Assembly: GCA_944325705.1 (NCBI GenBank)
Contig: CALVBB010000015.1
Span: 1-55,836, forward strand
Direction: 5' to 3'
Length of the DNA: 55,836 nt
From: Candidatus Gastranaerophilales bacterium
Lineage (GTDB): Bacteria; Cyanobacteriota; Vampirovibrionia; Gastranaerophilales; Gastranaerophilaceae
Positions 1-55,836 of this stretch are shown here, in pieces. The notes under the pieces were generated by a model. It was not told the DNA's origin and did no database searches. It saw only the letters and a program-made list of their open reading frames with translations. Positions within the stretch are counted from its first letter, which is position 1, and each line of letters opens with the position of its first letter. The position numbers were made by a program, and so were the translations under genes.

Positions 1-73
1 AGAGACTCGAACTCTCACACATCGCTGCGCTAGATCCTAAGTCTAGTGCGTCTACCAATTTCGCCACAGGCCC
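1..73 (-). tRNA. tRNA-Leu (anticodon TAG), 3' end outside the window
   Basis: Read on the minus strand, the gene starts with acceptor strand GGGCCTG, followed by TG, a D-arm with GGTAGACGC, an anticodon stem CTAGA/TCTAG enclosing loop CTTAGGA (anticodon TAG), a long variable arm typical of class II leucine tRNAs, and a T-loop TTCGAGT. The sequence stops at the window edge before the 3' acceptor strand. A promoter-like pair lies about 290 bp upstream, with partial duplications of this tRNA in between. Confidence 0.93.
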
Positions 74-310
74 AAGGGTTTATTTAGTTTTTATCGGGCA
101 TGTGGCTCATTGCTAGACGGCGTCTACCTCCCTCCATTTTTTGATACTTAATCAAAAAACGGAGCCTTGCCACAGGCCCAAGGGTTTATTTAGTTTTTAT
201 CGGGCATGTGGCTCATTGCTAGACGGCGTCTACCTCCCTCCATTTTTTGATACTTAATCAAAAAACGGAGCCTTGCCACAGGCCCAAGGGTTTATTTAGT
301 TTTTATCGGG
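65..310 (-). repeat. 106-bp tandem repeats containing the tRNA-Leu 5' half interrupted by a hairpin
   Basis: Two exact 106-bp units (65-170 and 171-276) and a third partial unit (277-310) lie upstream of tRNA-Leu. Read on the minus strand, each complete extra copy holds the tRNA start GGGCCTGTGGC (minus strand of 275-285 and of 169-179), then a hairpin (238-270 and 132-164) with stem CTCCGTTTTTTGAT and loop TAAGT, then the D-arm piece GGTAGACG followed at once by its own inverted copy CGTCTA (220-232, 114-126). None of these copies has an anticodon arm or 3' half, so they cannot be tRNAs. Confidence 0.9.
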
Positions 311-360
311 TTTGCGGCTCTTTGCTAGACAGAGCCAGCCACTCAAAAGCCACATCTACT

Positions 361-389
361 ACTCTAGCTAAATATTTTTTTTATGTCAA
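361..389 (-). promoter_or_regulatory. Probable promoter of the tRNA-Leu transcript
   Basis: On the minus strand, TTGACA (384-389) and TAGAGT (361-366) are separated by exactly 17 bp. The transcript would cross the duplicated tRNA pieces before reaching tRNA-Leu. Confidence 0.55.
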
Positions 390-485
390 GTGGACTTTCT
401 TTAGATTTTTGTAAAATTAACACTTTAATTTCTTGCCTCAATATTCTATTCTTGATAAATTAAGGTCAACAACAAGGATTTTTTA

Positions 486-1466
486 ATGCGAATTACAGCA
501 ATCAATACATATAGAACAGCTTATATAAATCAGCAACAAACAAAAAGCAAGTTAAGAACTTCACCTGTTCCATACTCAACAACAAACATTCAAAATGACA
601 GAGTTTCCTTTAAGGGGTTTAATTTAAAAAAATATAATCCAGCATACAGATTTTGCATGCAGCTTTTTGAGCGCTCGCAAATTGCCTCAAGAAGGCGTAT
701 TTCCCCTCCTATTAAGGAACTTGAAGGTAAGCTTACCGAAGTTATGATACCGCTCAAAGGCCGTAGGAAAATAGTTGCCTACGACATTAATCCAGATAAC
801 AGAGAGAACTATATTGTATTCTTTCATGGAACCTCCCAGAATATTTCCAACTGCCAGACAACCTACAAAGAATTTTTAAACTCGAATTACGCAGTACTTG
901 CACCGGAATACAGCGGCTTTGGGAAAAACAAATCCAGAACGGCCGATGAATATACTCTGGAAGAAGATATTGCAGCTGTAGTTAGATATTTAAAGAAAAA
1001 GAAAATAAAACCTGAAAATACAGGTATAGCAGGTCACAGCCTCGGAGGTTTTGCAGCAACAAGGCTTGCAGAAGAAATTCCTCAGGCAAAATTTCTGATT
1101 TTGATTTCACCGGTGAATACTCTGAGTTATGAAGTTGAAAACATTGTAAAACAGCGCAAATTCAAAGTTCCGAAAATTTATCAGTTTATTTACAAACATT
1201 ATCCGCAGATATTAGCGCCACTCGACAGAATATTTAAAACTGAAGAGAGAATTGCAAAAACAAAAATTCCTCTTTATATAATTCACTCATCAAATGACAG
1301 CCTTATTCCGGTGAAATCATCCAAAGAATTAGCGCTAAAATCAAAATCCCTGCGTGAACTAATAATTCTGGACGGCGGAGGACACCGCATGGATGAAACC
1401 AAAATAGCAACCCTACATGATATTCTTGCCAGAATGAATGTCAAACCGCAAAAAGCTGCCGAATAA
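486..1466 (+). CDS. Alpha/beta hydrolase (S33-like serine hydrolase)
   Basis: 326 residues with a complete alpha/beta-hydrolase catalytic set: oxyanion-hole motif FFHGTSQN, nucleophile elbow GHSLGG (Ser near 184), acid in HSSNDSLIP (Asp near 270) and GGGHRMD (His near 299). The order and spacing fit the serine aminopeptidase/esterase branch; the substrate cannot be read from the sequence. The first 50 or so residues are not part of the fold: they are polar, start MRITAINTY and end in VSFKG, a pattern also seen at the start of the 31950 glycosyltransferase. There is no classical signal peptide. ATG 486 follows the RBS-like AAGGA. The gene stands alone and converges with ugd, 7 bp between stop codons. 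Confidence 0.85.
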   Translation: MRITAINTYRTAYINQQQTKSKLRTSPVPYSTTNIQNDRVSFKGFNLKKYNPAYRFCMQLFERSQIASRRRISPPIKELEGKLTEVMIPLKGRRKIVAYDINPDNRENYIVFFHGTSQNISNCQTTYKEFLNSNYAVLAPEYSGFGKNKSRTADEYTLEEDIAAVVRYLKKKKIKPENTGIAGHSLGGFAATRLAEEIPQAKFLILISPVNTLSYEVENIVKQRKFKVPKIYQFIYKHYPQILAPLDRIFKTEERIAKTKIPLYIIHSSNDSLIPVKSSKELALKSKSLRELIILDGGGHRMDETKIATLHDILARMNVKPQKAAE

Positions 1467-1473
1467 TTCAAGG

Positions 1474-2775
1474 TTATTGTTTTCCGACACAGTAGTATTC
1501 AAACCCGCGGCGTTCCATTCTATCGGGTTCATACTGATTACGTCCATCAAAAATTATCGGATGTTTTAACAATGCTTTAATCCTATCAAAATCTGGACGT
1601 CTGAATTCATTCCACTCGGTCAGAAGCAGCATGCAATCTGCACCTTCTAATGCGTCATAAGCCCCGTTTGCGTAAATAATCCTGTCACCCCATAAGCTGC
1701 GTGCAAAATCAAAAGCTTTAGGATCATAGGCTTTAACCTTTGCACCGAGTTCAAGGAGCGCATTAATGATAGTTATAGAAGGCGCCATACGCATATCATT
1801 TGTTTTGGGTTTAAAAGCGAGCCCCCAAATACCAAAAGTCATACCTTCTATATTTGACTTAAATCGCTTAAGAATTTTATTAATAAAAATAACTCTCTGT
1901 TCTTTATTAACCTCATCAGCCGCTTCAAGAAGCCTATAGCCGCAATTGTTATCTTTAGCTGTTTTTAAAAGAGCTTTTACATCTTTCGGGAAGCAGCTTC
2001 CGCCGTATCCGAGCCCCGGAAACAAAAACTGCGATCCGATACGCTTGTCCGCACACATGCCAATCCTTACCATCTCGGCATTAGCGCCGACTTTTTCACA
2101 AATATTAGCAATTTCATTTGCATAAGAAATTTTCACGGCAAGAAAAGAATTAGCGGCATATTTTGTCATCTCGGCAGATTTAACATCCATGATAATTACA
2201 GGATTCCCGGTGCGCAAAAACGGGGAATAAAGTTCCTGCATAATTTCTGTTGCCTTTTGCGAATTTGAACCTATAACAACTCTATCAGGCTTGAGAAAAT
2301 CATCAACAGCCGCACCCTGCTTTAAAAATTCAGGGTTTGAAACGACATCAAATTCATGAGATGTATATTTTTTAATAATCGCAGTAACTCTATCAGCTGT
2401 ACCAACAGGAACGGTAGATTTATCAACTATAACTTTATAACCGTTTACGGCTTTGCCTATGCTTTCAGCGACAGCCTCAACGTACTGTAAATCCGCTGCA
2501 CCATCCTCGCTTTGCGGGGTTCCAACCGCAATAAAACATACCAGAGATTTTTCAACAGCTGACTTTAAATCAGACGTAAATTTAAGACGATTTTCTCTGA
2601 CGTTTACTTTTATTAATTCTTCAAGCCCCGGTTCATATATAGGCACAATTCCTTTTTCTAATTTTGTAAGTTTATCCAGATCGTTATCCACACAAACAAC
2701 ATTATTTCCCATCTCTGCAAGACATGTTCCTACAACTAATCCTACATATCCTGTTCCGATAACACAAATCTGCAT
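1474..2775 (-). CDS. ugd: UDP-glucose 6-dehydrogenase
   Basis: 433 residues, the normal length for Ugd/TuaD. It oxidises UDP-glucose to UDP-glucuronate with two NAD+, feeding capsule or LPS sugars in the cytoplasm. The N-terminus is a Rossmann nucleotide-binding fold (ICVIGTGYVGLVVG). The central domain has the motif GYGGSCFPKD with the catalytic Cys near 260, and the C-terminal UDP-binding domain starts around FGIWGLAFKP. A UDP-N-acetylmannosamine dehydrogenase is the nearest alternative, but the motifs fit Ugd better. It is a single gene, divergent from msbA, with which it shares an intergenic region of about 130 bp. Confidence 0.93.
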   Translation of the reverse strand: MQICVIGTGYVGLVVGTCLAEMGNNVVCVDNDLDKLTKLEKGIVPIYEPGLEELIKVNVRENRLKFTSDLKSAVEKSLVCFIAVGTPQSEDGAADLQYVEAVAESIGKAVNGYKVIVDKSTVPVGTADRVTAIIKKYTSHEFDVVSNPEFLKQGAAVDDFLKPDRVVIGSNSQKATEIMQELYSPFLRTGNPVIIMDVKSAEMTKYAANSFLAVKISYANEIANICEKVGANAEMVRIGMCADKRIGSQFLFPGLGYGGSCFPKDVKALLKTAKDNNCGYRLLEAADEVNKEQRVIFINKILKRFKSNIEGMTFGIWGLAFKPKTNDMRMAPSITIINALLELGAKVKAYDPKAFDFARSLWGDRIIYANGAYDALEGADCMLLLTEWNEFRRPDFDRIKALLKHPIIFDGRNQYEPDRMERRGFEYYCVGKQ

Positions 2776-2909
2776 GCTTAAAACCTTCTCCTTAAAAAAC
2801 TACTCTCATAAAGAAATTTTAACACAAATACATCAATATTTAGCAAATTAAAAATTTTTATGGAATAATGGCTATTAGGTGAACATAGATTACTGGGGGC
2901 TTAAAAAGA

Positions 2910-4763
2910 ATGAGCATTGATTACAAACTTAAAAATACGGTTTCAAAAGACGCTTTTAAATACGGATACCTTCTTAAAAAGATTTTTCCTTATATAAAAC
3001 CTGTCATGCCGCGTGCAATATTAAACCTTATTATAGCAATCCCGTTAGGACTGCTTGACGGTGTTGTTGCTCTTTCGTTAAAACCGTATCTTGATCTTGT
3101 AATTAATGGAGATCCGGCTAAAACTTATACAATTTTAGGTCATGATGTCCATATCCAGGCAGCATTTGCTGCGATTATTCCTTTTGGTATAGTAGGGTTT
3201 GCGCTGTTTCAGGGCGTTTTGAAATACTTGAGCAACTACCTGACAGACTGGACAGGAAACAAAATTTCAAACTCTTTAAAAATAGATTTGTTTAAAAAAT
3301 TAACTAATCTCGATCCGCAGTTTTATGATGTAAACTCCTCCGGTCTTGTTTTAACAAGATTTTTATCAGATCCTGACGCAGCTTCAAGAAATATCATAGA
3401 CAGCCTAAAATCGTTTATTGCAACAGCATTCGGGCTTGTAGGACTTGTCGGTGTTTTGATTTATAACTCATGGCAGCTTGCAATTATCGGGGTGACAGTA
3501 ATGGGAATTGCGATTACTCCTGTTACTTTAATAAGAAAGAAAATCAAAAGCGTTTCAAATGCAAGCATGGTTGTCGGCGGAAACATGACCACAAACTTTA
3601 ATGAAACCTTTGCTGGCAACAAGATTATGACAGCATATAATCTTCAGAAAATGCAGAACGAAAAATTTGAGGATCAGATACACCAGCAGTTTCATCTTGC
3701 AATGTCATTGACAAAACGTGTCGGCTGGATGTCGCCTATAATGTATTTTGTCTGTTCAATAGGTATAGCGCTTGTCATGGCTTACGGAAACCACCTGATA
3801 CTTTCAGGCCAGATGTCAGCCGGAAGCTTTGCCTCTTTTGTAACCTCACTCTTGCTTCTTTATAAACCGACAAAAACCCTCGGAAATACATTAACAAGCC
3901 TTCAGGGAACCTTTGTTGCAATGGGGCGTGTGTTTGAACTGTTTGATCTTCAGCCGCATATTAAAAATGCGACTGACGCTGTTGAATTAAAAGGATTTAA
4001 CAATTCTATCGAATTTAAGAACGTTAACTTTGAATATGAAGCAGGTGTTCCGGTACTCAAAAACTTTAATCTTAAAGTTAATAAAAACGAAACACTTGCG
4101 CTTGTCGGTAACTCGGGCGGAGGCAAAAGCACAGTTGTAAGTCTTATTCCGAGATTTTACGATGTTACAAGCGGGGCAGTAGAATTTGACGGAGTTGACA
4201 TAAGACATTTTGAACTTCATTCCCTGAGGGATCAGATTTCTTTTGTATTTCAGGATAACTTCCTGTTCTCCGGTACAATAAGACAGAATATTATGATGGG
4301 GAATGAGGATGCTACGGAAGAACAGCTTGAAAATGTTGTAAGAATGGCTCATCTGGATGAGTTTACAAATTCTCTTGAAAACGGCCTTGATACTTATGTC
4401 GGAGAAAGAGGAACCACCCTCTCCGGCGGTCAAAGGCAGCGAGTTGCAATTGCAAGAGCTATGCTTAAAGATGCCCCTATCGTAATTCTTGATGAGGCAA
4501 CTTCAGCACTTGACAACAAATCCGAAGCTATTGTTCAGAAAGCTCTTGATAACCTCATACAGAATAAAACAGTATTTGTCATTGCCCACAGACTTTCAAC
4601 AATCAAAAATGCAGACAGAATTGCTGTTGTAAACGAGGGTGAACTTGCGGAACTCGGAACCCATGAAGAACTTATGAAATACGAAAACGGCATTTACAGA
4701 AAGCTTTATGAGATGCAGTTCAAAAATCAGGAAGAAGCAAAAGAGGCTGCTGTTGTTTCATGA
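2910..4763 (+). CDS. msbA: ABC exporter, MsbA-type lipid A/lipid flippase
   Basis: 617-residue half-transporter: an N-terminal six-helix ABC transmembrane domain (about 20-320) fused to an ATPase domain. Walker A GNSGGGKST lies near 399, signature LSGGQRQ near 504, Walker B VILDEATSALD near 522-534 and the H-loop AHRLS near 559. The family flips lipid A-core or other lipids across the inner membrane as a homodimer; lpxK and waaA elsewhere in the window support a lipid A role. MsbA and other multidrug-like half-transporters cannot be separated by motif alone. The stop codon overlaps the start of the next gene (ATGA). Confidence 0.85.
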   Translation: MSIDYKLKNTVSKDAFKYGYLLKKIFPYIKPVMPRAILNLIIAIPLGLLDGVVALSLKPYLDLVINGDPAKTYTILGHDVHIQAAFAAIIPFGIVGFALFQGVLKYLSNYLTDWTGNKISNSLKIDLFKKLTNLDPQFYDVNSSGLVLTRFLSDPDAASRNIIDSLKSFIATAFGLVGLVGVLIYNSWQLAIIGVTVMGIAITPVTLIRKKIKSVSNASMVVGGNMTTNFNETFAGNKIMTAYNLQKMQNEKFEDQIHQQFHLAMSLTKRVGWMSPIMYFVCSIGIALVMAYGNHLILSGQMSAGSFASFVTSLLLLYKPTKTLGNTLTSLQGTFVAMGRVFELFDLQPHIKNATDAVELKGFNNSIEFKNVNFEYEAGVPVLKNFNLKVNKNETLALVGNSGGGKSTVVSLIPRFYDVTSGAVEFDGVDIRHFELHSLRDQISFVFQDNFLFSGTIRQNIMMGNEDATEEQLENVVRMAHLDEFTNSLENGLDTYVGERGTTLSGGQRQRVAIARAMLKDAPIVILDEATSALDNKSEAIVQKALDNLIQNKTVFVIAHRLSTIKNADRIAVVNEGELAELGTHEELMKYENGIYRKLYEMQFKNQEEAKEAAVVS

Positions 4764-5101
4764 CAAATATTATTATAAAAAAATGGATAGAGCCTTACGT
4801 GCTTTTAGAAACAGCAAAACAACATTTTGCGATGAAAGATTACACATTTGACGGCTTTTCTAAAAATACAGTCCGCGCAGAATTTTTAAAAGCGCTGGAA
4901 AAATCGGATACCTTTGGACTTTACATGAAAAACGTCAACAAGTTCTACCTTTTTAGCGGCAGTGAAAACATTAATCTAAAAGAATTATACAACTTTTCTG
5001 ATGAAGATTTTGAGTTGATAGATGATATGGATGAGCCGTTTAATCTTGTTGATATGGGAAAAGCAGAAGCCGGAATTATACAAGTATTAGCGCCGGATTA
5101 G
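4760..5101 (+). CDS. Small hypothetical protein co-transcribed with msbA
   Basis: 113 residues, acidic at the C-terminal end, with no signal peptide, membrane helix or motif that I recognise. The ATG overlaps the msbA stop by four bases, so the two are almost certainly translated from one mRNA with coupling. Its function is unknown. The context suggests a cytoplasmic partner of the exporter or simply an operon passenger. Confidence 0.75.
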   Translation: MTNIIIKKWIEPYVLLETAKQHFAMKDYTFDGFSKNTVRAEFLKALEKSDTFGLYMKNVNKFYLFSGSENINLKELYNFSDEDFELIDDMDEPFNLVDMGKAEAGIIQVLAPD

Positions 5102-5190
5102 TAAATCCGACCTGCATTCTTACATTTAAAAGCCGGCTTTTTTCTGACGATTACCCTCAAAACAAGCGTACCCGCTGTAAACAAAACAGA

Positions 5191-5511
5191 TTACAAAAGC
5201 GTCTTAACAAAATTTCGGACAGAGTTAAGCCGCTTTTTATCATCCCTGAATGAAGAAATTATACTGACAACGTCATCAAACAATTCCTCGTTTGTCTTGA
5301 GTGACTCAAATTCAAACAGGTCAGCAAATTGTATCTGCAGAATTTCAACTATTTTAACAAGATTATCGGCAGACGGGAAATATTTTCCGGTTTCAACCGC
5401 ACTGATACTTGTAACATCAACCCCGACAAGCTCGGCAAGCTTTTCCTGCGTTAAATTTCTGTATTTTCTGTACTTCTGAACATTCCGCCCGAAACTCTTT
5501 TTAAAATTCAT
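5191..5511 (-). CDS. XRE-family helix-turn-helix regulator (divergent to a prepilin)
   Basis: About 106 residues. The N-terminal 65 form a Cro/CI-type helix-turn-helix (RNLTQEKLAELVGVDVTSIS, then ETGKYFPSADNL); a short acidic tail ends in VRNFVKTLL. An upstream GTG (5517) is in frame, but the ATG at 5511 has the better-placed GAGGG ribosome site. It is divergent from the prepilin at 5647, and the space between them carries three copies of an operator-like sequence, so it probably represses the prepilin and itself. Similar regulators lie at 13760 and 46521, with matching C-terminal tails (for example LKILYSVIKGMF and LDIYNILRGFL). Confidence 0.88.
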   Translation of the reverse strand: MNFKKSFGRNVQKYRKYRNLTQEKLAELVGVDVTSISAVETGKYFPSADNLVKIVEILQIQFADLFEFESLKTNEELFDDVVSIISSFRDDKKRLNSVRNFVKTLL

Positions 5512-5555
5512 TTTCACCCTCTTTAAATATTTTATATATTATTAAAACATTTAAC

Positions 5556-5626
5556 ATTGAGTTTTACTTCTTTAACATGTTGCAAAAATTGAGTTTTACA
5601 CTTATAATATAAAAGTAAAACTTAAT
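5556..5626. promoter_or_regulatory. Operator-like repeats between XRE regulator and prepilin
   Basis: ATTGAGTTTTAC occurs at 5556-5567 and again at 5588-5599; an inverted relative, AGTAAAACTTAAT, lies at 5614-5626. The middle copy falls in the -35/-10 spacer of the prepilin promoter and the third lies just after its expected start of transcription, the placement expected of repressor sites. Confidence 0.6.
5580..5608 (+). promoter_or_regulatory. Probable promoter of the 5647 prepilin
   Basis: TTGCAA (5580-5585) and TATAAT (5603-5608) are separated by 17 bp, followed by a GGAGG ribosome site and ATG at 5647. Confidence 0.6.
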
Positions 5627-5646
5627 TTATCTGGAGGAAAATTTGA

Positions 5647-6381
5647 ATGAAACTTAAAGTTAAAAAAAGTTCCGGATTTACTCTTGCGGAAGTCCTAATA
5701 ACTCTAGGTTTAATAGGAGTTGTCGCAGCAATTACGCTGCCGGCGTTAATTCAGAATAATAAAAATAAAGAGGTAGAGGCTCGGCTAAAAAAGATTTACT
5801 CGATTATGAATCAGGCAATATTGATGTCAGAAAAGGATAACGGGCCAAAAGAATACTGGTCATTTTGTGATTTCGGGGAGGATACAAATACGGAAAACAC
5901 CTCTTCATGCAGACAGCATTTTGATAAGTATATTTTGCCGTACATAAAATACACCAAAACTGAAGAATTTACGGCTGCCGGAAGGTATAATCTTGCTATT
6001 TATTTCAGCGACGGAAGTGTTTTAATAGGGAAAATGCACCCTTCTCTTGTCGACTACTATTTTTATCCTAACGGAAAAAATTTCAAGAAAGACGAATTTA
6101 TGACCGTAAGTGACGATGGAACAGAAACAAGAAAAATGTGCGGTACAACTTTTTTTGCATTTGAATTCTCGCCGATTTTAAATGATAAAAATTCAAAATT
6201 TCACTACCGTAAAGGTTTTGAGCCTTATAAACGCGCATTAAATGAACTAACCGTTGAAGAATTAACAGGCAGTAACGTTAACGCCTGCACAAAGAATGCA
6301 AACTATAAGGTTTGGTGCACAGCCTTAATTCAGCTTAACGGCTGGAAGATTCCGAATGATTACCCGTTTAAAGTAAAATAA
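5647..6381 (+). CDS. Type IV prepilin / pseudopilin-like protein
   Basis: 244 residues with a class III signal: short basic leader, prepilin-peptidase site G10/F11, Glu at +5 (E15), and hydrophobic helix FTLAEVLITLGLIGVVAA. The remainder is a globular, Cys-containing head ending in LNGWKIPNDYPF. It is a close paralogue of the 51841 prepilin (shared MNQA, DNGPKEYW and GWKIP blocks). It would be processed by a prepilin peptidase and assembled into a type IV pilus or pseudopilus at the inner membrane. GGAGG precedes the ATG. Expression is probably controlled by the divergent XRE regulator. Confidence 0.9.
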   Translation: MKLKVKKSSGFTLAEVLITLGLIGVVAAITLPALIQNNKNKEVEARLKKIYSIMNQAILMSEKDNGPKEYWSFCDFGEDTNTENTSSCRQHFDKYILPYIKYTKTEEFTAAGRYNLAIYFSDGSVLIGKMHPSLVDYYFYPNGKNFKKDEFMTVSDDGTETRKMCGTTFFAFEFSPILNDKNSKFHYRKGFEPYKRALNELTVEELTGSNVNACTKNANYKVWCTALIQLNGWKIPNDYPFKVK

Positions 6382-6474
6382 GTCCTTAAATTCAGTTAAT
6401 ATTTGCGCAATTTTCACAAACAAAAATCCTTTATATAAATATAAAGGGGATATTTATATAAAAAGGGGAAAATT

Positions 6475-7404
6475 TTGTTTGGCAGCGCACTGGTAAAGAT
6501 GAATACCTCATATTTAAACAGTAATCCCTATGGCAGCGGATTTAATCTCAATATGTCATGCGGATATTCTATGCCTTCTTCATATTCCTGCAATTCAGTA
6601 TTTAATGCCGGCGTAAGCTTTACCCCTGCAGGATATTCTTCTATGTATCCTGTAAGTTATGCTGCCGTAATGCCAATGCCTGCATTCGGCGGCTTTTGCG
6701 GCGGATTTGGAAACTTTGGCTGGTTTATGGCAATGCCTTTTCTGCAGAACTTTATGGATATGATGACAACATTTTCCACCCTGAACACAACAAACAGTAT
6801 TACTGATAATTATATAAATAAAGGAAAATCAAACAGCGCAGCATCAGCATCATTTACAGCATATTCACCTTCATATACTCCGGTCAGCAACATGTTCTCA
6901 TGGATGCCGACACTTAACAAAAACTTTTCCTTAAGTACAACATACTCTTCTAAAAAGAACAAAACAAAATACACATTCCATACATCTTCGTTCAACACAA
7001 AAACAAATCTTCCGGCACTGAAAGATGCAGGATATGATGAGGAAAAGGGTTATAATCTTGCAAAAACAGCCGCAGGTAATGCAGTCGGGTTTACTCATAA
7101 ATGCGCAAAATACGTCAGAATTGCACTCGAGAAAAACGGACTTTCTAACGGAATGCGCGGTGATGGTTATGAATATGCGAACATATTGAGTCAAAATAAC
7201 AACTTTAAAGAGATTTCAACAAAGGATGTAAACCTTTCATCACTTCCTGCAGGATGTGTACTCGTTTACGGACAGGGTGTTGCAGGCTATGACAGCAAAG
7301 CCGGACACGTAGAAATTACACTCGGCAACGGACAGGCAGTAAGTGACGGAGTTACAAATAATATAAGACCAGGCGCAAGAGTATTTGTTCCGGTTTCAGC
7401 TTAA
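6475..7404 (+). CDS. Protein with C-terminal CHAP/NlpC-like Cys-His domain
   Basis: 309 residues from a TTG start preceded by AAAAGGGGAA; an in-frame ATG 18 nt later is the alternative. The first 110 residues are low-complexity, rich in Met, Phe, Gly, Ser and Pro, and lack a classical signal peptide. From about 190 onward it looks like a small cysteine amidase/peptidase: TAAGNAVGFTHKCAKYVR (Cys near 210) and AGHVEITLGNG (His near 277), the Cys...His order of CHAP and NlpC/P60 peptidoglycan hydrolases. Cell-wall cleavage is therefore plausible but not proven. Confidence 0.65.
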   Translation: MFGSALVKMNTSYLNSNPYGSGFNLNMSCGYSMPSSYSCNSVFNAGVSFTPAGYSSMYPVSYAAVMPMPAFGGFCGGFGNFGWFMAMPFLQNFMDMMTTFSTLNTTNSITDNYINKGKSNSAASASFTAYSPSYTPVSNMFSWMPTLNKNFSLSTTYSSKKNKTKYTFHTSSFNTKTNLPALKDAGYDEEKGYNLAKTAAGNAVGFTHKCAKYVRIALEKNGLSNGMRGDGYEYANILSQNNNFKEISTKDVNLSSLPAGCVLVYGQGVAGYDSKAGHVEITLGNGQAVSDGVTNNIRPGARVFVPVSA

Positions 7405-7976
7405 GACAACGTTGTTAAAAAAGCATTAACCGCATCTTCAAGCTCTTTAAGCGTACCGTTATTATAAATCACATAATCGCAAAGCTCTTTTTTCTCATCC
7501 TGAGGCATCTGGGCAGACATGCGTTTATTGGCATATTCAAGACTATAGTGATTCCTCGAAATCAAGCGTTTCTCACGAATGCTATCCTCCGTATAAATAA
7601 GGAGAGCTTTTTCAAACAAATCCTGCATACCGCACTCAAACAAAAGCGGTATGCTCACAAATACAAATTTTTCTGATTTATTTGTCTCAAAAAACTCGAG
7701 AATTTTTTCTTTTACAGCAGGATGAATAATCTCCTCAAGCTTCTTCTTTAAATCACTCCTGTCAAAAACCAGCCTTCCAAGCTTTTCGCGCGAAATACTG
7801 CCGTCAGGCTCAAACACATCAAACGCCCTAAAGACTTTACGCACTGCCTCAAGTTCATTAAGGAGCATGTGAGCGGTTTTATCTGTATCCAGAACGTTAT
7901 AGCCTGATTTTTCAAGAATATTTTGAACCGCAGACTTGCCGCTTGCAATATTTCCGGTAATGGCAATCCTAATCAT
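7401..7976 (-). CDS. coaE: Dephospho-CoA kinase
   Basis: 191 residues. It phosphorylates the ribose 3'-hydroxyl of dephospho-CoA, the last step of CoA synthesis. The P-loop GNIASGKS lies at residues 8-15, followed by VLDTDKTAH (the D-x-D/H substrate region), the lid region REKLGRLVF and HPAVKEKI, all standard for CoaE. Its start overlaps the stop of the upstream pseudouridine synthase by four bases, making it the last gene of a three-gene operon. It converges with the 6475 gene, the two ends overlapping by four bases. Confidence 0.93.
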   Translation of the reverse strand: MIRIAITGNIASGKSAVQNILEKSGYNVLDTDKTAHMLLNELEAVRKVFRAFDVFEPDGSISREKLGRLVFDRSDLKKKLEEIIHPAVKEKILEFFETNKSEKFVFVSIPLLFECGMQDLFEKALLIYTEDSIREKRLISRNHYSLEYANKRMSAQMPQDEKKELCDYVIYNNGTLKELEDAVNAFLTTLS

Positions 7977-8704
7977 CTTGCTGCAATCCTGTTTAAAAAG
8001 TTGCGCAACTCTTTAATCTGCTGCGGCTTTATCGGCTTAAACTGCCCGCGCTTTAGCCCTTCAAGACTAATTGTGGCATGCTGAATGCGCTTTAAGGACT
8101 TAACCTCAAACCCTAAGTGTTCAAACATTTTTCGAATTTGCCTGTTCAACCCTTGATAAAGCGTAATCTGCATCATAGTGTGTTTATTATCAGCTTCCAG
8201 AACAATAACATCAGCGTAAGCGGTTTTTCCTTTTTCGATTTCAATACCGGCAGCCATCTGCTCAATCTGATGAGGATGTATTCTTCCGTCAATGGACACA
8301 AGATAAACTTTCGGAACCTTTACTGACGGATGGGTTAAATCATTAATCAAATCACCGTCGTTAGTCAATATTAAAAGCCCTGTAGAATCCTTATCAAGAC
8401 GTCCGACGGGTTTTAGACTGTACAGATTTTCCGGAAGCAGGTCGTAAATAGTTTTTCGGCCTTTTTCATCATCGCTTGTAGTAATATATCCGGCAGGCTT
8501 GTAAAACCTGTAATATTCATGCTTTGCAGGATGAATAAGCTTTTTATCCACAAAAACTTTATCTTTTTCCTGCACAAGAAAACCGAGTTCAGTAACTTTT
8601 TTACCGTTAACCTGCACAACACCGCTTTCAATAAGTTCATCCGCCCTGCGTCTTGAGCAGAGCCCTGATGAGGCAATATACTTATTTAAACGAGTGCCGG
8701 ACAT
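7973..8704 (-). CDS. rluB: rRNA pseudouridine synthase, RsuA/RluB/RluE family
   Basis: 243 residues: an N-terminal S4 RNA-binding domain (about 1-60, TRLNKYIASSGLCSRRRADELI) and a catalytic domain with GRLDKDSTGLLILTNDGD, the Asp near 103 being the conserved nucleophile. It isomerises a uridine in 23S or 16S rRNA. RluB (23S) is the usual assignment for this S4-containing form, but RsuA-like specificity cannot be excluded. It overlaps the upstream thioesterase by 19 bp and the downstream coaE by four. Confidence 0.88.
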   Translation of the reverse strand: MSGTRLNKYIASSGLCSRRRADELIESGVVQVNGKKVTELGFLVQEKDKVFVDKKLIHPAKHEYYRFYKPAGYITTSDDEKGRKTIYDLLPENLYSLKPVGRLDKDSTGLLILTNDGDLINDLTHPSVKVPKVYLVSIDGRIHPHQIEQMAAGIEIEKGKTAYADVIVLEADNKHTMMQITLYQGLNRQIRKMFEHLGFEVKSLKRIQHATISLEGLKRGQFKPIKPQQIKELRNFLNRIAAR

Positions 8705-9111
8705 TTGAGAGCTCCATCAAAAAACTTTGCAAGCACTTCCGGCATTCTTCTGTAAAGCTTTCCGGATTTTGAAGAAATAGCAACGACTTCAACCTCAGCT
8801 TCAATAAAAGTTTTTCCGGTTTGTTTGGAAGTAATTTTCTGCGCAAAAGTAACCGAAAGTCCGTTAAACTTTGATATTGAAGTTTCAACAATAATCTCAT
8901 CATTAAGCTTTGCAGACGACTTATACCTGACATTAAGGTTAACCACAGGAAGCACAATATCCAGCGCTTCAAGCTCAACGAGATTGTGACCGGTCATTTC
9001 GCACCACTCAACACGCCCCATCTCAAGCCACCTCAAATACGAGCCATGCCAGACAACACCGTAAGCATCAGTATCAGAATAAAAAACTTTTTGTTCAAAT
9101 GTATGTTTCAT
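8686..9111 (-). CDS. ybgC: YbgC-like acyl-CoA thioesterase (hotdog fold)
   Basis: 141 residues from the ATG at 9111. The motif FYSDTDAYGVVWHGSYLRWLEMGR holds the conserved Asp and is the hallmark of 4-hydroxybenzoyl-CoA thioesterase/YbgC hotdog proteins, which hydrolyse acyl-CoA. An in-frame TTG at 9129 exists, but it overlaps a TATAAT box (9118-9123) that ends six bases before the ATG, so the ATG start and a very short leader are more likely. It is the first gene of the thioesterase-pseudouridine synthase-coaE operon. No tol-pal genes are adjacent. Confidence 0.85.
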   Translation of the reverse strand: MKHTFEQKVFYSDTDAYGVVWHGSYLRWLEMGRVEWCEMTGHNLVELEALDIVLPVVNLNVRYKSSAKLNDEIIVETSISKFNGLSVTFAQKITSKQTGKTFIEAEVEVVAISSKSGKLYRRMPEVLAKFFDGALKCPALV

Positions 9112-9117
9112 AGCCTG

Positions 9118-9123
9118 ATTATA
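9118..9123 (-). promoter_or_regulatory. -10 box nearly abutting the thioesterase start
   Basis: TATAAT on the minus strand ends 6 bp before ATG 9111. Transcription would start at or within a base or two of the start codon, giving a leaderless or nearly leaderless mRNA. No clear ribosome-binding site is visible. Confidence 0.45.
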
Positions 9124-9162
9124 GCACAAAAAGAGATAAACAAAAAAAATTAATAAAACCGC

Positions 9163-9191
9163 TTGACGTAAGAAAATGTTTGGAGTAAGTT
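9163..9191 (+). promoter_or_regulatory. Probable promoter of the tRNA-Pro transcript
   Basis: TTGACG (9163-9168) and TAAGTT (9186-9191) have a 17-bp spacer. The transcript would contain about 300 nt of leader, including two partial tRNA-Pro copies. Confidence 0.45.
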
Positions 9192-9273
9192 TGTAAATGC
9201 CTCAGGTTGTAACGCCCTGCCGCTAAACAATTAGGTGAATTTGTTCACAAAAGGGGGCAAACTTTTAAAGGCA

Positions 9274-9505
9274 GAACATTTGAAAATTTAATAAACCACG
9301 GGATGTGGCAAGGACTCCAAATTTGATTAATTATCAAATTTGGACGGAACTTGGTAGCGTCGCTACCAAGCAAGCCAGAATCTCGTTAAACAAACAAATA
9401 AACCTCGGGATGTGGCACTCTGCCGAGTGAAACAATCCGGCGAATTGTTTCACGAGAGGTGGTAGCGCACCTTTCAAATGTGAAACATTTGAAAACTTAA
9501 TAACC
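9274..9505 (+). repeat. Two partial tRNA-Pro 5' copies with hairpins in the D-arm
   Basis: CGGGATGTGGC, the first 11 bases of tRNA-Pro, recurs at 9299-9309 and 9406-9416. Copy 1 continues into a perfect 12-bp hairpin (9316-9344, loop TAATT) and then the D-arm piece CTTGGTAGCG followed by one base and its exact inverted copy (9350-9370). Copy 2 continues into a different perfect 10-bp hairpin (9427-9453, GTGAAACAAT stem) and then TGGTAGCGCACC (9460-9471). The leader segment before copy 1 (9274-9297) and before the real tRNA (9482-9505) is also a direct repeat, both based on CATTTGAAAA...TTAATAA. Confidence 0.85.
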
Positions 9506-9506
9506 T

Positions 9507-9583
9507 CGGGATGTGGCGCAGCTTGGTAGCGCACCTCGCTTGGGACGAGGGGGTCGCACGTTCAAATCGTGTCATCCCGACCA
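9507..9583 (+). tRNA. tRNA-Pro (anticodon TGG)
   Basis: Acceptor CGGGATG pairs with CATCCCG; D-arm GCGCAGCTTGGTAGCGC; anticodon stem CCTCG/CGAGG around loop CTTGGGA (TGG); T-arm with TTCAAAT; discriminator A and an encoded CCA (9581-9583). A terminator follows 8 bp later. Confidence 0.97.
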
Positions 9584-9590
9584 TTTAAAA

Positions 9591-9620
9591 AGAACCGTTA
9601 TAATTAACGGTTCTTTTTTA
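9591..9620 (+). terminator. Rho-independent terminator after tRNA-Pro
   Basis: AGAACCGTTA (9591-9600), loop TAAT, TAACGGTTCT (9605-9614) and a T-run. A-rich sequence on the other side means it can also end transcripts of the convergent methyltransferase gene. Confidence 0.9.
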
Positions 9621-9633
9621 TTTTATTTGAGAT

Positions 9634-10443
9634 TTACTTTCCGCATATAAAAAGGGAATTGCAGTTCTCGAACTCTTTTTCTAACCTGTAACCTATAGGG
9701 GAAAGGAGCTTCTTAACTTCTTCGGGATTACCGGTTTCAATAAAGATAACCGGCTTGTATTTCCGTAAAGTTTCGAGTGCGCCGTTAAGCACAAAAAGCT
9801 CATGTCCTTCCACATCAATTTTTACAAAATCTACTTTTTCTTCAACTATGTTAATATTATCTAATCTTTCCATTGCTAAATCACCGGAGGAAGATTTTCT
9901 GACAGACACTCCGCCGATATTCGTTTCAGTGTAACAGTTCATACAGCATGTAGTTTTCTCATCGCTGAGCGCAAGATTAAAAAGTTTTACCTTATCCTGC
10001 AGTCCGTTCAACTCTATATTTTTTGACAGAATTTCAAACGTAGACTTCACCGGCTCAAAGGAGTATACCGTTTTTGCCCCGCACAAACCAGCCCAGTAAA
10101 GGGTATGGTTTCCTATATTTGCACCTATGTCTAGAATTACGGCATCTTTTTCCGGAAGATACTCAAGCAGTTCCAGAAGAATATTCTGTTCAAAAAACTT
10201 TTTCCTCTCGAAAATATACCTCTGGATTAAATCAGTCTTATACAGAGGAACATAAAAAAGAATATTCCCGACATTAGTAATGTTATCAAGCTTTATCAAA
10301 CGCTTTTTAAGAATTTCAATCTCGTCACGCAAAGCTTTTTGACCGTAACTGATTTGAAAGCTCACTCTAATTCCAAAGAGTTTAAATACTATGTGATTTG
10401 AAGCCTTAACTCTTTTAAAACAAAACATATCATTGATTTTCAC
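9634..10443 (-). CDS. FkbM-family SAM-dependent methyltransferase
   Basis: 269 residues starting from GTG at 10443, with AAGGAG eight bases before it. The first 70 residues are poorly conserved. The methyltransferase core then shows SAM motif I VILDIGANIGNHTLYWA, acidic VYSFEPVKSTFEIL, and the FkbM block VDFVKIDVEGHELFVLNGA. FkbM enzymes usually O-methylate sugars or polyketides, and in genomes like this they often modify surface glycans. The target is unknown. It is a single gene facing tRNA-Pro. Confidence 0.87.
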   Translation of the reverse strand: MKINDMFCFKRVKASNHIVFKLFGIRVSFQISYGQKALRDEIEILKKRLIKLDNITNVGNILFYVPLYKTDLIQRYIFERKKFFEQNILLELLEYLPEKDAVILDIGANIGNHTLYWAGLCGAKTVYSFEPVKSTFEILSKNIELNGLQDKVKLFNLALSDEKTTCCMNCYTETNIGGVSVRKSSSGDLAMERLDNINIVEEKVDFVKIDVEGHELFVLNGALETLRKYKPVIFIETGNPEEVKKLLSPIGYRLEKEFENCNSLFICGK

Positions 10444-10532
10444 CGCTCATACTCCTTATTTAACTATCATAGATTTTATTCTATAGAAAATATTCAATAC
10501 AATAAAATCAATATATTCTAAAATTAAATAAT

Positions 10533-10817
10533 ATGCAAGATACTGATAAAGAAAATCAAAAGCAGAATAAAGCAGAGATTTTAAAAAATCTTGGAAGTAT
10601 CATATATGCAAAAAGACAGGAAGCAGGGAAAGGCATCAACAAGTTCTCGTTTGAATACGACATAGGAAACGGACTTCTGTCACAGCTTGAAAAGGGAAAC
10701 ATTGACGCGCGAATTACAACCGTCTGGAAACTCGCTAATGCTTTCGGGCTTAAGTGTTCAGATTTGATAAAACTGGTTGAGGACAGACTGGATAAAGATT
10801 TTAATTTTTATGACTAA
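10533..10817 (+). CDS. Small XRE-type DNA-binding protein
   Basis: 94 residues, almost entirely a helix-turn-helix: NLGSIIYAKRQEAG, DIGNGLLSQLEKGN, TVWKLANAFGLKCSDLI. This pattern (SLEN/QLEKG plus TLxKLAxAL) matches XRE/Cro regulators. No Shine-Dalgarno is visible before ATG 10533, so initiation may be leaderless. It neighbours a broken prepilin gene at 10970-11197, which it may once have controlled in the way the other XRE-prepilin pairs suggest; that link is a guess. Confidence 0.8.
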   Translation: MQDTDKENQKQNKAEILKNLGSIIYAKRQEAGKGINKFSFEYDIGNGLLSQLEKGNIDARITTVWKLANAFGLKCSDLIKLVEDRLDKDFNFYD

Positions 10818-10969
10818 AAATAAAAGATACAAAACGATAAAAAGTTAATCTAATAAAAGTATTTGTTTTCATTTAAACATTATTTTGTCTAGGAAGATTT
10901 TTAAAATAATTTTTATCAGTTAAAGCTTTATAAGTATACAAACAACCCCGTTATAAGCATTTATTGAAG

Positions 10970-11197
10970 TCAAAGAGCACCAGCCTTCCTCTTCCGGATA
11001 ATCTGATTGAGTGTGTCCCATAGGAAGGAGTTTTCAGTCCTGCATAATTTGTGAAACGTAAATACATCATGTCCCCAACGGTTAGGTTTCTTCTTCTGGT
11101 TATTAACAAGTGCGGGCAGCATCATCGCAGCAACCACACCTATAACAGCCAGCGTTATAAGAACTTCTGCTAAAGTAAATCCGTATTTTGATTGCAT
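10970..11197 (-). pseudogene. Truncated prepilin remnant
   Basis: 75 residues from ATG 11197 (GGAGG eight bases upstream; a longer in-frame start at 11230 is less likely). It has the prepilin signal QSKYGFTLAEVLITLAVIGVVAAMMLPAL, but after NNQKKK the sequence jumps to NRWGHDVFTF, resembling the late head-domain motif GVDMFSF of the 43980 prepilin, and then ends in an unrelated basic tail. Full-length relatives here are 230-250 residues. An internal deletion joining N-terminal and C-terminal parts explains this best. Confidence 0.7.
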
Positions 11198-11281
11198 GCC
11201 ACACCTCCATTTATATTTAATGATAGTCAATATACAGTTGAAAAATAATGGTAAATTATATAATTTTTAGTCAGGAGAAAA

Positions 11282-11464
11282 ATGAGCTTAAAAAACGAAC
11301 AAATTATAGACCTGACACGCAACAAAACCCAAAAGAGCAACATTATGATTAATGAAGAGCTATGGGAGCTGTTCAAGGAAGCCTGCACAAGGAATAACAC
11401 AACTCCAACTTCAAAAATTGAAAAATGGATGATAAATTTTGTTGATGAAAACGGATTGATTTGA
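11282..11464 (+). CDS. Small protein, possible ribbon-helix-helix regulator
   Basis: 60 residues with a strong ribosome site (AGGAGAAAA). The pattern KSNIMINEELWELFKEACTRNNTTPTSKIEKWMINFV resembles the CopG/Arc ribbon-helix-helix layout: a short beta strand (IMINEELW), helix, turn and a second helix. The assignment is tentative because this family is short and divergent. It lies about 100 bp upstream of yidC on the same strand. Confidence 0.55.
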   Translation: MSLKNEQIIDLTRNKTQKSNIMINEELWELFKEACTRNNTTPTSKIEKWMINFVDENGLI

Positions 11465-11568
11465 GAGTGCGGCTTTTAATTCTTTACCTGCACGCTTCAT
11501 TTGACTTTACTATTCTTTTATAATAGAGTTTTGGAAGAATGTTTTTATTTTAATGAGGATTAGGGAAA

Positions 11569-12708
11569 TTGGATTTTGTAGCTTTAACTATTGAAATATT
11601 AAAAGTGCTGGCTTCATTTGTCGGAAGTTACGGGCTGGCAATCGTTGTATTAACATTGATTGTAAGAGCCGCACTGTGGCCGCTTAATACATCGCAGCAG
11701 CGTTCCATGAGAATGATGCAGACACTCCAGCCGAAATTAAAGGCAATTCAGGACAGATACCAGAGTAACCCGCAGGTTATGCAGCAGAAGATGATGGAAT
11801 TCTATAAGGAACACAACTTCAACCCGATGGGCGGCTGCCTGCCTTTGTTAATACAGATGCCTATATTTATTCTTCTGTATTCGGCATTGATGAGTCCGCA
11901 GTTTATACAGGTTGCCGGAACTTCAAAATTCCTTTTCATAAACAGGCTTGACACAACGCTCAGAGCGAGCGCCGGAATTTCTAATGACGGAGTTATGGGC
12001 GTTTCCAAATATGATGTATTCATTCCGGGTAAAACAGCACGGGTTTACCTTCCGGGAGAAGTTCTTGACAACGTAAAAATTGATAACCAGAAAAAGGCGC
12101 TTGAAATTCAGGGCGGCATTAATCCGGGACAGGATATTGATTTCAAAATGAGTCTTGATAATTTAGGGCTCAAGTTTAATCAGTTAGACCGTATAGAGAA
12201 GGCTGAGATTACGGTTACCGATCAGAACACAAGGGAAAATGAAAAATTAATCTTCACCAGAAACGGAGGCTACTTGATTACCTCAATGCCGACTGTAGAG
12301 GTGAAAAAATCTTTCCACTGGGATGTTTTTATACTGATTGTACTGTTCGGGCTTTCCATTGTTCTGTCGCAGAAACTTATGATGGCAACTTCAAATAAAA
12401 ACAAGGATTCGCTTGATCCTACCCAGGCCGCAATCCAGAAATCAATGGGCACATTCATGCCTATAATGATTATCGGAACATTTGTAATAATCCCAATTCC
12501 GGCAGGGGTTTTAATCTACCTTATCGTAAGTAATGTGGTGCAGGTTCTGCAGACTGTTTTAATTAACAAGCAGATGGATATGGAAGAAGCCGCTAAAAAG
12601 GTTAAAGCTTCCGATGGCTCAAAAGTTATTGAGGCGGAAGTAGTTGTGGAGGGGGAGCAGCCTAAAACAGGTTTGCTTGAACGATTAAAGCAACTTTATA
12701 AAAAATAA
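11569..12708 (+). CDS. yidC: Membrane protein insertase YidC/Oxa1
   Basis: 379 residues from a TTG start. It inserts and folds proteins in the inner membrane, alone or with SecYEG. Membrane segments lie at about 10-35 (ending VRAALWPLN, with the functional Arg), 92-115 (CLPLLIQMPIFILLYSAL), about 250-270, and two near the C-terminus (FMPIMIIGTFVIIPIPAGVLIYLIVSN). Cytoplasmic loop 1 contains the helical hairpin QQRSMRMMQTLQPKLKAIQ. There is no large N-terminal periplasmic domain. Instead, a soluble segment of about 130 residues sits between the second and third membrane segments, as in cyanobacterial-type YidC. It is followed 11 bp later by queA. Confidence 0.93.
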   Translation: MDFVALTIEILKVLASFVGSYGLAIVVLTLIVRAALWPLNTSQQRSMRMMQTLQPKLKAIQDRYQSNPQVMQQKMMEFYKEHNFNPMGGCLPLLIQMPIFILLYSALMSPQFIQVAGTSKFLFINRLDTTLRASAGISNDGVMGVSKYDVFIPGKTARVYLPGEVLDNVKIDNQKKALEIQGGINPGQDIDFKMSLDNLGLKFNQLDRIEKAEITVTDQNTRENEKLIFTRNGGYLITSMPTVEVKKSFHWDVFILIVLFGLSIVLSQKLMMATSNKNKDSLDPTQAAIQKSMGTFMPIMIIGTFVIIPIPAGVLIYLIVSNVVQVLQTVLINKQMDMEEAAKKVKASDGSKVIEAEVVVEGEQPKTGLLERLKQLYKK

Positions 12709-12719
12709 CAGAGATAGTA

Positions 12720-13763
12720 ATGAAATTATCAGATTATGACTATAACCTTCCGGAAGAATTGATTGCGCAGCTTCCGGCAGAAAAACGAGAAAATTCAAGA
12801 ATGCTTGTACTCGAGAGGGGCAGGCATTCTATTTCGCATAAACATTTTTACGATATTGTGGATTTAATAGATGGAGATTCGCTCCTTGTTTTGAATAACA
12901 CAAAAGTCTTGCCTGCTAGACTTTACGGCAAAAAAGAAACCGGCGCTAAAATCGAAATTTTCCTTTTAAAACAACGGGAAAACGATGAGTGGGAAGTGCT
13001 CATAAAACCATCAAAAAGAGTTAAACCGGCAACTATAGTAAAAATAAGCAATGAACTTTCTGTTGAAGTTATAAAAAGGCTGGAAGATGACGGTGAATGG
13101 CTCGTAAAACTTTTATATGAAGGAAGTCTTCTTGACGTTCTGCACAGAAACGGCAACATACCGCTTCCGCCGTATATTGAAAGAAAAATGCAGACGGAAG
13201 ATTTAAAAAAGCTGGATTTTGAGAGATACCAGACAGTCTACGCAAAAGATGAAGGTTCTGTTGCAGCACCTACAGCCGGTTTGCATTTTACGGAAGAAAT
13301 TATAGAAAAACTAAAAAATAAAGGGGTTGAAATTGCTTATGTTACCCTGAACGTAGGGCTCGGAACTTTCCGGCCGGTTAAATGCGAAAACATTTTAGAC
13401 CACAAAATGCACTCGGAAAACTTTGAAATTACACCTGAGGCTGCAGGCGTAATCAACAGGGCAAAAGCTTCCGGCAAAAAAATCATAGCAGTCGGCACTA
13501 CTACCGTACGGACACTCGAAACAGCTTACCAAAAGTTCGGGGAAATTAAAGCCTGCCATGACCATTCCGAACTTTTCATTTATCCGCCTTATGAATTTAA
13601 GGTAGTAGATAACTTAATCACAAATTTTCATCTGCCAAAATCCACACTTTTAATGCTTGTGAGCGCACTTGCCGGTAAAGATTTTATATTTGAGGCCTAT
13701 AAAGAGGCAATTGCGAAACGCTACCGGTTCTACAGTTACGGGGATTGCATGTACATCTGCTAG
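12720..13763 (+). CDS. queA: S-adenosylmethionine:tRNA ribosyltransferase-isomerase
   Basis: 347 residues. QueA transfers the ribosyl group of SAM to preQ1 in tRNA and isomerises it to epoxyqueuosine. The start MKLSDYDYNLPEELIAQLPAEKRENSRML, the central GSVAAPTAGLHFT, the GLGTFRPV block and the C-terminal RFYSYGDCMYI are all family signatures and the length is normal. It lies 11 bp after yidC, so the two are probably co-transcribed. The stop region overlaps the end of the convergent XRE gene by four bases. Confidence 0.95.
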   Translation: MKLSDYDYNLPEELIAQLPAEKRENSRMLVLERGRHSISHKHFYDIVDLIDGDSLLVLNNTKVLPARLYGKKETGAKIEIFLLKQRENDEWEVLIKPSKRVKPATIVKISNELSVEVIKRLEDDGEWLVKLLYEGSLLDVLHRNGNIPLPPYIERKMQTEDLKKLDFERYQTVYAKDEGSVAAPTAGLHFTEEIIEKLKNKGVEIAYVTLNVGLGTFRPVKCENILDHKMHSENFEITPEAAGVINRAKASGKKIIAVGTTTVRTLETAYQKFGEIKACHDHSELFIYPPYEFKVVDNLITNFHLPKSTLLMLVSALAGKDFIFEAYKEAIAKRYRFYSYGDCMYIC

Positions 13764-14080
13764 TTTAAAAACCCTCTCAATATATTATAAATATCTAAGA
13801 TTTTTTCGGGATTATTTTTAATAAGCCTGTCAACTTCACTGCGGACATTTTCAGGTTTTTGAGGATAATATTCAAAATCAAAAAGCTGTTTCGGGGTAAC
13901 CTGCAGGGCATTACAGAGCTTTTCAAGGGTATCTGCCGTAACAAAATTGGTACCGCACTCTATAAAAGAAAGCGACCTGCAGTTGTAATCAAGTTTTTCT
14001 GCAAGTTCTTCCTGCGTAAGCCCGGATTTTTCCCTGTAATATTTTATTTTCTTGCCGAACTGCTTTTTAATTTCGCTCAT
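13760..14080 (-). CDS. XRE-family regulator (divergent to the 14186 prepilin)
   Basis: 106 residues: helix-turn-helix (YREKSGLTQEELAEKLDYNCRSLSFIECGT, then TADTLEKLCNALQVTPKQLF) and a short tail ending LDIYNILRGFLN. Its architecture is the same as the 5191 regulator. AAGGTAG precedes ATG 14080. The 105-bp divergent region holds a promoter and two inverted repeats, so it is likely to control the prepilin and itself. Confidence 0.88.
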   Translation of the reverse strand: MSEIKKQFGKKIKYYREKSGLTQEELAEKLDYNCRSLSFIECGTNFVTADTLEKLCNALQVTPKQLFDFEYYPQKPENVRSEVDRLIKNNPEKILDIYNILRGFLN

Positions 14081-14106
14081 AATCTACCTTTTAATTTTAT
14101 TTATTT

Positions 14107-14154
14107 TACGTTACAGTTAAACGTATTGAAAAATACTACACAGTATGTTAAAAT
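14107..14154 (+). promoter_or_regulatory. Promoter with two inverted repeats before the 14186 prepilin
   Basis: TTGAAA (14126-14131) and TAAAAT (14149-14154) have a 17-bp spacer. TACGTT (14107-14112) and its exact inverse AACGTA (14120-14125) lie immediately upstream of the -35 box. ATACT/AGTAT (14133-14146) form a second inverted repeat inside the spacer. Both are candidate binding sites for the divergent XRE protein. Confidence 0.6.
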
Positions 14155-14185
14155 ACATAAAGAAACTAATTGGAGGATGTAAGAT

Positions 14186-15226
14186 ATGAGAAAAAACAAA
14201 CAACTGGCTATGTATTTCAAAAAGCAATCCGGCCATAAGACTATAAGGCAATATGTGAACAAAGAAATTCTGAACAGTTGCAATTTAGGTGCGCCTGGAC
14301 AATTAACGGTTCAGAATAATATATCTAATGATAAACTGTTCAACATTTCAACAGTTCTGCCCCTCGGATTTGTAATTCCGACCTGCTGGTTTTCTTGTCC
14401 GCCCCTTGCGGGAGGACCGAAATCTTCGATTTCGAGGAGGGGTTATTCAAAGGCAGGTGGTGGTGCGCAGTGCCGGAGGGTTTTGTTGAACTCTTCACGC
14501 TTCACCCGCCGAAAAGCCGCCTTTACTCTCGCCGAAGTCCTCATAACCATCGGTATTATCGGGGTGGTTGCCGCGATGACACTGCCAACCCTTGTCAATA
14601 AATATCAGCAAAAGCAATCCATTGCACAGCTTCAAAAGGTTTATTCCGTGCTAAATCAGGCATTCAGACGTTCTGAGGCTGATAATGAATCTTCAATCTA
14701 CTGGGATACCTCCAAAGGCACACAGGTATTTTTCAATACATACTGGAGACCTTACCTGAACATTATAGAAGAATGTAAAGGAACTAAAATAGCAGCCTGT
14801 GCCTATACATCAAGCACCCCGTGGAAAAGAGCAAATAACCGGCAGGACGGTTATTTCCTTGTACTAAGTAATACCAGAACGCCTGTTATTCTTGCTGACG
14901 GAAGTTTTGTAAGCATTTTAACCAGCTCTGGTTATGGTTCGGGAACAGGTGATACAGATGAGGACGGGAATGTTATCTATGATGAAACAAAAAACGGAGC
15001 AGATACAAGAATTATAGTTGATCTCAACGCCTCAAAGCTGCCAAACACATTCGGTAAAGACGTATTCCTTCTGGAAAGAGTCGCCGGTAAGGGTATAATG
15101 CCTTACGGCTACAACAAGGATGATGAAGAGATAGATGCAAACTGTTCAAAATCCGGTTCCGGCTACATGTGCGCGGCAAAACTTATCCGCGACGGCTGGG
15201 AGATGAAAAACAATTATCCGTGGTGA
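14186..15226 (+). CDS. Prepilin-like protein with a 112-residue leader carrying a repeat insertion
   Basis: 346 residues from ATG 14186 (GGAGG upstream). The prepilin signal AFTLAEVLITIGIIGVVAAMTLPTL appears only after about 111 residues, far longer than a normal 5-30-residue leader. The stretch encoded by about 14390-14490 (CPPLAGGPKSSISRRGYS, then GAQCRRVLLN) is related at DNA and reading-frame level to a repeat at 39311-39545. The head domain is about 210 residues with several Cys and ends in DGWEMKNNYPW. Start sites closer to the signal have no good ribosome site. Whether the long leader is translated and still processed is uncertain. Confidence 0.8.
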   Translation: MRKNKQLAMYFKKQSGHKTIRQYVNKEILNSCNLGAPGQLTVQNNISNDKLFNISTVLPLGFVIPTCWFSCPPLAGGPKSSISRRGYSKAGGGAQCRRVLLNSSRFTRRKAAFTLAEVLITIGIIGVVAAMTLPTLVNKYQQKQSIAQLQKVYSVLNQAFRRSEADNESSIYWDTSKGTQVFFNTYWRPYLNIIEECKGTKIAACAYTSSTPWKRANNRQDGYFLVLSNTRTPVILADGSFVSILTSSGYGSGTGDTDEDGNVIYDETKNGADTRIIVDLNASKLPNTFGKDVFLLERVAGKGIMPYGYNKDDEEIDANCSKSGSGYMCAAKLIRDGWEMKNNYPW

Positions 15227-15246
15227 GTTTTTCAACCCCCAAATTA

Positions 15247-15323
15247 CATGTAAAGGACTTTATTTTGAAACGCTGGCAGCAACAGGTGCGAAAGAGTGTT
15301 AAAAAAATAAATTCCTTTACATG
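15247..15323 (+). repeat. Hairpin element copy A (conserved tip, private arms)
   Basis: Arms CATGTAAAGGAC... and ...TTCCTTTACATG pair over about 20 bp with one mismatch. The tip contains GAAACGCTGG, GGTGCGAAAGAG and TGTT, matching the tips of copies B, C and D. It lies 20 bp after the stop of the 14186 prepilin. Confidence 0.75.
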
Positions 15324-15441
15324 ATAAATTTGTCGCGGAATTTCGATGAGTTTGACTTCCTGTGAAAAATCATTAATTCAAATGATAACAGGGTAGTAGA
15401 TTAATTCTATAATTAGTGTAACAGATAAGGGAAGAATAATT

Positions 15442-16170
15442 ATGTTTTCAGAATTTATTCAAGGATTGTTATCAAGTGGAGGTAAAACAGCTGCAATGCA
15501 GAGATATGCAGCCCTGAACCGTCAGGTTAATTACATAAATAATCAAGACTACCCTGCAAACTTAAACCCTATAGATACAATTTATCCCGCTAACAAACCC
15601 AATAACATGGAGTCTTTTGAAAACATTCTTCAGTCAACAACAAAAAGTAATTTTGGTTCTCTGCTTCTCGGCCCTCAGGCGATGAGAGTTAACGCCGATA
15701 TAGTCAAAAACAATTCGCAAAATTCCCTTACAAATACTCTTAATGAACTCAACGGCGTGAATGCGGCAAACTCTTACAACACTTCAGGAGCTTCAAAAGC
15801 TCAAATTTTAAGTATGGTATCAAAGGTTTCTGAAAAATACGGCGTTGACGATAAACTTGTCAAAGCGCTTATTAAGCAGGAATCAGGCTTCAACCCTGAC
15901 GCAACCTCAAAAGCCGGAGCAATGGGATTAATGCAGTTAATGCCTGCGACAGCCAAGCATTTAGGGGTAAAAGATGCCTACAATCCTTTACAGAATGTTG
16001 AAGGCGGAGTTAAATACCTCAAATCCATGCTTGACAAATACAACGGAAACATAATTCTGGCACTGGCCGCTTACAACGCAGGCCCCGGTGCTGTTGACAA
16101 ATATTCCGGAGTTCCTCCGTATCAGGAAACCCAGAATTATGTAAAAAATATCCTTGCCAATTATTTATAA
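15442..16170 (+). CDS. Lytic transglycosylase, SLT domain
   Basis: 242 residues. The C-terminal half (about 120-242) is a lysozyme-like SLT domain: KYGVDDKLVKALIKQESGFNP (catalytic Glu near 147), SKAGAMGLMQLMPATA, and LALAAYNAGPGAVDKY. The family cleaves peptidoglycan glycan strands, forming 1,6-anhydro-muramic ends. The N-terminal 110 residues are polar and Asn/Gln-rich with no signal peptide, as in transglycosylases attached to secretion or flagellar-type machines. The link to the pilus genes nearby is an inference. Confidence 0.88.
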   Translation: MFSEFIQGLLSSGGKTAAMQRYAALNRQVNYINNQDYPANLNPIDTIYPANKPNNMESFENILQSTTKSNFGSLLLGPQAMRVNADIVKNNSQNSLTNTLNELNGVNAANSYNTSGASKAQILSMVSKVSEKYGVDDKLVKALIKQESGFNPDATSKAGAMGLMQLMPATAKHLGVKDAYNPLQNVEGGVKYLKSMLDKYNGNIILALAAYNAGPGAVDKYSGVPPYQETQNYVKNILANYL

Positions 16171-16239
16171 ACTTTTGCATTAATATATTTTTTCTGCTAC
16201 ACTAGCTTTATAAATCTGTTTATTAAGGAAAGGTAGCGA

Positions 16240-17604
16240 ATGAAAATATCATCATCTTTTAAAGTAGGTCTTTTAACTCTGATAGCACTGGTGCTGCTGG
16301 TCGGTGTAGTGTTCAGGGTAAAAGGCAGAGCCTTTTCTTCTGCAAAAAGAATTGAAGTGCAGTTTAAAGATGTGAATGGCATGCGTCCGGGCGCCGGGGT
16401 ACAAATGATGGGGCTGAAAGTAGGACAGGTTGAAGAAATTACACCTGTAATCAATCAACAGAAAAGCTACGTTAAAGTAAAATTTGTTATAACAGAACCG
16501 GATATAGAAATTCCTCCGGCATCAGTATTTTCAATCCAGCAATCAGGACTTATCGGGGAGCTTTTCCTTGAAATCACCCCGCCAAAGACAAGAACTCTTT
16601 ACATTCCTATGTACAACAAAGATGTTCTCTTTAAAGACGATCCTGTAGAGATGAAATTAAGCGATGAGTATTACAATGTCGGGAAAATTAATAATATTGA
16701 AGTTGTACCGGCAGATGTAGTTCCTTACAACTTTAAAGACAGAATTAAAACAAGATACGCATACAAAGTTGATTACACAGTAAACCTTCCGGGGCTTATC
16801 CTGCCTGATTTTATTAAAGGTGAAGCCGTAAAAGGGAAAGATAATGTTAAAAAGCTAAGAATTTCCTCACTGGATAATACTGTTCTACCTTATCCTGAAC
16901 AGAAATCTAAATACACAATTATTGAACCTATGAGAATAGCAGACTTTATGGAGTGGCAATACAGAGCAGCCGAAACGCTTACCGAAACAAACCTGAAAAT
17001 AAACACGCTTCTTTCAGATGAAACAATTGCGGAACTTAAAGATACTGTGAATCAGCTGGGTGATTTAACAATTAATGCTAACAGCACAGTTGAAAAGGTT
17101 AATAAACTCCTCGATGATTCAAGAAGCGACATAGATGAACTTATGGCACTGATGGAACAGGCAACAACCGACTTTAACAAACTTTCGGCAAATATTAACG
17201 AACTTATCGGAGATCCTAAGTTCAAACAGTCAATCTATTCAACAGCAGACTCTGTTGACAAACTGGCTAAGAATTTCAATAAGATTATGGGCAACGAGGA
17301 AGAAGCTGAACAAATGGCAAAAGACATCCGGACAATTTCCCATAACATAAATGAAATCAGTACTTTTGTTAACACTATGACAAAAGATACTCACCTGAAA
17401 CGGCAGCTTACTGAAACCGTTGAAAATGCAAACAAAGCAATGGTTGAAATAACAACAACCCTTGCAACCGTAAATCAGGTTACTCCGGAAAACAAAACCC
17501 AATTACAGAAACTTCTGGAAGAAACAACGGCAACAACTTGCAACTTAAGAAAATTCTCTGAAAAACTTAATAAGAGATTTTTACTTTTCAGACTTATGTT
17601 TTAA
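16240..17604 (+). CDS. mlaD: MCE/MlaD-family lipid-transport protein
   Basis: 454 residues: an N-terminal membrane anchor (GLLTLIALVLLVGVVF, about 8-27), an MCE domain at about 35-115 (IEVQFKDVNGMRPGAGVQMMGLKVGQVEEI and SGLIGELFLEI), and a long C-terminal helical tail, about 240-440, with many ADSVDKLAKN/ETVENANKAM-type heptads. Such proteins hold phospholipids in the periplasm on the way between inner and outer membrane. The length is that of cyanobacterial-type MCE proteins, longer than E. coli MlaD. No mlaE or mlaF is adjacent. lpxK follows 125 bp later, beyond hairpin copy B. Confidence 0.87.
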   Translation: MKISSSFKVGLLTLIALVLLVGVVFRVKGRAFSSAKRIEVQFKDVNGMRPGAGVQMMGLKVGQVEEITPVINQQKSYVKVKFVITEPDIEIPPASVFSIQQSGLIGELFLEITPPKTRTLYIPMYNKDVLFKDDPVEMKLSDEYYNVGKINNIEVVPADVVPYNFKDRIKTRYAYKVDYTVNLPGLILPDFIKGEAVKGKDNVKKLRISSLDNTVLPYPEQKSKYTIIEPMRIADFMEWQYRAAETLTETNLKINTLLSDETIAELKDTVNQLGDLTINANSTVEKVNKLLDDSRSDIDELMALMEQATTDFNKLSANINELIGDPKFKQSIYSTADSVDKLAKNFNKIMGNEEEAEQMAKDIRTISHNINEISTFVNTMTKDTHLKRQLTETVENANKAMVEITTTLATVNQVTPENKTQLQKLLEETTATTCNLRKFSEKLNKRFLLFRLMF

Positions 17605-17616
17605 AATCTAATAATA

Positions 17617-17715
17617 AATTTAGAGGGAGAACCGGTGTTTTGGTTTTCTCAACACGCTCCCGCACCTTCTCCCGCTATCGTTTTGAAAACCAAAACACCG
17701 GTTCTCCTGTAAATT
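17617..17715 (-). repeat. Hairpin element copy B (conserved tip, private arms)
   Basis: AATTTA and GGAGAACCGGTGTTTTGG pair with CCAAAACACCGGTTCTCC and TAAATT, giving nearly 30 paired bases. The tip, read on the minus strand, contains AACGATAGCGGGAG and GTGCGGGAGCGTGTTGAG, each with a C-GGGA-G loop. It occupies almost the whole gap between the MCE gene and lpxK. No T-run follows. Confidence 0.82.
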
Positions 17716-17728
17716 AAGTATAAAATTT

Positions 17729-18757
17729 ATGAAAAATTTAAAAACAGAAATAACAAAAATTCACTATAACAAAGAAGCAAATGGGGTTCTTGTTAAACTT
17801 CTTGACTTTGCATCTCTATTTTACGGCGCAGGAAGCAGATTTAAAAACTTTCTGTATGATAAAAATATTCTAAAACCGCACCATGTAAAAGCTTTTGTAA
17901 TATCTGTCGGAAACCTTACAACCGGAGGGGTAGGGAAAACTCCTGTCGTTGCGGAATTTGCAAAATACCTGATTAACCGCGGGGATAAGCCTGCAATTAT
18001 CTCAAGAGGCTACGGCGGAAAGCTTTCAAACAAACAACTTAACCTCATATCAGACGGAGAAAAGACTTATTACAACGCAAAACTTGCAGGTGATGAGCCC
18101 TACTGGCTTTCGGAAAACGTAAAAGGCGCTGTTGTAGTGACATCTAAAAACCGATTTAAAGCGGCTCAGTATGCGATAGAAAAATTTGGTGTGAATTACA
18201 TAATCCTTGATGACGGCTTCCAGCACAGAAAACTCTATAGGGATTTAGACATAGTGTTAATGGACAGCGAAAAAGGCTTCGGCAGAGAAAAACTTATGCC
18301 TGCAGGGCCATTGAGAGAAGGAACAGAAGCCTTTTCAAGAGTGGATAAGCTTGTTATCGTAAGCAAAAATACAGACCACACCCGTGCTGAAAAACTAGCC
18401 AAAATCATGGCTAAAAAGTTAAAACTGCCTACAGCAGTATGCCGTACAGAACCGGATTACGCATATAATATAAAAACCTCGGAAAGACTTCCGGCAGGTT
18501 CTGATATAACAGCAGTAAGCGCCATAGGCCAGCCTGAACAGTTTTTTGCGTTTTTAAAAGATTACAATATCAAAGATAAAATAACTTTTGACGATCACCA
18601 TTCTTATTCAAAATCAGAACTTTCCGGAATTAAGGGAAAAATAGTTACAACAGAAAAAGATGCCGTGAAAATGTTGAACTTTGATATGGATAATATTTAC
18701 GCGCTGAAACTTAAAACTGAACTTAATGTCGGAGAATTGTTAAATGCAGGAAATTAA
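17729..18757 (+). CDS. lpxK: Tetraacyldisaccharide 4'-kinase
   Basis: 342 residues. LpxK phosphorylates the 4' position of the lipid A disaccharide at the inner membrane. Family marks: [16 protein letters not shown] (Walker A, near 57-72), [31 protein letters not shown], and [21 protein letters not shown] (Walker B region). A membrane-touching N-terminal helix is typical. Its presence shows that the organism makes lipid A. The stop overlaps the start of nth by 14 bp. Confidence 0.94.
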
Positions 18758-19379
18758 CATAGATAAAGTAGTAGAACTTTTAAAAGACGCAAAGCAGCCG
18801 CAGAGTGATTTTGTGCACTTAATGGATACATTTAATGATCCATATCTTGTTTTGATAGCCTGTATCCTGAGCCTCAGAACAAACGACAAAACCACATACC
18901 CGGCGACTTTAAGAATGTTGAAACTCGGTCGTACTCCGGCAGACTTTGCAAAATGCGACGTTAAAGAACTTGAAAAAGCAATTTATCCTGTCGGCTTCTA
19001 TGCCAACAAGGCTCAGCAAATAGTCGAGCTTTCAAAAGAAATTGTTGAAAAACTGGACGGCAAAGTTCCTGATACAATAGAAGAACTTGTAAAATTTAAA
19101 GGCGTCGGAAGAAAAACCGCAAACCTTGTTGTTGCACGAGGTTTTCACAAACCTGCCATCTGCGTTGATGTTCATGTACACAGAATTTTCAACAGGCTCG
19201 GATATGTTAAAACCAAGACTCCTGAAGAAACAGAATTTGCACTGAGAGAAAAACTTCCTGTAAAATACTGGATTGATATTAATACCCTGATAGTTACGCA
19301 CGGTCAAAATGTATGTAAACCCCAGAAACCAAACTGCAAAGATTGCCCCGTAAAAGATTACTGTATGAAATTAATATAA
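18744..19379 (+). CDS. nth: Endonuclease III (DNA glycosylase/AP lyase)
   Basis: 211 residues, the normal length. It removes oxidised pyrimidines and nicks at AP sites. The helix-hairpin-helix FKGVGRKTANLVV carries the catalytic Lys, CVDVHVHRIFNRLG the catalytic Asp, and the C-terminal CKPQKPNCKDCPVKDYC has the C-x6-C-x2-C-x5-C spacing of the [4Fe-4S] cluster. It overlaps lpxK and is presumably translated from the same mRNA. Confidence 0.95.
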   Translation: MQEINIDKVVELLKDAKQPQSDFVHLMDTFNDPYLVLIACILSLRTNDKTTYPATLRMLKLGRTPADFAKCDVKELEKAIYPVGFYANKAQQIVELSKEIVEKLDGKVPDTIEELVKFKGVGRKTANLVVARGFHKPAICVDVHVHRIFNRLGYVKTKTPEETEFALREKLPVKYWIDINTLIVTHGQNVCKPQKPNCKDCPVKDYCMKLI

Positions 19380-19454
19380 ATACACAAACTAGCAAAAAAA
19401 TTTATTATGTTTTTTTATTAAAATACAATGTTTAAATAAAAAAGGAAATAGCAA

Positions 19455-19955
19455 ATGAAAACAGGAAAAATTCTCAACAGATTACAGGAAAAAATTAAAA
19501 TACGCAATTATGAAAAACACAAAAAAGAAGTAAACCTTCTTGTTGATACAGAGGGTTTGAAAAAGCATATTGATGTTTATAATGAAATTGCACTGGCAAA
19601 AGAAACAATTGCTAATTTTGCCAAAAAGAATACAGTAAGCATTGATATATTCGATACAGCATCATCTGCAGAATTTGCAAAAAATACAAAACCTGAACTT
19701 GCCGAATCAATGAATGATTGTATTACCATCAGGGTAAAAGATATGCTTACCGGCAGAGCAAAAGATGCAATTATGCCTGCACAGACAAAAGGCTCTTACC
19801 TCTATACACGCTCCAATACCCGTATGCTACACAACCCTGAAGAAGGCACAGAATACATTTATCAGGGTGAAGCGGCCCATGAAGATAACTTTATCAGAAC
19901 TGTCTACAGATATATTTCACGATTAACAAATGATGTAAAAGGTAAAAAATCTTAA
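19455..19955 (+). CDS. Hypothetical protein, 166 residues
   Basis: Charged protein with a Lys-rich N-terminus (KIRNYEKHKKEVN) and no signal peptide or membrane helix. The sequence KNTVSIDIFDTASS followed by CITIRVKDMLTGRAKDAIMPAQ suggests a compact alpha/beta fold, but I do not recognise the family. It is preceded by AAAGGAAATAGCAA before the ATG, is 75 bp after nth, and is followed by the hydrogenase operon promoter. Confidence 0.7.
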   Translation: MKTGKILNRLQEKIKIRNYEKHKKEVNLLVDTEGLKKHIDVYNEIALAKETIANFAKKNTVSIDIFDTASSAEFAKNTKPELAESMNDCITIRVKDMLTGRAKDAIMPAQTKGSYLYTRSNTRMLHNPEEGTEYIYQGEAAHEDNFIRTVYRYISRLTNDVKGKKS

Positions 19956-19959
19956 AAAC

Positions 19960-19988
19960 TTGATTTTACACTCCTGCTGTGAGATAAT
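19960..19988 (+). promoter_or_regulatory. Possible promoter of the hydrogenase operon
   Basis: TTGATT (19960-19965) and GATAAT (19983-19988) are separated by 17 bp, about 80 bp before the first hydrogenase gene. Confidence 0.4.
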
Positions 19989-20070
19989 TTCGTTAAGATT
20001 GTAATAGTTTTTGGGTTAATAACGTATACAATCTGAGTATAAATAATATTATATATGATAGGAGTTCGAG

Positions 20071-20565
20071 ATGAGTGTAGACAATCCTCAAAGAATCGAT
20101 ACCTCCAAATTAGACGAAATTATCAAAGAGTATGGATGCGATAAGTCTAATTTGATAGCGATTCTTCAAAAAGTACAGGAAGTATACAAATATCTTCCTG
20201 AAGATGCAATGATTTACATCGGAACAAAGATTGAAGGGCTTTCGCCTGCAACTGTTTACGGTGTTGCAACATTTTACGCACAATTTTCATTAGAGCCTAA
20301 AGGCAAATATGAAATCAAAGTATGCGACGGTACAGCCTGCCATGTTCGCGGTTCAATGCCGGTATTAAACGCAATTAAGGCAAGACTAAACCTTACTGAC
20401 GGCCAGATGACAACACATGACGGAATGTTTTCTCTGGAAACAGTAAGCTGTCTTGGTGCATGCGGTCTTGCGCCGGTTGTTGTTATTAACGGAAAAGTAT
20501 ATCCGCAGATGACATCTGATGCTATCAGGATAGTACTGGATACACTGTTGAAAGAGGGCAGATAA
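20071..20565 (+). CDS. hydC: NAD-linked hydrogenase, NuoE-like [2Fe-2S] subunit
   Basis: 164 residues, homologous to the 24-kDa subunit of complex I. The N-terminal helical part (NLIAILQKVQEVYKYLPEDAM) leads into a thioredoxin-like [2Fe-2S] domain with ligands in CDGTAC and CLGAC. In trimeric [FeFe]-hydrogenases (HydABC, HndA-type) it helps pass electrons between the flavin subunit and the catalytic subunit. It is the first gene of the operon, one base before the next start. Confidence 0.92.
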   Translation: MSVDNPQRIDTSKLDEIIKEYGCDKSNLIAILQKVQEVYKYLPEDAMIYIGTKIEGLSPATVYGVATFYAQFSLEPKGKYEIKVCDGTACHVRGSMPVLNAIKARLNLTDGQMTTHDGMFSLETVSCLGACGLAPVVVINGKVYPQMTSDAIRIVLDTLLKEGR

Positions 20566-20566
20566 T

Positions 20567-22429
20567 ATGGAAAAAACAGCTTTAAATATTGATATAAAAC
20601 AAGAGCAATTGAAAGCTCAGGAAGAAATAAAAAAACAGGGTTTAAGAGTTCTCGTATGTGCAGGAACAGGCTGTGTAGCAAACGGTTCAATGAAAGTTAT
20701 TGAAAAGTTCAAAGAACTCGGAGCAGATGTATCTCCATTAACAGATTATGATAAAATGACGATAGTTCCAACAGGCTGCCACGGCTTCTGTGAACAGGGC
20801 GTTCTGGTTCTTATCCCTGACAAACACGTAGTTTATGTAAAAGTAAAACCGGAAGATGTAGAAGAGATTTACGAAAGTCACATTAAAAATGATAAACCTG
20901 TAGAAAGACTTCTCTACACAGACCCGAAAACTCATGAACATGTACATAAAGCAGAAGAAATTAATTTCTATGCTAAACAAACAAGAACTGCGCTTGCAAA
21001 CTGCGGGCACATAAACGCCGAATGTATAGATGAAGCAATTGCGGTAAGAGGCTACGAAGCATTAGCAAAAGTTCTTGAACAAAATAATCCGGAAGCAGTT
21101 ATTGAAGAAATAGAAAAATCAGGCCTCAGAGGCAGAGGCGGCGGCGGCTTTCCGACCGGCAGAAAATGGAGATTCACAGCAGCCAACAGAGGTGGCAAAT
21201 CCTATATCGTTTGTAACGGTGACGAAGGCGACCCTGGGGCATTTATGGATAGATCAGTTATGGAGGGAGACCCTCATAAACTCCTTGAAGGTATGGCAAT
21301 TGCAGCTTTTGCAATAGGTGCTGATGAAGGTTATATCTATGTTCGTGCAGAATACCCTCTTGCAATTAAACGTCTTAGAAAAGCCATAGCCGACGCAGAA
21401 GAAAGAAACTTCCTCGGAAAAAACATTATGGGAAGCGATTTTTCTTTAACTATCCACATTAAAGAAGGAGCAGGTGCATTTGTTTGCGGGGAAGAAACCG
21501 CTCTTATGGCATCAATTGAAGGCGAACGCGGTATGCCAAGACCAAAACCTCCGTTCCCTGCAAATAAAGGATTGTTCGGGCGTCCGACTTTGATTAATAA
21601 CGTTGAAACACTCGCAAATGTTCCTGTTATTATGCTGAAAGGCGCTGACTGGTTCGCATCCTTAGGTACAGAAACTTCAAAAGGCACAAAAACTTTTGCG
21701 CTTACCGGTGAAGTTAACAACACAGGTCTTATTGAAGTTCCGATGGGAACAACTCTCCGCGAAATTGTATTTGATATTGGCGGCGGAATCAGAGGCGGCA
21801 AAAAATTCAAAGCCGTCCAAATCGGCGGTCCTTCAGGAGGATGCTTAACAGAAGAGCACTTAGACCTCCCGATGGACTATGACAGCCTTATAAAAGCAGG
21901 AGCGATGGTAGGTTCAGGCGGTCTTGTTGTAATGGCTGAAAACACATGTATTGTAGAAGTTGCAAGATTCTTTATGAACTTCACCCAGCACGAAAGCTGC
22001 GGAAAGTGCGTTCCTTGCCGCGAAGGCACCAAAAATATGCTTAAAATTTTAGAAAAAATTGTTGCCGGCAAAGGTGAAATGAAAGACTTAGACACGCTTG
22101 AAGAACTTGCCCTGTCTGTTAAAGAAGGTTCTCTGTGCGGTCTTGGAAAAACTGCTCCGAATCCGGTGCTTTCAACTTTGAAATACTTTAGAGATGAATA
22201 TATAGCACACATAAAAGATAAAAAATGTCCTGCAGGGGTTTGTACTGCAATGAAAAAGGTTGTAATTCAGGAAGAACTCTGCAAGGGATGTACTAAATGT
22301 GCAAGAACCTGCCCAGTCGGAGCTATTGAAGGAACTGTTAAACAACCTCACCACATTAATCAGGAAAAATGTATTAAGTGTGAGGCCTGCTTAACAAACT
22401 GCCCGTTCAGAGCAATAGTACTAGAGTAA
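20567..22429 (+). CDS. hydB: NAD-linked hydrogenase, NuoF-like flavin subunit
   Basis: 620 residues in four parts: an N-terminal thioredoxin-like domain (VLVCAGTGCVANGS, then GCHGFCEQG); the NuoF core with NADH/FMN sites (SGLRGRGGGGFPTGRKW, CNGDEGDPGAFMD); the [4Fe-4S] motif ESCGKCVPCREGT; and two C-terminal ferredoxin clusters (CKGCTKCARTCPVGAI, CIKCEACLTNCPF). This is the layout of HydB/HndC from electron-bifurcating or NADH-dependent hydrogenases, where it exchanges electrons with NAD(H). It is separated from hydA by a 91-bp gap with an inverted repeat. Confidence 0.94.
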   Translation: MEKTALNIDIKQEQLKAQEEIKKQGLRVLVCAGTGCVANGSMKVIEKFKELGADVSPLTDYDKMTIVPTGCHGFCEQGVLVLIPDKHVVYVKVKPEDVEEIYESHIKNDKPVERLLYTDPKTHEHVHKAEEINFYAKQTRTALANCGHINAECIDEAIAVRGYEALAKVLEQNNPEAVIEEIEKSGLRGRGGGGFPTGRKWRFTAANRGGKSYIVCNGDEGDPGAFMDRSVMEGDPHKLLEGMAIAAFAIGADEGYIYVRAEYPLAIKRLRKAIADAEERNFLGKNIMGSDFSLTIHIKEGAGAFVCGEETALMASIEGERGMPRPKPPFPANKGLFGRPTLINNVETLANVPVIMLKGADWFASLGTETSKGTKTFALTGEVNNTGLIEVPMGTTLREIVFDIGGGIRGGKKFKAVQIGGPSGGCLTEEHLDLPMDYDSLIKAGAMVGSGGLVVMAENTCIVEVARFFMNFTQHESCGKCVPCREGTKNMLKILEKIVAGKGEMKDLDTLEELALSVKEGSLCGLGKTAPNPVLSTLKYFRDEYIAHIKDKKCPAGVCTAMKKVVIQEELCKGCTKCARTCPVGAIEGTVKQPHHINQEKCIKCEACLTNCPFRAIVLE

Positions 22430-22437
22430 GTTGAAGG

Positions 22438-22497
22438 GTTGAAAAGTTTAAAAGGTGAGGCACTTTTCATCACCGTTCAACCTTTAAACTGTTCAAC
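22438..22497 (+). repeat. Inverted repeat between hydB and hydA
   Basis: GTTGAAAAGTTTAAA on the left pairs with TTTAAACTGTTCAAC on the right with one mismatch, then GGTGA with TCACC, leaving a bulge near GTTCAACC. There is no T-run. It could be an mRNA processing or stability hairpin that sets subunit ratios; no sequence feature tells which. Confidence 0.6.
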
Positions 22498-22520
22498 AAA
22501 ACATTAAAAGGAATAAAAAA

Positions 22521-24278
22521 ATGACAGATACAGATAAAAAAACATTATTCATAGACGGTAAAGAAGTTGAATTTACAGACGAACCAAACCTGCTTGAAGT
22601 AATCAGAAAAGCCGGCATGAATGTTCCAACCTTCTGTTACCGCCCTGACTTAACACAATTCGGCGCATGCAGAATGTGTGTTGTCGAAGTTGAAGGCCGC
22701 GGAATTCAATCTTCCTGCACAATGCCGCCTGAAAACGGTTTAAAAATTCACCTTAATACAGAAAAAACAAGAAGAATCAGAAAAACCGTTCTTGAACTTC
22801 TTCTGGCAAACCACGATAAAGAATGCTTAACCTGTGAAAAATCGGGAAGCTGCGAGCTTCAACAGTATGCTGAAGAATACGGCATCAGAAGAATAAGATA
22901 CGCTGAAAAACCGCTGGAAGAATATCTTCCGATTGACGACAGCAGCCCGTCATTAGTAAGAGATCCGAATAAATGTATTCTCTGCGGAGCATGTGTGAGA
23001 GCCTGCGCCGAATTTCAGGGACACGCAGTTCTAGGTTTCGCAAACAGAGGTTCTAAAACCGTTGTCCAGCCGATGAACGGCCGACCGCTAGGTCAGGTTG
23101 ATTGCGTAAACTGCGGACAGTGTGCGGCAGTCTGCCCGACTGGAGCTTTAACTATCAAAACTGATATTGAAAGAGTCTGGGGTGAAATTACTAACAAAGA
23201 TAAAACCGTTGTCGTTCAGATGGCACCGGCAACACGTGTTGCCTTAGGTGAAATGTTCGGTTTAAAACCTGGTGCTAACACTATCGGTTTAATGAATGCA
23301 GCGCTTAGAAAAATCGGATTTGATAAGGTTTATGATACCAACTTCTCGGCTGACTTAACAATTATGGAAGAAGCAACAGAATTTCTTGAAAGACTAAAAT
23401 CAGGGCAAAACCTTCCGCTATTTACTTCCTGCTGTCCTGCCTGGGTAAAATACCTCGAAGATCAGCACCCTGATATGCTTAAACACTTATCAAGCTGCAA
23501 ATCTCCTATGTCAATGCTGTCGCCGGTTCTTGTAGATTTAGTTCCAAAGCAGCTGGGCATTGAAAGAGAAAATCTTGTAGTTGTTGCCATTATGCCTTGC
23601 ACCGCTAAAAAATACGAGTGCAAACGTCCTGAACTTGCAAGAAACGGACATCCTGACACAGATTATGTCTTAACAACACAGGAACTCGGAAGAATGATTA
23701 AAGAAGCCGGCATCAACTTCAACTCGCTTGAGCCGGAAGACCACGACTCTCCGTTCGGGGAATATTCCGGTGCTGGTACAATTTTCGGAGCATCGGGTGG
23801 AGTTGCGGAAGCTGCAGTTCGTACAGCTTATGAATTTGCGACAGGCGAACAGCTTAAAGATGTTGATATTAGAGAAATGAGAGGAACTTCTAACCGCTCA
23901 AAAACAGTTGAACTTGACCTCAAAGGCACAAAACTTGTTGTAAGAGTGGTTTCAACATTGAAAGAAGCTGAAAAGGCTATAAGAGAAATTAAAGAAGGCA
24001 AAGCTGATTTTCAGATGCTTGAAGTTATGGCGTGCCCAGGCGGCTGCGTCAACGGCGGAGGCCAGCCGAGAAGCTGCGATGACAGCAAGATTAAGGCTGA
24101 ACGTGCCGAAGGACTTTACAAAGAGGACAGTGAACTTCCTCAGCGTAAATCCCACATGAACCCATCAATCCAGAAACTTTATCAGGAATATCTGGAACAT
24201 CCGGGTTCCCACAAAGCTCACGAACTCCTGCATACAACCTATGCAAATAAATTTGCAGGTTCGTATAAAGATATATAA
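22521..24278 (+). CDS. hydA: [FeFe]-hydrogenase catalytic subunit
   Basis: 585 residues. It reduces protons to H2 (or oxidises H2). In order: an N-terminal [2Fe-2S] domain (CYRPDLTQFGACRMC, SSCTMP), a His-Cys3 cluster (HDKECLTCEKSGSC), two [4Fe-4S] clusters (CILCGACVRAC, CGQCAAVCPTGA), and the H-cluster with all three signatures: FTSCCPAW, MPCTAKKYECKRPE and EVMACPGGCVNGGGQP. This is the M3-type domain set used in trimeric NAD-linked enzymes. With HydB and HydC it probably re-oxidises NADH together with reduced ferredoxin. The maturases HydE, HydF and HydG are not in the window. Confidence 0.96.
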   Translation: MTDTDKKTLFIDGKEVEFTDEPNLLEVIRKAGMNVPTFCYRPDLTQFGACRMCVVEVEGRGIQSSCTMPPENGLKIHLNTEKTRRIRKTVLELLLANHDKECLTCEKSGSCELQQYAEEYGIRRIRYAEKPLEEYLPIDDSSPSLVRDPNKCILCGACVRACAEFQGHAVLGFANRGSKTVVQPMNGRPLGQVDCVNCGQCAAVCPTGALTIKTDIERVWGEITNKDKTVVVQMAPATRVALGEMFGLKPGANTIGLMNAALRKIGFDKVYDTNFSADLTIMEEATEFLERLKSGQNLPLFTSCCPAWVKYLEDQHPDMLKHLSSCKSPMSMLSPVLVDLVPKQLGIERENLVVVAIMPCTAKKYECKRPELARNGHPDTDYVLTTQELGRMIKEAGINFNSLEPEDHDSPFGEYSGAGTIFGASGGVAEAAVRTAYEFATGEQLKDVDIREMRGTSNRSKTVELDLKGTKLVVRVVSTLKEAEKAIREIKEGKADFQMLEVMACPGGCVNGGGQPRSCDDSKIKAERAEGLYKEDSELPQRKSHMNPSIQKLYQEYLEHPGSHKAHELLHTTYANKFAGSYKDI

Positions 24279-24283
24279 AAACT

Positions 24284-24320
24284 AAAAAAGCCTCCCGAGT
24301 TATCTTAGGGAGGCTTTTTT
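24284..24320. terminator. Bidirectional terminator after hydA
   Basis: GCCTCCC (24290-24296) pairs with GGGAGGC (24308-24314), flanked by an A-run and a T-run. It can serve the hydrogenase operon and the convergent 24332 gene. Confidence 0.93.
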
Positions 24321-24331
24321 ATATAAAAAAC

Positions 24332-24571
24332 TTATTTAACAAGCTTTTTAATAATAGGATTAACAATATGCCCCAAAATTTTATCTGCGAATTTATCAAT
24401 AGATTGCATTGCAGAAAAAGCCATTTTAGCACCTTTCCTATAATCAGGCATTTCTTTTGACGGGTCATAAAACTTATATTGAGCACCTATCATTTTTTTT
24501 GAGGCTTTGGCTGCGGCATTATTGATTTTTGAACTAACTTTGTTCATAACAGGTTTAATTGAAACTGACAT
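24332..24571 (-). CDS. Small basic hypothetical protein
   Basis: 79 residues from ATG 24571, which has an AAGGAG ribosome site; an in-frame start 21 nt upstream is less likely. It is Lys/Ala-rich with predicted amphipathic helices (KVSSKINNAAAKASKKM, MAFSAMQSIDKFADKILG) and has no recognised domain. The size and charge would suit a nucleoid- or membrane-associated small protein, but nothing specific supports that. Confidence 0.6.
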   Translation of the reverse strand: MSVSIKPVMNKVSSKINNAAAKASKKMIGAQYKFYDPSKEMPDYRKGAKMAFSAMQSIDKFADKILGHIVNPIIKKLVK

Positions 24572-24694
24572 AAAAATTCTCCTTTCGTACACACACTATA
24601 TAAAGTATAAAACAAACAAATATTGCTAACGCCTTAGTTTGTATTTAACAATGCGCTCTTTAATAAAATGCACGGCAACCCTTAAATAATGAGT

Positions 24695-24755
24695 AAAAAA
24701 ACTGGATTGTTTTTACATCACACGTGTAAGATAAAATTAAACAATCCAGCTTTTT
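24695..24755 (-). terminator. Terminator of the OmpH/Skp-like gene
   Basis: CTGGATTGTTT (24702-24712) pairs with AAACAATCCAG (24739-24749). On the minus strand a T-run follows the stem. Confidence 0.8.
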
Positions 24756-24774
24756 ATATTTTAAATAAAAACAG

Positions 24775-25233
24775 TTATTTAACAGCCTTAATAACGTTAT
24801 TTGTAATATCAGTTCCGCCGTAGAGGACAACGCCTTTTGCAAGAACAATATCATATCCGCCGTTTTTAGCTTCTACAACAATTTTGTCAGAAATGCTTTT
24901 ATCAATTGCTGCTAATTTTGAAGCATATTCTTTTTCCAATTTTTCTCTCTTTGTAATAAGTTCTTTATTGTACTTATCTTCAAGAGATTTCTTTTTCTTT
25001 TCATCAGTAACAGCAGCAACATCTTTTCTTGCTTTTTCAACATACTTAATAATTTCTGATGCCTTATTCTGCTGTTCTTTCTTCAAGGCTTTAACCTGAG
25101 AAGAAGAAGCTACAACTTTCTGAACATCTACAACAGCGATTTTTGAAGGAACATCAGAAAGAGCAAAATGCTGTACTGACATACCGATAACAAATGCTGC
25201 AACACCCAAAACTGCAAATTTAATCTTGTTCAT
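24775..25233 (-). CDS. skp: OmpH/Skp-family periplasmic chaperone
   Basis: 152 residues: signal peptide or anchor (KFAVLGVAAFVIGMSVQHFAL, 5-25), a short conserved strand IAVVDVQKVVASSSQVKALKKEQ, a long charged coiled coil (about 50-115), and the closing GGYDIVLAKGVVLYGGTDITNNVI, which together define the OmpH/Skp family. Skp holds unfolded outer-membrane proteins during transit across the periplasm. Here it lies alone, divergent from a large outer-membrane barrel gene that could be a client. Confidence 0.87.
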   Translation of the reverse strand: MNKIKFAVLGVAAFVIGMSVQHFALSDVPSKIAVVDVQKVVASSSQVKALKKEQQNKASEIIKYVEKARKDVAAVTDEKKKKSLEDKYNKELITKREKLEKEYASKLAAIDKSISDKIVVEAKNGGYDIVLAKGVVLYGGTDITNNVIKAVK

Positions 25234-25343
25234 ATTTTCTCCTTTTTTCTGTGATTGTACTTCAACCTACAAAAAAATTCTACACTAAACATACGATTTT
25301 TTACATTTTCCTACAGCGCGAATGTGAACTTTTTATAAAAATC

Positions 25344-25372
25344 TTTACACGGCTCTAAAGATACCTTATAAT
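25344..25372 (+). promoter_or_regulatory. Promoter of the TpsB-like gene
   Basis: TTTACA (25344-25349) and TATAAT (25367-25372) with a 17-bp spacer; the leader to ATG 25483 is about 100 nt. Confidence 0.6.
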
Positions 25373-25482
25373 AGAAATATCAACGGAATAGTTAAAATTA
25401 TTATAATATAAAGTTTTGTAAATTTTATAGCAATAAATTATTTTTTCTGGTTTTTATTTCTATTATCAACAGAAGGTGAATA

Positions 25483-27417
25483 ATGAAAAAGAACAAAAAA
25501 TGTATAAACATATTTAAGGCAATATTAGGGATTTCAGCCCTCTGCGTAATGACTGTGCCTGCATCTGCCGCCCCTGATTTTGGTAATGTTAATCCGACAA
25601 GTATTATTCAGGATGCAAATTCCAACTATACCCACGATATTAATTCTATCAGGGAAAGACAGTACCAGCAAGAATTACAGGAAGATTACCGCAGATACGA
25701 ACAAAAACGTGAATACCAGAACAACCCTTCTAAAGAAAACCAGATTATCAAAAACTACAACCCGAACGGCTCTTTTATGCAGGCACAGGTTGAAGATATT
25801 GATACAAAAGGCGTTTATATAGATTCCGTTGAAGTTGCACCTTCTCAAATTTTGTCGAAAGAAGAAATTAACAAAATCGTTCAGCCGATTGTAGGCAAAA
25901 ACGTATTTATGAATGATATTGTTAACGTTATAAATGAAATTAACAGCCTTTATGCAAGCAAAGGCTTTGTAACAGCAAAAGCGTTCCTTCCGGAACAAAC
26001 TGTTACAAACGGGAAAATTTATATTGAACTTGTTGAAAGTAAAGTAGGCAATATCACTGTTAACCAGAACAGATGGACAAAGTCAAAATACATTACTGAC
26101 AGAATGCCGCAAAAAGAAAACGACCTTTTTGACATTGTTGAACTGGAAAAAGATATTCTTGATTTCAACAGATATAATGAAGGGGTTAACCTTACAGCTA
26201 ACCTGAAAGCAGGTGAAGTAGAAGGAACAACTGATATTGAATTAACCGCTCATGAAAATTTCCCGTTCCACCTTGTTGGTGTATTTGATAATGCCGGCCG
26301 GTATTCAACTGGTACACTCAGGGGCGGCGCTATGATTTACGCAGACAGCTTATTTGGTCGCAGAGATAAATTGAGCATCGGTTCATATTTCAGCGGAGGT
26401 GCTGTCAGCCCGTTTTTTGATTACAATATTCCGGTAAACAAACGTGACGGACGTATTGGTTTCTTATATTCTTCCAGCTTTGCTAAAATCAGATACGGTG
26501 AACTTGCGGATCTTGATTTCAAAACAAAATCTTACCTCTATTCATTGTACTACTCACAGCCGCTTGTCAGAAAACCGGGCTTAGAATTAAAAGGCTATGC
26601 AGCTATCAACTATAAAAGAGCACGTACAAGTGTATTTGATGATATTATACAGTTAGGTACCGATGAAGTTACCAGTGCCGATGTTGCTTTGAACTTGCGT
26701 AAAGATACCAAGTACGGTATATGGTACTTAAATCAGGGTGTAGGCTATGCATTCCCTATACTTGATGATCAATCTAACTACCTGAAAATTTCCGGAGGAG
26801 CTGTAAGATTGCATGACTTCTCACATGGTGTTATAGGTCAATTAAGAGGCAGCTATCAGGTAATTCCTAATAACAAACATATTCCATACCTTGACCAATT
26901 CCAGGCAGGCGGTCTTGCAACAGTCAGAGGCTATTCAGAAGGTCTTATGATTGGTAAAAACGGTTACTACTTAAGTGGTGAATTGATGTTCCCGCTGCTT
27001 CCTAGAACTATTACAAGCCCTAGAAGCGGAGAAAAAGTACCGTTTATCGGGAAATATGTTAAAGGTGCAGTATTCGTTGATCATGGCGGTATATTTCCTG
27101 CAACCGGTGAAGATTATTATGATGACAACTACTTTATGACATCAATCGGTATGGGCTTAAGAGTTCAGCTGCCGGGTGATTTGAGCGCGAGATTATACTG
27201 GGGCTATCCGTTAATTAACCACTCATGGGAAACCGATCACAAAATCGGACGTTTCCACTTTGAATTAACAATGGAGCCGAATTTCGATGCTCTGCTTCGT
27301 AACAGAAGCACAGTTGCAAGAGTTGAAGAAAAACACGTAGAGGCTGAACCGGTTAACAACTATGATGACATCAGACACTACGACTACTTCAATGATGGCG
27401 GCGGCGGTTCGCTGTAG
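25483..27417 (+). CDS. TpsB/ShlB/FhaC-type outer-membrane transporter
   Basis: 644 residues: Sec signal (CINIFKAILGISALCVMTVPASAAP, cut near 30), a Gln/Arg/Tyr-rich linker, a POTRA domain at about 105-190 (VYIDSVEVAPSQILSKEEINKIVQPIVGK, then INSLYASKGFVTAKAFLP), and a C-terminal beta-barrel with VRGYSEG near 480, the VRGY-type motif of the two-partner secretion translocator lid loop. The protein would export a large TpsA adhesin or exoprotein across the outer membrane. No TpsA gene is adjacent. The nearest alternative is another Omp85-superfamily assembly factor. The C-terminal residues are Asp/Tyr-rich and end GGGGSL after the barrel, which is unusual. Confidence 0.85.
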   Translation: MKKNKKCINIFKAILGISALCVMTVPASAAPDFGNVNPTSIIQDANSNYTHDINSIRERQYQQELQEDYRRYEQKREYQNNPSKENQIIKNYNPNGSFMQAQVEDIDTKGVYIDSVEVAPSQILSKEEINKIVQPIVGKNVFMNDIVNVINEINSLYASKGFVTAKAFLPEQTVTNGKIYIELVESKVGNITVNQNRWTKSKYITDRMPQKENDLFDIVELEKDILDFNRYNEGVNLTANLKAGEVEGTTDIELTAHENFPFHLVGVFDNAGRYSTGTLRGGAMIYADSLFGRRDKLSIGSYFSGGAVSPFFDYNIPVNKRDGRIGFLYSSSFAKIRYGELADLDFKTKSYLYSLYYSQPLVRKPGLELKGYAAINYKRARTSVFDDIIQLGTDEVTSADVALNLRKDTKYGIWYLNQGVGYAFPILDDQSNYLKISGGAVRLHDFSHGVIGQLRGSYQVIPNNKHIPYLDQFQAGGLATVRGYSEGLMIGKNGYYLSGELMFPLLPRTITSPRSGEKVPFIGKYVKGAVFVDHGGIFPATGEDYYDDNYFMTSIGMGLRVQLPGDLSARLYWGYPLINHSWETDHKIGRFHFELTMEPNFDALLRNRSTVARVEEKHVEAEPVNNYDDIRHYDYFNDGGGGSL

Positions 27418-27477
27418 AGGCTTTGCAGATGCCTGACGGAGAACGTAATGCAACATAAATGTAAACAATAACTTGAA

Positions 27478-27515
27478 AAATAACACCTTTAGGTCTAAAC
27501 TAAAGGTGTTATTTT
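27478..27515 (+). terminator. Terminator after the TpsB-like gene
   Basis: AATAACACCTTTA and TAAAGGTGTTATT form a 13-bp stem with a 9-base loop, then a T-rich end. It lies just before bioD, so bioDA probably has its own promoter or relies on read-through. Confidence 0.8.
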
Positions 27516-27527
27516 ATTGGAGAAATA

Positions 27528-28217
27528 ATGACAAAAGGGATATTTATAACTGCAACAGGAACTGATGTTGGAAAAACATTTATCTCGGCGTTGATTGTAA
27601 AAAAAATCAGGGAATATGGAATAAACTGCGGATATTACAAACCCGCATTAAGCGGTGCAGAAGTTAACAACAACTGCGCAATCCCCGGGGACTGCGCCTA
27701 TGTTGTTCAACAATCCGGATTAAAAGGAAAACCTGAGGATTATGCTTCTTATATCTTTAAAACTGCGGTATCGCCTCACCTAGCTGCAGAAATTGAAGGA
27801 TGTGAGATTTCGCTTGAAAAAATAGCAAAAGATTTTGAAAAAAATAAAAAAATATTTGACTACATAGTTGTTGAAGGCGCAGGCGGAATTATTTGTCCGT
27901 TTAATATGAAAAGCTCCCCGCCATTATTGCTTCCTGACGTAATAAAAAAGCTTAACCTTGATGTAATTATAGTTTCGGGCGCCGAACTCGGCTCAATAAA
28001 CAGTGCCGTATTAACTGCAGAATATCTAAAAAATGCCGGCATACGCGCTGAAGGTTTTATCCTAAACCATTATAACGAAAACAATTTTATGCAGAAGGAC
28101 AACAAAAAACAGATTGAAGCTTTAACAGGAATAAACGTGATAGCAGCTGTAAAAGATAATGAAACTTCCATAAAAATAGATAAAGAAAAACTTTTGCAGC
28201 TGTTTAAGGAGATATAA
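27528..28217 (+). CDS. bioD: Dethiobiotin synthetase
   Basis: 229 residues. It closes the ureido ring of 7,8-diaminopelargonate with CO2 and ATP. The N-terminal GIFITATGTDVGKTFISA holds the modified P-loop GTDVGKT, GYYKPALSG is the substrate loop, and VVEGAGGIICPF is the Walker B/EGAGG block. It lies one base before bioA, so the two biotin-ring genes are translated from one mRNA. bioB and bioF are not in the window. Confidence 0.95.
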   Translation: MTKGIFITATGTDVGKTFISALIVKKIREYGINCGYYKPALSGAEVNNNCAIPGDCAYVVQQSGLKGKPEDYASYIFKTAVSPHLAAEIEGCEISLEKIAKDFEKNKKIFDYIVVEGAGGIICPFNMKSSPPLLLPDVIKKLNLDVIIVSGAELGSINSAVLTAEYLKNAGIRAEGFILNHYNENNFMQKDNKKQIEALTGINVIAAVKDNETSIKIDKEKLLQLFKEI

Positions 28218-28218
28218 A

Positions 28219-29577
28219 ATGACAGTTTGCGAAAATAAAGACTGGGCACAAACAGATTTAAAATACATCTGGCATCCCTGCTCACAGATGAAGGATTACG
28301 AGGAGCTTCCGCCGATTGTAATTGACCGCGGGGAAGGGATTTACCTTTATGACACAGACGGAAACAAATACATGGATGTCATAAGTTCTTGGTGGTGCAA
28401 CCTTCTCGGGCATTGCAACCCGCAAATTAATGCCGCTGTCAAAAAGCAAATCGACCAATTAGAACATGTAATCTTTGCAAACTTTTCACACAGACCTGCA
28501 ATAGAACTCTGCGAACTGCTTATGAAAGTCTTGCCTGAAGGTCTTTGCAAATTTCATTTTACTGATAACGGTTCATCCGCAATAGAAGCGGCTATGAAAG
28601 TTTGCTTTCAGTATCATGAACAGACAGGCAACCCGCAAAAAACTCGTTTTATGGCGCTTTCCGAAGCTTATCACGGTGAAACAATAGGCGCACTCTCTGT
28701 CGGGGACTGCGACCTTTATACAAAGCTTTATAAACCTATATTAATGGATGTAATAAGAATTCAGGGGCCTGACTGCTACAGGTGCCCGTACGGCAAAAAC
28801 CTCGACAACTGTAATTGCGAATGCGCCGAACATGCCGTAAAAACATTCAAGGAATACGGAGAGGTCACAGCCGGACTTCTGGTTGAACCGTTGCTGCAGG
28901 GCTCTGCCGGAATGAAGGTTTATCCGCCTCTATATTTGAAAAAACTCCGCGAACTTTGTGATGAGTACAATGTACACTTAATCGCAGATGAAATAGCTAC
29001 AGGCTACGGGAGAACCGGAAAAATGTTTGCATTTGACCATGCCGGAGTGTCTCCTGATATAATTTGTCTTTCAAAAGGCTTAACCGGCGGGTACATGCCT
29101 ATGGCGATTTTTGTTACAACACAAAAAATCTATGACGCATTTTATGCAGATTACAACAGCGGCAAAGCATTTATGCACTCACACACCTACAGCGGAAACC
29201 CGCTTGCCTGCTCTGCAGCAATTGCTGTTCTTGATATATTAAAAGACGGAACAGTATTAAAACAGGCTAATGAAAACGCTGAATATTTTACAAGGATAAT
29301 AAAAGAGAAATTCGCCTCACACAAGAATGTGGGCGATATAAGAACTATAGGATTGATAAATGCAATTGAATTGGTGAAAGACAAAACTACGAAAGAGCCG
29401 TTTAATTCAAAGCTTCGAACAGGGTATCAAATTTACAAAAAAGCTTTGAAAAGAGGACTGCTGCTCAGACCGCTCGGTGATGTAATTTATTTCAATCCGC
29501 CGCTTATTATTGATAAAAAAGAGATGGATACTGCCGTAGAGATAGCTTATGAGTGTTTGCTGGAAGTTTTGCCTTAA
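28219..29577 (+). CDS. bioA: Adenosylmethionine-8-amino-7-oxononanoate aminotransferase
   Basis: 452 residues, a fold-type I PLP enzyme using SAM as amino donor to make 7,8-diaminopelargonate. Marks: WHPCSQMKDY at the start (BioA-type substrate region), SWWCNLLGH, DNGSSAIEAAMK (PLP phosphate), LIADEIATGYGRTG (PLP Asp), and LSKGLTGGYMP with the Schiff-base Lys. The insertion with several Cys (CYRCPYGKNLDNCNCEC, about 180-197) occurs in some members of the family and could bind a metal. Confidence 0.95.
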   Translation: MTVCENKDWAQTDLKYIWHPCSQMKDYEELPPIVIDRGEGIYLYDTDGNKYMDVISSWWCNLLGHCNPQINAAVKKQIDQLEHVIFANFSHRPAIELCELLMKVLPEGLCKFHFTDNGSSAIEAAMKVCFQYHEQTGNPQKTRFMALSEAYHGETIGALSVGDCDLYTKLYKPILMDVIRIQGPDCYRCPYGKNLDNCNCECAEHAVKTFKEYGEVTAGLLVEPLLQGSAGMKVYPPLYLKKLRELCDEYNVHLIADEIATGYGRTGKMFAFDHAGVSPDIICLSKGLTGGYMPMAIFVTTQKIYDAFYADYNSGKAFMHSHTYSGNPLACSAAIAVLDILKDGTVLKQANENAEYFTRIIKEKFASHKNVGDIRTIGLINAIELVKDKTTKEPFNSKLRTGYQIYKKALKRGLLLRPLGDVIYFNPPLIIDKKEMDTAVEIAYECLLEVLP

Positions 29578-29709
29578 AAATGGGCGCAAAACACCGGAGC
29601 GCTTATGATTAAGCGTACATCCAACACTTTTAAGAGACCATACTCACCTGATTGGCGGTGAAAAAATTGAAACAATTTCACACTTCACTACGTCTAAATT
29701 TTTAGAAAA

Positions 29710-29805
29710 TTAAGATTCTGTAGTTAATTCTTCCCAGATACTAGGTACTACGATTAACGCAGTGTACACAATGAACCCGAACAGAATTAAATTAATAGCT
29801 TCCAT
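29710..29805 (-). CDS. 31-residue single-pass membrane peptide
   Basis: ATG 29805 is preceded by GGAGAG eight bases upstream. The peptide reads MEAINLILFGFIVYTALIV, then VPSIWEELTTES, and stops at TAA (29710-29712). One helix of about 18 hydrophobic residues is followed by an acidic tail. The good ribosome site, the clean helix and the position in an otherwise empty 420-bp gap make it a credible small protein. Tiny single-helix proteins often act as subunits of larger membrane complexes. I do not recognise the family. Confidence 0.55.
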   Translation of the reverse strand: MEAINLILFGFIVYTALIVVPSIWEELTTES

Positions 29806-30000
29806 ATAAACTCTCCTATAGTTTACCATATATATTATGCCCGTTTCAGAATAAAATGTAACGCTTTTTTACATTTAATTTAAAAAAATAGACAAAAAAT
29901 GAACAAAAATCCGTCAACAGGGCTTCCAGAATAAACTGGCATTTCCGGCTCTGATGGCGAAACAAACTGAATTTATGTATAATAGAAGAAAGAGGAAATA

Positions 30001-30312
30001 ATGGAAAAGAAACTGAAAGCACTATTTTCAAATCTCTGCTGTTCGCAGTGCAAATCTGATTTTGACGAAAACTCATTTATCATAAAGCGCGAAGAACCTG
30101 GCTTAACCGTGGCGCATCTTGTCTGCAGACACTGCGGAAAAAATTTCGGCATGGCATTTTTAGGGTTCTCCGGAATTGAAGTAAAGGATGATGATGCACT
30201 TGCGCTTGAAGTTCAGGAGGGGCCTGAGCCTATTTCTTATGATGACGTAATCGACGCCCACAGGTTTATCAAAAACCTTGATGAGCACTGGGCGGATCAT
30301 CTGCCAAAATAA
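30001..30312 (+). CDS. Small zinc-ribbon-like hypothetical protein
   Basis: 103 residues with two Cys pairs, CCSQC near the start and CRHC near residue 45, which probably bind one zinc; the acidic C-terminal half (IEVKDDDALALEVQEG, DLDEHWADHLPK-like end) has no known motif. AGAGGAAATA precedes the ATG, and a TATAAT box lies about 25 bp upstream. Function unknown; the layout resembles small zinc-ribbon regulators. Confidence 0.7.
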   Translation: MEKKLKALFSNLCCSQCKSDFDENSFIIKREEPGLTVAHLVCRHCGKNFGMAFLGFSGIEVKDDDALALEVQEGPEPISYDDVIDAHRFIKNLDEHWADHLPK

Positions 30313-30344
30313 AAAAACGTCCGCAAAGCTTAAAAGTAACAACG

Positions 30345-30365
30345 AAGCCCAAACCGGCTTTTTTG
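30345..30365. terminator. Short terminator between the zinc-ribbon gene and nupC
   Basis: AAGCC, a 6-base loop and GGCTT followed by six Ts in total. The stem is short. Confidence 0.55.
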
Positions 30366-30383
30366 AAATTTATTTATTTAAAA

Positions 30384-31670
30384 TTAATTAAACAACACCC
30401 CGACAATTGCGGCGGACATATAGCATGTAAGTGTTCCGCAGATAAGTGCTCTCACCCCGAGGCGCGCAAGGTTTTTGCGCTGGTTTGGAGCGAGTTCTCC
30501 GATACCGCCCAATTGTATCGCGATCGAGCCGAAGTTGCCGAAACTGCAAAGCGCAAAACTTGCTATCAAAAAGCTTTTCGGAGAAAGCGTCTGCGGAAGG
30601 TTTGTTAAATCAACATAAGCCACCATCTCGTTTAATACAAGCTTTGTTCCCATCAGACTTCCGACAGTTGTGGCTTCATGCAGCGGAACTCCCATAAGAT
30701 ATGCAAATATGGCAAAAAGTTTTCCTAAAATCATTTTTAAAGAAAGCTGGCTTAAATCAAATCCGACCGACGCAAAATTTATATGCAAATATTTAACAAT
30801 AAAAGCGCCGAGCCCGCCGAGGAACCAGTCAATCATAGCAACAAGTGCTACCAGCGCTAAAATCATTGCTATAACATTTATTGCAACCTTCATCCCCTCA
30901 GACGCACCGGATGAAATTGCATCAAAAACATTTATGTAAGGTCTTTTTCTCTTACTATAAGTTATAGAAAAATTTTCACTTGTTTCCGGAACATGTGTTT
31001 CCGGATATACAATTTTTGAGATAACAAGCGCTCCTGGAGCCGCCATAATTGAGGCAGCAAGCAGATACTGGGCCGGAATTCCCATACCGATATAAATCGG
31101 CATTGTTGCACCCGAAATACATGCCATGCTTCCTGTCATTGAGGCCAGAAGCTCCGAGCGTGTAAGTTTTGCAAGATAAGGTCTTATCATAATCTGTGCT
31201 GCAATCTGCCCGACAAATGCACTTGCTACATTTGAAAGCGCTTCCGCCCCGCTGACAGACATAAGCTTATTCATTGCACGCCCGAACAAAGGTACAACCC
31301 GCTGCATAATCCCGTAATAATACAGAATATTCACAAGTATCATCATAAATATTAAAGACGCAATAAGCTGGAGTGCAAAAATATTTGCGCCGCTTCCCCA
31401 TACCGCGCTAACCTTAAGATTATCCATCAATGGCCCGAAAACAAAAGCCCCGCCCTCCTTGGCAAAATCAAGAATTTTCTGGATAAAAAGCCCGATATTC
31501 ATAAACAGAGCACGGCCAATTGGAACTTTAAAAACAAATACAGCAAGCAAAACCTGCAATATAAACCCTGTTCCGACCGTTTTGTAGTTTATTGCTTTCC
31601 TGTTATTAGACATTAAAAACGCGATTAAAAATATGAATACTATCCCGAAAATTCCAAAAAATCTGTCCAT
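30384..31670 (-). CDS. nupC: Concentrative nucleoside transporter (NupC/CNT family)
   Basis: 428 residues with about ten membrane segments. Characteristic CNT blocks are present: GAxFVFGPL at the end of the first third (EGGAFVFGPL), the SVSGAEALSNVASAFVGQIAAQIMIRPYL stretch with the substrate-contacting Glu and Asn, and the late GTKLVLNEMVAYVDL and SFALCSFGNFGSIAIQLGGIG. It imports nucleosides with H+ or Na+, pointing to nucleoside salvage. AAAGGG lies before ATG 31670. The gene is alone on its strand. Confidence 0.93.
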   Translation of the reverse strand: MDRFFGIFGIVFIFLIAFLMSNNRKAINYKTVGTGFILQVLLAVFVFKVPIGRALFMNIGLFIQKILDFAKEGGAFVFGPLMDNLKVSAVWGSGANIFALQLIASLIFMMILVNILYYYGIMQRVVPLFGRAMNKLMSVSGAEALSNVASAFVGQIAAQIMIRPYLAKLTRSELLASMTGSMACISGATMPIYIGMGIPAQYLLAASIMAAPGALVISKIVYPETHVPETSENFSITYSKRKRPYINVFDAISSGASEGMKVAINVIAMILALVALVAMIDWFLGGLGAFIVKYLHINFASVGFDLSQLSLKMILGKLFAIFAYLMGVPLHEATTVGSLMGTKLVLNEMVAYVDLTNLPQTLSPKSFLIASFALCSFGNFGSIAIQLGGIGELAPNQRKNLARLGVRALICGTLTCYMSAAIVGVLFN

Positions 31671-31836
31671 TTTTACCCTTTACAAATTTTAATCCGGCTG
31701 CCTGCCGGCGCTCACAACCCGTTCGCACTAAACCAAACAGCCCCTCATATAATAATTCTACTTTAAAGTAAGAAAAAAAACTGGAATTATTGAAAAAAAT
31801 TTACTTAACAAAAATTTACAAACAAAGGGCTTACTG

Positions 31837-31866
31837 TTGAAAAAAATTTTGTCAGCATTTTACTAT
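31837..31866 (+). promoter_or_regulatory. Possible promoter of the phase-variable glycosyltransferase
   Basis: TTGAAA (31837-31842) and TACTAT (31861-31866) with an 18-bp spacer; ATG is at 31950 after AAAGGGG. Confidence 0.4.
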
Positions 31867-31949
31867 ATAAGCAGAGAATAAATGTTTCTGCAGCATGAGA
31901 AAAATTTAAAATAGAGTTACACAGTCATTATAAAGTAAAGGGGTACAAA

Positions 31950-34673
31950 ATGCGTATATCGCCTGTCACAACAGCTTTTCACTCAGGGGGGGGGGGGCTC
32001 AGGAATGAAAAAGCCGGTAAAATCAAGCAAAATAACCTGAATAACAAAACTCAAAAACCGACACTTGTGCATATTTCTTTTACCGGAGTGCCGGGAAAAA
32101 ATGTTCATCAGGGTGTGTCTATTTCTGTCGAGGACAGCTACATCGGACTTGATATGTACAAGTGCGGAGGCGCAGGCGGTGTGGCAGATCAGATGCCTAA
32201 TGCCTTAAACAAAATGGATGGCATGGATTTCAGACATGTTGTTCCGCTTTACAGCTACAACAATCCGAACGGACAGATGAAAGTCCTTGTTATACCGAAA
32301 GACGTTGAATATAACCCGCGTAATCCTGCACCGGAAAACTGGTTTGTCACCTATCCGGAAACTACAACTAAAGAGCAAATAGCCGGCTGGCTTAATACAG
32401 ATATTGCAAGAATAAAATTTGTAGTTCAGGACACCCCTGCAACCCCGAATGATGCAATGCGTAAACTTTACGGGCTTGAAGGTGATTATGCTAATATTAA
32501 AGTTTCAAATTTTAGAGAACTCATTCCAACTGACACAAGAGGAGTTATCCAGAGAATTGATGAAAATGATTTAAGTAAAATTAAATCTATTCCTTACCGC
32601 GTATACCGAATGGTTATACCGCGCAGTGACGGAACTTTAGACGACAAAAGCGTGTATGCTATCCATACTCCGGATTTAGCAAAATTTCAGAAGGCTTACA
32701 CATATTCACCGGAATTAAAAGACCACCCGCATGTGAACCTATTTACACGTGACTTTGGCGATGCTGCTGCAGATATGCTGCCAAAATTAAATACGGCAGA
32801 ACACGGAAACTTTAATCCTGCAAACGTAATTGCACACTGCAGGACAGGTTTTCCTATAACAGAATCCATAATTAACCGCTCGGTTACACTGCCGTATTAC
32901 AGAGGGTTCAAGATTATTGATATATTCCACAACCCTATGCCTGACTATCAGGGAACTGTCGGCAACCCTATGGACTTTTTAAGATATAAAGCCACCGTAA
33001 GTGATTACATGAAACTTTCGCAGATGCCGGAGTTTCCTGAACTTATGGCTCTTGACAAACACAGATATAATCTTTCGGAAAGTGAAGCTGCCCTTGTTGA
33101 TAGAATTATAAAACCGTTCCTCCAGCACTACGTTGATGATAACGGAAACTACAATCAGTCAATCACTCCTCTGATTGCTCGGAAACTCAACCCTGATAAC
33201 GTATCGGTAAACCATGTTTCACACACTTTTGCAAACGAAGTTATCAAATATAACGACATGGCAAGAGGTTTGACATCACTATTCAGGGAAGCAGAAGCTG
33301 AAGGCGACAAAATTCCGGGCAGACCGAACGGATGTAACATCGATTTTATGCAGATTAACAACCCGAAAGCAACAATGGGCAAACATAACGGTCTCTCTGT
33401 AGATATGAGCTGGTACACTCCGTACGATCCGGCAAAAGATTCCGCTGAAACAATCGTTGCCGCAAAAAGAAAAAATACAGAAGCCTTCTTGAATATGGTA
33501 GGTGAAGCAACCGAAAAACGTCTTGATAAAATTGGAGATTACACAAATGCAAGCGTTGACGATGCGCTTAATCAGCTTTTCTATTCAAAAGATCTAATAG
33601 AAAAGAAAAGATACGTTCTGGGCGGACTTTCAAAATTTGATCCTAAAGATATTCTTTTAATGGGCTGGGGGCGTTCTGACGCGCAAAAAGGTTATCCTAT
33701 TACATTACAGGGATTTTTGAAATTCTTAGAGCGTCCGAACGTTCCGAAAGAATGGAAAAAACATTTTAAAGTTGCACTTGGAAGCGGCCCTGACCCTTGG
33801 GAAATGGACGACAGAGGCGGCGGTGATTTCCACAGAATAAAAGATACAATGTATAAAATCCAGCAGCTTGACGGAGGTGCATACAAAACAAATTGTATGT
33901 ACGGCAACGGCTTCTTCCCTAACCGTCTTGTAACATGTGCTACTTACGGTATCTTCACTTCAAGAGGCGAGCCGCAGGGGCTTTCAGTTCCGGAATCTAT
34001 CCAGTCAGGCACCCCTACAGCTTCATTAAACACAGGCGGAGCCGGCGAAATGATTATTACAGCAGGTGAAAATGCTGAAAAAGCCAACGGCTTCAAAACT
34101 ACAGATGCTTTTATGCGAAATGTTGAGAACTTAGGCTGGCCGGAAGGCACTGACATTTCCAAACTCAGCGGTGAACAAATCGACAGCAGACGAATAGAAC
34201 TTGCCGCCGAACAGGTTGCTGATATGTTTGAGGATATGGCACGAACTTACTATGAAGAACCTGAATTGTACGCCAGAATGGCTGAAAATGGCGGACGGGC
34301 AAAATTCGACTGGCATAACAACAATGTACTTAACGCAGGGCGTTCAACCCTGCAGTTGTACACCGAGGACGGCATGGAAATTCCAAAAGGCTGGGAAGGA
34401 AGAAATAAAAATCCAATGCAGCGTCTTGTCGGCGAGTTCGGCGGTAAATTTGAAAAACTTAAACGGGCAGCCAGAACTGTTATTGAAGAAACAGTCGACA
34501 ACGCGCAGGAAACAATTACAAAACCTTCCGGTTCAAAATGGCAAAAAGTTGGTGCCTACATTGCACTTGGAGCTGTTGCTGTTTTAGGCGGCGGAATATA
34601 TATTTACAAGCGCAGCCGGACACAAAATGCCGACAATACAGCGCAGCACAGAAAATATGACAGAGCAGCTTAA
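31950..34673 (+). CDS. Large GT-B glycosyltransferase (starch-synthase-like), poly-G phase-variable, ON here
   Basis: 907 residues. Codon 13 onward is a run of 12 G (31986-31997), encoding four Gly; with 12 G the frame continues, so the gene is in frame here. After an N-terminal region ending HISFTG, a GT-B fold follows: GGAGGVADQMPNALNKM (cf. KxGGL of glycogen/starch synthases), a distal acceptor half, LLMGWGRSDAQKGYPITLQGFLKFL (typical C-domain start), and EPQGLSVPESIQSGTPTASLNTGGAGEMI, the E-x7-E sugar-nucleotide motif. A single helix near 875-893 (GAYIALGAVAVLGGGIYIYK) anchors the C-terminus. The catalytic domain is more divergent than GlgA, so the product could be a surface glycan rather than glycogen. 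Confidence 0.8.
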   Translation: MRISPVTTAFHSGGGGLRNEKAGKIKQNNLNNKTQKPTLVHISFTGVPGKNVHQGVSISVEDSYIGLDMYKCGGAGGVADQMPNALNKMDGMDFRHVVPLYSYNNPNGQMKVLVIPKDVEYNPRNPAPENWFVTYPETTTKEQIAGWLNTDIARIKFVVQDTPATPNDAMRKLYGLEGDYANIKVSNFRELIPTDTRGVIQRIDENDLSKIKSIPYRVYRMVIPRSDGTLDDKSVYAIHTPDLAKFQKAYTYSPELKDHPHVNLFTRDFGDAAADMLPKLNTAEHGNFNPANVIAHCRTGFPITESIINRSVTLPYYRGFKIIDIFHNPMPDYQGTVGNPMDFLRYKATVSDYMKLSQMPEFPELMALDKHRYNLSESEAALVDRIIKPFLQHYVDDNGNYNQSITPLIARKLNPDNVSVNHVSHTFANEVIKYNDMARGLTSLFREAEAEGDKIPGRPNGCNIDFMQINNPKATMGKHNGLSVDMSWYTPYDPAKDSAETIVAAKRKNTEAFLNMVGEATEKRLDKIGDYTNASVDDALNQLFYSKDLIEKKRYVLGGLSKFDPKDILLMGWGRSDAQKGYPITLQGFLKFLERPNVPKEWKKHFKVALGSGPDPWEMDDRGGGDFHRIKDTMYKIQQLDGGAYKTNCMYGNGFFPNRLVTCATYGIFTSRGEPQGLSVPESIQSGTPTASLNTGGAGEMIITAGENAEKANGFKTTDAFMRNVENLGWPEGTDISKLSGEQIDSRRIELAAEQVADMFEDMARTYYEEPELYARMAENGGRAKFDWHNNNVLNAGRSTLQLYTEDGMEIPKGWEGRNKNPMQRLVGEFGGKFEKLKRAARTVIEETVDNAQETITKPSGSKWQKVGAYIALGAVAVLGGGIYIYKRSRTQNADNTAQHRKYDRAA

Positions 34674-34765
34674 TTTTTTCAGCTGCTCATGTCAGTTTGC
34701 TGACAAACAGAGTGTCCTCTTGTTCTAAATATGTATAGTAAAAAGATTTTGCTAAGAAAGAAAAT

Positions 34766-34990
34766 GGGGGGATATACAAGTTTACACGAAACAAGAGTTT
34801 ATCCATGTCACGCGGAACCAGTTTCAGGCTCTCGTAGTTTAGAGATGCAGCACTTCGTAAGGACAGGCTCACGCAAAAATTTTAAGATCCTGAAATAAAT
34901 TCAGGATGACAAAATTTTTGGTTCGCTTTGTCAACAAGTTCTGCATAACAATCTTTAGTTAGTAATGTGTAAACTTGTTATATAAGTCTC
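34766..34990. mobile_element. MITE-like element, copy 1
   Basis: The left end ATATACAAGTTTACAC (from 34772) is matched by the inverted right end (GTGTAAACTTGTTATATAAG, 34967-34986). There is no coding capacity. An internal palindrome at 34887-34907 (ATCCTGAA...TTCAGGAT) is related to those at 51431 and 52668. The ends also match copy 2 at 51343-51493. The element fills most of the gap between the glycosyltransferase and tRNA-Lys. Confidence 0.6.
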
Positions 34991-35002
34991 GATAAAAAAC
35001 TA

Positions 35003-35031
35003 TTGACAATGAACTTTTTTCTTGATAAATT
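35003..35031 (+). promoter_or_regulatory. Promoter of tRNA-Lys
   Basis: TTGACA (35003-35008) and TAAATT (35026-35031) have a 17-bp spacer, about 90 bp before the tRNA. Confidence 0.6.
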
Positions 35032-35121
35032 AAATCTTGCCGGGTGGGGCAGTAAGAAGGAAAATCTGGCTCCCCATAGCAGAATAGCAAAAGCACTTTT
35101 GCCGGAATGAAAAATAAATAA

Positions 35122-35194
35122 GCGCTTGTAGCTCAGCAGGTAGAGCACTCCCCTTTTAAGGGATAGGTCGCGCGTTCGAATCGCGCCAAGCGCA
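35122..35194 (+). tRNA. tRNA-Lys (anticodon TTT)
   Basis: Acceptor GCGCTTG pairs with CAAGCGC; D-arm GCTCAGCAGGTAGAGC; anticodon loop CTTTTAA; T-arm GCGCG-TTCGAAT-CGCGC; discriminator A; CCA is not encoded. It is followed by a terminator. Confidence 0.97.
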
Positions 35195-35198
35195 AAAT

Positions 35199-35226
35199 AA
35201 AAGAGGACATAAAGTCCTCTTTTATT
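35199..35226. terminator. Terminator after tRNA-Lys
   Basis: AAAAGAGGAC and GTCCTCTTTT form a 10-bp stem with a 5-base loop and a T-rich 3' side. It also lies at the end of the convergent DUF1796 gene. Confidence 0.85.
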
Positions 35227-35927
35227 TTATAATTTCAGACAAAATATCCCCGTTAAAATTTTGCGCGAACCAGCCGAAATTACCTAACCAGCCATTATTA
35301 TATTCTTTTGTTATATCATACTCATAATAGCATATTTCTTCATTTATTCCTGTTAAATCAATCTTTTTTACATTATCATGTACAAAATTTAAAACATAAA
35401 ACTTAAAGGGTTTATTTTTTCTTAGTTTAGCAAGCGCATTATACACTCTATTTAAACCATCAATGGTAAAATTATTTTGCTCACAGTTAAAAATATATTT
35501 CTTAAAGGATTTTTGTGATGAAACTTCTTTGAAATTATCTATACGCTTTTTATAACGGCTTTTAAACTCTTCAAGTGATAAACCTTCTTCATGAGGAAAG
35601 CACATAGAGTATTTTTTATTTATAAAAGATTTTCCTTTTTCCATATACTCAATATCATCCAGAAAATCTTCAAAATCAGTTTCAAGTATCGCCGCAAGAG
35701 CCTCAAGCGGAGTTACACATAAATCAAACGGACAGCTTAACTCACCATCTTTTTTATAAGATTTCATGTGAAATTTTGTAAAGACCATACGGACAAAACA
35801 GTTATAACCCAGGGAAACATAAAAGTTCTTTTTAGCCGGCAGATGATAGGATATTTTTACCCCCCCCCCCCCCCGGGATTCTTATAGTTATTTTATGCCC
35901 TATTTGCCTGTAATCAAACAACTTCAT
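35222..35927 (-). CDS. DUF1796 (papain-like) family protein, poly-G phase-variable, OFF here
   Basis: From ATG 35927 (GGGAGG ribosome site) the first 17 codons read MKLFDYRQIGHKITIRI and enter a run of 15 G (plus-strand C at 35860-35874). With 15 G the frame stops 13 codons later at GGC-TAA. With 14 or 17 G it would continue as GVKISYHLPAKKNFYVSLGYNCFVRMV into the open frame to 35222, about 234 residues in all. The restored segment supplies VSLGYNC, which with CPFDLCVTPLEAL is the signature of the DUF1796 putative cysteine-peptidase family, so the upstream part is truly coding. A shortened protein could start at ATG 35788 but would lack the Cys motif. Confidence 0.78.
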
Positions 35928-35981
35928 ATCATGTACCCTCCCATAAAAATATACTAGCATAAAATGATACATAAATATATT

Positions 35982-36007
35982 AAAAAAAAAGAGCCTTAAA
36001 AAGGCTC
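35982..36007 (-). terminator. Terminator of the 36102 regulator gene
   Basis: GAGCC (35991-35995) and GGCTC (36003-36007); on the minus strand the stem is followed by nine Ts. Confidence 0.75.
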
Positions 36008-36101
36008 GTTGGAATTAAGAATAGCTGGAAGTATGAAAAAGATTTAATTATATTAAACTAATTAAGTGTTAAAATTACAATCACCCATCTGGATATATTT
36101 T

Positions 36102-36671
36102 TTATTGAAGATTAATATATTTTTTGGCACAGTCAAACATGGCGTTAATAAGTGCTGCGTTTGAATATATGTTCATTCCGTTGGTTTCCAGAACCTGTTT
36201 CATACGGCGCTCCCACATGTTATAAATCTCATCTTTATTCAGTTCCAAAACCTGTGCAATCATGGTTAATTCTTTATAATCAATCGGCAGCGGAAGGCTT
36301 CCGCGCAGAATATCCACTATCTCCAGGCGTTTTTTGCGCGGAAAGGCTTTCAGAAAATTGATTACCGACATATCCTTAGACTTCATCTCGTCTTTTAAGT
36401 ATTCAACAAAGTCATCAATAACACGCGGTTCCTGCGGAATTTTGTATTCCTCAAATTCATCGGGATCAATCTCCATAACTGTCGCAATACGCTCCAGTGT
36501 TGTTCCGCGTGTTGAAAACGGAATTGTATCGTCTATAAGATTATATACGTAAGAAAGGGTTACACCTATCATCTCTGCAAAATCTTTTTTATGAAGCCCG
36601 TTTTTCTCCAAAAACTTTGCAACTTTTTCGGAACTTTTTTCTTGAATAATGGGTTTGTCTTTTGCACACAT
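36102..36671 (-). CDS. XRE-type regulator with two helix-turn-helix-like halves
   Basis: 189 residues from ATG 36671 with GAGGA upstream; a 17-residue longer version lacks a ribosome site. The N-terminal half has an XRE helix-turn-helix (KFLEKNGLHKKDFAEMIGVTLSYVYNLI, then TTLERIATVMEIDPDEF). The C-terminal half is helical and may hold a second, weaker copy (FLKAFPRKKRLEIVDILRG, ELTMIAQVLELNKDEIYNMW). It is longer than the other XRE proteins here and is not next to a prepilin. It lies about 170 bp from the start of the phase-variable DUF1796 gene on the same strand. Confidence 0.8.
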   Translation of the reverse strand: MCAKDKPIIQEKSSEKVAKFLEKNGLHKKDFAEMIGVTLSYVYNLIDDTIPFSTRGTTLERIATVMEIDPDEFEEYKIPQEPRVIDDFVEYLKDEMKSKDMSVINFLKAFPRKKRLEIVDILRGSLPLPIDYKELTMIAQVLELNKDEIYNMWERRMKQVLETNGMNIYSNAALINAMFDCAKKYINLQ

Positions 36672-36857
36672 AATTTTTATCCTCTTAATGTTTTTATATT
36701 CCGGTCTGAATCTTACGCTCAATTGGAGCCACCGGCTTCAGACCGTATTTTCATTATCAAAATAAAGCTATTTTATCATTTTGTTAAGCCGATACATGGC
36801 AAACCGGGGCGGTAATCTTTATTTAGGTTAAAATAATAAATATAAAAGGTGGTAAAT

Positions 36858-37412
36858 ATGAAATTAATAGCAGGATTAGGAAACATCGGCGACAAATATT
36901 GTTTCACAAGGCACAACGCAGGCTTTATGGTGCTTGACAAATGGATGTTTAAAGAGGAAGTTTCTTTCAAACAGGAAAACAAACTAAAATGCCTGCTTAC
37001 ACGCTACAAATACGGAAACGAAGATTTAATACTAATAAAGCCGACAACTTTTATGAATCTTTCAGGCGAAGCTGTCAGAGCTGTCATGGACTATTATAAA
37101 ATCGACGTAAAAGATGTACTTATAATTTATGACGACATAGCACTCGATTTAGGCAGAATAAGATTCCGCACAAACGGCTCGGACGGAGGACATAACGGCA
37201 TTAAATCTATTATAAAGCACCTCGGAACAAAGGATTTTGACCGTCTGAAAATCGGTATCGGCCCGCAAATTGGGCCTTCTGAAAATTATGTTTTGCAAAA
37301 CTTTCCGCGCGAACAAACCGATGAGTTGAAAGAGATTCTGAATCGTGCAATAGATGCCGTAAAATACTATCTTGATAACGGAATGGAAAAAGCCCAGAAC
37401 ACTTACAATTAA
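36858..37412 (+). CDS. pth: Peptidyl-tRNA hydrolase
   Basis: 184 residues from ATG 36858, which has AAGGTGG in the right place; a GTG at 36849 lies inside that site. Pth recycles tRNAs from stalled ribosomes. Motifs: LIAGLGNIGDKYCFTRHNAGF (catalytic His in RHNAG), KPTTFMNLSGEAV, IIYDDIALDLGRIR (Asp) and SDGGHNGIKSIIKHLGTKDFDRLKIGIG. All key residues are present. Confidence 0.95.
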   Translation: MKLIAGLGNIGDKYCFTRHNAGFMVLDKWMFKEEVSFKQENKLKCLLTRYKYGNEDLILIKPTTFMNLSGEAVRAVMDYYKIDVKDVLIIYDDIALDLGRIRFRTNGSDGGHNGIKSIIKHLGTKDFDRLKIGIGPQIGPSENYVLQNFPREQTDELKEILNRAIDAVKYYLDNGMEKAQNTYN

Positions 37413-37520
37413 AACGAACGCTCCTCAAATTCCACCGTAATACCTTTTACCGTCTTTTCTTGTACAACAGGATAATACATACGCTATTTTTTATATATAA
37501 TAGTAAAAAAGGAGTATAAA

Positions 37521-38921
37521 ATGACTTTACAGACAGCTGAACAATTTGAAGAAAACGAACAGTACGAAGAAGCGTACGAAGAATATAAAAACTTATATGC
37601 GAAAAAACCTGAAGACTTAAGCATTTTAGAACGGCTCGGGCATCTTGCGATGGTACTTGATAAAAAAGATGAAGCCGCTGAATATTACACAAAAATGCTT
37701 GAGTTTGACGCAACAAACACACTCTGCTACGAACAGCTTATGGATATTTACGTAACAACAGATAAGTACAAATATTACGTCTGCCGCGGCAACATGCACA
37801 ATGTAACACATCAGTATGAACACGCCATTAATGACTTTAAAAAAGCGCTTAACCACGTGGATGACGACCATCAGAAAGCCTGCTCCACCCGTTTTGTATT
37901 AGGAACACTCTATGAGCAGACAGGTAATCCAACAAGAGCTATTGATGAATATCTTAAGGTTCTTGATTTTGAACATAAACCTCAGGATGCCTATATAAGG
38001 CTTGCAAACCTTTATGTTCAGGAAGATGCCGTGCCGAGTGCTGTTGAAACACTTGAACGCGCTATAAAAGAAGGCTTTGACACCGACAACATCCGTGAAA
38101 ATCTTGCAAACCTTTATCTTAAAAATAACCAGCCGCAAAAAGCTGGTGAAATTACAAATGATGAACTTACAAAAATCAAATGTCTTTTGACAGAAGGCAA
38201 AACAACAGAGGCTATAGAAAGGCTTAACAAGTCAGAAGAAAAATATAAAAATACTCCTAAATTTTACGCGCTGAAAGCAGAATACTATTATCTTGAAAAA
38301 GACTTTGATAAAGCTCTGGCCGCAGTGGAGCAGTATGACAAGTTTCAGCCGAACACCGCACTTGCATATCAGATGAAAGCTTTGATTTATGAAGGTAAAA
38401 ATGATGAATTTAATTCATATCTTAACTGGGGCAAATACAATCTTGTACGCGGGAATAAAGATATTGCAATAAACGAATTTCTAAACGCCTATCAGATAAA
38501 AGAGGATGATGTGAGTCTTGTAAATACGCTTGCTGTTCTTTTGGAACAATCCGGCGACAAAAACCATGCGTTCGAGTTTTACGAAAAGCTTCATAAGCTT
38601 GAGCCAGAAAATAAAACCGCACTCCAGAAGCTTGCTGACTTTAGAGAAAGCATAGGTGATGACAGGATGGAGGCTGAATACCTTGAAAAGCTTGTACAGC
38701 TTGATAAAAGAAACGCAAATGCAATAAAACGGCTTGCAAAACTTTACGAAAAATTAAGGGATAAGGAAAACGCAATAAAATATTATGAAAAATACCTCTC
38801 CTTCACCCCGCAGTCAGAAGAAACAGAACAAATCCGCAGGAAGCTGAATAAACTTGAGAACACCGAAATGGTTCAGGAAGAAGGTTTGATTGATAAGATA
38901 ATGCGATTTTTTAATAAATAA
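37521..38921 (+). CDS. Tetratricopeptide-repeat protein
   Basis: 466 residues made almost entirely of TPR units of about 34 residues: for example QFEENEQYEEAYEEYKNL, HQYEHAINDFKKALN, GNPTRAIDEYLKVL, KDFDKALAAVEQYDKFQPN, GDKNHAFEFYEKLHKLEPENKTAL and RDKENAIKYYEKYLSFTPQ. There is no signal peptide, so it probably acts in the cytoplasm as a protein-binding scaffold. Partner unknown. AAAGGAG precedes the ATG and a strong terminator follows. Confidence 0.85.
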   Translation: MTLQTAEQFEENEQYEEAYEEYKNLYAKKPEDLSILERLGHLAMVLDKKDEAAEYYTKMLEFDATNTLCYEQLMDIYVTTDKYKYYVCRGNMHNVTHQYEHAINDFKKALNHVDDDHQKACSTRFVLGTLYEQTGNPTRAIDEYLKVLDFEHKPQDAYIRLANLYVQEDAVPSAVETLERAIKEGFDTDNIRENLANLYLKNNQPQKAGEITNDELTKIKCLLTEGKTTEAIERLNKSEEKYKNTPKFYALKAEYYYLEKDFDKALAAVEQYDKFQPNTALAYQMKALIYEGKNDEFNSYLNWGKYNLVRGNKDIAINEFLNAYQIKEDDVSLVNTLAVLLEQSGDKNHAFEFYEKLHKLEPENKTALQKLADFRESIGDDRMEAEYLEKLVQLDKRNANAIKRLAKLYEKLRDKENAIKYYEKYLSFTPQSEETEQIRRKLNKLENTEMVQEEGLIDKIMRFFNK

Positions 38922-38925
38922 TACA

Positions 38926-38972
38926 AATATACAAGAAAGACCGATAGCATTATCGGTCTTTCTTGTATATTT
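38926..38972 (+). terminator. Strong terminator after the TPR gene
   Basis: AATATACAAGAAAGACCGATA pairs almost completely with TATCGGTCTTTCTTGTATAT around a short GCAT loop, followed by T-rich sequence. Confidence 0.85.
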
Positions 38973-39130
38973 TGAAGCTGAGTTACGTAAGACTGTTTTT
39001 GCCATTTTGATACAAATGAACACTGCTAAGCGTGTGACCCTGTATGCCTTGTGCTTTCGTCCTCTCTCTTTGTGAGAGGGCAGAATTTGTTAATGAGTGA
39101 CAGCGAATTTACAAATTCGGGAGAGGGTAC

Positions 39131-39207
39131 GGAACATTATTATTAATTTTCTCAACACGCTCCCGCGCTGCTCCCGCTATCGTTTCGAAAACAAATAATA
39201 CTGTTCC
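39131..39207 (-). repeat. Hairpin element copy C (conserved tip, private arms)
   Basis: GGAACATTATTATTAATTTTC pairs imperfectly with GAAAACAAATAATACTGTTCC. The tip on the minus strand has AACGATAGCGGGAGC and GCGCGGGAGCGTGTTGAG: both small loops are C-GGGA-G. The tip is almost identical to copy B while the arms are unrelated to it. Confidence 0.8.
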
Positions 39208-39310
39208 TGAATAGTAACAACGTAGGTAGGATATACTAATCCGGCAATGGTTTTTCTTCTACCCCCTCCGGCATAATCGTGCCTCCTTCCTTACAATGGA
39301 GGTAATTACT

Positions 39311-39545
39311 CTAATCCCCTTTGGTAAAGGTGGAATCTAAGGGAGATTTTTTTATTAATACCCTCCGGTGCTGCGTGCCACTTCCCTTCATGTTTAACTG
39401 GTGTATGGATGAAGGGGTTAATGTTTTATTTTTTACCCCTCCTCGAAATCCAAGATTCGTTACCTCTCGCAATACGATACTTAATCGTTCCCGTTCCCGC
39501 CATTTGCGGGGCGGGCGGCAGGGTCGCAAGGGGAGGACATAGATT
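39311..39545 (-). repeat. Prepilin-leader-like dispersed repeat
   Basis: Read on the minus strand this segment shares blocks with the leader of the 14186 prepilin: TCCTCCCCTTGCG, GATTTCGAGGAGGGG, GCACGCAGCACCGGAGGG. The encoded peptide GTQHRRVLIKKSPLDSTFTKGD parallels GAQCRRVLLNSSRFTRRKA, which in 14186 runs directly into FTLAEV. Here the frame stops (GD, TAG) before any prepilin signal. The segment also includes ACGATTAAGTATCGT, a hairpin with the same GAT-TAAGT-ATC tip as the tRNA-associated hairpins. Confidence 0.65.
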
Positions 39546-39673
39546 TTCACCCCCTTTGCTAAAGGGAAGCAAAGGGGAATTTTATTTCCATCAGTTTCCG
39601 CAAAAATGCGCACAAACTTAAGACATTGCACCTTCGGTTGCCTGTATCCCTTGCACTGTACCGGTTAAGGAGC

Positions 39674-39733
39674 TTAAACTACTTGCCCCCACCCCCTCCC
39701 CCGGAGAATCCTTGCTATACTTGCGTTTCCCAT
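39674..39733 (-). CDS. Tiny open frame with a G-rich slip-prone tract
   Basis: ATG 39733 has an excellent ribosome site (AAAGGAG). The frame reads MGNASIARILRGRGWGQVV and stops. The tract encoding RGRGWG is GGGGG-A-GGGGG-T-GGGGG (plus 39686-39702). One added G would continue as GASSLSSLTGTVQGIQATEG then AMS, ending at 39618 (about 38 residues). It may be a real small protein, a slip-variable leader, or a chance frame. Confidence 0.35.
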   Translation of the reverse strand: MGNASIARILRGRGWGQVV

Positions 39734-39765
39734 TATTTAATCTCCTTTGCTTTCCCTTGAACTAT

Positions 39766-39829
39766 CTATAAATGTTTTTAAGGCGATAGCGAAAGCAGCA
39801 CGAAAGCGTGTCCGAGAAAACATTTATAG
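39766..39829 (+). repeat. Hairpin element copy D (conserved tip, private arms)
   Basis: CTATAAATGTTTT pairs perfectly with AAAACATTTATAG. The tip reads GGCGATAGCGAAAGC and GCACGAAAGCGTGTCCGAG: both loops are C-GAAA-G where copies B and C have C-GGGA-G. It lies 55 bp downstream of the gspF stop. Confidence 0.8.
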
Positions 39830-39884
39830 CTTTTCAAATCTGCTTTCCTCAGCCTGGATTAATATATTTTATCAATTCGCAATA

Positions 39885-41114
39885 TTATATCATCGACTGA
39901 AACATCCCCGCAAAAAGCTGAAGCATTGCGACTACTATATATGCAACCACAATTCCTATAACTACAGTCAGAGCCGGTTCAAAAGCTTTTGCAAGCGCGT
40001 CGGCAACCATATCAAGCTTTTTGTCAATAGCAATCACAATATCTCTGAACATTGCACCCAGCCGGCCGCTCTGCTCACCAGTTGCAACCATAACATTAAA
40101 TGTCGGAGGAATAAATTCAGTTACCCCGAACGCCTGCGAAAGCGGCTGCCCCTTCGAAATCATTACCTCTATACTCTTTGCCTGATTTTTTATCAAATAA
40201 TTTGAAATAGAACCCGACGCCAGCTCCAAACTGGTAGAAATCGGAACACCGGCTTCATAGGCAACATTCATAACCGCAAAAAATGATGAAAGGTTTACAA
40301 ATCTTGTAAAATCCGAAACTATAGGAATATCTAGCAAAAGTCGGTCAAAAAACCGTTTTACGGAACTCTGCTCCCACACTTTAATAAGTGCCGTAATACC
40401 GGCCGCTAGAAGAATAATAACAAGAATTAAGTTGTGCCTGAGAAAATTACAGGTATCAATAACCCATTTAACAGTAAATGGAACTTCATCCGGCTTTATA
40501 TTTGCTGTATCCACAAGTGTCGGGAATATATAAAACCCGCACAACAAAAATATTGCAATAATAATTATAACAAGACAAATCGGATAAACTGACATACCGA
40601 GGATTTTACCTTTTAAATCATCCTGTTTTTTTAATAAACCGGTCATGCGCCCGAGCGTCTTATCAAGTTCTCCGGAGGTTTCGCCGGACACGCAGAGGCT
40701 AACAAAAACTTCCCCGAAAACTTTTTCATAAGGCCTGACAGCGTCAGCAAAAGTTGAGCCCTGTGCAATCTTTTGCTGCAAATCTTTCGCCAGAAGTTTT
40801 ATCTTAGGCTTATGAGCATGCTCAATAATAACATTCAACGCTTCAATTATTGAAATTCCGGACGAAAGCATTACCTGTAACTCAGAGGTAAAAAATATCT
40901 TCTCATTAAGGCTCAAATGTTTTACCGGAAGCGTCGGACTGTCAGCGGGATTAACTGTTTTCGCGGCAAGCGGATTTTCTTCATAAATATTTGTTGGCAA
41001 AAAGCCGAGTTTTACAACCTTTTCGCGCGCTTCACGCGGACTTTCGGCATCAATGTAGCCGCTTACCTCGTCCATTTTTCCTTTTGTTAACGCTTTATAA
41101 AAAAATTTCTTCAT
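39885..41114 (-). CDS. gspF: Type II secretion / type IV pilus inner-membrane platform protein
   Basis: 409 residues, the usual length of GspF/PilC. After an N-terminal domain (MKKFFYKALTKGKMDEVSGYIDAESPREAR) come two repeated GspF domains, the first containing FFTSELQVMLSSGISIIEAL and GETSGELDKTL, the second FFAVMNVAYEAGVPISTSLELA and ATGEQSGRLGAMF, with membrane segments near 165-190, 215-235 and 370-395. It forms the rotor platform that assembles pilins or pseudopilins under the cytoplasmic ATPase, so it is the machine component for the prepilins in this window. The ATPase and prepilin peptidase are not here. Confidence 0.93.
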   Translation of the reverse strand: MKKFFYKALTKGKMDEVSGYIDAESPREAREKVVKLGFLPTNIYEENPLAAKTVNPADSPTLPVKHLSLNEKIFFTSELQVMLSSGISIIEALNVIIEHAHKPKIKLLAKDLQQKIAQGSTFADAVRPYEKVFGEVFVSLCVSGETSGELDKTLGRMTGLLKKQDDLKGKILGMSVYPICLVIIIIAIFLLCGFYIFPTLVDTANIKPDEVPFTVKWVIDTCNFLRHNLILVIILLAAGITALIKVWEQSSVKRFFDRLLLDIPIVSDFTRFVNLSSFFAVMNVAYEAGVPISTSLELASGSISNYLIKNQAKSIEVMISKGQPLSQAFGVTEFIPPTFNVMVATGEQSGRLGAMFRDIVIAIDKKLDMVADALAKAFEPALTVVIGIVVAYIVVAMLQLFAGMFQSMI

Positions 41115-41288
41115 ACCAACCTGTACAAATACTTTAATCTATTTTTCGGCAAATATCAAGAGGGGAAATCCCGACTGACACAGCTGTGCCATTTTACAGC
41201 CCTGTAATCCTCTCAATCCGCCCCATTATACGAACCTCACACTATAAACTTAATACACCGCATCCATATCACTCTGCAACAAATCTAC

Positions 41289-41318
41289 AAAAAGACCGCC
41301 TGTTTAAGCGGTCTTTTT
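41289..41318 (-). terminator. Terminator after clpC
   Basis: AAAGACCGC (41291-41299) and GCGGTCTTT (41308-41316) with an 8-base loop, A-run on one side and T-run on the other. It separates clpC from gspF. Confidence 0.9.
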
Positions 41319-41321
41319 ATA

Positions 41322-43826
41322 TTATGATTGTGTGACTTCAGTTTCTTCTTTTGTTTTAGTCCGTCTTTTCGGAGCTTTTTCAAAGGTAATCTTATCATCA
41401 ACAAGGGTAATCCTGATTGTATCACCCGGAGCATACTTGCCGGAGAGGATTTCTTCAGCAAGGTTATCCTCAATTTTGCGCTGGATAAGACGTCTAAGCG
41501 GTCTTGCACCGTAAGCTTCCGAGTACCCGTTTTTAGCCAGATGATCTTTAACTTCGTCAGTAACTTCAACGGACAGGTCGCGTTCAGCCAGACGCTTGAA
41601 CAAATCTTTCAGCATCAAATCAACAATCTGCCTTATTTCTTCCTGTGTGAGGTGAGCAAATACAATTGTTTCATCAATACGGTTCAAAAATTCCGGTCTG
41701 AAAGCTTTCTTCATCTCTTCTGTAACAGTTTCTTTGAGTTTTTCGTATTTGTCTTTAGATTCATCGTCGGAAGTTGAGAAGCCTAACCTTGAGGTTGTAG
41801 TAATCATGCTTGCTCCGACATTTGATGTCATAATTATGATTGTATTTTTAAAGTTGATGTGGCGGCCTTTTGAATCTGTAAGACGTCCATCATCAAGTAT
41901 TTGAAGCATGATATTAAATACATCAGGGTGGGCTTTTTCAATTTCATCAAAAAGTACAACCGAGTATGGTTTCTTTCTGATAAGTTCTGTCAAATGTCCG
42001 CCATCGTCATAACCGACATACCCCGGAGGAGAACCGATAAGTTTTGCGGTTGAATGTTTTTCCATAAATTCAGACATATCAACTCTTATCATGTTATCTT
42101 CCGAACCGAATACCGCTTCAGCAAGAGCCTTCGCAAGTTCAGTTTTACCAACGCCGGTAGGCCCGCAGAAGATAAAGCTTCCGATAGGTCTGTTCGGGCT
42201 TTTTAAACCGACTCTTGCACGTCTTATAGCTTTAGCAATCGCAACAACCGCATCATTCTGGCCGATTACACGTGCGTGAAGGGTTTCTTCAAGCTTAAGC
42301 AGTCTTTCGCTCTCGCCTTCAGTGAGTTTTGTAACCGGAATGCCTGTCATTGTAGCTATAACCTCAGCAACATTTTCAGCAGTAACTGTAGGTTTGTTTG
42401 CTTCATGTTCTTCTTTATATTTCTGCGACATTTCACGGATTTTGTCTTTTAAATCAGCTTCATCATCACGCAGCTGGGAAGCCTTTTCAAAATCCTGATT
42501 TCTTATTGCATCTTCTTTTTCTTTAATTAATCCGCGTAATTCCTTCTCAAGTTCTTTACCCTCCGGAGAAAGTGTAGAAACTTTTAGACGGACTTTTGAA
42601 CTTGCTTCATCTATTACGTCGATTGCCTTGTCCGGCAGGAAGCGGTCTGTAATATATTTGTTAGACAATTTAACCGCAGCAACAATAGCTTCATCGGAAA
42701 TAATCAATTTGTGGTGTTCTTCGTATTTAGGTTTAAGCCCTTTGATAATTTCAATTGATTCATCTTCGGTCGGTTCGTCTATTATTACGGACTGGAAACG
42801 TCTTTCAAGAGCCGAGTCTTTTTCAACGTATTTTCTGTACTCATCAAGAGTGGTTGCACCGATAACCTGAATTTCGCCTCTGGAGAGCGCCGGTTTAAGA
42901 ATATTTGCAGCGTCAATGGCACCTTCAGCCGCGCCCGCGCCGATAAGTGTATGCATCTCATCAATTACAAGAATAATATTTCCCGCCTGACGGATTTCGT
43001 CCATAATTTTTTTCAAACGTTCTTCAAACTCACCGCGGTACTTGGTACCTGCAACAAGAAGTCCCATATCAAGCTGAATAACTTTCTTGCCTTCAAGAAT
43101 ATCCGGAACTTCATCGTTAACAATCCGGATGGCAAGTCCTTCGGCAACAGCAGTTTTACCAACACCCGGCTCTCCGATAAGCACAGGATTATTTTTTGTA
43201 CGTCTTGCAAGAATTTGAATAACACGTTCAATTTCTTTTTCTCTGCCTACAACAGGATCAAGCCTCTGCTCCTGAGCTGCAAGCGTCAAATCGCGACCAA
43301 ATTCATCAAGACTAGGAGTTTTGGTTTTTCCGCCAGATGAACTCGAAGAAGATGATGAGCTGGAAGAACCGGAAGCTGTAGTTTGCGGTTTTGTTTCACC
43401 AAGCATTTTAACTACATTGCTTCTAATCTTATTCAAATCAACACCCAGATTTTCAAGAACTCTTGCTGCAACGCCTTCACCTTCTCTGATAAGCCCGAGA
43501 AGAAGATGTTCTGTGCCGATATAATTATGCCCTAACTGCCTTGCTTCATCCCATGATAATTCAAGAACTCTTTTTGCCCTCGGGGTGAAAGGAATTTCAA
43601 CAGCAACAAAACCTGAGCCCCGTCCGATAATTTTTTCAACCTCAGCTCTGGCATCTTTCAGAGTAACCCCCATTGATTTAAGGGTTTTAGCAGCAACACC
43701 TGTACCTTCGCCAATAAGCCCCAGGAGAACCTGTTCTGTTCCGACAAAATTATGACCGAGTCTGCGTGCTTCTTCCTGAGCCAGCATTATAACTTTTATA
43801 GCTTTCTCCGTAAAACGTTCAAACAT
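41322..43826 (-). CDS. clpC: ATP-dependent Clp protease ATP-binding subunit ClpC
   Basis: 834 residues: double Clp N-domain ([28 protein letters not shown] and a second repeat), a poly-Ser linker near 155-167, AAA+ domain 1 ([33 protein letters not shown]), a UVR-like middle segment ([23 protein letters not shown]), AAA+ domain 2 ([29 protein letters not shown]) and a basic tail. It unfolds proteins for ClpP and assists stress tolerance. The UVR segment marks it as ClpC rather than ClpA or ClpB, a type found in Firmicutes and the cyanobacterial lineage. The poly-Ser linker is unusual in length. Confidence 0.96.
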
Positions 43827-43979
43827 TAATTAGCTCCTATACTCTCTTATATATATATTTTACATAAAAAACAAAAATCTTTCAAGGGGGTAGCAGTATA
43901 TTTAAAAGTATTGAAAAATGCCGAAAAATATTGTAAAATAAAAATGTAGTTTATTTAACAAAAGAAAGGGATAGAATAG

Positions 43980-44799
43980 ATGAAAACCATTGGTATGACT
44001 GAAATACACTCAGGGGGGGGGGGGATTTAATACCGGCAGACTTTCCAGCTCTTTTGGATTATCCGGATTTAATAAATATTCAACTCATACGATAGCAGGA
44101 TTTACACTCGCAGAGGTTTTGATAACACTTGGGATTATAGGTATCGTTGCAGCCATGACTATGCCGGCACTTATGGCAAAACACCGCAGAGAAGTTTTAA
44201 AAACCGAATTTAAAAAGACATACAGCGAATTACAACAGATAAACTTATCATTTATAAAAGATGAGGGTCTTAATATGTGTGAATATAACTGGATGCTTGT
44301 AGACAGCGGACAGGCTCAAATGGATGCTTCTAAAAATACTACAGCAAAAATCGTCAGTTATTATAAGGGAAAAGGTAAAAACCTTTATAATAAATATAAC
44401 AATGATGTTAAAAACTTAACGGGCGGGAAGCCTGATATATACATGTTTGATGACGGTACTATGTGGAATTTTATGAGAAAAACTTTTTATAGTGAATTTG
44501 GTAGTGCAAAAGACAATAAATGCATGGTAATAACCATTGATATAAACGGGTATAACCAGAAACCGAACCAGCTCGGAGTCGACATGTTTTCATTCCGCCC
44601 GACAAAAGACGGCAGAGTAATCACGCTTGGAAACCCTGAAACAAACAAAGATGCAGCTAATGGCAGTAAAGACTTTACTGATTGTTCCATGAAAATAAAC
44701 ACAGAGAAAAACGGTATGGGCTGCGCTTACTGGGCAAGTATAGACGTCAATCCGGATGACAATACTAAAGATTACTGGAACGATTTCATAAAATATTAA
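43980..44799 (+). CDS. Prepilin-like protein, poly-G phase-variable, OFF here
   Basis: ATG 43980 (AAAGAAAGGG upstream) reads MKTIGMTEIHS and then a run of 12 G (44013-44024). With 12 G the frame runs into TAA three codons later. With 11 or 14 G it continues GFNTGRLSSSFGLSGFNKYS, THTIA and straight into the prepilin signal GFTLAEVLITLGIIGIVAAMTM, giving about 273 residues. No good start lies between the tract and the signal, so the present state is a non-producing phase. The head domain contains GVDMFSFRP and ends NPDDNTKDYWNDFIKY, distinct from the 5647/51841 pair. Confidence 0.85.
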
Positions 44800-44806
44800 A
44801 AACCTG

Positions 44807-44834
44807 TTGACAAAAAATTTTGTTTTGGTACTAT
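44807..44834 (+). promoter_or_regulatory. Promoter of tRNA-Glu
   Basis: TTGACA (44807-44812) and TACTAT (44829-44834) with a 16-bp spacer. The leader includes the hairpin CCCC-TCG-GGGG (44854-44864). Confidence 0.65.
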
Positions 44835-44919
44835 AGAAAACGTGGAAAGGGAACCCCTCGGGGGATTGGCAAAACAAAAGGCGGAAGTCAAATGTTAAAG
44901 CCCCCAGAAACTAAAACAG

Positions 44920-44995
44920 GCTCCCATCGTCTAGAGGCCTAGGACAACACCCTTTCACGGTGTAGACGGGGATTCGAATTCCCCTGGGAGTACCA
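44920..44995 (+). tRNA. tRNA-Glu (anticodon TTC)
   Basis: Acceptor GCTCCCA pairs with TGGGAGT; D-arm GTCTAGAGGCCTAGGAC; anticodon stem ACACC/GGTGT around CTTTCAC (TTC); T-arm GGGGA-TTCGAAT-TCCCC; discriminator A and encoded CCA. Confidence 0.97.
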
Positions 44996-44997
44996 TT

Positions 44998-45027
44998 AAA
45001 AAAGACGCCATTAAGGCGTCTTTTTTA
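44998..45027 (+). terminator. Terminator after tRNA-Glu
   Basis: GACGCC (45004-45009), loop ATTAA, GGCGTC (45015-45020), then six Ts. Confidence 0.92.
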
Positions 45028-45370
45028 GTATGTTTTTCTGAAAGTTCTCAGACTTACTTTAATTAATTTGTGATAGTAAAAACATATTCCTATTTTTATT
45101 TAAGCATATATAAGAGGGTAGCTCAAATAACATAGTAAATTTATTTTCTAAAGTTTTAACAATATCTTTGCACACATCTACCATTCAGGGCATTTAACAA
45201 GTCTTAATTATTACATGTTATTGTAAAGTATTATTATAAATAGAACAAACACTAGAACTGACAGAATTATTTATATAATTGTCTATGCATATATTAAACT
45301 CTGACGGCAATAAGTTTTTACCACTACAATATTTCAACGCATTATTATAACTACTTTGTAACTACTGTCC
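45028..45370. other. AT-rich gap without a clear gene
   Basis: I see no promoter or RNA structure of note. On the minus strand, 45218-45352 is open and would encode a Ser/Asn-rich peptide with three Cys (ALKYCSGKN, NICIDNYINN, SSVCSIYNN) but has no ATG or ribosome site. It looks like the tail of a decayed secreted protein. Confidence 0.4.
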
Positions 45371-45994
45371 TCAATTTATATTTGAAAAATTGACAATACC
45401 GTTAAATATACCCCAAATTATAATATGGGCCAATATAAACCTACCAATAAAATGCCAAATATTTTTGTATGCCAATCCCCAATTATAACAATATTTACAC
45501 CAAGGGTAAAACAAATACGCAAAGAATATTGTTGATGTCACAGGATTCTCCCAAAAATAAGGAACAAATATATATCCAACAAAAATAGTTACAAGAAAGC
45601 CAACGATAAGGGACTCAATAAATGCAATAAAAGGATTTATTTTTGGCGGTGTATAACTTCCAACAATAATATTATATATAACTTCAGCAACTGAACCAGG
45701 AGAAATATCTGTCCACTCAAGCTGATAATATTCTAACTGGAAATTAAAAATAAGTTTTCCAGAAGTATCATAAAATAAACCACCCTTTTGCGAGAAATTA
45801 TAAGCTTTACAATTAATTAAAATTTCTTGTAAAGAATATCCTATACTAAGATTGTATGTCTGCTCCAATTTTTGATACTGAGGAGAGTCGTCATTCTTAA
45901 CTTTCATCCAACATTGATAAACATCTGGTGATAATTCAGTAAAACTATCAATATCTATATAAGTATTTTTATTAATAATACGCCAGTCCGTCAT
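45371..45994 (-). CDS. Membrane protein with N-terminal adhesin-E-like domain
   Basis: 207 residues. The first 110 residues (WRIINKNTYIDIDSF, YQCWMKVKNDD, YSLQEILINCKAYNF, GLFYDTSGKLIFNF) follow the strand pattern of the surface-adhesin E-like domain that appears in many small exported proteins, but there is no signal peptide in front. The rest holds three hydrophobic segments (LIVGFLVTIFVGYIFVPYFW, IFFAYLFYPWCKY, FILAHIIIWGIFNGIV). Function unknown. The AT-rich codon use differs from its neighbours, and with the broken gene upstream it may be acquired DNA. Confidence 0.6.
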   Translation of the reverse strand: MTDWRIINKNTYIDIDSFTELSPDVYQCWMKVKNDDSPQYQKLEQTYNLSIGYSLQEILINCKAYNFSQKGGLFYDTSGKLIFNFQLEYYQLEWTDISPGSVAEVIYNIIVGSYTPPKINPFIAFIESLIVGFLVTIFVGYIFVPYFWENPVTSTIFFAYLFYPWCKYCYNWGLAYKNIWHFIGRFILAHIIIWGIFNGIVNFSNIN

Positions 45995-46018
45995 ATTTAT
46001 GTACTACACCTACTTATA

Positions 46019-46385
46019 TTACCTAAAATGATGATATAGACGCCCATTAAAATCTACATTGACATTGACCGGACTAGTCATAGCATCAATTATCCTATTC
46101 TGCATTTGTCGTTTTTGATAATTTGCAGAATATTGAGCCCAACGGATTTTCGCAGGGACAAAATTGCTTATTTTATAAGTCCATTCTTGTCGTAATTTTA
46201 TATAACAAAGGTCTTTATACTTACCGGTTTTACTATCACAAATGGCTAACATTGATTCAAATCCCTGTTTAAAATTGTACCAATCATTACTATCAAACTG
46301 CTTTGCTGTAAATGGAATTTTATAGTGCTTTGGATTTTCATATACTAAATACGAATATAACTAATAATACTTGCAACTTATTCAT
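46019..46385 (-). pseudogene. Frameshifted small secreted protein
   Basis: ATG 46385 with GAGGAAA upstream starts a signal-peptide-like MNKLQVLLVIFVF and stops within three codons. One base off, the frame is open to 46019: LVYENPKHYKIPFTAKQFDS, then WYNFKQGFESMLAICDSKTG, ending NGRLYHHFR. Removing one T from the TTT near 46345 joins both into a normal exported protein of about 120 residues. It is either a recent inactivating insertion or a sequence error. It sits 24 bp before the 45371-45994 gene on the same strand. Confidence 0.6.
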
Positions 46386-46520
46386 AACAAAATTTCCTCA
46401 ACCAGCAGATAAATTTTACATACATCATTAATTATAACATGTTTAACATATATTGTCAACATGTATAACATTGTTAGATTAGCTCAAATTTATCATTATA
46501 ATTTATGGCTAAGAGGTTAT

Positions 46521-46847
46521 ATGAAAACTAACATTCAAAAAAGGCTTGGGGAGAGAATACAAAAACTCCGAAAACTTAATGGCTTAAGCCAAGAAACATT
46601 GGCTGAACAACTCGGAATTGCAACTAATACATTGAGCAGTATTGAAACTGGCAACGCTTTTATGACATCATCCACTCTTGAAAAAATAATTGAAACATTA
46701 AACGTATCACCTCAAGAACTTTTTACTTTTGGGGATGAGCATAATAACTTAGACATGTATAGCTATATTTTAAAAAAATTAAAATCACTAAAACATGATA
46801 AAGATAGACTTAAAATTCTATATAGTGTTATAAAAGGAATGTTTTAA
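46521..46847 (+). CDS. XRE-family regulator
   Basis: 108 residues from ATG 46521 (AAGAGG upstream); a longer version from 46461 is unlikely. The helix-turn-helix is GERIQKLRKLNGLSQETLAEQLGIATNTLSSIETGN followed by SSTLEKIIETLNVSPQELF; the tail RLKILYSVIKGMF matches the tails of the 5191 and 13760 regulators. The upstream region (46435-46480) has repeated AACATGT/ACATGTT-type motifs, likely its own operator. Its divergent neighbour is the frameshifted secreted protein instead of a prepilin. Confidence 0.85.
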   Translation: MKTNIQKRLGERIQKLRKLNGLSQETLAEQLGIATNTLSSIETGNAFMTSSTLEKIIETLNVSPQELFTFGDEHNNLDMYSYILKKLKSLKHDKDRLKILYSVIKGMF

Positions 46848-46949
46848 CCGAACCTGATATTAATTGTTTTTTATAATTTAGTTACAAAATCTTGTAAAGT
46901 TATTACAAAAGTAGTATAATAAATTCGTAATGGTTAGAAGGAGTATAGT

Positions 46950-47360
46950 ATGTTAGGAAGTGTAGGTTTCGGCGCGCTCTATTCTTCGCTTTTGAGCAGA
47001 CAAAGCCGGCAGAAAGAGCAGCAAAAACAGGAATTGATTAATAAAAATTATAATGAAATTTATGCACATGAAGCTGCACATAAATCAGCCGGAGGCGCTC
47101 TTGCAGGACCGATTGTTATAGAAAGGAACGAGGAAGGTATCCCCGTTGGCGGTCATGTTTCGATTAAAATGCCATCGATTAATCCGAACAACCCGAAAAA
47201 AGCTGTTGAGGATGCAAATACAGTAATCCGGTCTGCTATGGCACCGTCAGATCCGTCTACTCAAGATTACAGAGTAGCGGCGCAGGCTCGCTCGGTTAAA
47301 GCTCAGGCCGAGGGCATGTTAAATCAAAATCAGGGCAAAAAGCTTAATTACATTGCCTGA
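46950..47360 (+). CDS. SprA-related putative metalloprotease
   Basis: 136 residues. EIYAHEAAHKSAGGALAGPI contains an HExxH zinc-metalloprotease motif (HEAAH); it is followed by VGGHVSIKMPS and APSDPSTQDYRVAAQARSVKAQA, which together match the SprA-related family (CJM1_0395-type putative metalloproteases). The substrate is unknown in the family. AGAAGGAG precedes the ATG. The third zinc ligand is not obvious. Confidence 0.75.
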   Translation: MLGSVGFGALYSSLLSRQSRQKEQQKQELINKNYNEIYAHEAAHKSAGGALAGPIVIERNEEGIPVGGHVSIKMPSINPNNPKKAVEDANTVIRSAMAPSDPSTQDYRVAAQARSVKAQAEGMLNQNQGKKLNYIA

Positions 47361-47374
47361 TTTATCTTATACAG

Positions 47375-49570
47375 CTATGGCTGCTCATGTTTCTGCGGAC
47401 CGATAACAGGATTTTTTGTATTTTCGTAGAATGCAAATTGTACATTTACGGTTTTACCATCCTCTTTTTCCTCATAAAAGAAGCGGCTGTAAGGTTTGTA
47501 GCCTTTAAATTTATAGAATAAAGGCTCAAGCGAACATACAGTTTTATACGGATATTTTCCGCCGGAGCTGATTAATTTGTCCTTTGTATCGAAATAGCCG
47601 CAGACAGCCCCGTCTATTATATATTTAAAATCATCACCTGCTCTGTCAAAGTGTATAACATTTGTTGAACCCTGCAAATCCCCGATAGTAAACAGCAGGT
47701 TATATTTACCGAAATCAATGTTATCAGAATTTTCAACAATATCAAAATCTATATCGTAGCCATCAAACTGCAAAAGTTTTATAGCGAGAAGGGATTCTGA
47801 CACATTTGAAAGAAACAGAATCTTGTTCCGCCTGTCAAACTCTCTAATCTTATCTCTGATAAGACAGGCCTCGTTAAGCACTGGATAATCAGAAATTAAA
47901 TCCGGATTTTTTTCAACTGCATTATAGAAACCTGAACAGTGCGCAATTTCTCTGACCTGACTTATAGTTGCACCACGTTTGAAGTATTTGCTTATTTTAT
48001 AAGCAGAACGCCCCCAGAGATTTGTTGATACGAAAATAAAATAAAACAATGCGAAAAATACAATTATAAATTTAACGGGATTGTTTTTCCTGCAGTAAGA
48101 ATAAGCCAGAACCGGCGCCGATACAACGCAAAAAGCTGTCAGAAACCTTATTGAAAAAATCATATACTCAATCTGCACCGACATTACTGCAATTCCGAGA
48201 AATAAAACTGCTGCAAACGAAAAAATCATCCAGCTCTGTTTTTTTCGCGAAAAAACCGGTTTGATTAACGAATAAATCCAGCATGGCAAAAATACCAGAA
48301 AGCCAAGAATTCCCATTCCCATAAGAGGTTCAAGCAGCGTCTGATTAAGATACTCAAGTTTTATGGAATACAACCCCTCACTTACACCACTAAGCCCCAG
48401 TGCCGCAAGAATACTTTCCCGAAATTCATAAATATAATTTCCAACATACTCATTCCACCTGAAACCGGTAAAATCAAAAAACATAAAAACATATTTTATA
48501 AAATTTGCAGGTAAAGCAAGAATTCCGTCCTGATTGGCATGAACTGCCATAAATGGCTTTGAGCCGGCAATATTACCGTAATCAATAAAATTCAATATAT
48601 AGTTATATGATGAAAAAAACATAAAATTCAAAAAAGAAAACCCGAGAAATTCCAGCAGCGGCCTGTAAAAATCTTTCTTCTTATAGTAAACAGCCATGCC
48701 GGTCATCCATAACCCGACAGCAGGAACAAGAATTATTGCAGGGGTTTTGGTACCGACAGCCAGAGCATAAGATAAAGCAGACATAAATACATGAATTTTT
48801 GAGTCTTTTTTAAGGTATTCCCAGAAAAGATACATACTTGCACTCACCAGTCCGGCTATAATTATATCTGTTTCTGTACCTGATATTTGTACAATAACTG
48901 ATGAGAAAGAGGAAAGTATCAGCAGAATCCAGAGTTTTCTACGCATAGAAATCCCGATATTAGAAAGCAAACCCCACAAAGAAACAAGCGCAAGCAAAAA
49001 TCCGGAAAAAGACACCACGCCAAACCACATCTGTTTTTTCAAAAATATTAAAAGCCAGGCATACAAAATCTCAGAATTTATAGGAAGCACAAGCGCCCTT
49101 ATATCAGCGAAATTAAAATGGTTTAAGTTATGCTGCGAAATCCAGAAAAGACTCCTTAGAACATGATACGCCTCTGCATCAGGGTTCACAACCGGCATAA
49201 ACGATATAAGCCACAATGACACCCCGCACATAAAAAGAAAGGCTATACTTAATATAAACAAATATTTATCAAGCATAAGAGAGCGCCATAACGATTTAAA
49301 AAATAGTTTAAATACAAATTCCGGCTGCGGCAGACGTTTTTTATACCAGAAAAACGCAGAACATCCGGCAAAAACCGTATTCATAACAAGCACAGAACCT
49401 GAATATATTGCCGAAAATAACGACAGAACTTCAAACGTCAAAACAACGTTTGCAAACACTGCCAGAAGCAAATATATACAAAATTTAAGAAAACTTTTAT
49501 TTTCAAAACTTATTGCTACAAAATATGAAGCAGTAAAAACAAGTAAAAATGAAATTAAAAACAGCGCCAT
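47375..49570 (-). CDS. Polytopic membrane protein, GT-C glycosyltransferase-like
   Basis: 731 residues from ATG 49570 (GGGGAGAG upstream). About 12-14 membrane segments are followed by a soluble C-terminal portion of about 170 residues. The first large periplasmic loop begins PVVNPDAEAYHVLRSLFWISQHNL, the Asp-containing position typical of GT-C enzymes (PMT/ArnT/DUF2723 types), and ETDIIIAGLVSASMYLFW follows in the expected place. Such enzymes transfer sugars from lipid carriers to surface polymers or proteins. The assignment is by layout only; a flippase or polymerase is possible. Confidence 0.6.
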   Translation of the reverse strand: MALFLISFLLVFTASYFVAISFENKSFLKFCIYLLLAVFANVVLTFEVLSLFSAIYSGSVLVMNTVFAGCSAFFWYKKRLPQPEFVFKLFFKSLWRSLMLDKYLFILSIAFLFMCGVSLWLISFMPVVNPDAEAYHVLRSLFWISQHNLNHFNFADIRALVLPINSEILYAWLLIFLKKQMWFGVVSFSGFLLALVSLWGLLSNIGISMRRKLWILLILSSFSSVIVQISGTETDIIIAGLVSASMYLFWEYLKKDSKIHVFMSALSYALAVGTKTPAIILVPAVGLWMTGMAVYYKKKDFYRPLLEFLGFSFLNFMFFSSYNYILNFIDYGNIAGSKPFMAVHANQDGILALPANFIKYVFMFFDFTGFRWNEYVGNYIYEFRESILAALGLSGVSEGLYSIKLEYLNQTLLEPLMGMGILGFLVFLPCWIYSLIKPVFSRKKQSWMIFSFAAVLFLGIAVMSVQIEYMIFSIRFLTAFCVVSAPVLAYSYCRKNNPVKFIIVFFALFYFIFVSTNLWGRSAYKISKYFKRGATISQVREIAHCSGFYNAVEKNPDLISDYPVLNEACLIRDKIREFDRRNKILFLSNVSESLLAIKLLQFDGYDIDFDIVENSDNIDFGKYNLLFTIGDLQGSTNVIHFDRAGDDFKYIIDGAVCGYFDTKDKLISSGGKYPYKTVCSLEPLFYKFKGYKPYSRFFYEEKEDGKTVNVQFAFYENTKNPVIGPQKHEQP

Positions 49571-50033
49571 TTCTCTCTCCCCGAAAAAAATCTTAACAAA
49601 ACATTCCGCATTTTGCAATAAAAAGACTTTACAAGAAAATATTTTTTATCTATAATAATTGAACGATGAAAAAATACATTCAATACCGACGTATAGTAAG
49701 TAAATAAAAAGGGCTTGTTTAATAAATAAGACACTTACTACGTGTGGAATAATTAATAAATTCATAAACAAGGCCTTTTGAATAAAAAGGTCTTCTTTTT
49801 TGTTAAAAAAGGTTAAAAGTTATAACAAAAAACGCAATAAAAATTTTCATCAAATTTAATATAAAAGTGAAAGGTTAGAGAACATGACAAAAAACTTCCG
49901 ACGAAACTCAATCATAAAGGCGAATGCCCCGCTCGTCAAACTTATGAATTTAATCTGGGGCTTGTAATAACAGCGATTGAGGAAATTGTGCGCCTTATAA
50001 CGCATGATTTCAGAAGGAAAAGGACAAACATAG
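49571..50033. other. 460-bp gap with an inverted repeat and a possible 27-residue peptide
   Basis: GGCTTGTTTA and TAAACAAGGCC (49711-49775) form an inverted repeat around a 45-base loop with no T-run. A short frame at 49884-49967 (+) would encode MTKNFRRNSIIKANAPLVKL then MNLIWGL, a basic peptide with a weak ribosome site (AAGGTTAGAG). I cannot tell whether it is made. Confidence 0.4.
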
Positions 50034-51341
50034 ATGATTACCGGAATTACCAGCCAAATATATTCAATATTAGGAAGCAATACCTCCCTTATACCCCTGG
50101 CAATAAAAGACATTGCAAACAGCTCGGGGCTGACACTCGGCTCATATATTACAGGAAAAGATGTAGAGAGCAAAGACAGATTTATAGATGAATTCGGAAC
50201 TCAGGCCATCTGGCTCGGCGGCATACCATTTTTCAAAAAGGTTACCGACCTGACTTTATATAAATTATTAGGCATTGATCCGAAATTTGATGTAAGAAAC
50301 CTTAAAAACAAAGATATTCTTGCAAAAGCTATAGAAAAAGCACCAACTGAGAAAATTAGACAAAGCATTATTAAGGCGGCTAAAAACCCTAAATTCACAA
50401 AAAATCTTGCGCTCGGCAAATTTGCATTTTCAACTATAGCTGCAATCTGTACTTACACAGGACTTACTAAATTCAGACAGAACTACAGACTAAAAGAGGC
50501 AAAAGAAAAACTGAAACACAACAACGCCGGACAGAAACAACAGACAATTTACGCAAATACGCTGCCGCAAAAATCGCCTAGCGCATTTGAAGGGGTTCAT
50601 AAACAGAAGCAGGACAAAAATATTTCATTCGGAGGTGCTCTGCAGGAATTTATGTTTAATCCGGCCAAAAACATGATGCTTTTAGACGGTGCTATTACAG
50701 AAGAAAGATTGAGAAATTCCCAGAGCAAGCAGGAATTTATCAACTACACAATTAAAGAAGCCGGCACATGGGCGTTTATGTACTTTGCAGGCGATATAAT
50801 CAGAAAACATCTTGAAAACAAATCTAAAGTTCCGATTGAACTTGATTCAAGGATTATAGAAAGCAAAGATTTGAAAAATGCCTTCAAACTCGGCACATTA
50901 AAATCAAGTTTAGATGATTTCAACAACCTCGGCAGCAAGTTAAACAGAACACCGACAGATCTTGATATTTATAACTTTATCCATGAAAACCCTGATAACT
51001 TTATTGTCAAAATGGGCAAAAAGGCAGACGTAATAAAAACACTGAAGAAATCAGAGGCAATTGATACAAGAGCATATCTTGATATAGATGAATTCAAAGG
51101 TTTAAAAGCCAACCTCGAAAAACTCTACAACAAAGCGCCTGCAGACAATATTGATGATTACCTGAAACAGGTAATCAAAAGCAAACGAGGTGCCGTCCTG
51201 AAAAACATGGGCATCTGCGTTGGCGCACTCGGTATAGCAGTACCGCTTATGATGATAGCTATGAGATATATCCTGCCAAATAACAAAGAGTACAAAGTTA
51301 TGGAACAGGCTAAAAAAGAAACCGCCGGACAACTGGCATAG
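50034..51341 (+). CDS. Hypothetical protein with internal SFGG motif and membrane segments
   Basis: 435 residues with no recognised family. Two similar halves seem present: each starts with a hydrophobic/amphipathic stretch, then a 'W-F-G-D' region (FGTQAIWLGGIPFFKK in the first, AGTWAFMYFAGDIIRKHL in the second), a charged helical region, and a membrane helix (ALGKFAFSTIAAICTYTGL; MGICVGALGIAVPLMMIAMRYIL). The linker between them holds KNISFGGALQEF, similar to the SFxG motif near the start of other proteins here. An internal duplication is therefore likely. Function unknown. Confidence 0.7.
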   Translation: MITGITSQIYSILGSNTSLIPLAIKDIANSSGLTLGSYITGKDVESKDRFIDEFGTQAIWLGGIPFFKKVTDLTLYKLLGIDPKFDVRNLKNKDILAKAIEKAPTEKIRQSIIKAAKNPKFTKNLALGKFAFSTIAAICTYTGLTKFRQNYRLKEAKEKLKHNNAGQKQQTIYANTLPQKSPSAFEGVHKQKQDKNISFGGALQEFMFNPAKNMMLLDGAITEERLRNSQSKQEFINYTIKEAGTWAFMYFAGDIIRKHLENKSKVPIELDSRIIESKDLKNAFKLGTLKSSLDDFNNLGSKLNRTPTDLDIYNFIHENPDNFIVKMGKKADVIKTLKKSEAIDTRAYLDIDEFKGLKANLEKLYNKAPADNIDDYLKQVIKSKRGAVLKNMGICVGALGIAVPLMMIAMRYILPNNKEYKVMEQAKKETAGQLA

Positions 51342-51342
51342 A

Positions 51343-51493
51343 GGGGTTTATATCTCAGTTTACACCAAATGTATTCAAAATACAGCCACAATGTCATTCC
51401 AAACTTGTTTCGGAAGCTCTTAGCTGTAAGACCCTAAACAGGTTCAGGGTGACATTCTTAGATATTTGTAGTGTAATTTGCTATATAAGTCCC
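51343..51493. mobile_element. MITE-like element, copy 2
   Basis: The left end GGGTTTATATCTCAGTTTACAC (51344-51365) matches the inverted right end (GTGTAATTTGCTATATAAG plus TCCC, 51471-51493). The same ends bound copy 1 at 34766. Internal palindromic units: TCATTCCAAACTTG...TTCGGAA and ACCCTAAACAGGTTCAGGGT (51431-51450). Confidence 0.6.
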
Positions 51494-51561
51494 GACATAG
51501 AATACTTGAAAAATCCTCCTTAATATTTTATAATTATAAATAAATTAAGGAGGATAAATTT

Positions 51562-51869
51562 ATGCAAAACACAGTTATAGCTTCAAAACTCAGATGGGGG
51601 GGGGGGGTACATATAGCCTGAATTCCGCTCCGGACAAGGGGTTCTGGGGGACATTCTTAAGAAATATCAGACGGCGCAGTGATTTTTTCAAATCTTTTTC
51701 CTTTACGGACGCTGTTTTTAAGACCATAGTGCAGGAAAATTTTACAAATTTACCGCTGACTAATAATCTTATGAAATCACCACTTGTGAAGATGTCAAGG
51801 CTTGGAAAATTTAAAACCGGAGATGGTGTTCTCGGCTTTAATGCTCCCTTCACTTCTCACTTCAAATAA
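51562..51869 (+). CDS. Poly-G phase-variable leader ORF overlapping a prepilin, OFF here
   Basis: ATG 51562 has a near-perfect ribosome site (AAGGAGG). Eleven codons (MQNTVIASKLR) lead into a run of 12 G (51596-51607). With 12 G the frame stops after WGGGVHIA. With 10 or 13 G it stays open for about 100 residues (TYSLNSAPDKGFWGTFLRNI, then DFFKSFSFTDAVFK, ending GFNAPFTSHFK) and stops at 51869, overlapping the prepilin start at 51841 by 29 bp. It may act by translational coupling, or be a prepilin leader separated from its gene by a second frameshift. Confidence 0.6.
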
Positions 51870-52539
51870 ATCGGCTTTCACTCTCGCAGAAGTTTTAATT
51901 ACTCTCGGCATTATCGGCGTTGTCGCAGCTATGACTCTGCCGACACTTGTTCAGAAAAAGACCAACAGCGAGGTTGAGGCTAAACTGCAAAAGATTTATT
52001 CCGCCATGAATCAGGCAGTTATGCTTTCTGAAATTGATAATGGTCCCAAAGAATACTGGCCGCCATCCTGCACAGAAACAACATGTGAAGAATACTATAA
52101 TAAATACTTTCTAAAATATTTAAAAAACGTTTCGCATAAAGAGTTTAACGGCTACGGCGGATACAATATAGCAATATACTTTACAGACGGTACTCTCTTA
52201 ATTGGAAAGGCTGGATACGACTATTATTTTTTTCCGAATGCAAAGAATTTTGATGAAGAAAGTTTTGGCGTTGGAACTGATGACGGCGGAGTGATAAGAA
52301 ATGACTGCGGTACTGCATATTTTGCATTTAGATTTGCACCATCGTATAAAAATGATAAATTTCATTACCAAAAGGGATTTGAACCATACCGGCACTCATT
52401 AGAAGAAAATACAAAAGAGGCACTTACAGAAGGTCCGTATGGATGTGACCTCAAAAGTACAGCGAAAGTGTTCTGTACTGCATGGATTCAGCTTAACGGC
52501 TGGAAAATTCCTGACGATTATCCGTTTACGGTCAAATAA
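51841..52539 (+). CDS. Type IV prepilin / pseudopilin-like protein
   Basis: 232 residues from ATG 51841: leader MLPSLLTSNKSA, then FTLAEVLITLGIIGVVAAMTLPTL, helix, and a Cys-containing head ending LNGWKIPDDYPF. It is a close paralogue of the 5647 prepilin (MNQA, DNGPKEYW, YYFFPN and KGFEPY blocks shared). A TTG 39 nt upstream is an alternative start. No strong ribosome site precedes ATG 51841, so its translation may depend on the upstream poly-G-controlled frame. Confidence 0.85.
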   Translation: MLPSLLTSNKSAFTLAEVLITLGIIGVVAAMTLPTLVQKKTNSEVEAKLQKIYSAMNQAVMLSEIDNGPKEYWPPSCTETTCEEYYNKYFLKYLKNVSHKEFNGYGGYNIAIYFTDGTLLIGKAGYDYYFFPNAKNFDEESFGVGTDDGGVIRNDCGTAYFAFRFAPSYKNDKFHYQKGFEPYRHSLEENTKEALTEGPYGCDLKSTAKVFCTAWIQLNGWKIPDDYPFTVK

Positions 52540-52601
52540 CCTGTTTCCAGCCGTTCTGCTACTGCATTTGTAAGATTAGAACTGCAAAAACTGCTGCCGG
52601 T

Positions 52602-52769
52602 GCAAAGCCGGACTTTCTACGGTGGAAAATTCCGGATAATTACCAGCTAAAGTTTTAGCACACAGAGATCCCGAAATAAATTCGGGATGACATGAAACTA
52701 AAGCAAGTTCCGTATGACATAATTAAGCCGGAGTTTTCCCTGCGTAAGTATTCGGTTAAGGTTAAATAA
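52602..52769 (+). pseudogene. Prepilin 3'-end remnants
   Basis: 52602-52658 reads AKPDFLRWKIPDNYQLKF then TAG, the C-terminal end of a prepilin (compare GWKIPDDYPF). 52746-52769 reads KYSVKVK then TAA, parallel to YPFTVK, the end of the intact 51841 prepilin. A palindrome, ATCCCGAA...TTCGGGAT (52668-52688), lies between them. These look like leftovers of one or two extra copies. Confidence 0.6.
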
Positions 52770-52771
52770 AC

Positions 52772-53890
52772 TTAAACGCCTGCTATTGCAAGAGCAGCTA
52801 TGCTGGCAGTCGACCAGCAGTTCTGCAGATTAAATCCTCCGCAAAAGCCGTCAATATCCATAACTTCACCGCAGAAATACAACCCGGAAACAAGCTTTGA
52901 TTCCATGGTTTTCGGATTGATTTCTTTCAAATCAACTCCGCCTGATGTCACCACTTCACCGTCCGGAACAGTTCCAAGAGCAGTCACCTCAAAGTTCTGT
53001 AATATAGAAAGTATGTTATCTCTTGTTTTTCCATTAATCCTGTGTGACTTTTCATCAGGATTTACACCCGAACGCACCAGTATAAACTCCGCAAACGATT
53101 TCGGGACATAGTCAGAAAGCAGATTTCTAATACTTTTATGCGGGTTAGAATTTAAAACAGCCTGAAAATCAACCTGTCCTATAAAATCAAAACTTATTTT
53201 GTAAGGAAAATCCTCCCGTGCCCGCAAAGACGAAATTTTGTAGACAGCAGGCCCTGAAATACCTTTATGGGTAAAAAGCACACCGCAAAGCGACACTCCA
53301 CTCAATGAAGAAAAATCTTCTTTAGTCTTTAAGCCTGCAAGCGCCGGACGCGGCTCTATAATGTGATGTCCGAACTTTTGTGCAAGTTCATAACCGCTGT
53401 GACCGCCAACTGCCATAACTATTTTATCAAAATGATGGCAGCAAAAATCTGTGACAACCTTAAAACCGGCACCGGCTTTCTCAATACGCAGAACTGTTTC
53501 TTTTAAAAATTTGGTTTGATTCAGATAAGCAAGCAGCTTTTTCCTGACATCTTTTGCGCTGTTTGATACAGGAAAAATTCTCATATCCTCCTGAATATAT
53601 GTATCCACCCCTATGTCTTTAAAAAACTCGAGCGTTTCAGCACCCCCGAAACGGGAAAACACAGAATACAAGAACTTTTCTCCGCGCGGATAATTTTTTG
53701 CCAGTTCTTTAAAGTCATATTCCGCATAAGAAATATTGCAGCGCCCTCCTCCTGTAGGCAGAAGCGTTAATAACGGCGGCTTTTTATCAAAAACCGTAAC
53801 TTCGCACTTCTCCTGCAAGTTTGCTGCACAAAAACACCCTGCCGGCCCGCCGCCGACAACAGCAACCCTAGATTTCAACTCTTGTTCCAT
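52772..53890 (-). CDS. YhiN/HI0933-family flavoprotein
   Basis: 372 residues. N-terminal FAD-binding Rossmann motif VAVVGGGPAGCFCAANL, then the HI0933 family block LLPTGGGRCNISY, the middle KIVMAVGGHSGYELA, the SGVSLCGVLFTHKGISGPAVYKISSL region, and the C-terminal FAD site GLYFCGEVMDIDGFCGGFNLQNCWSTASIAALA. Family members are NAD(P)/FAD-dependent oxidoreductases of unclear substrate. It overlaps the folK stop region by 23 bp and is its operon partner. The length is a little short (about 400 usual). Confidence 0.9.
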   Translation of the reverse strand: MEQELKSRVAVVGGGPAGCFCAANLQEKCEVTVFDKKPPLLTLLPTGGGRCNISYAEYDFKELAKNYPRGEKFLYSVFSRFGGAETLEFFKDIGVDTYIQEDMRIFPVSNSAKDVRKKLLAYLNQTKFLKETVLRIEKAGAGFKVVTDFCCHHFDKIVMAVGGHSGYELAQKFGHHIIEPRPALAGLKTKEDFSSLSGVSLCGVLFTHKGISGPAVYKISSLRAREDFPYKISFDFIGQVDFQAVLNSNPHKSIRNLLSDYVPKSFAEFILVRSGVNPDEKSHRINGKTRDNILSILQNFEVTALGTVPDGEVVTSGGVDLKEINPKTMESKLVSGLYFCGEVMDIDGFCGGFNLQNCWSTASIAALAIAGV

Positions 53891-54377
53891 ACAAAAACAC
53901 CATCTCAGGGTTTTCTAAATCGTTATGTAAATCTGCTATTGATTTGTGCAGCACAGGATGTTCAAAATCCGGAATAAGCTCCAGCAGCGGCACAAGAGTA
54001 AAAGCTCTTAAATGAAGATATTTGTGCGGAATAACCAGATCTGGCTCATTTATTATCTCTTTCCCGTAAAACAGAATATCAATATCAATGGTTCTGTCAG
54101 TATAGCCGTCTTTTGCCTCATTTCTATCCCGTCCAAGCTGTTTTTCAATTCTTTGGCAGGCTTCAAGAAGCTCTCCGGGTGTGAGTGAGGTTTTAATCTC
54201 CGCAACAGCATCTACAAACCAGGTTTCTGACGTCATTCCCCATGGTTCAGATTCGTAGAATGCAGAAGTTCTTATTATATTAACATTATCAAGCCCCCCG
54301 ATAAGAGCCGCAGCCTGCTGAACATATCCTATCCGGTCGCCTTTATTTGAACCTAAACTCAAGTAAGCTATTGTCAT
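53868..54377 (-). CDS. folK: 6-hydroxymethyl-7,8-dihydropterin pyrophosphokinase (HPPK)
   Basis: 169 residues. It transfers pyrophosphate from ATP to hydroxymethyl-dihydropterin in folate synthesis. Motifs: YLSLGSNKGDR, SAFYESEPWG, FVDAVAEI, LGRDRNEAKDGYTDRTIDIDILFYG with the catalytic DxDxD-type region, and IPHKYLHLRAFTLVPLLEL. All are family hallmarks. It is the first gene of a two-gene unit with the flavoprotein. Confidence 0.95.
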   Translation of the reverse strand: MTIAYLSLGSNKGDRIGYVQQAAALIGGLDNVNIIRTSAFYESEPWGMTSETWFVDAVAEIKTSLTPGELLEACQRIEKQLGRDRNEAKDGYTDRTIDIDILFYGKEIINEPDLVIPHKYLHLRAFTLVPLLELIPDFEHPVLHKSIADLHNDLENPEMVFLYGTRVEI

Positions 54378-54422
54378 ACCGTAATTTTACAGACTTTTCT
54401 AAACTATGTCAAATTTTTGTTA

Positions 54423-54428
54423 TATAAT
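54423..54428 (+). promoter_or_regulatory. -10 box close to the waaA start
   Basis: TATAAT lies nine bases before ATG 54438, so the mRNA leader would be only a few bases. No Shine-Dalgarno is visible. Confidence 0.4.
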
Positions 54429-54437
54429 AATAAAGAA

Positions 54438-55682
54438 ATGATGTTTTTGTATGGAATTTTATCAAGCATAGTTTTTTATATTTCTTTGCCGTTTTACTGG
54501 GCAGAGAGGGTTATGAGCGGGAAATCAGCAGGCTGGAAAGAAAAGTTTGCCAATCAGAACATGCCGATAAAATCTGATGATAAAATAATTATGCTTCACG
54601 GGGTTTCTGTAGGCGAAGTTATTGCGCTTGAAAATCTTGCAAAGAAAATAAAATCGGAATTTCCTGATTATAAACTTGTTGTAACTACGGGAACCAAAAC
54701 AGGACAGGAAATTGCCCATAAGAAATTTGCAGGAATTGCTGATTATATAACCTATTTTCCGTTTGACATTCCGCAGTGCACTGGTAAATTCTTAAAAAAA
54801 CTTCATCCGAATGTGGTTTTAATTGCAGAAACCGAACTCTGGCCAAATTTTGCGCACTCCTGCCGGGAAATGAACATCCCGCTGCTTACTGTTAATGGCA
54901 GAATTTCTGATTCCACATTCAAATCTTATAAACTTGCCGGAATGTTTTTTAAACATGTTTTCAATGACTTTACCGCACTCTTAATGCAGAGCCGAGAGGA
55001 TGCTCAAAAAGTTCTTGCGCTCGGTGCAACAAGCGAAAAAGTTGAGGTTATGGGAAATTTAAAATTTGATGTTCAAAGAAAGGATGCTGATATAGACCTT
55101 AAACAGGACAGCTTCCGCGTAATAATTGCCGGCAGCACGCATAAAGGCGAAGATGAGATTGTCCTCGGAGCATTTAAAGCCCTTAAAAAGGATTTTTCTG
55201 ACATTAAGCTTCTCATAGCACCCCGCCACCTCCAGAGGACTAATGATGTGGCAGAACTTGTTAAATCCGCCGGCTTTGCTTACGGCCTGCGCTCCGCAAA
55301 TGATAACTTTAAAGAAAAAGACGTAATAATCCTCGATACCCTCGGAGAACTCGGGAAAATGTATTCCATCTGCAATTTTGCGTTCATCGGCGGAAGTTTT
55401 AATAAAACGGGAGGCCACAATCCCCTTGAAGCCGTTGTCTACAACAAACCGGTACTTTCAGGGCCTTCTATCCATAATTTTAAAGATATTTACGGAATTC
55501 TCTCCCGTTCAAATGCAGGCAAAGTCGTAAAATCGCCGGAAGAGCTTGAACAGGCTATGCGAAAACTCCTCTCCTATAAAGAATTTTATAATCAAGCTTC
55601 CGCAGACTGCGAAACTATTTTTACCGCCCAGAAAGGTGCTCTTGATTTTGTAATAAGAAAATTACACTCTCTTTTAAAATAA
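54438..55682 (+). CDS. waaA: 3-deoxy-D-manno-octulosonic acid (Kdo) transferase
   Basis: 414 residues from ATG 54438; an in-frame TTG at 54417 would put the promoter inside the gene. WaaA adds Kdo to lipid A at the inner membrane. An N-terminal anchor (FLYGILSSIVFYISLPFYW) precedes MLHGVSVGEVIALENL (conserved GE), VVTTGTKTGQEIA, YFPFDIPQ, IAETELWPNF, TVNGRISD, and the C-domain APRHLQR and GGSFNKTGGHNPLEAV. All are characteristic of GT30 Kdo transferases. With lpxK and msbA it shows a lipid A-Kdo outer membrane. Confidence 0.94.
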   Translation: MMFLYGILSSIVFYISLPFYWAERVMSGKSAGWKEKFANQNMPIKSDDKIIMLHGVSVGEVIALENLAKKIKSEFPDYKLVVTTGTKTGQEIAHKKFAGIADYITYFPFDIPQCTGKFLKKLHPNVVLIAETELWPNFAHSCREMNIPLLTVNGRISDSTFKSYKLAGMFFKHVFNDFTALLMQSREDAQKVLALGATSEKVEVMGNLKFDVQRKDADIDLKQDSFRVIIAGSTHKGEDEIVLGAFKALKKDFSDIKLLIAPRHLQRTNDVAELVKSAGFAYGLRSANDNFKEKDVIILDTLGELGKMYSICNFAFIGGSFNKTGGHNPLEAVVYNKPVLSGPSIHNFKDIYGILSRSNAGKVVKSPEELEQAMRKLLSYKEFYNQASADCETIFTAQKGALDFVIRKLHSLLK

Positions 55683-55825
55683 TATCATCTAAAAAAATGA
55701 TTGATTTTACTGCATTTCCGCCTAAAATGTTAAGATATATTACAAACATGTAATCCAAAATTAAAGTTTTTTCACCGGAAAGCCGTAAATAAAAACATAA
55801 GGGAAAAAACGAAAGGGAACATGCT

Positions 55826-55836
55826 ATGGGAATGGC
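55826..55836 (+). CDS. Start of a gene cut by the window end
   Basis: GAAAGGGAA is followed by ATGCT and ATGGGAATGGC; the second ATG (55826, MGM...) is better spaced. Only three to four codons are visible, so the product cannot be named. Confidence 0.4.

Follow-up and report, generated by a model that had tools for sequence, protein, structure and literature searches.

The length of a G tract just inside the coding start of a type IV prepilin gene sets the reading frame of that gene in the window, by which we mean the whole 55,836-nucleotide stretch of Gastranaerophilales DNA analyzed here. This arrangement is quite likely best explained by slipped-strand phase variation acting on a large set of pilins, most of them OFF, an assessment drawn from sequence comparisons within and between genomes. 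Slippage was also the mechanism proposed in an earlier reading made without database searches (the sequence-only reading), and it is supported by an intact and conserved prepilin frame, by the varied tract lengths of the orthologs, and by ON/OFF differences of a single G between near-identical loci.

The putative switch lies on the plus strand, and the prepilin gene that it controls is flanked by clpC (41322 to 43826, minus strand) and a tRNA-Glu gene. A Shine-Dalgarno-like AAGGGA, read from the sequence at 43966 to 43971, is located 8 nt 5' of ATG 43980, which begins the translated leader MKTIGMTEIHS (43980 to 44012), and the 12-G tract occupies positions 44013 to 44024, 33 nt downstream of the ATG. 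With 12 G, frame 0 continues through ATT and is closed by a TAA (44028 to 44030), giving a translation product of 16 aa, and with 13 G the frame from ATG 43980 ends at 38 aa. With either 11 or 14 G, and only then, this ATG is joined to the prepilin frame (44026 to 44799, assigned from translation and orthologs) and the reading frame extends for 272 aa, passing through GFTLAEVLITLGIIGIVAAMTMP. An in-frame TGA at 43996 shuts the prepilin frame upstream, and the sole ATG, GTG, or TTG of that frame before the end of the prepilin motif is a TTG at 44119, inside the motif itself, so the prepilin gene has no other usual start. The sequence-only reading had therefore correctly described the tract and its leader just behind the ATG, the opening of the prepilin frame by 11 or 14 G, and the lack of an alternative start, but had placed the stop three codons past the tract when the TAA is the second codon after it.

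The opened frame carries an N-terminal methylation and prepilin peptidase motif, GFTLAEVLITLGIIGIVAAMT (44095 to 44160), and scored above cut-off for both the Pfam N_methyl family (PF07963; E value of 1e-4) and TIGR02532. Its product contains a class III prepilin signal, consisting of a G and then an F, an E at +5, and a hydrophobic stretch, and was predicted (mean pLDDT of 82) to form a 53-residue N-terminal helix (residues 3 to 55) followed by a globular part of mixed helices and strands. A profile built from 27 tract-bearing prepilins matched solved type IV pilins across the N-terminal helix, and a Foldseek comparison of the globular part with the PDB returned no match at an E value of 0.001 or less. 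The genome also encodes PilB/PilT-type pilus ATPases of the T2SSE family. Outside the switch itself, nearby assembly machinery is represented by a gene for a T2SSF or PilC-like inner-membrane protein of type II secretion or type IV pilus systems (39885 to 41114, minus strand), identified by family match.

The window contained 23 matches to G8, compared to 0.33 expected from dinucleotide shuffles, and it has four tracts, of 12, 15, 12, and 12 G, each near a gene start. Four tracts of 12 to 15 G within 55.8 kb far exceed chance. Besides the switched prepilin, the genes concerned are a 907-aa gene with weak similarity to glycosyltransferase family 5 (31950 to 34673, plus strand), whose 12-G tract (31986 to 31997) is in frame, or ON, as assembled; an unknown-family gene (35222 to 35927, minus strand), whose 15-G tract near the start (35860 to 35874) is out of frame and opens with one G fewer; and a second prepilin (51562 to 52539, plus strand), whose 12-G tract (51596 to 51607) is also out of frame. 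A one-base change in tract length does not open this second prepilin because there is a further frame break near 51870. The tract of the 907-aa gene begins 36 nt past its ATG and follows a leader ending in HSGGGG, which matches that of the switched prepilin, and the second prepilin has a leader of like kind, MQNTVIASKLRW followed by its 12 G.

The 1.95-Mb genome as a whole contains 74 G tracts of 8 or more and 131 prepilin motifs. When the stretches around the G tracts were read genome-wide, a recurrent layout emerged, in which a Shine-Dalgarno sequence, an ATG, 20 to 36 nt, and 9 to 15 G precede a prepilin, and under strict criteria at least 30 prepilin loci had a tract approximately 20 to 36 nt after the ATG. 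The other tract-headed genes were glycosyltransferase-like (a GT17 gene and the 907-aa GT5-like gene of the window) or unknowns. CTCC(TT), which is complementary to the AAGGAG upstream of the ATG, was common after the tract at many loci. A hairpin between these two elements was considered and rejected, their complementarity being barely above that of cross-genome shuffles and equal to that of within-genome shuffles.

We searched for the pattern AGGAG-N4-10-ATG-N20-36-G9 in genomes of the phylum, using the reversed pattern as a control. By hand count, 66 of the 132 genomes sampled from the family (Gastranaerophilales metagenome-assembled genomes [MAGs]) contained it, as did 5 of 159 from elsewhere in the phylum, the latter with one or two copies each, and counts for the reversed pattern were near zero. 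When 84,980 species genomes were scanned for G9 closely preceding a prepilin motif, at least 80 loci emerged, and among the matches listed, the named organisms were Gastranaerophilales, Melainabacteria, or Scatousia MAGs, together with two contigs labelled Fusobacterium sp. CAG:439. The tract sequences of G002, a genome from the genus to which the window belongs, coincide, contig coordinates included, with those of the Candidatus Scatousia excrementigallinarum record DVIU01. The ATG-proximal tract architecture is thus nearly restricted to one bacterial family. In a genome from another genus (G025, loci L110 to L116), G tracts were abundant and mostly had no Shine-Dalgarno-bearing start codon ahead of them. 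Phage or mobile origin was also considered and was dropped after no match was found among phage records or viral contigs.

Four orthologs of the window prepilin, 69 to 76% identical to it, were found in other genomes, where they have differing flanks and tracts of their own of 10, 11, 12, or 13 G near the start. Their prepilin frames are intact for at least 230 codons, and dN/dS among the orthologs was 0.07 to 0.16 where dS was unsaturated. The gene is therefore not decaying; decay of the prepilin behind a fixed 12 G was what the sequence-only reading had named as speaking against switching. The same reading had named a spread of lengths, with intact frames in some related genomes, as evidence that would favor switching; the spread (10 to 13 G) and the intact downstream frames were found, but no ON allele of the window gene was present among the five genomes, all of which were OFF by the same +1.

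Alleles that differ in state were found at other loci. We paired the tract genes of G004 and G007, which belong to one genus, by reciprocal best hit. One prepilin pair, 93% identical and near-identical on both sides of the tract, had 11 G and was OFF in one genome and had 12 G and was ON in the other, and a 90% identical pair of GT17 glycosyltransferases was ON with 11 G and OFF with 12 G; other pairs shared the OFF state. Across genomes, state differed in 18 of the 61 pairs with at least 60% identity. This is the pattern that reversible length change, rather than a fixed frameshift, would be expected to leave. In a search for more copies of these two switched loci, the prepilin (L041) was found at full length only in the window's genome and in G004.

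The switch region itself may move between genes. Distant relatives of the switched glycosyltransferase exist without any tract, and in two prepilins whose mature parts are 97% identical (L070 and L330) the tract is followed directly by different sequence. The 5' switch region thus appears to have been added to genes and exchanged between them. Another prepilin pair (L067 and L313; 96% identical) showed about 12.5 nonsynonymous and 2.5 synonymous differences, and in this pair the last G of the tract was replaced by A, with total length and OFF state kept.

We then compared tract length with reading frame at 227 prepilin loci, drawn from about 50 genomes, taking for each the best ATG and the G count that joins it to the motif. 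As assembled, 30 loci were ON, 101 had one G too many, and 96 were one G short. The ON fraction was 13%, whereas independence of length and frame would give 36%, or 81 loci by permutation, where the minimum over 20,000 shuffles was 53. Depletion persisted after the set was thinned to less than 50% protein identity (16 of 133 ON; P = 3e-8 against one third) and was weaker when one locus was taken per genome from the first 150 loci (8 of 47 ON versus 15 expected; mean P of 0.02). At loci that are in frame with 10 G, tracts of 9, 10, and 11 G were seen 16, 9, and 55 times, respectively, and at those in frame with 11 G, tracts of 10, 11, and 12 G were seen 66, 15, and 27 times. These results demonstrate that the length distribution has its dip at the in-frame length and that the depletion of ON is frame specific. 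The sequence-only reading had noted neither this avoidance nor the presence of dozens of such tracts. A single offset prevailed in each genome, with G000 mostly needing one G less and G033 mostly one more; such a dominant offset is unlike plain random switching, and shared descent of the 5' ends together with selection against ON would be needed to account for it.

Under phase variation, the G run would gain or lose a base by slippage during replication. One length class modulo 3 (here 11 and 14) would put the start codon and its short leader in frame with the type IV prepilin, and other lengths would bring translation to an early end, after 16 codons in the case of 12 G. The genome-wide set comprises dozens of paralogous prepilins and some glycosyltransferase-like genes, each with its own ATG-proximal tract, and in the populations captured by metagenome assembly nearly all tracts sit one base from ON. 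With nearly all tracts one base off, a cell probably displays one or a few of its pilins at once and can switch to others. The parts of this explanation that we infer are slippage at replication, the rate of switching, the display of one or few pilins, and the cause of the bias toward OFF. A MutS1 match was found in 59 of the 59 relatives searched and was above the family cut-off in 52, the window's genome included, so slippage rates may be moderate; loss of mismatch repair was accordingly dropped as a cause. The bias toward OFF possibly arises from cost, from immune or phage exposure, or from the faecal origin of the samples. A broader proposal, that the family maintains a frameshift-gated pilin wardrobe with dozens of genes one base off, populations OFF at nearly every pilin, single cells sampling one or a few by slippage, and 5' regions recombining between genes, is one that we regard as somewhat less likely than not. 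In an even stronger form of it, selection would act on the off-by-one state as such, which would be decoded in the RNA.

The strongest rival to phase variation is programmed recoding at the level of RNA or the ribosome. On this view the one-base offset in the DNA is maintained deliberately, and each cell would make all of its prepilins at a low, constant level because RNA polymerase slips, or ribosomes shift frame, at the G run. Such an arrangement would fit the overall depletion of the in-frame length, the +1 offset shared by the five orthologs despite tracts of 10 to 13 G, and the way in which tract length offsets the flank in the window's genome, which has 10 G at loci with one additional base after the tract and 11 or 12 G at the others. 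The direction of the required shift, however, is the same in five of five genomes only at the window locus and is mixed across the family and in other ortholog pairs; since both signs of offset and ON alleles exist, even between near-identical orthologs, no single shift direction serves all loci. Pairing of the Shine-Dalgarno sequence with the sequence after the tract also lacked the covariation that might accompany recoding (5.49 observed versus 5.50 shuffled within genomes), and an analogous tract in Bifidobacterium breve was shown to slip in the DNA (PMC9187656). We therefore regard recoding as unlikely, although bidirectional, low-level RNA slippage may possibly be added onto DNA switching.

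That the tract lengths are assembly or sequencing errors is highly improbable. Short reads cope poorly with long runs of G, and problems of this type are mentioned in the B. breve report (PMC9187656); in the assembly of the window's genome, 8 of the 74 tracts have a contig end no more than 250 nt away, where about 0.8 would be expected. This excess is put down to contigs breaking at repeated 5' sequence or at tracts of mixed length. Sequencing errors arise without regard to frame and cannot alone produce the specific depletion of ON lengths, which was seen in roughly 50 assemblies from different sources. A constant miscall within each assembly could mimic the depletion, but three of the four tracts located mid-gene in the window's assembly (10, 10, and 12 G) are in frame, as is the 12-G tract of the 907-aa gene. 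Least probable of all, by a small step, is that the gene is a frameshifted pseudogene in decay. Although frame 0 is broken and the second window prepilin has an extra frame break, frames of at least 230 codons are intact and under strong purifying selection in four other genomes that have a tract of this kind, and like architecture is repeated at dozens of loci.

Phase variation by tracts of this kind has precedents, which differ from the present case in instructive respects. The tracts of Neisseria, Campylobacter, and Helicobacter are found on varied single genes. As in those organisms (PMC5084427, PMC3068675), homopolymeric G tracts here affect surface and glycosylation genes by one-base frame shifts, but here they belong mainly to one expanded prepilin family with similar 5' switch regions and depleted in-frame lengths. 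The pilin antigenic variation of Neisseria gonorrhoeae (PMC3547852) likewise draws on a large pilin repertoire of which only part is displayed, as would putatively be so here; it operates by gene conversion into one expression locus, whereas each gene here has its own start and switch. The closest documented case is the pilus G-tract switch of B. breve. Two pilus clusters there have a tract in their first gene, G11 and G10, that is a single base away from ON; the ON length occurred in 3% and 6.5% of cells in culture, and ON was enriched tenfold and twofold in mice (PMC9187656). Both B. breve with its relatives and the organism studied here are gut commensals with a run of 10 to 12 G near the start of a pilus gene, and both have a reference genome that is OFF by one base and a second frame without an active start (PMC9187656). 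The B. breve pili are sortase dependent (LPXTG), with one or two clusters per genome (PMC9187656), whereas here type IV prepilins in another phylum carry dozens of independent tracts per genome.

The mechanism is thus already known from Neisseria and Campylobacter and from the pili of B. breve, whereas the lineage, the scale, the bias toward OFF, and the recombining 5' switch region appear new to the literature searched. Among 5.39 million open papers, none joined "Gastranaerophilales" with "phase variation," and the sole paper joining "Melainabacteria" with "phase variation" concerns, by its title and abstract, flagellin diversity; this agrees with the initial statement that no description was known for pilin-like genes of this lineage. 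Gastranaerophilales, relatives of Cyanobacteria that are common in the gut and for the most part uncultured, have a poorly known surface biology. In metagenome assemblies, gene callers will overlook pilins of this type or place their starts at the wrong codons. If true, dozens of independent pilin switches, mostly OFF, would constitute a large phase-variable repertoire in a commensal.
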